Shown: piece after piece, positions 1-23,028 of the stretch
Layout of the letters: each line of letters starts with the position of its first letter
How positions within the stretch are numbered: position 1 is the stretch's first letter
IMG/VR virus record: IMGVR_UViG_3300025853_000706
Span: 1 to 23,028 of that record
Source of the DNA: a virus
Length of the DNA: 23,028 bases
Direction: 5' to 3' (one strand)
Program-made: the position numbers and the translations under genes
Notes under the pieces: generated by a model
The model's database searches: none
What the model saw: only the letters and a program-made list of their open reading frames with translations
What the model was told of the DNA's origin: nothing

Positions 1-55
1 CTGGCACTACAATCGTACTGCTGTTGAGCGTTGTAATGCGAGGCTGACATGGTAG
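1..55 (+). CDS. 3' end of an upstream late gene (partial)
   Basis: A reading frame open from the window edge (codons from base 2) ends at TAG 53-55 and encodes WHYNRTAVERCNARLTW. Its stop overlaps the next ATG at 49, as is usual for neighbours here. Another frame also stays open until TGA at 45-47, so the choice rests on residue composition and the overlap. Its product would be a late protein, perhaps of the tail or lysis module, but too little is present to identify it. Confidence 0.35.
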   Translation, partial: WHYNRTAVERCNARLTW

Positions 56-543
56 TTGCTGAGGTACTAACTGGTATTGCGTTAGTTCAGCAATCCGTCA
101 AATTTATCAAAGAAAATATTAGCACTGCTCAGGACATAGGGCAGATAGCCAGCCAGATAGATGATCTGTTTGCTGGTGAAAAACAGGTGCAGCAAGCTAG
201 AGCCAAGAAGTCTGGCACTGGTTTGGGCGATCAGTTTGGTGTTGATACTGTAGCTAAAGAAATCATTGACGCTAAGATTGCTGCTGAAAAGCTACAAGAA
301 GTAGCGACTATGGTTGACATGCGGTTTGGTCATGGCACTTGGGCTGGCATTATAGCTGAGAGAGCCAAGCGTATCCAAGAGGCTAAAGAAGCAGAGGCCA
401 TAGCTAGACGCAAGCAGATACAAGAAGCTAGAGAGTTTGAAGAAACAATGAAGCAAGCTGTTCTTATTGGATCAGTTATTGTTATAGCAATTGGTTTGTT
501 TATTTTCTTAATGGTCAGTGTAGCAAAGGCGTTTGTCATATGA
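49..543 (+). CDS. One-TM coiled-coil protein at the head of the lysis cassette
   Basis: The 164-residue product has a weakly hydrophobic amphipathic N-terminus (residues 1-25), a long charged helical stretch rich in Ala, Glu, Lys and Gln (about 50-135), and one clear transmembrane segment at the C-terminus (about 137-164, VLIGSVIVIAIGLFIFLMVS). This predicts a membrane-anchored coiled coil with a very short tail outside the anchor. The start at 49 has GAGG six bases upstream. The stop overlaps the next start at 540. I recall similar proteins beside holin genes in uncultured marine phages, but I cannot name a family. A spanin-like role or a minor virion role are both possible; no lipobox or signal peptide is visible. 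Confidence 0.75.
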   Translation: MVVAEVLTGIALVQQSVKFIKENISTAQDIGQIASQIDDLFAGEKQVQQARAKKSGTGLGDQFGVDTVAKEIIDAKIAAEKLQEVATMVDMRFGHGTWAGIIAERAKRIQEAKEAEAIARRKQIQEAREFEETMKQAVLIGSVIVIAIGLFIFLMVSVAKAFVI

Positions 544-749
544 TTACAGTTGAACAGTTCTTAGCTTGGAAGATACTGCCACGCTTTATGATGCTTGCAT
601 CTACAGTTATGTCATGGCGGTGTGCTGAATGGTTCATGGAACTTGACGCTCCGACTGCAAGCCAGTCAGCGTTTGTATCTGTAGTTATGGGCGTGATGAC
701 TGGTGTGTTTGGCATCTGGATGGGGCATGAACACAAGGATCACAAGTAA
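540..749 (+). CDS. Small two-TM protein, holin-like candidate
   Basis: The 69-residue product has two hydrophobic stretches, about residues 12-33 (LPRFMMLASTVMSWRCAEWF) and 43-62 (AFVSVVMGVMTGVFGIWMG), joined by a short acidic and polar loop, and a charged C-terminus (HEHKDHK). That matches a class II holin: two helices, short loop, charged tail. It overlaps the gene before it by four bases (ATG within CATATGA) and the next gene by one base (TAATG). Its position between a one-TM protein and a second holin candidate supports a part in lysis. No holin family is recognised with certainty; it could instead be an antiholin partner of the 949 gene. Confidence 0.7.
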   Translation: MITVEQFLAWKILPRFMMLASTVMSWRCAEWFMELDAPTASQSAFVSVVMGVMTGVFGIWMGHEHKDHK

Positions 750-952
750 TGTGGCAAGCATTGGTAACAGCTTGCTTCATAGCAAACATGGATCAGTGTG
801 TAGTCTTGGAAGGACAGCAGTGGTTTGAGACTGAATCCAGATGCAAAGCTAGGGCATTGGAAATGGCTGGTGATGTTAATCGTTACATGAAATCACATAA
901 GCCAGTTAGATATCAGTGTAGGAAACTAGCAGGGGGTATGTTGACACAATGA
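749..952 (+). CDS. Small cysteine-containing lysis-cassette protein
   Basis: The 67-residue product has a short hydrophobic N-terminus (residues 2-13) and four cysteines at 9, 17, 32 and 57. The conserved-looking order is CVVLEGQQWFETESRC followed by a helical segment and YQCRKL. Paired cysteines after a short hydrophobic start suggest a protein that works outside the cytoplasm with disulfide bonds. The start is supported by AAGGA nine bases upstream and by the TAATG overlap with the upstream gene; its stop overlaps the next ATG (ATGA at 949-952). No family is recognised. A periplasmic lysis accessory is a guess from context only. Confidence 0.65.
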   Translation: MWQALVTACFIANMDQCVVLEGQQWFETESRCKARALEMAGDVNRYMKSHKPVRYQCRKLAGGMLTQ

Positions 953-1326
953 TACAGGCATTGATTGGGCCTATTGCATCGTTAGCTGGTAGCTGGATGG
1001 AATCAAAGGTCGAGCAAACCAAAGCCAAAGGTAAGGTTGCTCAAGCTAAAGCAGAGGCAGAAGCAGAAGTAATGAAAGTGGCTGCTACCCATGAAGCTGG
1101 TTGGGAAAAGATTATGGCTAAGTCCAGCGACAATAGCTGGAAGGATGAAGCTTGGACCATTTTGTTTATCATTATTATTGCTATGTGCTTTATTCCTTTT
1201 ACTCAACCTTATGTTGAGCGTGGCTTTACGGCTTTGGATGGTACACCTGACTGGTTTCAGTACGCAGTTTATGCTTCAATAGCTGCAAGCTTTGGATTGC
1301 GTAGCTTGAAAGGTATTAAGAAATGA
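949..1326 (+). CDS. Holin, gene-transfer-agent 3TM type
   Basis: The 125-residue protein starts with a hydrophobic segment (residues 1-18), continues with an Ala/Glu/Lys helical stretch (about 19-60), then has two strong membrane segments, about 69-88 (WTILFIIIIAMCFIPFT) and 103-119 (WFQYAVYASIAASFGLRSL). This plan, with the Trp-rich junction before the second helix and an FGLRS-like end, fits the 'Holin of 3TMs, for gene-transfer release' family (PF11351). Such a protein would form membrane lesions that release the endolysin. Its stop overlaps the start of the endolysin gene (ATGA at 1323-1326), which indicates coupled translation of holin and endolysin. Confidence 0.75.
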   Translation: MIQALIGPIASLAGSWMESKVEQTKAKGKVAQAKAEAEAEVMKVAATHEAGWEKIMAKSSDNSWKDEAWTILFIIIIAMCFIPFTQPYVERGFTALDGTPDWFQYAVYASIAASFGLRSLKGIKK

Positions 1327-1772
1327 AACTATCAGAACATTTTAGCTTGGAAGAAATGACCAAGAGCCAGACAGCTTTGCGGCGTAACCTTCCTAACACG
1401 CCCTCAGAAGCTCATACAGAGGCGTTGATTCTTTTGTGTGAGAATGTACTAGAGCCAGTGCGAAGCCACTTCAGCATACCGTTTACGCCCAGCAGTGGCT
1501 ATCGCAGTGCCGAGCTTTGTGTTGCGATAGGTAGTTCTGTCTCCAGTCAGCATGCAAAGGGCGAAGCTGCTGACTTTGAGGTGCCATCTATATCTAATCT
1601 TGAGTTGTGTACTTGGATTATTAACAACCTAGATTTCGATCAGCTTATTCTTGAGTGTTATACTGGTGGCAATACTGGATGGGTACACTGTAGCTATAAG
1701 GCAGAGGGCAATCGTAAAGAAGTTCTTACCTATGATAAAGAGAATGGCTATCGTAAAGGCTTGCTAACTTAA
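1323..1772 (+). CDS. Endolysin, peptidase M15A-type D-Ala/L-Ala endopeptidase
   Basis: The 149-residue protein has the full zinc-peptidase signature of family M15 (PF08291). The motif SSQHAKGEAADFEV supplies H77 and D84 and WVHCS supplies H122, the three expected metal ligands. The N-terminus (LSEHFSLEEMTKSQTALRR) and the SSGYRS segment at 58-62 are typical of phage M15A endolysins, which cut peptidoglycan cross-link or stem peptides. There is no signal peptide, so release would depend on the holin encoded just upstream. AAAGG lies nine bases before the ATG. It is the last rightward gene of the lysis cassette; a hairpin follows directly. T7 instead uses an amidase, so the lysis module does not come from a T7 relative. 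Confidence 0.93.
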   Translation: MKLSEHFSLEEMTKSQTALRRNLPNTPSEAHTEALILLCENVLEPVRSHFSIPFTPSSGYRSAELCVAIGSSVSSQHAKGEAADFEVPSISNLELCTWIINNLDFDQLILECYTGGNTGWVHCSYKAEGNRKEVLTYDKENGYRKGLLT

Positions 1773-1774
1773 AA

Positions 1775-1808
1775 TGGGCCAGCCGTAATTTGGGAAACGG
1801 CTGACCCA
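1775..1808. terminator. Hairpin terminator between converging transcripts
   Basis: Arms TGGGCCAGCCG (1775-1785) and CGGCTGACCCA (1798-1808) pair over 11 positions with one C/A mismatch and a 12-base loop. It follows the endolysin stop by two bases. On the minus strand the hairpin is followed by TTTT, so it suits the leftward recombination transcript best; on the plus strand a second weaker hairpin (AGCAGG 1811-1816 with CCTGCT 1832-1837) comes next and is followed by TTT. Confidence 0.7.
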
Positions 1809-1837
1809 CTAGCAGGCGGAGAACTAATCAACCTGCT

Positions 1838-2254
1838 TTAAAATGGTACATCTTCTGGCTTGATTGCGCTAGTGACATTCTCATCTTTGATGTTGTCACC
1901 GAACTCAGGAATGTGATCGTCTGCTGGCTTTGGCTTGTACTCTGAAACATTCAGCGACATGTATGCGTTGTCGCCTTTCATTTCTTTCCAAGCTGCAATC
2001 TTCCAGTCTTGATGCAGTCCGTCTAGTGGACCGCTATAGTCTGGTGCTTTCTCGTTACCCTTCTTGTCGTTGGGAAACAGAACGCCAACCTTTTGGAATA
2101 CTTCGATGCGCTTGTTGCCATCTCGTGACTCAGCCATGATGAGTGCGACCTGACCATCCTCGCCCATGATGTTGAGTTTACCTTGCAGAATAAACTGCTG
2201 CTCTGGGAATGGCTTGAAGGCTGCGCCACGGTTAGTGTTATCATACTCAGTCAT
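1838..2254 (-). CDS. DUF736-like protein with SSB-like C-terminal tip
   Basis: The 138-residue protein shows a compact beta-rich core (about 20-107) with the stretch GNEKAPDYSGPLDG (66-79) and a later WKIAAWKEMKGDNAYMSLNV (84-103). These resemble DUF736, where a Lys-x-Pro-Asp-Tyr segment precedes a Gly/Trp-containing strand and a YLSL strand. The last third is acidic and disordered-looking and ends in PEDVPF, close to the DDIPF tip that bacterial SSB proteins use to recruit partners. Together with the ERF and YqaJ genes upstream in the same operon this suggests a single-stranded-DNA-binding or recombination accessory protein. The start at 2254 has AAGGAGAACAGCA upstream. The family assignment is by eye and moderate; the tail is read directly. 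Confidence 0.75.
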   Translation of the reverse strand: MTEYDNTNRGAAFKPFPEQQFILQGKLNIMGEDGQVALIMAESRDGNKRIEVFQKVGVLFPNDKKGNEKAPDYSGPLDGLHQDWKIAAWKEMKGDNAYMSLNVSEYKPKPADDHIPEFGDNIKDENVTSAIKPEDVPF

Positions 2255-2375
2255 TGCTGTTCTCCTTTTTTGTACGCTCTTCTAAGAGCCATAATATTTT
2301 TTCTACCTTATGCTCAAGGTTAGTGAGCCTTATTTTTATTTCTTCTAAATGCAAAACAAACTTTGAAGAAAACAT
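2247..2375 (-). CDS. 42-residue coiled-coil miniprotein coupled to the recombination genes
   Basis: This short frame starts at an ATG that shares its first base with the ERF gene's TAA stop (TAATG), nine bases after a strong GAGGAG site, and ends at TGA after crossing the start of the DUF736-like gene. The product begins MFSSKFVLHLEEIKIRLTNL and continues into a Leu/Ile heptad-like helix (LEHKVEKILWLLEERTKKE), so it should be a short, charged dimeric coiled coil. Its end carries the ribosome-binding site of the next gene. The tight coupling on both sides argues for a real gene. It may be an accessory of the recombination proteins; no family is recognised. Confidence 0.6.
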   Translation of the reverse strand: MFSSKFVLHLEEIKIRLTNLEHKVEKILWLLEERTKKENSND

Positions 2376-2830
2376 TACCACTTCTCCTCTGGTGGCAATC
2401 TACCATCGTCATCAAGCTTAACGCTCTTGACCTTTGTTACCTTGGGGTTGGGCATGCTAGCTGAGTTACCGTCATCATCTTCTGATGGCAGTCCGAATGC
2501 AGATTGTAAGCCATAGCGTTTAGCATATGTGATACCGCTGCCCATCTTCTGTGGATCAGTAGGGTCTTTGACTAATACAGGTGTACGTCCAGTCATTGAC
2601 TCTCCTGACTCATGCATGACAACTGTAGTTACAAAGATGTAATGCTCATCAAAGTCAACAAGCTGCGTAAATGTAAGCCCACACTTGCCAGCTTCTGCCC
2701 TAACAGTCTCAATAACTTCTTCAAGACTGGCATAGTTTGATTTGAAGAATGGATTTTTTGCAGTCTTCTTAGCTGCTGCTCCAGTGTTGTGAAACTGGAT
2801 GAGTGCTTTGGTTATGTTCTTTAGTTCCAT
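2375..2830 (-). CDS. erf: ERF-family single-strand annealing recombinase
   Basis: The 151-residue protein carries the ERF superfamily signature (PF04404): NPFFKSNYASLEEV near residues 26-39, the core GSGITYAKRYGLQSAFGL at 97-114 and the acidic EDDDGN at 117-122. ERF proteins, like P22 Erf, anneal complementary single strands during phage recombination and genome circularisation. It is shorter than P22 Erf (about 200 residues), with only a brief Lys-rich tail after the core. The start at 2830 lies one base beyond the YqaJ gene's stop and has AAGGAGAACTAAA upstream, which forms the last codons of that gene. Pairing with an exonuclease next door is the usual two-component recombination arrangement. 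Confidence 0.9.
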   Translation of the reverse strand: MELKNITKALIQFHNTGAAAKKTAKNPFFKSNYASLEEVIETVRAEAGKCGLTFTQLVDFDEHYIFVTTVVMHESGESMTGRTPVLVKDPTDPQKMGSGITYAKRYGLQSAFGLPSEDDDGNSASMPNPKVTKVKSVKLDDDGRLPPEEKW

Positions 2831-2831
2831 T

Positions 2832-3653
2832 TTAGTTCTCCTTGACTGTGATGCGTAATGATCCGCGCTTATCGCGTTTGATGGCTAGAAGATCACAGTA
2901 TACTTCTCGCTCATCGTCACCAACCATAGCCTTGAGGTCAGACTTGGCTGACTCAAATAGCTTTGCTGATTTCTCTTGTTCGATGTAGTCATGGCATCGG
3001 CTGATAAATTCGTTGTCGGCTGATGCATCTCGTTTGACTAAGCCATCGACCTTGATCTTATCTATAGATACAGGTGGCACTTCGTTATCACCGAAAGGGC
3101 GGGTGTCCTCAGTGACATGCCTCCAGAACTCGGTGATGTGTACCTTCATCTTGTTGATGTAATCCCAATCTTTCTGTACATATACAGCAGCCCACTTGCG
3201 GTTGCCAAAGATAACAGATAGATAGCAGCCCTTGGCTTGGTGTAGCCACATGTAGAACTGCATCTGTGGCATGTACATACTTAAACAATTTTCCATATTG
3301 TTTGTTTCGTATGTATGTTTGCACTCAATGATCTCGTCAGTAAATTTTCTGTCCATCATAATATGACCATCGACTTGCCCCTTGAGAGGCACACCTTCCC
3401 AGTTCATCTCTGCTGTAAGGCCATGACCTTCGCCTTTGTGCATAACATGCTGTACTGTTTCAGTGTCAGTAAACATCTGTTTATCAAACCAACGCTTGTT
3501 AAAGTGTTCAGTCTCTGAGCCTAGCTGTACTGCTAAATTATCTGAGAGATCATCAGGCTCTGACTTGCCTGTCTTCTCTTCCCACAAGGCAATCCAATCG
3601 CCTCGCATAATGCGATTCATATCTGAGCCGCCTAGAAATCCTAGTCTGTTCAT
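2832..3653 (-). CDS. YqaJ-type viral recombinase exonuclease
   Basis: The 273-residue protein fits the YqaJ viral recombinase family (PF09588), a PD-(D/E)XK nuclease that resects double-stranded DNA so that a partner can anneal the exposed strand. Visible motifs are GGSD at 8-11, QLGSETEHF with E47 and E49 at 43-51, GQVDGH with the metal ligand D95, IIECKH with E110 and K112, and PQMQFYMWL (129-137) with the conserved Gln of this fold. The C-terminal third (about 200-273) is charged and less typical. The start at 3653 has AAGGAGAACTACT upstream. A promoter candidate sits 20-50 bases before it, so this gene probably opens its own recombination transcript with ERF and the DUF736-like gene. Confidence 0.88.
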   Translation of the reverse strand: MNRLGFLGGSDMNRIMRGDWIALWEEKTGKSEPDDLSDNLAVQLGSETEHFNKRWFDKQMFTDTETVQHVMHKGEGHGLTAEMNWEGVPLKGQVDGHIMMDRKFTDEIIECKHTYETNNMENCLSMYMPQMQFYMWLHQAKGCYLSVIFGNRKWAAVYVQKDWDYINKMKVHITEFWRHVTEDTRPFGDNEVPPVSIDKIKVDGLVKRDASADNEFISRCHDYIEQEKSAKLFESAKSDLKAMVGDDEREVYCDLLAIKRDKRGSLRITVKEN

Positions 3654-3673
3654 AGTAGTTCTCCTTTTGATTT

Positions 3674-3702
3674 ATTATACTGCAACTATGCAGTTAGATC
3701 AA
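3674..3702 (-). promoter_or_regulatory. Leftward promoter with operator-like dyad in the spacer
   Basis: On the minus strand TTGATC (3702-3697) and TATAAT (3679-3674) are 17 bases apart, a perfect -10 box with a 4/6 -35 box. The spacer holds an inverted repeat, ACTGCA-ACTA-TGCAGT on the plus strand (3679-3694), which is where a repressor could block polymerase. It overlaps the last codons of the upstream gene and would drive the exonuclease, ERF and DUF736-like genes. Confidence 0.6.
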
Positions 3703-4312
3703 GCTTCTTTTGTTGTAGTGATGAGAGCATTAACTCTCTACGTCTAAGTCTCCACTTGATATGCTTGTGAAACTCTGAGTATGAAGGCCAGAAAGTCGTA
3801 GTCTCGGACACCTGCTTGATTGCATACTTAACTATATCTGCTGGATAGACTGACAGTTCATTAGCTATAGCTTGTATTCGCATTGCATGATCGTCTGATG
3901 ACTCACCTGCTGGCTTCACCACCAGCGCAGCCAGCAGCGTGAGGTCATCGACTAACATTTCTTTAGGCATGGGAACCATAGCTTGCATAACTGTAGCTAT
4001 ACATTTGTTTACGTCATCAACCGATGTTGATTCTATTCTGTAGCCGCTGACAATAATATCTACTCCATCATCCTTGAAGCTACTGCGACTAATCTCTACC
4101 ACCTTGCAGCCTGTTGTGCATTCTAGCGAAGTGAGAAGCAGACTGTCGACTCTGGCTGGATTGTTTACCTGTAGCATTCGATCCAGACCTGCCTGTATTT
4201 GATCGCCACTCAATATGATTTGAACACCAGTATCTGTAGGCTCTGTCGAAGGACGCAAATTTTTTGCCTGTTGCTTGATGGTAGTTAACGAACTTATCTG
4301 CTTGAGCGACAT
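3686..4312 (-). CDS. P-like helicase-loader candidate
   Basis: The 208-residue protein has a segment at about 127-185 with LAALVVKPAGESSDDHAMRI, ELSVYPADIVKYAIKQV and FWPSYSEFHKHI. This pattern (alpha-helical block, 'YPADVV..A', then 'FWPSxxEF') is common in phage replication proteins that sit next to an O-like initiator, where the partner loads the DnaB helicase. The loader role is inferred from this pattern and position, not from a named domain. The start at 4312 is backed by a strong AAGGAGG nine bases upstream, although it lies 224 bases inside the 3' end of the initiator gene in another frame. The C-terminus is basic (KWRLRRRELM). Confidence 0.75.
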   Translation of the reverse strand: MSLKQISSLTTIKQQAKNLRPSTEPTDTGVQIILSGDQIQAGLDRMLQVNNPARVDSLLLTSLECTTGCKVVEISRSSFKDDGVDIIVSGYRIESTSVDDVNKCIATVMQAMVPMPKEMLVDDLTLLAALVVKPAGESSDDHAMRIQAIANELSVYPADIVKYAIKQVSETTTFWPSYSEFHKHIKWRLRRRELMLSSLQQKKLDLTA

Positions 4313-4751
4313 GATCTATAGCCTCCTTGTGTTTAGCATCTATGGATTTGCAAAGGTCATCGCTTGGAAACCAGCCATCTGGAACCTGACCCTTTGTGTT
4401 CTTTGTTTCTTTATTGGTTATTGATAGGTTAGTGTTGCTGTCTGCAACAGGGGTGTTGCTCTCTGCAATAGGGGTGTTGCAGTGTGCAATATTTTTTGGG
4501 AATATTATGTATCGTGTTGACTTGCCTGTGTGTCCACGATCTCTAGTTAAGTAGCCGTGATCTTCCAGCCAGTGCAGCTTGCGCGTTACTGTAGCTACAG
4601 ACATAGCAGTACGTTGTGATAGTCGGCTTAGACTAGGCCAGCATAGGTGCTTGTCTTCATCTGCATGATCTGCAAGCACAACCATTAGCCATTTTGCATA
4701 GCAGTCAGGTATCTCTGCCTTGATTGCTCTCGCCATTAGTAGAAATGCCAT
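4089..4751 (-). CDS. O-like replication initiator, HTH type
   Basis: The 220-residue protein has an N-terminal winged-helix domain (about 4-84) of the HTH_36 kind: a helical ALADHAxxD-like start, CWPSLSRLSQRTAMSVATV as recognition region, then LEDHGYLTRDRG. A linker (about 88-125) carries the repeated peptide NTPIAES / NTPVADS, encoded by 21-bp DNA repeats. The C-terminal domain (about 128-182) has FVNYHQATGKKFASFDRAYR followed by a Trp-rich end, as in phage replication proteins that meet the helicase loader. The tail is Ser/Gln/Arg rich. The start at 4751 has GAAGGAGAACTACG upstream and overlaps the nuclease gene by 47 bases. The layout (N-terminal DNA binding, repeats in the middle of the gene, loader gene next) parallels lambda O and P. 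Confidence 0.82.
   Translation of the reverse strand: MAFLLMARAIKAEIPDCYAKWLMVVLADHADEDKHLCWPSLSRLSQRTAMSVATVTRKLHWLEDHGYLTRDRGHTGKSTRYIIFPKNIAHCNTPIAESNTPVADSNTNLSITNKETKNTKGQVPDGWFPSDDLCKSIDAKHKEAIDHVAQADKFVNYHQATGKKFASFDRAYRYWCSNHIEWRSNTGRSGSNATGKQSSQSRQSASHFARMHNRLQGGRD
4392..4494 (-). other. Candidate replication origin inside the initiator gene
   Basis: Reading in the direction of the gene, the three dyad repeats are followed at once by about 40 bases (4431 down to 4392) that are roughly three-quarters A+T and about two-thirds purine. Lambda's origin lies inside gene O with the same order: dyad iterons bound by O, then an AT-rich purine-biased unwinding tract. The other flank (4491-4510) is also AT-rich. 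Function as an origin is inferred from this layout and from the gene it sits in. Confidence 0.6.
4432..4494 (-). repeat. Three tandem 21-bp repeats (iteron-like)
   Basis: Units lie at 4432-4452, 4453-4473 and 4474-4494 with an exact 21-bp period. All begin GTGTTGC on the plus strand and each contains a TTGC-N5-GCAA dyad; the N5 is TGTCT, TCTCT and AGTGT. Unit 1 has perfect GTTGC/GCAAC arms and unit 3 perfect TTGCA/TGCAA arms. Being 21 bp, they keep the frame and encode the seven-residue repeats in the initiator's linker. Confidence 0.9.
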
Positions 4752-5076
4752 CGTAGTTCTCCTTCAATAATGGTGCTATCTTTTCTTCAAAGACATCACC
4801 ATCAAAGATGATTAGTGTTTTAGGTTTGCCTTCCCTGCGCTTGTAGAACAGCACATCTCTAACTACAGTGAATGGGTTTGGAAAGTTAGACTTGTCGCGG
4901 TACTTTACTTCAACCACCAAGGGGTTTTGTCCGACTTCCCAGATGATGTCTCCGCTATACTCGCCTCCCAACGCTCCGCTGAGTGGTTGCCTCTTCGCTT
5001 TGAAGCCAATTTTTTGTAGCCATTTGACGAAGACTCTTTCGTGATAGTCTCCTTTTGCGCGACTCTTGCTTGCCAT
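4705..5076 (-). CDS. Holliday-junction-resolvase-like PD-(D/E)XK nuclease
   Basis: Using the ATG at 5076 (GAGGCAG with suitable spacing upstream) the product has 123 residues and starts MASKSRAKGDYHERVFVKWL. E13, D43 in YSGDIIW and E56-V-K58 in LVVEVKYR form a complete PD-(D/E)XK site. Basic residues and the RQPLSGALGGEYSGD stretch (29-43) match archaeal-type Hjc resolvases, where KGxxxER begins the domain and R-x-P-x-SG precedes the metal-binding Asp. It should cut branched DNA during phage recombination or before packaging. The frame is open further upstream to 5172, but that extension looks unlike the family. The gene overlaps the zinc-ribbon frame upstream by 172 bases and the initiator downstream by 47. 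Confidence 0.82.
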   Translation of the reverse strand: MASKSRAKGDYHERVFVKWLQKIGFKAKRQPLSGALGGEYSGDIIWEVGQNPLVVEVKYRDKSNFPNPFTVVRDVLFYKRREGKPKTLIIFDGDVFEEKIAPLLKENYDGISTNGESNQGRDT

Positions 5077-5249
5077 GTGTCTGCCTCGTAACAATCTACA
5101 CATATGGTGTAGTAGGTTGGCGGTTTCTCTGTAGCTAGAATGCAGACAAACCAAGGAGTAGATGTATCGCAAGCATCACAAGGGTAAGACTTGCCTGTCG
5201 TATCATATATTCTTTTTTTTGTGGACTTTGATCGTGAGGCCAAGAGCAT
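4905..5249 (-). CDS. Zinc-ribbon protein, possibly the C-terminal part of the HTH gene before it
   Basis: The frame encodes up to 114 residues. The convincing part is residues 14-64: YPCDACDTSTPWFVC and later YYTICVDCYEADTW place cysteines at 24, 27, 36, 50 and 53, a CxxC...CxxC zinc ribbon. The later part is Ser/Lys rich and lies opposite no known motif; it shares its DNA in another frame with the nuclease gene. No good ribosome-binding site precedes the ATG at 5249. The frame overlaps the HTH gene that ends at 5203, close to a run of eight A (minus strand), so the ribbon may be reached by a frameshift rather than by its own start. Likely a DNA- or protein-binding regulatory domain. Confidence 0.5.
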   Translation of the reverse strand: MLLASRSKSTKKRIYDTTGKSYPCDACDTSTPWFVCILATEKPPTYYTICVDCYEADTWQARVAQKETITKESSSNGYKKLASKRRGNHSAERWEASIAETSSGKSDKTPWWLK

Positions 5250-5454
5250 CTAACCAGCATGTAAACAAGAAACCAGATGGCACTCGTTTGTGCTGCTCCC
5301 ATTTATGTACTAAAGATTCAGCGCAACCAATCTTGTGAGCTAAATTTTTTTGAGTCAACTTTTGTTTCACTCTATGAGCGACAAGTTCACTGATAACATA
5401 TTGATATGTATCAGTAACTTTAGTCTCTTCCTTGTAGTGATGAAAGTTTTTCAA
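5203..5454 (-). CDS. HTH (XRE/Cro-like) transcription regulator, start uncertain
   Basis: The recognisable part is YQYVISELVAHRVKQKLTQK followed by NLAHKIGCAESLVHKWEQHK, a five-helix XRE-type HTH domain with the turn at KIGCAES, then PSGFLFTCWLDALGLTIKV. It should bind an operator in the early region. The start is unclear. The frame is open to an ATG at 5553, inside the preceding HTH gene; a GTG at 5463 and a TTG at 5454 are nearer to the domain (the TTG is used here). A good AAGGAAGAG lies further in but has no ATG, GTG or TTG in frame after it. The gene ends in a Lys run at an A8 tract; see the frameshift finding. Confidence 0.6.
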   Translation of the reverse strand: MKNFHHYKEETKVTDTYQYVISELVAHRVKQKLTQKNLAHKIGCAESLVHKWEQHKRVPSGFLFTCWLDALGLTIKVHKKKNI

Positions 5455-5635
5455 TTGCTTCACTAACTTTGCTTGCAGTTTGATGGCGTAAATCTTTGCC
5501 CATCTTTGCACGATAGAATGTAGAGTCAGGTACACCAGCACATGCGAAGGCATCTTTTAAGTTGATGCCAGCATGTGCTGACTGTTCGATAAGTTGGTTC
5601 ATATAGCTAAGCATGTTGCTAATATGCTGCGACAT
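5420..5635 (-). CDS. Small HTH protein
   Basis: From the ATG at 5635 the product has 71 residues: MSQHISNMLSYMNQLIEQSA then a helix-turn-helix (AGINLKDAFACAGVPDSTFY, RAKMGKDLRHQTASKVSEAI). The order helix, 'LKDAFACAGV' helix, turn, 'DSTFYRAKMG' recognition helix is that of small phage DNA-binding proteins. The frame is open to 5752 and an ATG at 5680 (MKKVLQNF) is an alternative; neither has a strong ribosome-binding site. A 45-base imperfect palindrome lies inside the HTH codons. With the XRE gene next to it, this gives two adjacent regulators, as in repressor/Cro-type switches, but no integrase or classical CI protease domain is seen. Confidence 0.65.
   Translation of the reverse strand: MSQHISNMLSYMNQLIEQSAHAGINLKDAFACAGVPDSTFYRAKMGKDLRHQTASKVSEAIEKLSSLQGRD
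5536..5580. repeat. 45-bp imperfect palindrome inside the small HTH gene
   Basis: Outer arms CAGCACATGC (5536-5545) and GCATGTGCTG (5571-5580) are a perfect 10-bp match, and inner arms GGCATC (5549-5554) and GATGCC (5564-5569) add 6 bp, with a GAA/A internal loop and a nine-base apical loop. It could fold in RNA or act as a protein site. Confidence 0.7.
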
Positions 5636-5654
5636 TGCAGTCAGTGTCAATAAC

Positions 5655-5900
5655 CTAAAATTCTGTAGAACTTTTTTCATATTCACCAAGGCTTGACCAT
5701 CCACCAACGACATGCGTTTCTCTGTGATAGTAGTGACCAATATCTTCTTCAACTACATCATCAGCAAAAGCGTTATCAGGAAGCATTGAGTTGCTCAACT
5801 GCCAAGCTTGTTTGTTTCGCTCAAGCTCCATGTTGTAGCCAAAGTTAATGCTTGATAGTGGCTTGTCTTCTTCGCGCTTGTATCTACCTTTTCTAGACAT
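5655..5900 (-). CDS. Hypothetical small acidic protein
   Basis: From the ATG at 5900 (GAGGAG seven bases upstream) the product has 81 residues. It starts with a basic MSRKGRYKREEDKPL, then a polar region with WQLSNSMLPDNAFADDVVEE and a His-rich IGHYYHRETHVVGG. An ATG one codon earlier (5903) is possible. The start overlaps the preceding winged-helix gene by eight bases. No known family, membrane segment or metal site is evident. It sits between two regulators in the early operon and may be another small host-interaction protein. Confidence 0.65.
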   Translation of the reverse strand: MSRKGRYKREEDKPLSSINFGYNMELERNKQAWQLSNSMLPDNAFADDVVEEDIGHYYHRETHVVGGWSSLGEYEKSSTEF

Positions 5901-6270
5901 CATCAATCTCCTCAAATGGTGTTGGAATATAGAACTCTTTAGACCACATGATTAGCTGCTGCCTACCTGATTTACCTTTGCGTTTGCGTGTGTCAACAAA
6001 GATCAAACCCTTTTCCTTTAGCTGTTTGTATCTAGCTGTGACTGTGCTGTACCTATAAGCTGGTAAAATATCTAACACATCATCAGAAATGCAGCCGCTG
6101 CGACCAAAAGAAGTGATAGCAGCTAATACAATACGCTCCATTTTATTAACGTCAAGTTTGTCAGCGGCATCATGGCTGGTACTTGGGTCACGGCTGCGGG
6201 CTAGTTTAAACGCTGGTGTTTCTGGGAATGGTGGCTGATCTAAGCCAAGTCTATCAAACAAATCGTTCAT
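5893..6270 (-). CDS. Winged-helix DNA-binding protein
   Basis: The 125-residue protein begins with a flexible segment that includes RSRDPSTSHDAADKLD (25-41), then has a winged-helix fold: ERIVLAAITSFGRSGCISDD, a DILPAYRYSTVTARYKQLKE recognition helix, and a wing with GLIFVDTRKRKGKSGRQQLI. The 'DPxTSxxAA' plus winged-helix plus 'GRxxxxW' order is one I know from phage-encoded small DNA-binding proteins. It probably regulates early transcription. The start at 6270 has AGGAGAACTAA immediately upstream and the upstream gene's stop lies in this leader. It overlaps the next gene by eight bases. Confidence 0.75.
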   Translation of the reverse strand: MNDLFDRLGLDQPPFPETPAFKLARSRDPSTSHDAADKLDVNKMERIVLAAITSFGRSGCISDDVLDILPAYRYSTVTARYKQLKEKGLIFVDTRKRKGKSGRQQLIMWSKEFYIPTPFEEIDDV

Positions 6271-6279
6271 TTAGTTCTC

Positions 6280-6558
6280 CTATATTACAGGGGTTTTTGA
6301 TTGGCGTTCAGACTCGATGACAATTTTACCGCTTGCTGCTTCAAAATCAGTCATCATATCTAATGCTGTTTCGATAGCATCGCCTTCATCTTCAGCGTAC
6401 ACAACTTTGTAAACTGTGTACTGTGTCATCCATTTGAGATCATCACTTTTGCAATGAGTGCAAGTATCTTGTTCGGAAAACATTTGATTGTTGCATTCTC
6501 TGCATTCAAGGAACTCCTCGACTGTGCGTCTGCCAGTTATATCAGTACGGAATATCAT
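6280..6558 (-). CDS. Small zinc-ribbon protein
   Basis: The 92-residue protein has CRECNNQMFSEQDTCTHC, giving Cys 19, 22, 33 and 36 in a CxxC-N10-CxxC rubredoxin-like ribbon, followed by a strand-rich acidic domain (about 44-92: YTVYKVVYAEDEGDAIETAL). Such ribbons often bind nucleic acid or protein. The second half looks like a small alpha/beta domain of unknown function. AGGA lies about eight bases upstream of the ATG at 6558. The start overlaps the preceding gene by 17 bases. It is the second CxxC protein of this operon; the 56-residue and HTH-linked ones are others. Confidence 0.65.
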   Translation of the reverse strand: MIFRTDITGRRTVEEFLECRECNNQMFSEQDTCTHCKSDDLKWMTQYTVYKVVYAEDEGDAIETALDMMTDFEAASGKIVIESERQSKTPVI

Positions 6559-6748
6559 CGTTCAAATCCTGTGGTGGGTGGGCTGCTTCCCATGCTGCTG
6601 TCGCACGTTCAATAAACTTTTCTTTTTTGAAGCGTGGATTTGTAGCTGCAAGATCATCAGCCATAGTTACGATTGAGGTAGGCCAAGGCAGCAATGGTGC
6701 CACCTTGTCTGCGAGGTATTCAAAGTGACGTTGTTGCATGAGTGGCAT
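6542..6748 (-). CDS. Small phage protein of the 'RHFxxLAD' type
   Basis: The 68-residue product reads MPLMQQRHFEYLADKVAPLL, then a helical middle (SIVTMADDLAATNPRFKKEK) and ends PPQDLNDDIPY. Small phage proteins with a 'RHF..lA' start, an 'LA..NPRFkk.kF' middle helix and no known biochemical role are widespread in early operons. The C-terminal DDIPY again resembles an SSB-type interaction tip. The ATG at 6748 has AAGGAGATAAAGTA upstream and overlaps the previous stop (TAATG), so the start is well supported. Confidence 0.7.
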   Translation of the reverse strand: MPLMQQRHFEYLADKVAPLLPWPTSIVTMADDLAATNPRFKKEKFIERATAAWEAAHPPQDLNDDIPY

Positions 6749-6960
6749 TACTTTATCTCCTTCAAAGGTGGGCGATATGATTGATCTTCGTTTGCATCAC
6801 GATCAAGAACCTCAGTGTATGTGTCATACACTTTGTCGATAGCCCACTTGCATTGGCTAATCGTGGTAGCAAACTCAGACTGTTCGTCATGGCAACGATC
6901 GTCAAGCAAATCAATAATTTGTTTGGCTTCAGTGATCTGATTGATGAATGATATCTTCAT
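6748..6960 (-). CDS. Hypothetical small helical protein
   Basis: From the ATG at 6960, preceded by AAGGAGAACTAAC, the product has 70 residues: MKISFINQITEAKQIIDLLD followed by an acidic helical segment with single Cys residues (about positions 23 and 37) and a Pro-rich basic end (YRPPLKEIK). The frame is open further upstream to 7005, but that would run through the leader and the hairpin. No family is recognised. It ends in a TAATG overlap with the next gene. Confidence 0.7.
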   Translation of the reverse strand: MKISFINQITEAKQIIDLLDDRCHDEQSEFATTISQCKWAIDKVYDTYTEVLDRDANEDQSYRPPLKEIK

Positions 6961-6993
6961 GTTAGTTCTCCTTGTAAGTGAATCGGTGAGCGA

Positions 6994-7021
6994 CACCGCC
7001 CTCATATCGGGCGGGGCGGTG
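6994..7021. terminator. GC-rich hairpin between DUF932 gene and the 6960 gene
   Basis: Arms CACCGCCC (6994-7001) and GGGCGGTG (7014-7021) pair perfectly around a 12-base loop that contains a further GGGC option. It sits directly after the DUF932 stop on the minus strand. No T-run follows, so it may attenuate, stabilise the upstream message, or protect an RNA end rather than terminate fully. Confidence 0.45.
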
Positions 7022-7032
7022 ACGCGAAACGA

Positions 7033-7905
7033 TTATGCTGCGATATGCCAGCTATTTAGTTTGAATACTTTAGCTAATTGGTTCTGACGCAGACGTTGCG
7101 TGTTAGCTGGTGAGCTAGATTCGTCTGTGTGACTAGCCCAGTAGGTGCAAGCATTGTACAATGCCCACTTGTTACCACCTAGCTTGGCTTTATCTGCATA
7201 CCAGTAGCCCATTAGCCGTTCAAGCTGACGCTCATTCCATTTGAATGTGCTAGTCTTGTTGGGTGTGCGGCAAATGGTATGCTTGAAGAATCGTTCAGCC
7301 ATATCATTATCTACGTTGGTTGACATCCAAGATTTGTATACATCTTTTGTATTTAGAAATGCTTCAAGCCCTGCTTGTATCTTGGCTGCGCTGCCTTCTA
7401 CATTGACATTGGTTGTGTGCTTTGCCCATGTATTAGCTACAGTGTCAGCGTGTGTGCATCCATTGAGACACCATAAGCGCAAGCCGAATGCTGATTGTTG
7501 GAACGCCCAGCTACTGTCGTATGAGTTAAAGAACTGGACACGGAACCTTACATAGTCACCGACTGCTGGCTCCATTACCAAATCACTGAAGTCAATAGTG
7601 CCTCGTAGCTTGGCACCGTTATCAAAGATTTCAATTTTTGTATCGTAATCTTTAGATACATTTGATTGACTGACAGCATCCATAACTGAGTTGACTACAT
7701 CATCATGCTTGATTGCTTTGTACTTAGAGCCGTGAACACCAAGCACTTCATTGGTATCGGTACGCATGATGGCTCGTGCCATTGATTGAGGCACGTCATA
7801 CAAATTGCAGTCATTATCTTTGCTTGCTGTAAGATTGACAGTCTCCACTGGGAATGACCAGCAATCTTCTACTAGGCTGTTGCCTATAACAGTTACTCCA
7901 TCCAT
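7033..7905 (-). CDS. DUF932 (phage/plasmid-like LGT) protein
   Basis: The 290-residue protein matches DUF932, a family widespread in phages and plasmids with no settled activity. Seen here are the N-terminal RTDTNEVLGVHGSKYKAIKH (48-67), the strand region with KLRGTIDFSDLVMEP, the central LWCLNGCTHADTVANTWAKH (144-163, including the typical 'C.NG' and a His), and the C-terminal KWALYNACTYWASHTDESS (near 247-265). The start at 7905 has AAGGAGAACTAACA upstream. It is the largest protein of the early operon before the replication genes. Roles suggested for the family include DNA mobilisation or anti-host functions; none is established. Confidence 0.85.
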   Translation of the reverse strand: MDGVTVIGNSLVEDCWSFPVETVNLTASKDNDCNLYDVPQSMARAIMRTDTNEVLGVHGSKYKAIKHDDVVNSVMDAVSQSNVSKDYDTKIEIFDNGAKLRGTIDFSDLVMEPAVGDYVRFRVQFFNSYDSSWAFQQSAFGLRLWCLNGCTHADTVANTWAKHTTNVNVEGSAAKIQAGLEAFLNTKDVYKSWMSTNVDNDMAERFFKHTICRTPNKTSTFKWNERQLERLMGYWYADKAKLGGNKWALYNACTYWASHTDESSSPANTQRLRQNQLAKVFKLNSWHIAA

Positions 7906-7917
7906 TGTTAGTTCTCC

Positions 7918-8076
7918 TTATGAATGATGGCGCAGTATTACGCCGCTGATTATCACAACTAATGAGAACATTAGTAATGTGATATGAATGTAGAATCCTG
8001 CGTCAGTCACAGGATTCAATGCTGAACATATGATTGTCATCATAAATCCAATTCCGATTAAACTATTTGCGATCAT
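7918..8076 (-). CDS. 52-residue two-TM membrane miniprotein
   Basis: From the ATG at 8076 (AAGGAGAACTAAC upstream) the product is almost entirely hydrophobic: about 4-21 (NSLIGIGFMMTIICSAL) and 29-48 (IHITLLMFSLVVIISGVILR), joined by a short NPVTDAGF loop, with a basic RHHS end. It is an early gene, far from the lysis cassette, so a superinfection-exclusion or host-envelope role is more likely than lysis. The frame continues upstream to 8130 but would cross the promoter and leader. A promoter with a palindromic operator lies directly before it. Confidence 0.7.
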   Translation of the reverse strand: MIANSLIGIGFMMTIICSALNPVTDAGFYIHITLLMFSLVVIISGVILRHHS

Positions 8077-8102
8077 GTTAGTTCTCCTTGTTGCATACTT
8101 GC

Positions 8103-8133
8103 AGTATAAACTATGTATTGCAGAGTGCAATAC
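8103..8133 (-). promoter_or_regulatory. Leftward early promoter overlapped by a 19-bp palindrome
   Basis: On the minus strand TTGCAC (8130-8125) and TATACT (8108-8103) are 16 bases apart. The sequence GTATTGCAGAGTGCAATAC (8115-8133) is a perfect 8-bp inverted repeat around GAG and covers the -35 box. A dimeric repressor there would block the 52-residue and DUF932 genes and what follows. It matches the dyads in the initiator gene. Confidence 0.65.
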
Positions 8134-8304
8134 CTAATATTCAATATGTATGTGACATGTGATGCCGCGATCATCATTGCATTCATTATCAATTTGCTTT
8201 TGCTCATAGCAGCTATAGCAATACATATCATCTGCCTCTGGGCAATACACTGATGCGTTGCGTTGATCGCAAGTCGCGCATTTACTCCGTCTAGTATAAA
8301 GCAT
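8134..8304 (-). CDS. 56-residue zinc-finger-like miniprotein
   Basis: The product starts MLYTRRSKCATCDQRNASVY and goes on CPEADDMYCYSCYEQ, with Cys at 9, 12, 21, 29, 32, 42 and 50 and histidines at 51 and 53. Two CxxC pairs (9/12 and 29/32) can hold one zinc ion in a ribbon. AAGGAG lies six bases before the ATG at 8304. The stop abuts the 19-bp operator. A regulatory or host-interaction role is likely for such a protein; no named family is recognised. Composition and the ribosome-binding site make it a convincing gene despite its size. Confidence 0.7.
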   Translation of the reverse strand: MLYTRRSKCATCDQRNASVYCPEADDMYCYSCYEQKQIDNECNDDRGITCHIHIEY

Positions 8305-8321
8305 TTACATCTCCTTCACGG

Positions 8322-8348
8322 TTCCATTTCAGATACTGAAAGTTGGAA
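8322..8348. other. Hairpin upstream of the 56-residue gene
   Basis: TTCCA-TTTCAG (8322-8332) pairs with CTGAAA-GT-TGGAA (8336-8348) over 11 bp, with a two-base GT bulge and an ATA loop. It lies 18 bases before the start of the leftward gene at 8304, in what would be its leader. No T-run follows, so a leader structure or protein site fits better than a terminator. Confidence 0.45.
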
Positions 8349-8429
8349 TCGAATTTTCAAACACGAATTGTTTAAAGTCTGCCGCGCAAGTACTCAGCCG
8401 TGGCGTGTTCCCCCTGCGGGGTGCGGGGG

Positions 8430-8442
8430 GAGCGACTAGCGA
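8430..8442 (+). repeat. 13-bp direct repeat, copy 1
   Basis: GAGCGACTAGCGA occurs here and again at 9158-9170, one copy on each side of the first early gene and both in non-coding GC-rich stretches. A looser relative (GCGCGACTAAAGCGCG) lies at 9055-9070. This copy follows a C5/G6 stretch (8410-8430) that can also pair. Confidence 0.6.
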
Positions 8443-8460
8443 CACCCGCTGGATGGAACA

Positions 8461-8493
8461 TAAAAAAAGCTCCGCAGCCGAAGCTGCGAAGCT
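8461..8493 (-). terminator. Strong intrinsic terminator with TTCG loop
   Basis: On the minus strand AGCTTCGCAGC - TTCG - GCTGCGGAGCT forms an 11-bp stem with one G-U pair and a stable UUCG tetraloop, followed by seven T (8468-8462). It lies 15 bases after the stop of the 8508-8924 gene and makes that gene a separate transcript. It is the clearest terminator in the window. Confidence 0.92.
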
Positions 8494-8507
8494 GATGTGT
8501 CAGTTAC

Positions 8508-8924
8508 CTATGCTGACTTTTTCTTGAGTTCGTTGTACCGAGCATCCAATGCGTCAAGCGTACTGGCTGTCTGCTCTGATATGTCGTGGTCGGCAGGGAA
8601 CAACTGCTCTGAAGCTTGTGTTAACAGTGACTTGAGAATCTCGTTGCATTCCAACTGTGTCTGCTGCCATTCGATGTCGCGGTTACGCTGTAGGATTTTG
8701 TCGTTGTCAAGAATTACACCATGTTCTTTATGTTCGATGTAATCGTTAAAGTTGTCATCTTGCAACTCAGTGATCTTCTTGTTTTTTGTGTTCGTGTTCC
8801 AGTCAACATCACTGATGAATTTAGTGATGAAGTATTGAACTGTTGATTTGTGTGTGCGGTCAGACAATGTGAACTCACGGTTGATGTCTCGTGCGAATCC
8901 GTTTGTGTTTGCGTTCTTAGTCAT
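8508..8924 (-). CDS. First leftward early gene, hypothetical helical protein
   Basis: From the ATG at 8924 (AGGAGAACTAAA upstream) the product has 138 residues. It starts MTKNANTNGFARDINREFTL, is polar and mostly helical, with an acidic middle (ITELQDDNFNDYIEHKEHG) and a C-terminal coiled-coil-like part (SEQTASTLDALDARYNELKK). No domain, membrane segment or metal site is recognised. It is the gene nearest the divergent control region and has its own terminator, so it is probably transcribed alone and first. That position is typical of host-takeover or regulatory proteins. The frame is open upstream to 9023 but the leader at 8924 decides the start. Confidence 0.75.
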   Translation of the reverse strand: MTKNANTNGFARDINREFTLSDRTHKSTVQYFITKFISDVDWNTNTKNKKITELQDDNFNDYIEHKEHGVILDNDKILQRNRDIEWQQTQLECNEILKSLLTQASEQLFPADHDISEQTASTLDALDARYNELKKKSA

Positions 8925-9340
8925 TTTAGTTCTCCTAGTTAGCTGCCGAGGAACTGCCCTCGGCTTATGCCCCACACCACAATCATGGCTGCAATCCAAA
9001 GGCAAGGCAGGCTCGGGCGGCATTGGATGATCGCCTACAGCCCGCTTGCGCGAAGCGCGACTAAAGCGCGGGCTGTTAGTCAGCTTATGAACAGATCGCC
9101 TCTATGCGATATGAGCATAAGCTGGCGTGGCGACCACCAATGGGCGAGACTTGCCACGAGCGACTAGCGAGGGTTTGGATGGCAGTTATGATTTGGATGA
9201 TGGGGTTTGCCGAGGTCAGGGCCTCGTCAGATGGCTAGGAGACTGACTAAGTGCAAACACAGACGAGTGAGTGCGGGGCAGCAAGCGGGAGGTCACATTT
9301 TCTGGCCTTTGTGTGTTTGTACAGATGTTAAATTGTGCGG
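8925..9340. other. Non-coding divergent control region rich in hairpins
   Basis: About 415 bases without a convincing gene separate the leftward early and rightward late units. Hairpins include GCCGAGG/CCTCGGC (8945-8951, 8958-8964), CAGCCCGC/GCGGGCTG (9038-9045, 9068-9075) with an inner GCGC-GAA-GCGC, CAGCTTATG/CATAAGCTG (9081-9089, 9116-9124) enclosing ATCGC/GCGAT, CGTGGC/GCCACG (9126-9131, 9153-9158) and CGAGG/CCTCG near 9210-9225. It is GC-richer than its surroundings and short frames here look like noise. It may hold promoters, a packaging site or a structured RNA; no tRNA T-loop is present. Confidence 0.6.
9158..9170 (+). repeat. 13-bp direct repeat, copy 2
   Basis: Second exact copy of GAGCGACTAGCGA, overlapping the base of the CGTGGC/GCCACG hairpin in the divergent region. 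The first copy is at 8430-8442, 728 bases away. Confidence 0.6.
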
Positions 9341-9370
9341 TTGACAAGCCGAGAATAATTGGCTGATAGT
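9341..9370 (+). promoter_or_regulatory. Rightward late promoter candidate
   Basis: A perfect TTGACA (9341-9346) is followed 18 bases on by GATAGT (9365-9370), a 4/6 match to the -10 box. Transcription would start near 9377, within the first of two G7 runs (9371-9377 and 9385-9391), leaving a leader of about 18 bases before the small terminase ATG. It is the only near-consensus promoter seen before the late genes and fits use of the host RNA polymerase. Confidence 0.6.
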
Positions 9371-9394
9371 GGGGGGGAACACAAGGGGGGGCAG

Positions 9395-9766
9395 ATGACC
9401 GAGATTGTGAAGCTTACCGATAAACAGACTGCATTGGTGGATACACTTGTAGCAACAGGCTGTAGCATTACAGAAGCAGCAAAGCTTGCTGGTTACGCTG
9501 ATGGCGAGTCCGGTAGAGTGAGTGCTAGCAAGGCTTTGCGGACAGGACATGTCCAGCAGTACATGATGCAACGGATAGGTGAGAGCTTAGGTCTCAACGC
9601 TACGGTGGCTGCGGCTAAGATGCTGAACTTAGCAAGAGGAGCCAAGAGTGAGTACGTTCAGCTAGAAGCTAGTAAAGATATCTTGGACAGGGCTGGCTTC
9701 AAGGCTCCGGACAAGCACATGCATTTGCATAAGGGTGATATTAGTGTAAGCATAGACTTGAGCTAG
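9395..9766 (+). CDS. terS: Terminase small subunit
   Basis: The 123-residue protein begins MTEIVKLTDKQTALVDTLVA and has the usual small-terminase DNA-binding helix-turn-helix, TGCSITEAAKLAGYADGE (21-38), followed by VSASKALRTGHVQQYM, as in the Terminase_2 family (PF03592): 'LT.kQ..fv', 'teAa..aGY', 's.llr...V...i'. The C-terminal half is helical and ends in a His-rich strand segment (DKHMHLHKGDISVSIDL). It would recognise the packaging site and assemble as an oligomer for the large subunit. The start at 9395 follows AAGGGGGGGCAG; a TTG at 9359 in frame is less likely because it lies in the promoter. The large subunit is 2.4 kb downstream, which is unusual. Confidence 0.82.
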   Translation: MTEIVKLTDKQTALVDTLVATGCSITEAAKLAGYADGESGRVSASKALRTGHVQQYMMQRIGESLGLNATVAAAKMLNLARGAKSEYVQLEASKDILDRAGFKAPDKHMHLHKGDISVSIDLS

Positions 9767-9782
9767 ATTCGCAATGCGAATC
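9766..9782. other. Perfect 7-bp hairpin directly after small terminase gene
   Basis: GATTCGC-AAT-GCGAATC pairs perfectly with a three-base loop and starts in the last base of the stop codon. No T-run follows, so it is not a clear terminator; it may stabilise the terS message or be a protein site. The stretch 9783-9907 after it holds A- and T-tracts (near 9857 and 9889) but no gene. Confidence 0.5.
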
Positions 9783-9907
9783 GTTGCTCTGCGTGGGTGG
9801 GGTCCAAAAAAGAAGGCACGTGAATGGCAAGGTGTCCCTCACTCACATGATAGTTAAAAAAAGCTCGCAAGGTTTAGATTTATTTTTTTTAGTCAGAGGT
9901 TCGTCTT

Positions 9908-10084
9908 ATGTTTCAAACCACTCTTGGTCGCGCAATGTTTAAACAGGCTGTTAGCCTTCTTCGTTCAAAGAATGCTCAACGTGACACAAAGGCAAGGCGT
10001 TCAAAGATGCGTGCTGCTCAAGCAAGGCGTGATTTAGGTAGAAAGCGCAAGCTTGTTTACAAAAATGTAAGAGGTCAAATGTAA
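9908..10084 (+). CDS. 58-residue very basic protein
   Basis: The product starts MFQTTLGRAMFKQAVSLLRS and is dominated by Arg, Lys, Ala and Gln (for example RDTKARRSKMRAAQARRDLG), with almost no acidic residues. AGAGG lies nine bases before the ATG. Its TAA overlaps the next ATG (TAATG at 10082-10086). Such a charge suggests DNA or RNA binding, or internal virion packing. It is the first of nine small genes between the two terminase genes. No family is recognised. Confidence 0.6.
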   Translation: MFQTTLGRAMFKQAVSLLRSKNAQRDTKARRSKMRAAQARRDLGRKRKLVYKNVRGQM

Positions 10085-10338
10085 TGTGTGTAAGCAGTGG
10101 TGGCAGCGGGGCTAATACAGATTATAAGGACACCAGTGAAGAGCCTATCGTTAGCAAGTACAAACTCACTGTTGAGCAGAAGAAAGAGAACAAGCGGCGC
10201 AAGAGCTTACTTGCTTCCAAGAAGAAAAAGAAGTCTGGCGGTGATGGTCGTGATACAACGCTTGGTGCTGGCAGTAGCGGTAATTGGAATGGTGGACTTT
10301 CAACGCCCACTGCAAGTAGTGGAAACGTAATCACATGA
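10084..10338 (+). CDS. Small Gly/Lys protein with MC-S/G N-terminus
   Basis: The 84-residue product begins MCVSSGGSGAN, has a central Lys/Arg block (KKENKRRKSLLASKKKKKSG) and a Gly/Ser-rich end. The N-terminus resembles that of the 70-residue protein before the portal gene (MCLGGGGS, 13802). Both look like a small family of phage proteins with Met-Cys then a Gly run; the role is unknown. The start is fixed by the TAATG overlap. A second frame at 10097-10330 is a shadow. Confidence 0.65.
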   Translation: MCVSSGGSGANTDYKDTSEEPIVSKYKLTVEQKKENKRRKSLLASKKKKKSGGDGRDTTLGAGSSGNWNGGLSTPTASSGNVIT

Positions 10339-10676
10339 GCAAGACAGCAGCATGGCAGAGAAAAGAAGGTCAGAACCCAGCAGGTGGCCTCAACGCTGCC
10401 GGACGCGCATCTTACAAGGCTCAAACAGGCGGCACACTCAAAGCCCCAGTGAAGGGCGGCGCAGATACACCGCAGAAACTGAGGCGCAAAGGAAGTTTTT
10501 TGACACGCATGGGTTCCGCAAAGGGGCCACTAAAGGATGAGAAGGGCAGACCTACTCGTTTAAAGAAGGCATTAGTTGCGTGGGGTCACAGTGGTGACAA
10601 GGCTAGTGCCGTTTCAAAGGGTCGCTCACTTCTCAAGCGTTACCAGAACACAAAGAAAAGGAAAGCCAATGCCTAA
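10335..10676 (+). CDS. DUF6321-like small protein
   Basis: The 113-residue product contains AAWQRKEGQNPAGGLNAAGR, SYKAQTGGTLKAPVKGG, then SFLTRMGSAKGPLKDEKGRP and a basic end. This matches the pattern of DUF6321 as I recall it ('AWxRKEGKNPxGGLNxxGRxSY', then 'RRKSFCARMxGMKGPxK.ekGkPTRKxLALrxW'). It is common in marine phages and has no known role; conserved Gly, Arg and the basic charge suggest nucleic-acid contact. The ATG overlaps the upstream stop (ATGA). Confidence 0.75.
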   Translation: MSKTAAWQRKEGQNPAGGLNAAGRASYKAQTGGTLKAPVKGGADTPQKLRRKGSFLTRMGSAKGPLKDEKGRPTRLKKALVAWGHSGDKASAVSKGRSLLKRYQNTKKRKANA

Positions 10677-10821
10677 TGTCGCTGGAAAAAGTTACGCCTA
10701 CAATGCTGCTGGTAAGAAGAAAGCAAAGAAAGCCGCGCAGAGTTTACTCACTAAGCAACAGAGAACGCTTCCGAAGGCTATCCAAGCCAGCATCGTTAAG
10801 AAGAAGATGGAGAAGGCATAA
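10669..10821 (+). CDS. 50-residue basic hypothetical protein
   Basis: From the ATG at 10669 (AAAGGAAAGCCA upstream) the product reads MPNVAGKSYAYNAAGKKKAK and continues with a Lys/Gln/Ala helix ending VKKKMEKA. The frame is open upstream to 10576 but that part overlaps the previous gene. It overlaps that gene by eight bases and the next by one (TAATG). The 'GKxYxYxxAGxKKAK' start is shared by small marine-phage proteins I recall. Role unknown. Confidence 0.65.
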   Translation: MPNVAGKSYAYNAAGKKKAKKAAQSLLTKQQRTLPKAIQASIVKKKMEKA

Positions 10822-11384
10822 TGGCAGGTGAAGTTACAGACCCTAGAGCAAAACTTGCTTTAGCTGCTGGTGGGGCAACGGCTGCTGGCGCAACTCTTGC
10901 GGCTGGCAAGATTGCAAGCAAAAAAAAATCATCAGCGGCTAGGCGCGAGTCAATTAGAAAAGAAACTCCTGCACAGCGCAGCAGGGCATTAAAAAATATT
11001 GCTAGTCGTGATCGCGCTTTTGCAGATGCACAAAAAAGCAATGCAAATAAAATGAAACAGATGAGGGCAGCATCGGCAGCAGCAAACAAAGCTGTAGTAG
11101 AGGCAGCGGAAAAAGCTGAAAAAAGAATTGCTGAGTTGCGTAAAATTAGAGATGCAGACATTAGCACAAGACAAAAACTAACTAAAAATGCTCATATAAA
11201 AAATCAAAGAAACATAATTAAAGGCAAGGCTCCAAAGACATTGTTACAGATTGCAAAGTCTGTAGGGCTTAGAAGTATTCCAGCAGTTGGCGCGTTCATA
11301 TCTGCGTTCTCCTCAACATCTGCTGGCAAAGGCTCTGATCGCGGCTTACCAAGTCGTAACTACAAATTCACACCAAAGGATTAA
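10821..11384 (+). CDS. Ala/Lys-rich helical protein
   Basis: The 187-residue product starts MAGEVTDPRAKLALAAGGAT, with an Ala/Gly-rich hydrophobic segment at about 11-31 that might be a weak membrane or packing helix, then a long basic coiled coil (about 45-125) with AEKAEKRIAELRKIRDAD. A less charged block (about 140-170: TLLQIAKSVGLRSIPAVGAF) follows. A structural or internal-virion role would fit the composition, but no family is known. Start by TAATG coupling. Confidence 0.65.
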   Translation: MAGEVTDPRAKLALAAGGATAAGATLAAGKIASKKKSSAARRESIRKETPAQRSRALKNIASRDRAFADAQKSNANKMKQMRAASAAANKAVVEAAEKAEKRIAELRKIRDADISTRQKLTKNAHIKNQRNIIKGKAPKTLLQIAKSVGLRSIPAVGAFISAFSSTSAGKGSDRGLPSRNYKFTPKD

Positions 11385-11387
11385 ACG

Positions 11388-11639
11388 ATGACTAAGTATC
11401 AAAAACATGATGGCTCAGTCTATGAAGGCCCAGTTCTTGTTATGCCTGATGGACGCATTAAATCTGGGGCTACACTAACTGCTGACTCTGTTCGTTTGTT
11501 TCTAATGCCAGAGCGTTCACGAGATGCAGATGGTGGCTTTCAATCTGATGACCCTTCTACGCCACAAGTCAATGAAGCTTGGGTTGGCGGCAAAGCACCT
11601 AAGAAAAAGGCTGTGAGGAAAAAGAAAAATGGCAGTTAA
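11388..11639 (+). CDS. 83-residue hypothetical protein with basic tail
   Basis: The product starts MTKYQKHDGSVYEGPVLVMP and carries PDGRIKSGATLTADSVRLFL, a small beta-rich N-terminal part, then a polar linker and a Lys-rich tail (GGKAPKKKAVRKKKNGS). The tail overlaps the next gene's start by 11 bases. A weak site lies upstream of the ATG (AAAGGATTAAACG). Family not recognised. Confidence 0.6.
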   Translation: MTKYQKHDGSVYEGPVLVMPDGRIKSGATLTADSVRLFLMPERSRDADGGFQSDDPSTPQVNEAWVGGKAPKKKAVRKKKNGS

Positions 11640-11796
11640 CGCAGCGGGTAATTACACCAAGCCTACTATGCGTAAGTCTTTATTCAATCGCATCAAGGCT
11701 GGTAGCAAAGGTGGTGCTAGTGGTCAATGGTCAGCGCGTAAGGCGCAGATGCTTGCCAAAGCTTACAAAGCCAAAGGCGGGGGTTACACTTCGTGA
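11629..11796 (+). CDS. DUF5872-like 55-residue basic protein
   Basis: The product starts MAVNAAGNYTKPTMRKSLFN and continues with GSKGGASGQWSARKAQMLAK and ends KAKGGGYTS. The 'AGNYTKPxxRxxLxxxIKxGSKGGxxGQWSARKAQxL...YKxxGGGY' pattern is the DUF5872-type module found in phages and some large DNA viruses. It is short and basic and probably binds nucleic acid or packs in the head. It is a real gene below the usual length cutoff: it overlaps the genes on both sides (by 11 and four bases) and carries the conserved motif in full. Confidence 0.75.
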   Translation: MAVNAAGNYTKPTMRKSLFNRIKAGSKGGASGQWSARKAQMLAKAYKAKGGGYTS

Positions 11797-12038
11797 AGAA
11801 GCCGCAAAAATCTTTAATGAATTGGACAAAGCAGAAGTGGCGCACCAAGTCAGGCAAGCCATCTACTCAAGGATCAAAGGCTACTGGTGAGCGTTACTTG
11901 CCTGCCGCTGCAATCAAAGCTATGTCTAGCTCTCAGTATGCAGCATCTTCTAAGAAGAAACGTGAAGACAAGTCAAAAGGCAAGCAGTTTTCTAAGCAGC
12001 CTAAAGCTGCGGCTGCAATAGCAAAGAGGTACAGATGA
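11793..12038 (+). CDS. Small basic 'TKSGKPSTQG' protein, GTG start
   Basis: The 81-residue product has KQKWRTKSGKPSTQGSKATG, ERYLPAAAIKAMSSSQYAAS and GKQFSKQPKAAAAIAKRYR. This is a well-marked small family (W-x-TKSGKxSxxxxxATGERYLP...ALs..eYaats..Kr....GKQf.kQPkkia) seen in phages and large DNA viruses, usually next to the DUF5872-like one. The function is unknown. The start is GTG, overlapping the previous TGA by four bases. The two families stand side by side here as separate genes. Confidence 0.75.
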   Translation: MKKPQKSLMNWTKQKWRTKSGKPSTQGSKATGERYLPAAAIKAMSSSQYAASSKKKREDKSKGKQFSKQPKAAAAIAKRYR

Positions 12039-12229
12039 GTTTTCTACACACACTCAAAGTAGAAGAGCGTGACCTGCTTCGCAAAATAGTGAAGAAAGTA
12101 CACCTTGTTCACCACCCAGAAGAATTTTGCAATGACCGCGAGGCTGATAAAGTTATAACCACAATTGGCCCAGAAGTTGTTGAACGTATGATTAAGTTCG
12201 GTAAGGACAACAAGGTTGACCAACTTTAA
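12035..12229 (+). CDS. 64-residue helical protein before the large terminase
   Basis: The product reads MSFLHTLKVEERDLLRKIVK and later HHPEEFCNDREADKVITTIG and PEVVERMIKFGKDNKVDQL. Small proteins of this pattern sit before terL in related marine phages, in my recollection. No catalytic motif is visible. It overlaps both the upstream gene (four bases) and terL (14 bases). It may be a terminase accessory; that is inference from position. Confidence 0.65.
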   Translation: MSFLHTLKVEERDLLRKIVKKVHLVHHPEEFCNDREADKVITTIGPEVVERMIKFGKDNKVDQL

Positions 12230-13736
12230 TTACAAGCCTGACGGCAATGTATTAAAACAATTTATGAAAGATGATAATTTCTTTCGTGGCATTCGTGGGC
12301 CGGTAGGTTCTGGTAAATCTGTTGGTTGTTGTGTCGAGGTGTTTCGCAGAGCCTTGATGCAAGAAAAAAACAAAGCTGGTTTACGCCGAAGCCGATGGGC
12401 AATCATCAGAAACACCAACCCACAATTGAGAACAACCACTATAAAAACTTGGCTTGACTGGTTTCCAGAAGACGAGTGGGGCAAGTTTATGTGGTCGGTT
12501 CCGTACACTCACTGGATTAAACAAGGTGATTTGGAACTAGAAGTAATCTTCCTAGCACTCGATAGGCCCGAAGATGTCAAAAAGTTACTCTCCCTTGAAC
12601 TCACTGGCATCTGGATCAATGAGGCTAGGGAGATACCTAAATCAATTATTGACGCATGTACTATGCGTGTTGGTCGTTTCCCTTCTATGCGTGATGGTGG
12701 GCCTAGTTGGTCTGGGGTCATCGCTGATACTAATGCTCCTGAGGAAGATCACTGGTGGCCTATCATGTCTGGTGAAGTTCCTGTGCCGGATCATATTCCG
12801 GTAGAGCAAGCGCGTATGCTTGTTAAGCCTGACAACTGGACATTTTATGTGCAACCATCTGGCATGATAGAAGAAACAGACAAGAACGGCTCTGTGCTTG
12901 ACTACAAAGAAAACAAAAAGGCAGAGAACTGCAAGAATATGCTGAAGAGTTATTACCCTAATTTAATTAGAGGTAAGACAAAAAGCTGGATTGATGTATA
13001 TGTAATGAATAAACTTGGCTCAATCCAAGAGGGGAAGCCGGTGTATCAAAGCTTTGTAAGCGAAACTCATATAGCAACAGAAGAAATACCTATTGCTCAT
13101 GGCGTTCCTTTGTACATTGGCATTGACTTCGGGCTTACACCAGCGGCTGTGTTTGGGCAAAAGGTTAGGGGCAGATGGCTAATACAATCAGAGATTGTTG
13201 CTATCGACATGGGAATTGTAAGGTTTGCAGAAGTGCTGCGCCAAGAGATTGCCACTAGATTTTCAAACCTAGATGTAAAAATATTTGGTGATCCGGCTGG
13301 TGACTTTCGCGCACAGACCGATGAAAGCACACCTTTTCAAATACTTAGAGGTGCTGGGCTAAGAGCAACCCCTGCCCCAAGCAACTCTGTTGATTTGCGA
13401 CTTGAGGCTGTCGCTTCTTCATTGAACAAAATGGTTGAAGGCAAGCCAGCATTTTTAATTGATAGACGTTGCCCAACACTTATTAAAGGCTTTGAAGGCG
13501 GGTATTGCTATCGGCGGATGCAAGTTTCTGGCGAACGATTTGATGACAAGCCTGATAAAAACATGTACTCACATATACATGACGCTCTTCAATATCTAAT
13601 GCTTGGTGCTGGTGAGGGCAGGGCTTTAATATCTGGTCAAAAACCTTTGAGAGCATTCAATGCAAAATCTGAATTTGATGTGTTTGCAAGAAAGCCAAAG
13701 CAGCAAAAGCGTCAAGGTCTTTGGGCAAGAATGTAA
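12216..13736 (+). CDS. terL: Terminase large subunit
   Basis: The 506-residue motor-nuclease has Walker A GPVGSGKS at 28-35, Walker B with the catalytic Glu in GIWINEARE (E136), and an RNase-H-like nuclease with D304 in YIGIDFGLTPAA, D359 in IFGDPAGD and D456 in HIHDALQYLML. It drives DNA into the head and cuts the concatemer. The start is TTG at 12216 with AAGGACAACAAGG upstream; the next in-frame ATG would be inside the N-terminal segment. Length is usual for T7/HK97-type large subunits. The C-terminus is basic and aromatic (RKPKQQKRQGLWARM). Separation from terS by nine small genes is the odd point. Confidence 0.93.
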   Translation: MTNFNYKPDGNVLKQFMKDDNFFRGIRGPVGSGKSVGCCVEVFRRALMQEKNKAGLRRSRWAIIRNTNPQLRTTTIKTWLDWFPEDEWGKFMWSVPYTHWIKQGDLELEVIFLALDRPEDVKKLLSLELTGIWINEAREIPKSIIDACTMRVGRFPSMRDGGPSWSGVIADTNAPEEDHWWPIMSGEVPVPDHIPVEQARMLVKPDNWTFYVQPSGMIEETDKNGSVLDYKENKKAENCKNMLKSYYPNLIRGKTKSWIDVYVMNKLGSIQEGKPVYQSFVSETHIATEEIPIAHGVPLYIGIDFGLTPAAVFGQKVRGRWLIQSEIVAIDMGIVRFAEVLRQEIATRFSNLDVKIFGDPAGDFRAQTDESTPFQILRGAGLRATPAPSNSVDLRLEAVASSLNKMVEGKPAFLIDRRCPTLIKGFEGGYCYRRMQVSGERFDDKPDKNMYSHIHDALQYLMLGAGEGRALISGQKPLRAFNAKSEFDVFARKPKQQKRQGLWARM

Positions 13737-13801
13737 ATTGTGCGTTGCGTTAATTGATTAATTGTGTTTATGCATAAATGATCTAATACAAGGAGATTAA
13801 C

Positions 13802-14014
13802 ATGTGTTTAGGTGGTGGCGGTAGCAAGCCCAAAGAAGACCCTGTTGTAAAACAAGAGCAAGAGTCTCAAAAAGCAGAAGAAACTCAGCAGAAAAAAGTT
13901 CGCAAGCAAGAAGCTTTATCTGATACTTTAACAACAATGCGTGGTGGTCGAGGTCGGCGTTCACTAATTAAAAGTGGCAGCGGTGGCATGGGCTTTTATA
14001 ACGAGTATCTATAA
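13802..14014 (+). CDS. Small MCLGGGG protein before the portal gene
   Basis: The 70-residue product starts MCLGGGGSKPKEDPVVKQEQ, has a Gln/Glu/Lys middle, and ends GRGRRSLIKSGSGGMGFYNE. The Gly-run start and the 'RGRRSLI..SGxGGxGF' end are recurrent in small proteins encoded next to portal genes of T7-like marine phages. AAGGAGATTAAC precedes the ATG. It overlaps the portal start by one base (TAATG). Function unknown; a minor head or connector protein is a reasonable guess. It resembles the 84-residue protein at 10084. Confidence 0.75.
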   Translation: MCLGGGGSKPKEDPVVKQEQESQKAEETQQKKVRKQEALSDTLTTMRGGRGRRSLIKSGSGGMGFYNEYL

Positions 14015-15591
14015 TGATAGTTAGCAATGATTCGCAGAATGGCGTGTATGAAGGCGAAAAAACTGCCCTCAAATATTTAAAGAAATATGAAAACGCCAAA
14101 TCGCAACGCGAAAACTTTTTGCCGTTGTTTGAAGAATGCTATGAATATGCATTACCTCAACGCGAATCATTTTATGCAGAGTCAGTAGGGCAAAGAAGAG
14201 ATGATAAAATTTTTGATGAAACGGCAGTTGTTGGCGTTCAAGAATTTGCTTCGCGCTTGCAGTCAGGCTTGGTTCCTAATTTTGCTAGATGGGCGGATTT
14301 TACTGCGGGGTCTGAAGTTCCGGCTGAAGAAAAAGATGAAGTTAATAATCAACTTGATGAAGTCACAGATTATGTCTTTGAGGTTATACAAAATTCAAAC
14401 TTTGGTCAGGAAGTTCACGAATCGTTTATGGACTTGGCGGTAGGCACAGGTGTCCTGTGCGCTATGGAAGGCGATGCAGTTAATCCTGTAATGTTTTCTG
14501 CAATACCATTACCTCATGTAGTTCTTGATACTGGCCCTGACGATCAGGTGGATCATGTCTATCGTGAGCGTTCTGTGCGTAATTCAGATATTCCTGTTAT
14601 GTATCCAAAGGCAAGCCTGTCAGACAAAATCTTACAAAGAATTAAAAACAATCCAGATGAACGCACTAAGATATTAGAAGTCGTTTGCCGTGACTATTCA
14701 ATAGTAAACCAAAAAGCATTCTTCTTTTATGCAATAGAAACAAACACTAAGCAGATAATTAAAGAAGAAAAATACACTGGCATTGGTTCAAATCCTTTTA
14801 TTTGTTTTCGCTGGTCTAAAGTATCTGGTGAGATTTATGGGCGTGGCCCATTGATGAATGCACTAAGCGCAATCAAAACAACCAATCTAACTATCGAACT
14901 AATCCTTGAGAATGCACAGATGGCTATTTCTGGTATCTATCAAATGGATGATGATGGTGTGATTAACCCAGATACAATTAACTTAGTCCCTGGCACGGTC
15001 ATACCAAAAGCCGCTGGGTCTATGGGTTTGCAGCCTGTTCAAGCTGCTGGGTCTTTTGATGTTGCTAACCTTGTTCTCAGTGATATGCGTTTAAATATTA
15101 AACGTGCGTTGTATAACGATATGCTTGGCAATCCTGATAAAACACCAGCATCTGCAACAGAAATAGCAGAACGTATGGCTGATTTATCTAGGCGTATTGG
15201 CTCTGCATTTGGAAGATTACAAGCAGAACTTGTGCAGCCTGTGCTGCAACGTGTTGTTTATATTCTAAAAAAACAAGGACGCATTGAACTGCCTACAATG
15301 AACGGCAGAGAAGTAAAGGTTCGTTCTGTTTCACCTCTTGCACAGGCGCAAGCTAATCAAGATATTTCCTCCGTAGCTAGATTTCTTGAACTTGTGCAAG
15401 GCAGATTTGGCCCAGAGCTAACAAACATTTTGATTAACTCAGAAGAAACTGCGGCATATCTAGCCAAGAAATTTGGTGTTCCTGATGTTCTTATTCGTGA
15501 TCTTGAAGAGCGTCAACGCATAGTGCAAATGGCGCAGCAAATGGCACAGCAACAACAAATGCAAGGAGGCCCGCCAATTGATCAAGGATAG
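14014..15591 (+). CDS. Portal / head-tail connector (T7 gp8-like)
   Basis: The 525-residue protein matches the Head-tail_con family (PF12236). Visible are an N-terminal ENFLPLFEECYEYALPQRES, SRLQSGLVPNFARWADFTAG, the acidic DTGPDDQVDHVYRERS, NPFICFRWSKVSGEIYGRGP and the C-terminal PASATEIAERMADLSRRIGS. Twelve copies form the channel for DNA between head and tail. The tail of the protein is Gln/Met rich (QMAQQMAQQQQMQGG). It ends inside the next gene's start. Length is close to T7 gp8 (536). Confidence 0.93.
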   Translation: MIVSNDSQNGVYEGEKTALKYLKKYENAKSQRENFLPLFEECYEYALPQRESFYAESVGQRRDDKIFDETAVVGVQEFASRLQSGLVPNFARWADFTAGSEVPAEEKDEVNNQLDEVTDYVFEVIQNSNFGQEVHESFMDLAVGTGVLCAMEGDAVNPVMFSAIPLPHVVLDTGPDDQVDHVYRERSVRNSDIPVMYPKASLSDKILQRIKNNPDERTKILEVVCRDYSIVNQKAFFFYAIETNTKQIIKEEKYTGIGSNPFICFRWSKVSGEIYGRGPLMNALSAIKTTNLTIELILENAQMAISGIYQMDDDGVINPDTINLVPGTVIPKAAGSMGLQPVQAAGSFDVANLVLSDMRLNIKRALYNDMLGNPDKTPASATEIAERMADLSRRIGSAFGRLQAELVQPVLQRVVYILKKQGRIELPTMNGREVKVRSVSPLAQAQANQDISSVARFLELVQGRFGPELTNILINSEETAAYLAKKFGVPDVLIRDLEERQRIVQMAQQMAQQQQMQGGPPIDQG

Positions 15592-15847
15592 GGAGTTTCT
15601 AGCCCTTGATGGATTTCGCCGTGATAAGAGTGAAGACACAAAAATAAACTTAAACATAGCTACACTATTCAATACAGATGCAGGGCGATCTGTATTGAAG
15701 TATTTACGTTCCATAACAATTGAACAGGTTAATGGTGCTGGCGTTTCTGACGCTGAACTGCGCCATATGGAAGGACAGCGATATATCGTTGGCCTCATTG
15801 AAACTCGTATGCAAAATGCACACAAAAACAAAGAGGTTAAGACATGA
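15578..15847 (+). CDS. Bbp19-like small virion-module protein, TTG start
   Basis: The 89-residue product starts (M)IKDREFLALDGFRRDKSEDT, includes IATLFNTDAGRSVLKYLR and ends with GQRYIVGLIETRMQNAHKNK. 'F..lF.T.aGr.vL..L' plus 'G.r..v..I...i' is the pattern of the Bbp19-like family found between portal and scaffold genes. TTG at 15578 is preceded by AAGGAGG eight bases upstream, which decides the start. It overlaps the portal gene by 14 bases and the scaffold gene by four. Confidence 0.75.
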   Translation: MIKDREFLALDGFRRDKSEDTKINLNIATLFNTDAGRSVLKYLRSITIEQVNGAGVSDAELRHMEGQRYIVGLIETRMQNAHKNKEVKT

Positions 15848-16569
15848 ACGAAGAAACACAAGTAGAAGATTCCGGCGTAGTTACTGAAGGCGGTGATCCA
15901 TTACTGCAAACAGATGAACAGGCTCGTCCAGAATGGTTGCCAGAAAAATTTAAAACAGCAGAGGACTTGGTAAATTCATATACAAGTCTTGAAGGAAAGC
16001 TTGGTCAAAAAGACGAGGACATTCGCAACGCTGTCATTGAAGAACTTAGTAATGAAGCATTTGCCAATCGTCCAGAAACTGCTGGTGACTACCAGTTGCC
16101 GGAAACAATTGACGATCAAATGGCTACTGATAATGAACTTCTTAAATGGTGGTCTGAAACTGCGTTTGAAAATGGGTACAGCCAAGAGCAGTTTGAAGAA
16201 GGTATTAATATGTATGCCGAAGCTCTTAACGCTGATGTGCCTGACTATGAGGCGGAAGTTTCTAAGTTAGGCGACAATGCTGAAGCTAGACAAGAAGCAG
16301 CAAGTTTATTTGCTAATCAATTCTTTGAAGAGCAACATCTTCCGGCTATTGAACGCATGTGTGAAACTGCTGATGGTATTGAAGCACTAGAGTTTATGAT
16401 GCAGTCAATGCAGCAAGGTGGGCCAGCTATTGACGGTCAGGCTGTGGCTACCATTACTCAAGATCAACTGAATCAAATGATGTTAGACCCTAGGTATCAC
16501 GACCCAGTTAAGCGAGATCAAACATTCATTGCTGAAGTAGATGCTGGCTTCAAACGTCTATATGGATAA
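15844..16569 (+). CDS. Scaffold / capsid assembly protein (T7 gp9-like)
   Basis: The 241-residue acidic protein has an unstructured N-terminus with RPEWLPEKFKTAEDLVNSYT and LEGKLGQKDEDIR, a helical middle, and the C-terminal LDPRYHDPVKRDQTFIAEVD / GFKRLYG typical of scaffolds that touch the capsid shell. The high acidic content and helix content agree with the T7 gp9 type. It directs procapsid assembly and leaves before or during packaging. It is placed between portal and capsid as usual, except that one extra gene (gp13-like) lies between it and the capsid. Confidence 0.88.
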   Translation: MNEETQVEDSGVVTEGGDPLLQTDEQARPEWLPEKFKTAEDLVNSYTSLEGKLGQKDEDIRNAVIEELSNEAFANRPETAGDYQLPETIDDQMATDNELLKWWSETAFENGYSQEQFEEGINMYAEALNADVPDYEAEVSKLGDNAEARQEAASLFANQFFEEQHLPAIERMCETADGIEALEFMMQSMQQGGPAIDGQAVATITQDQLNQMMLDPRYHDPVKRDQTFIAEVDAGFKRLYG

Positions 16570-17080
16570 GGAAGTTGGACGCATTGGGCGGCTGTCATTA
16601 GTAGAAGCTACCTTAAATCACGCTAGAATGATCGCTGACAGCCTTAGAATGTATGACGCTAGAGAGTGCCTTATATATGGCTTAACGCCGTTAGAGGCCC
16701 TTATAGAGCCGTTTACGGTAAAAGATAGCAGAACCTATGCTATAAAATTTAACGAAACTGTTATAGCTATGTGCGGAACTGTGCCTGTTTCAGAGGGTGT
16801 TGGCAGAGTTTGGATGCTCGGCACTGGCGGCGTTAATGAAAACTATCGTATTTTTTTGCGCGGTTGCAAGCCAGCAATAGATATATTGCAGGGCGAATAT
16901 GAGGTTGTAGAAAACTTTGTTCCACAAGATCATGTTGACACAATCATGTGGTTAACATGGTGTGGTTTTATATTTGATGAAGAGGTCTATAATATTCACG
17001 GTCACAACATGATGCGTTTTGTGCGTTGCAGAGAAAGAAAAAATAATGTTTATTACCTAGAACGGCCTGTAATGCATTGA
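16562..17080 (+). CDS. gp13-like protein with GNAT-like fold
   Basis: From the ATG at 16562 the 172-residue product begins MDKEVGRIGRLSLVEATLNH and has ARMIADSLRMYDARECLIYG, VIAMCGTVPVSEGVGRVWML, GTGGVNENYRIFLRGCKPAI and VDTIMWLTWCGFIFDEEV. This fits the T7 gp13 / DUF2833 family (PF11090): 'WmLGTd', 'flr...', then 'N.V...n...i.WL...GF'. The fold resembles GNAT acetyltransferases. In T7 it is an internal virion assembly protein placed after the tail genes; here it lies between scaffold and capsid. The frame is open upstream to 16541; neither start has a clear ribosome-binding site, so coupling to the scaffold stop is likely. Confidence 0.75.
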   Translation: MDKEVGRIGRLSLVEATLNHARMIADSLRMYDARECLIYGLTPLEALIEPFTVKDSRTYAIKFNETVIAMCGTVPVSEGVGRVWMLGTGGVNENYRIFLRGCKPAIDILQGEYEVVENFVPQDHVDTIMWLTWCGFIFDEEVYNIHGHNMMRFVRCRERKNNVYYLERPVMH

Positions 17081-17168
17081 GCGACCCATACGGACAATCG
17101 CATTGAAAGTGAAAAACAGACAACCGCAGTAAGTATATCAACCTTAATCCTATGAAGAGGACTGTAAA

Positions 17169-17981
17169 ATGGCGAATACAATTGACACCGCCTTTATTAA
17201 ACAGTTTGAATCAGAGGTTCACATGGCTTATCAGCGCATGGGTTCTAAACTGCGGAACACTGTGCGTACTGTATCAAGCGTCCGTGGGAACACTGTTCGA
17301 TTCCAAAAGATCGGAACAGGCTCTGCTTCAACTAAATCACGAAACGGTATGGTAACTCCAATGGAGTTGGCACACACCAACGTAGAAGCAACAATGTCTG
17401 ATTTCTATGCTGCCGAGTATATCGACAAGCTAGATGAATTGAAGACAAACATTGATGAGCGTCAAGCTGTAGCAAAATCTGCTGCTGCTGCCCTTGGTCG
17501 CAAGACTGATGAGATTCTTATCACTGCTATGGATGCTGGTGCAAACTCAACTCAAATTAGCGCAACTGGTGCTGCTCTTACAAAAGCAAACCTGTTAACC
17601 CTTTTTGAAACATTTGGTTCAGCTAACATCCCAGAAGATGGTGGGCGTTATCTTGCGATGCACCCAGCAGGTTATGCTGACTTGTTCAACATTACTGAGT
17701 TTGCTTCAAGTGACTTTGTTGGTGAGCAAAACCTACCATTTGCTGGCGGCATGACAATGAAAGAGTTTCTTGGTTTCAAGATTTTCTCTACATCAGCCGT
17801 TACTGCCGGTAAAAATATGGCGTATCACACATCATCTATAGGACTTGGTATCGGTGCAGACGTTACGACTGAACTAAACTATGTCCCAGAGCGTGTGTCA
17901 CACCTTGCAACCTCAATGATGTCCATGGGTTCTATTGTTATTGATGACAATGGTATCTATGAAGTCCTTGACAACAACTAG
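17169..17981 (+). CDS. Major capsid protein
   Basis: The 270-residue protein begins MANTIDTAFIKQFESEVHMA and carries RTVSSVRGNTVRFQKIGTGS, TMSDFYAAEYIDKLDELKTN, RKTDEILITAMDAGANSTQI and LNYVPERVSHLATSMMSMGS. This is an HK97-fold capsid of the Phage_capsid_2-like kind (PF19821): the early 'F.....................Fqkig', then 'a...d..D.i......dera..' helix, the 'D..i...........' spine helix and the ending 'GAdvt...~~~~~ Sm~~GaviId..gv'. It is shorter than T7 gp10A (345). GAAGAGGACTGTAAA precedes the ATG. It heads a pair with the decoration protein, and a hairpin follows them. Confidence 0.9.
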   Translation: MANTIDTAFIKQFESEVHMAYQRMGSKLRNTVRTVSSVRGNTVRFQKIGTGSASTKSRNGMVTPMELAHTNVEATMSDFYAAEYIDKLDELKTNIDERQAVAKSAAAALGRKTDEILITAMDAGANSTQISATGAALTKANLLTLFETFGSANIPEDGGRYLAMHPAGYADLFNITEFASSDFVGEQNLPFAGGMTMKEFLGFKIFSTSAVTAGKNMAYHTSSIGLGIGADVTTELNYVPERVSHLATSMMSMGSIVIDDNGIYEVLDNN

Positions 17982-17992
17982 GAGGATTAGAC

Positions 17993-18256
17993 ATGGCATA
18001 CGCAGCATCTGGTCTTAATCGTCTTGCAGGGGCGTCTAATGGCAACCTGTGGTTTTATACTACCGCAGACGCTATCGCGACTGTGAACACAGAAGGTTAC
18101 TTCAATAACGCAGCAAACATGCTTAATGTTCGCGATGTTATTATTGTGGCTGATACAAACACACCAACAACAAGTTTTGTTAGTGTGCTTTCTAATACTG
18201 GTTCCGTTGTAGATGTATCTGATGGTACAGCTATAGCTGAAACAGACTCAGACTAA
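17993..18256 (+). CDS. Small head protein (decoration/cement candidate)
   Basis: The 87-residue product reads MAYAASGLNRLAGASNGNLW, FYTTADAIATVNTEGYFNNA, ANMLNVRDVIIVADTNTPTT and ends with an acidic tail (GTAIAETDSD). Beta-strand-rich, with 'LWxYxTxDxxxxVxxxGYFxxAAxxLxvGDxI' typical of small proteins encoded right after capsid genes, in T7-like and other phages. Most likely it decorates or cements the head; a tail-fibre-type role is also known for similar repeats. AGGAGGATTAGAC precedes the ATG. It is the last gene before the hairpin at 18262. Confidence 0.78.
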   Translation: MAYAASGLNRLAGASNGNLWFYTTADAIATVNTEGYFNNAANMLNVRDVIIVADTNTPTTSFVSVLSNTGSVVDVSDGTAIAETDSD

Positions 18257-18261
18257 AGGAG

Positions 18262-18295
18262 TAGGGGAGGTCAAGGTATTAACTTACCTCCCCTA
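18262..18295 (+). terminator. Perfect 10-bp hairpin between head and tail genes
   Basis: TAGGGGAGGT (18262-18271) pairs perfectly with ACCTCCCCTA (18286-18295); the 14-base loop allows a further AAG/CTT pairing. It follows the decoration gene and lies seven bases before the tail tubular A start. T7 has its main late terminator at this point, after the capsid gene. There is no T-run after it, so termination would be partial or the hairpin may act as an RNA processing or stability element. Confidence 0.6.
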
Positions 18296-18302
18296 ACCAC
18301 AT

Positions 18303-18896
18303 ATGGCACTTATAAGCACAACGGCTAATTCGCCAATTGATATTTGCAGTCGGGCATTAATTCTAATTGGTGCTGACCCAATTACTTCATTTGATGATGG
18401 AAATACAGAAGCCTTAGTTGCTGTCAATATGTATGAAGATGTTGCTAGGGCATCTTTAGTAAACTCTCGTTGGAGATTTGCTACAAACCAAGCTGTTTTG
18501 AATTTATTAACTGCTGCTCCTACTGGCAGATATGATCGCGCCTATCAACTTCCAAGTGATACCCTTATGCTTCACGCTGTTACAGTAAGCGATCTACCTA
18601 TTGATTATCAAATTTATGGAAACAAAGTTTTTTCAGATACTGATCCGTCAGATATTGTAGTTGCTGATTATACTTTTAGAGCAGAGGAGCAAGACTGGCC
18701 CTCTTATTTTACAATTGCTGTTGAGTATTCTTTGGCAGTTGTATTTGCTACGTCAATTGCAAGAGACTCTACACTTGCAGCATTAATGCAAAGCCAAGGC
18801 CAAAACGCTATGGCAAAAGCAAGAAGCCTAGACTCGCAGCAGCAGACTTCAAGAAAGCTTACAACATCTAGGTTCATTGCTGAAAGGCGCAGTTAA
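18303..18896 (+). CDS. Tail tubular protein A-like (T7 gp11-like adaptor)
   Basis: The 197-residue protein starts MALISTTANSPIDICSRALI and continues LIGADPITSFDDGNTEALVA, SLVNSRWRFATNQAVLNLLT, then RAEEQDWPSYFTIAVEYSLA and a basic Ser/Gln end. 'N.AL..lG..pI.SF.D.t.eA...n..Y..~r...L....W.FA' is the common start of tail tubular A and related adaptors that ring the portal. No Shine-Dalgarno is visible before the only suitable ATG (18303); the bases just upstream are the 3' arm of a hairpin. It overlaps the next gene by one base. Confidence 0.82.
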   Translation: MALISTTANSPIDICSRALILIGADPITSFDDGNTEALVAVNMYEDVARASLVNSRWRFATNQAVLNLLTAAPTGRYDRAYQLPSDTLMLHAVTVSDLPIDYQIYGNKVFSDTDPSDIVVADYTFRAEEQDWPSYFTIAVEYSLAVVFATSIARDSTLAALMQSQGQNAMAKARSLDSQQQTSRKLTTSRFIAERRS

Positions 18897-21160
18897 TGGC
18901 TAGAATCAGGGTTCCTATTACTAACTTCCAGTATGGTGAAGTTAGCCCATCTCTTGTGTCCAGAACAGATACAAAAGTTTATTCAAACTCTGCAAAATCT
19001 GTTGAAAACTTTTTTCTTAGAAACGAAGGCGGTTTGCTAAAACGCTTTGGTACTAAGCGTATTTATGAGTTTGACACAACACTAGACACAGATAAATTTC
19101 AGCAACACAGGATTGTCCCTTTTATTTTTTCTGATGATGAGCGTTATATAATTTCACTTGAGCATCAAAAAATTAGATGTTTCCAAATTAATCCTACTAC
19201 TGGTGCCATTTCTTTAGTGGCTACTGTAACACAAGATGTTGATAGTGCCGCCCTGCCTATTACTCACGATATCTTGCATGAGATTACATTTGCTCAATCA
19301 GGCGATGTAATGTTTCTCGCTCATAATACGTTTATGATTCGCAAGTTAGTGCGTACTAGTTTAACAGCTTTTCAAGTTGAGACTTATCAATTTGCTGAAA
19401 GCGCAGATGGGTACAGAGTTAATCAGCCTTACTACCCTTTCCAAGATTTAACAGTAACCCTTGACCCTTCAGCTTCAACAGGGAATGGAGTTACATTAAC
19501 CACTAGCGCAAATTATTTTGACACAACAGGAACGCAATCAGGTGGTAATTACGCCAGTTCTAAGCATATTGGCATTGTTTTGCGTTATCACGATAACGAA
19601 GTTTTGATTACTTCTGTTCAATCAGCAACACAAGCAACAGGAAATATTACTAATGAGTTGCTTGTTCATCTTGATGTTGATGCTCTTGAAACTACAGAAG
19701 GTATAGCTGATGTTGAGATGACCTTTCCTTTGCATGGATTATCTACAGGTGACTCAATTGTAATTTCAGAAGCTGGTGCTGTAGGCGGGATTGCTAGAAA
19801 TCAAATCAATGGGACTAGATCAGTACAGGAAATTATTGATGAAAATGTAATTGTGTTTACAGCAGGGGCAAACGCGTCTAGCTCTACTGTAGGTGGCGGC
19901 TCACCAAAGGTAGTGACACATGCGCCAACAACACAATGGAGCGAACAGTCTTACTCTGCATTACGCGGTTTCCCAGCGGCAGTAGCGTTCCACGAAAATA
20001 GATTATGGTTTGGCGGCACTATCTCACAACCTGACGGATTGTGGGGCAGTAAAAGTTCTGAATATTTTAACTTCGATGTAGGTGACGCTGAGGATAATGA
20101 CGCTCTTGATTTAACTGCTAGTATTGGTGAGATTAACTCAATACGTCATATTGTATCTAACCGTGATCTACAGGTGTTTACATCAACATCAGAGTTTTAT
20201 ATTCCATCATTTGTTGAAAAACCTATTACAGCAACTAATGCTCGTATTAAAAGGCAAACACCATTTGGAGCAAGTTATGTAAAGCCATTTTCGTTTGATG
20301 GTGCAACTATGTATGTACAGAAGCATGGCTCTGTTGTGCGTGAGTTTGTTTATTCAGATGCAGAAGGTGCGTATGTTGCTAACGGTATTAGTCAGCTTTC
20401 ATCGCATTTAATTAACAACCCAATTCAAATGTCTGTGCTTAATGGCGCAATCAATCGTCCAGAATCATATGCTTTTTTTGTAAATCAAGATGGTGAGATT
20501 GCATTGCTTACATCTAACAGGGCTGAAGAACGTGCTGGCTGGGCTAAGTTTACCACCAAAGGCAAGTTCCATTCTATTTGCACTGTTGATGATCGCGTAT
20601 TTCTTGTAGGCCTGTATGATACTGGCGCAGGCACACAAAAATATATTCTTACTGAATTTGATTCTAATTTAAATTTAGATTTTTCTGATACGTTTACTGG
20701 CGTTGCTGGTGTGTTTGATGTATCTGCTCATTTCCAAAATGGTGCTGTAGTTGATGTAGTTGATGATACAGATTACATAGGCCAGTTTACTGTGGCTGGT
20801 GGGAATGTTGATGTGTCTGCTGTATCAGAAATAACAGGTGCAGAAATTGGTTATTCATTTACTGTAAGCGCAGAAACTCTACCTATTGATGCCAATGTTC
20901 AAGGCGGCCCATTAACTGGAAACCCTCGCTCTGTTAATAGAGTAATACTTGATGTGCTAGATACTTTATCTCTTACAGTAAACGGCAAGCAACTTGCAAT
21001 TCGGCGTGTTGGTGACGATTTAAGCTTGGATCGTGTGGCAATTCAAGGCAAGCAAGAGTTTCGTTTGCTTGGTTACAGTAAAGACCCAACAATTAAAATA
21101 ACTCAAAGCGCACCATTGTCACTACAAATCAATGGAATTATTGCGGAGGTATCATTCTAA
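18896..21160 (+). CDS. Tail tubular protein B-like / tail nozzle (T7 gp12-like)
   Basis: The 754-residue beta-rich protein starts MARIRVPITNFQYGEVSPSL with 'RTDTKVYSNSAKSVENFFLR NEGGLLKRFG' (11-52), the signature of tail tubular B and P22 gp10-like stabilisation proteins: 'f..GE.sP.l.gR.D...Y......~eN~~v...Gg~.rRpGT'. Further marks are RGFPAAVAFHENRLWFGGTI (near 358-377), PDGLWGSKSSEYFNFD and AFFVNQDGEIALLTSNRAEE. It forms the distal nozzle of the short tail through which DNA passes. The start (AAAGGCGCAGTTA upstream) and stop are coupled to both neighbours. Confidence 0.88.
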   Translation: MARIRVPITNFQYGEVSPSLVSRTDTKVYSNSAKSVENFFLRNEGGLLKRFGTKRIYEFDTTLDTDKFQQHRIVPFIFSDDERYIISLEHQKIRCFQINPTTGAISLVATVTQDVDSAALPITHDILHEITFAQSGDVMFLAHNTFMIRKLVRTSLTAFQVETYQFAESADGYRVNQPYYPFQDLTVTLDPSASTGNGVTLTTSANYFDTTGTQSGGNYASSKHIGIVLRYHDNEVLITSVQSATQATGNITNELLVHLDVDALETTEGIADVEMTFPLHGLSTGDSIVISEAGAVGGIARNQINGTRSVQEIIDENVIVFTAGANASSSTVGGGSPKVVTHAPTTQWSEQSYSALRGFPAAVAFHENRLWFGGTISQPDGLWGSKSSEYFNFDVGDAEDNDALDLTASIGEINSIRHIVSNRDLQVFTSTSEFYIPSFVEKPITATNARIKRQTPFGASYVKPFSFDGATMYVQKHGSVVREFVYSDAEGAYVANGISQLSSHLINNPIQMSVLNGAINRPESYAFFVNQDGEIALLTSNRAEERAGWAKFTTKGKFHSICTVDDRVFLVGLYDTGAGTQKYILTEFDSNLNLDFSDTFTGVAGVFDVSAHFQNGAVVDVVDDTDYIGQFTVAGGNVDVSAVSEITGAEIGYSFTVSAETLPIDANVQGGPLTGNPRSVNRVILDVLDTLSLTVNGKQLAIRRVGDDLSLDRVAIQGKQEFRLLGYSKDPTIKITQSAPLSLQINGIIAEVSF

Positions 21161-21597
21161 TGTTTCAGTTACTAGGTACAGCATTTAGCGCATTTGCTTC
21201 CATTCAAGCTGGTGCAGCGCAACGCAGGGCTGAAGAAGCGCAAGCTTTACAGTATGAGCAAGAAAAACGTCAGAATAAGATTGAGACTTTGCAGCGTCAC
21301 AATGACCGTCTTGCATCTTATGATTCAGCTAGAGCAGCTAACCTTGCTTGGTTTACTTTTGCTGGCAGAGATATAACCAGTGATCGCTCTGTCAAAGCTT
21401 TCCTAGATAAGCAGCGTGAAGTTGCGTTTACTGATGTGTCTCGTTCTGACAAACAGGGTTACGCTGAAGGATCACAACTTGCTATGCAAGCACAGGTAGC
21501 AAGGGAGCGTGGTCGTGCTGCTTCTACTGCTGGTATGATTAAAGGGTTTTCAACTATCGCAAGCGGTTTGCACAACTACAATCTAACGAAAGTGTAG
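21160..21597 (+). CDS. Internal virion protein (T7 gp14-like)
   Basis: The 145-residue product begins MFQLLGTAFSAFASIQAGAA, then a charged coiled coil (AEEAQALQYEQEKRQNKIET) and ends with an Ala/Gly-rich helical region (AASTAGMIKGFSTIASGLHN). In T7-like phages the gene after tail tubular B encodes gp14, a small internal protein ejected into the outer membrane at infection; it too has a hydrophobic Ala-rich start followed by a coiled coil. GGAGGTATCATTCTA precedes the ATG. The function is inferred mostly from position and build. Confidence 0.75.
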   Translation: MFQLLGTAFSAFASIQAGAAQRRAEEAQALQYEQEKRQNKIETLQRHNDRLASYDSARAANLAWFTFAGRDITSDRSVKAFLDKQREVAFTDVSRSDKQGYAEGSQLAMQAQVARERGRAASTAGMIKGFSTIASGLHNYNLTKV

Positions 21598-21604
21598 ATG
21601 TGAT

Positions 21605-23028
21605 ATGGCAGTAATAAGAGAAAAACAACAGTTTAGAAACTCACGCATTGGCGTGGTTCGCATGGACACTGGTGAAAGCCAGATGTGGCAGACTGTTGCT
21701 TCTGCTGCTGACTCTTTAACTCAGCAAGCTTTTAAGCAAGCTTCTGTAGAAGCACAGAACAAAGGCAAAGAGTTTGCAGAATCTGTTGGTGAAGAGTCAT
21801 TAAGAACAATTGATCCAGCCACAGGCAAACCTCAGGCGTTTAAAGCACCAACAAGCTTTGGAACTATTGCTCAAGCTGCTTATGAGGAAACTTTAGATCG
21901 CAGATACATCCGCACTGTTGATAGAGAAATAAGAGACAAGGCAAATGAGACTTATCTTAAATATGAGTTTGATCCGCAAGGTGTAGAAAAATACTCACAG
22001 GTTATGGAAGACTATGTTAGTGGCATGACCAAGAACGCTGACAAGCGTTTTGAAGGAATTGTTCGTGACACAGGCGCAGCTTACATTGCCAGCACAAAAT
22101 TTAATCTTATGCAAAAGCGCAACCTTAGAATCAAAGAGGCAGAGCAAATTGCACAAAGAGATGATGCAAAAGAGAATGCCTCATTTATTGAATCTATGGC
22201 TGAAAATGTAAACTGGAGTTTGCCAGATTCACAAGGCCACAGAGATGTTGAAGACATGTACATGGAAGGCGTTGCTGGTCAAAGGGCAGCAAATGTTGCT
22301 GGCTTAATTTCTGATGCACAGTTTGAAGCAAATGTAGGTGTAATGCGTAGAGCGTTGCCTAAAGCGATACTGTCAAAGATGATTAACTTTGATGCTGTGT
22401 ATGAAAAGGAAGATGGCAGTACAGTTCAAGTAAACTCTGATGTAGCCCTTTCTATAGAAAACTCACTAAAAACTAATAGGGTTCTTGATGAAGTGCCTAC
22501 AGCTTTGAAGCCTCAAGTTCAAAGAATACTTGATTCAGAAGCTTACGACAAAGATCGTGAAAACATAAGCCGTCATGTCACAGCACTTAGGACAAACTTA
22601 AGTCTAAAAGAATCGGATGCTGTTAAGCTAACAGCGTTTCAACAGACAGTTCTTAATGTTGCAGAAGAAGGTTTTGTAGTTGATACAAAAGATTCACAGG
22701 TAAAAAAAGCTGGTGATGTTTTAATAGCAAATGAAGTTGAGGGTTTAGACCCAGCAAGACCTAATATGGTTCCTTACTTTACAAGCGAAGAGTCTACAAA
22801 AGAAGATGCGCCTTGGAAAGTTATGGTTGTTGGGAAAGGCATTATAACTGAAGGCATGGAGTTAACATTAAAAAGAGCTTATAGGCTTGAAGGCATGACC
22901 AAAGAGCAGTTACAAATTTCTTTAAGCCATTATGATTACTTAGCAAATGTAAATATTGCAGGCTCTACTGTTAACAAAACATTAGACACAACTTTGTCAA
23001 ACGATGAAAACGCATTTTTACGCACACT
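21605..23028 (+). CDS. Large internal virion protein (T7 gp15/gp16-like), partial
   Basis: An uninterrupted frame runs from the ATG at 21605 to the window end (474 complete codons). The product starts MAVIREKQQFRNSRIGVVRM and is polar, helix-rich and Gln/Glu/Ala rich, for example EESLRTIDPATGKPQAF, AQAAYEETLDRRYIRTVDRE and EANVGVMRRALPKAILSKMI. This matches internal core proteins that follow gp14 and form the ejection channel in the cell envelope. No lytic transglycosylase motif is seen in the part present, so gp15-like is more likely than the N-terminus of gp16. The start is close to the previous stop (seven bases), with only a weak GATG-type site. Confidence 0.78.
   Translation, partial: MAVIREKQQFRNSRIGVVRMDTGESQMWQTVASAADSLTQQAFKQASVEAQNKGKEFAESVGEESLRTIDPATGKPQAFKAPTSFGTIAQAAYEETLDRRYIRTVDREIRDKANETYLKYEFDPQGVEKYSQVMEDYVSGMTKNADKRFEGIVRDTGAAYIASTKFNLMQKRNLRIKEAEQIAQRDDAKENASFIESMAENVNWSLPDSQGHRDVEDMYMEGVAGQRAANVAGLISDAQFEANVGVMRRALPKAILSKMINFDAVYEKEDGSTVQVNSDVALSIENSLKTNRVLDEVPTALKPQVQRILDSEAYDKDRENISRHVTALRTNLSLKESDAVKLTAFQQTVLNVAEEGFVVDTKDSQVKKAGDVLIANEVEGLDPARPNMVPYFTSEESTKEDAPWKVMVVGKGIITEGMELTLKRAYRLEGMTKEQLQISLSHYDYLANVNIAGSTVNKTLDTTLSNDENAFLRT

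Follow-up and report, generated by a model that had tools for sequence, protein, structure and literature searches.

The small hairpins between a leftward gene, here called gene A, and the terminase small-subunit gene terS are pieces of one giant imperfect palindrome of about 450 bases (8858–9307). As judged from sequence comparison, this palindrome is common to many related marine phages, in which it occupies one fixed place, and its two arms stay matched by compensatory changes, some in tracts and some single; it probably has a job at this site. We tentatively favor, as a plausible but far from secure reading, a DNA-level quasi-palindrome of about 450 bp that is renewed by template switching and would act in cis at the junction of early and late genes beside terS. 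The main rival is control of gene A by folded RNA.

Architecture of the palindrome and its coding neighbors

The window analyzed here, 23,028 bases long, corresponds to a complete IMG/VR virus record. A rightward block encodes terS, TerL, a T7-type head-tail connector, and capsid and tail genes, and a second block is read leftward; the hairpin region is the spacer between gene A and terS. The features referred to below are as follows, those of the palindrome being given without strand.

8508–8924, minus strand: gene A, 138 aa, divergent, predicted all-helical hairpin protein; its start region lies within the left arm
8858–9035: left arm of the giant inverted repeat, covering gene A codons 1 to about 22, the ribosome-binding site and the leader
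8945–8964: leader hairpin GCCGAGG-AACTGC-CCTCGGC, local, within the left arm
9037–9076: central hairpin 1, stem 9037–9045/9068–9076 (ACAGCCCGC/GCGGGCTGT), inner GCGC-GAA-GCGC
9081–9124: central hairpin 2, 9-bp stem 9081–9089/9116–9124, internal loop, 5-bp inner stem
9127–9307: right arm of the giant inverted repeat, inverted partner of the left arm
9209–9226: right-arm partner of the leader hairpin, GCCGAGG..CCTCG, inverted counterpart of 8945–8964
9341–9346, plus strand: −35 element TTGACA of the predicted terS promoter, 24 nt upstream of the first G in the G-run pair
9365–9370, plus strand: −10-like GATAGT, after an 18-base spacer from TTGACA
9371–9391, plus strand: G-run pair GGGGGGG-AACACAA-GGGGGGG, runs of equal length
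9395–9766, plus strand: terS, terminase small subunit (phrog_2538, E = 2.7e-12; phrog_51, E = 5.4e-10)

The gene A product is predicted by AF2 to form a helical hairpin (mean pLDDT 94.8). It has no match in Pfam at E ≤ 1 and matches in PHROGs only at E 0.2 or worse, and the model gave no fold match with E ≤ 0.001 in PDB and BFVD. Across loci, gene A falls into several groups whose mutual similarity is undetectable by BLAST.

A preliminary description of this DNA had recorded a dense, GC-rich array of hairpins. The hairpins it named are all present at the positions it gave, and the high GC content is borne out (0.55–0.58 in the hairpin region against 0.40–0.45 in the adjoining genes); the array, however, is a single long inverted repeat, the center of which forms two hairpins. 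The minimum-energy structure is one long rod from 8858 to 9307 with these two hairpins at the tip, and not five hairpins. The region was rightly called structured, since it folds far beyond chance: the plus strand of 8925–9235 reaches −158.7 kcal/mol as RNA (z = −9.0), with z-scores of −6.9 for minus-strand RNA and −6.7 for DNA, and the longer segment 8853–9313 reaches −251.3 kcal/mol on the plus strand (z = −16.4) and −201.2 kcal/mol on the minus strand (z = −10.3). In sliding segments of 775 nt it is the sole strong inverted repeat of the window, scoring 240 against a median of 36. Positions 9174–9307 of the right arm are about 70% complementary to the gene A leader and first codons, and the arm ends about 34 bases upstream of the terS promoter; comparison of its reading frames across loci gave no conserved peptide. 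Bases 8900–9400 are 100% identical in two independent contigs (L087 and L088), which excludes an assembly error.

The preliminary description had also raised an imported, mobile-like repeat cluster, having seen the GCCGAGG arms twice. They appear twice because the right half is the inverted partner of the gene A leader and start. Importation would be in keeping with the short pieces that relatives share in mosaic order and with the recurrence of GAGCGACTAGCGA at 8430 and 9158, but a single architecture is found at one locus throughout the family in unrelated letters, and an exact 16-mer from the repeat matches only seven contigs. In a search for copies elsewhere, the window held a single strong site and a DNA probe matched only itself in the record. 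We regard an imported element as extremely improbable, and this part of the description is not supported. The two GAGCGACTAGCGA copies (8430–8442 and 9158–9170) are exact and lie on either side of gene A; 0.17 are expected within 2 mismatches.

Distribution among related phages

A TerS search of viral contigs yielded 80 loci. In a first survey, the 700 bases upstream of the terS promoter were aligned with themselves, with coding segments as controls, and the best self-complementary match reached 40 bits or more at 46 of 80 unique loci and in 0 of 68 coding controls. A more sensitive local alignment gave scores of 90 or above for 62 of about 85 unique TerS-related loci. A second sample, gathered with the TerS of phage Hodr as query and with overlaps removed, gave 27 of 47 loci against 0 of 37 controls. 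The left arm enters the coding part of gene A in 44 of the 48 strong loci, typically by 50–80 nt, and one arm covers the gene A ribosome-binding site and start codon, again in 44 of 48. On the other side, the right arm in relatives often ends about 55–80 nt upstream of the G-run pair. The stem letters of the leader hairpin covary in several relatives, and its loop AACTGC is kept in most.

Between roughly one quarter and two fifths of loci have no strong palindrome, so it cannot be indispensable to every relative; in one group of 14 loci the corresponding place shows at most a weak one. Loci with a second gene A family, in which the palindrome is weak or missing (L019, L020, L023, L030, L035, L036, L070, L117, L129 and L152), form a natural comparison group. 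Outside the interval 9214–9329, locus L004 is 99% identical to the window; inside it, L004 carries a different right-arm segment of about 335 nt, with a gene-A-like ORF of 31 codons, that we read as a recent recombination inside the palindrome.

The palindrome of Pelagibacter phage Hodr

The closest named phage is an isolate, Pelagibacter phage EXVC031P Hodr (OQ414635). Its gene order equals that of the window, and its intergenic palindrome, which bears no annotation in the Hodr record, is longer and better paired (456 nt, z = −12.3; 179 of 192 pairs, or 93%, Watson-Crick), with a perfect run of 99 bp. It differs from the window in lacking the G-run pair and in having arms that reach into both gene A and terS. 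In the Hodr clade as well, complementarity continues into the coding sequence of these two genes: under strict scoring of the outer coding arms, five relatives and Hodr beat every shuffled version, Hodr only marginally (30 against a shuffle maximum of 26; for L431 the values are 61.5 and 25). Hodr on Pelagibacter HTCC1062 is an isolated host-phage pair that carries the palindrome and allows direct testing.

Two other origins were considered and rejected. An inverted chimera arising as an artefact of metagenome amplification does not suit arms that are mostly 65–80% alike, that covary, and that occur in many samples and also in an isolate. A decayed duplicate of gene A, taken alone, does not explain why complementarity is kept across loci whereas the right-arm reading frame is not; the right arm of L003 and L004 does contain a gene-A-like ORF of 31 codons, but in the Hodr clade the arm continues into terS.

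Covariation of the two arms

Pairing is conserved in relatives through compensatory changes, which upholds the structural claim of the preliminary description. In 70 ordered pairs of relatives, which are not independent of one another, 318 Watson-Crick pairs had changed on both sides and remained paired, where 38.8 would be expected if the sides changed independently. An alignment of 14 sequences showed double changes in 96 pairs against 65 when shuffled and 46–67 when slid, the percentage paired being inflated here by derivation of the structure from those same sequences; a three-sequence alignment gave 23 double changes against 8.4, and 1–6 when slid. In the Hodr clade, compensatory changes exceed expectation 5.6-fold among non-coding pairs; the factor falls to 3.5 for pairs that are coding on the left side and to 1.75 for pairs that are coding on both.

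The changes are also clustered. After a compensatory change, another follows within 2 nt with a frequency of 0.64, compared with 0.13 after a non-compensatory change, and isolated compensatory changes account for 70 of 217. Matched changes thus fall in tract-like clusters on both arms, the pattern of a quasi-palindrome maintained by template switching, and this clustering, together with the long perfect runs, is as expected if one arm is copied onto the other by fold-back. That the halves are re-matched despite sequence drift suggests that the DNA folds back on itself.

Template switching could also regenerate a palindrome in a tolerant spacer with no use to the phage. The clustering of compensatory changes and the 8 of 37 loci with long perfect runs are consistent with such a mutational by-product, as are the many mismatches left unrepaired and the absence of a G.T preference in the Hodr clade. 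Yet very long palindromes tend to be unstable and to be selected against, and this one persists at a fixed place, seen in each of two independent samples, and reaches into two genes. We consider a by-product unlikely.

The terS promoter, the G-run pair and packaging

The predicted terS promoter, which lies beyond the span covered by the preliminary description, is near-invariant. TTGAC is present within 60 nt upstream in 97 of 97 loci with the G-motif, at 22–26 nt in 95 of them. Among 55 representatives, the promoter is the top sigma70-like match of the region in 44, and the predicted transcription start falls inside the first G-run, also in 44. The two G-runs are of equal length in 91 of 97 unique loci, against 65.6 expected if independent; they vary together as 7/7, 6/6, 8/8 or 5/5 around spacers of 2–8 bases, and the exact 21-mer of the pair occurs in 85 contigs. 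Because its distance to the terS start varies, the pair is not a ribosome-binding site, and start-site slippage or a G-quadruplex are possibilities.

The palindrome, the G-run pair or both might be a packaging start, cos or pac, recognized by TerS. Like such sites, the region adjoins the terminase genes, directly upstream of terS, and is found once per genome, and the G-run pair lies at one place in each of the 15 near-full-length contigs where it was found, one of which has an extra short match. Contig ends also look commoner within about 250 bases upstream of terS in an informal count by eye, although these could be assembly breaks at the palindrome as well as physical ends. Near-full-length contigs, however, break at many positions, and Hodr and its relatives have the palindrome without the G-run pair. 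A packaging start in this strict sense is, in our judgment, improbable.

A role of the G-run pair as a universal packaging signal was rejected, since unrelated contigs with the motif lack the giant palindrome, some G-run matches resemble T7-type promoters, and the Hodr clade does without the pair. The form G7-A(N3-4)A-G7 also turns up near terminase genes of phages that are not related to the window, in some cases on the strand opposite terS (L236 at 4480, L190 at 2395, L258 at 3336, L193 at 7425, L272 at 2929 and L238 at 2751); the L238 motif, directly after TerL, resembles a T7-type promoter (GACTATAGGG). Locus L203 (contig 3300035698_034795) carries G7-AGTAA-G7 three times with C-runs just before, and represents a different repeat family.

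RNA or DNA

The preliminary description had offered a structured small RNA as one reading. The structure is real; for the small RNA, there was no Rfam match at the gathering score for the palindrome region, no promoter at its edges and no consistent strand bias. A first count of mismatches, G.T 520 against A.C 226, pointed toward a folded plus-strand RNA. In the window clade, plus-strand mismatches relative to arm composition are 2.2 for GA/CT and 1.6 for GT/AC, and among non-coding pairs G.A remains in excess (2.2-fold relative to arm composition, interval 1.7–3.0). Neutral plus-strand sites are likewise C-poor, so the window-clade bias is ambiguous, and within the Hodr clade G.T and A.C arise by single changes in nearly equal numbers in each class (417/462, 317/331 and 153/133). 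In view of the composition skew and this equality, the strand signature was dropped as proof of RNA. A test for sigma70-like promoters gave no enrichment at either palindrome edge or at the center, and was positive at the terS promoter (31 of 43 below 0.05).

These results bear on two RNA-level explanations. A non-coding plus-strand RNA running across both arms would be favored by the stronger fold on the plus than on the minus strand and by purine-rich mismatches; it has no Rfam match and no plus-strand promoter near the left edge, and the bias is much weaker in the second clade, so that we hold it to be very improbable. In the other, a leftward transcript that begins near the right end of the palindrome would fold back and lock the gene A ribosome-binding site and first 20 or so codons, so that translation of gene A would require a shorter transcript or a processing step. 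The position of the left arm over the gene A translation start in most loci fits such control, including its entry into the coding part in 44 of 48 strong loci, and the complementarity spans the start codon and coding part and covaries, the right arm encodes no peptide, and the loop of the leader hairpin is conserved. Set against this, there is no enriched leftward sigma70-like promoter at the right edge or center, minus-strand RNA folds more weakly, and its wobbles, which read as A.C on the plus strand, are not favored. Fold-back control of gene A is unlikely on this balance, and it is nevertheless the rival that we take most seriously.

A candidate DNA fold-back element beside terS

The lack of a consistent RNA-strand bias, together with the clustering of changes, favors a DNA fold-back element. 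A single strand, or an extruded cruciform, would form a long rod tipped by two short hairpins. The tracking of one arm by the other would come largely from fold-back copying, that is, template switching during replication, and the palindrome may owe its persistence to a cis-acting role of the DNA structure next to terS, for replication or for the start of packaging. Such a role is suggested by the fixed place between the leftward, putatively early operon and the rightward, putatively late operon that begins with terS. Structured RNA in any transcript across the palindrome could then be a side effect. The plus-strand mismatch bias of the window clade and the left arm lying over the gene A translation start count against a DNA-level element.

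A stronger version of this proposal is that the palindrome is a required cis element in a marine phage family, in which the demand for matched arms takes precedence over sequence conservation and molds the coding parts of gene A and terS, two non-homologous genes, at the same time; we find this version doubtful. Long palindromes are normally purged, and here one is kept at a fixed place with halves that change together while their letters have drifted beyond recognition. This points to an unrecognized replication or packaging step that depends on DNA structure, or to an extreme form of template-switch mutation that steers gene evolution. Among the openly licensed papers searched, none described such a palindrome in these phages.

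Comparison with known systems

Phage pac and cos sites share with the palindrome a position upstream of the terS start or overlapping it; to our knowledge, known cos and pac sites are not giant palindromes. Structured leaders in divergent control regions are familiar from the lambda N leader, with its RNase III hairpin, and from the put sites of HK022. The gene A leader resembles them in being structured, in its divergent setting and in belonging to an early gene, but it has no conserved put- or nut-like letters and no Rfam match, and its halves match each other instead of a common consensus.

The transposase mRNAs of IS10 and IS50 are subject to fold-back inhibition, in which the repeats are short element ends. 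A transcript with both arms of the phage palindrome would similarly hide a ribosome-binding site; the predicted phage structure differs in being a rod of about 450 nt that adjoins terS, with no transposon. Template-switch correction of quasi-palindromes is known from bacteria and phage T4, where the known cases are short stems. As in those cases, imperfect inverted repeats are re-matched in short tracts, and compensatory changes in the window family are clustered; unlike them, the phage arms measure 100–250 nt or longer, are found family-wide and extend into coding sequence. The underlying principles, template-switch correction of quasi-palindromes and translational control by fold-back, are both established; the size of this palindrome, its family-wide persistence at one site and its reach into two genes appear to be new.
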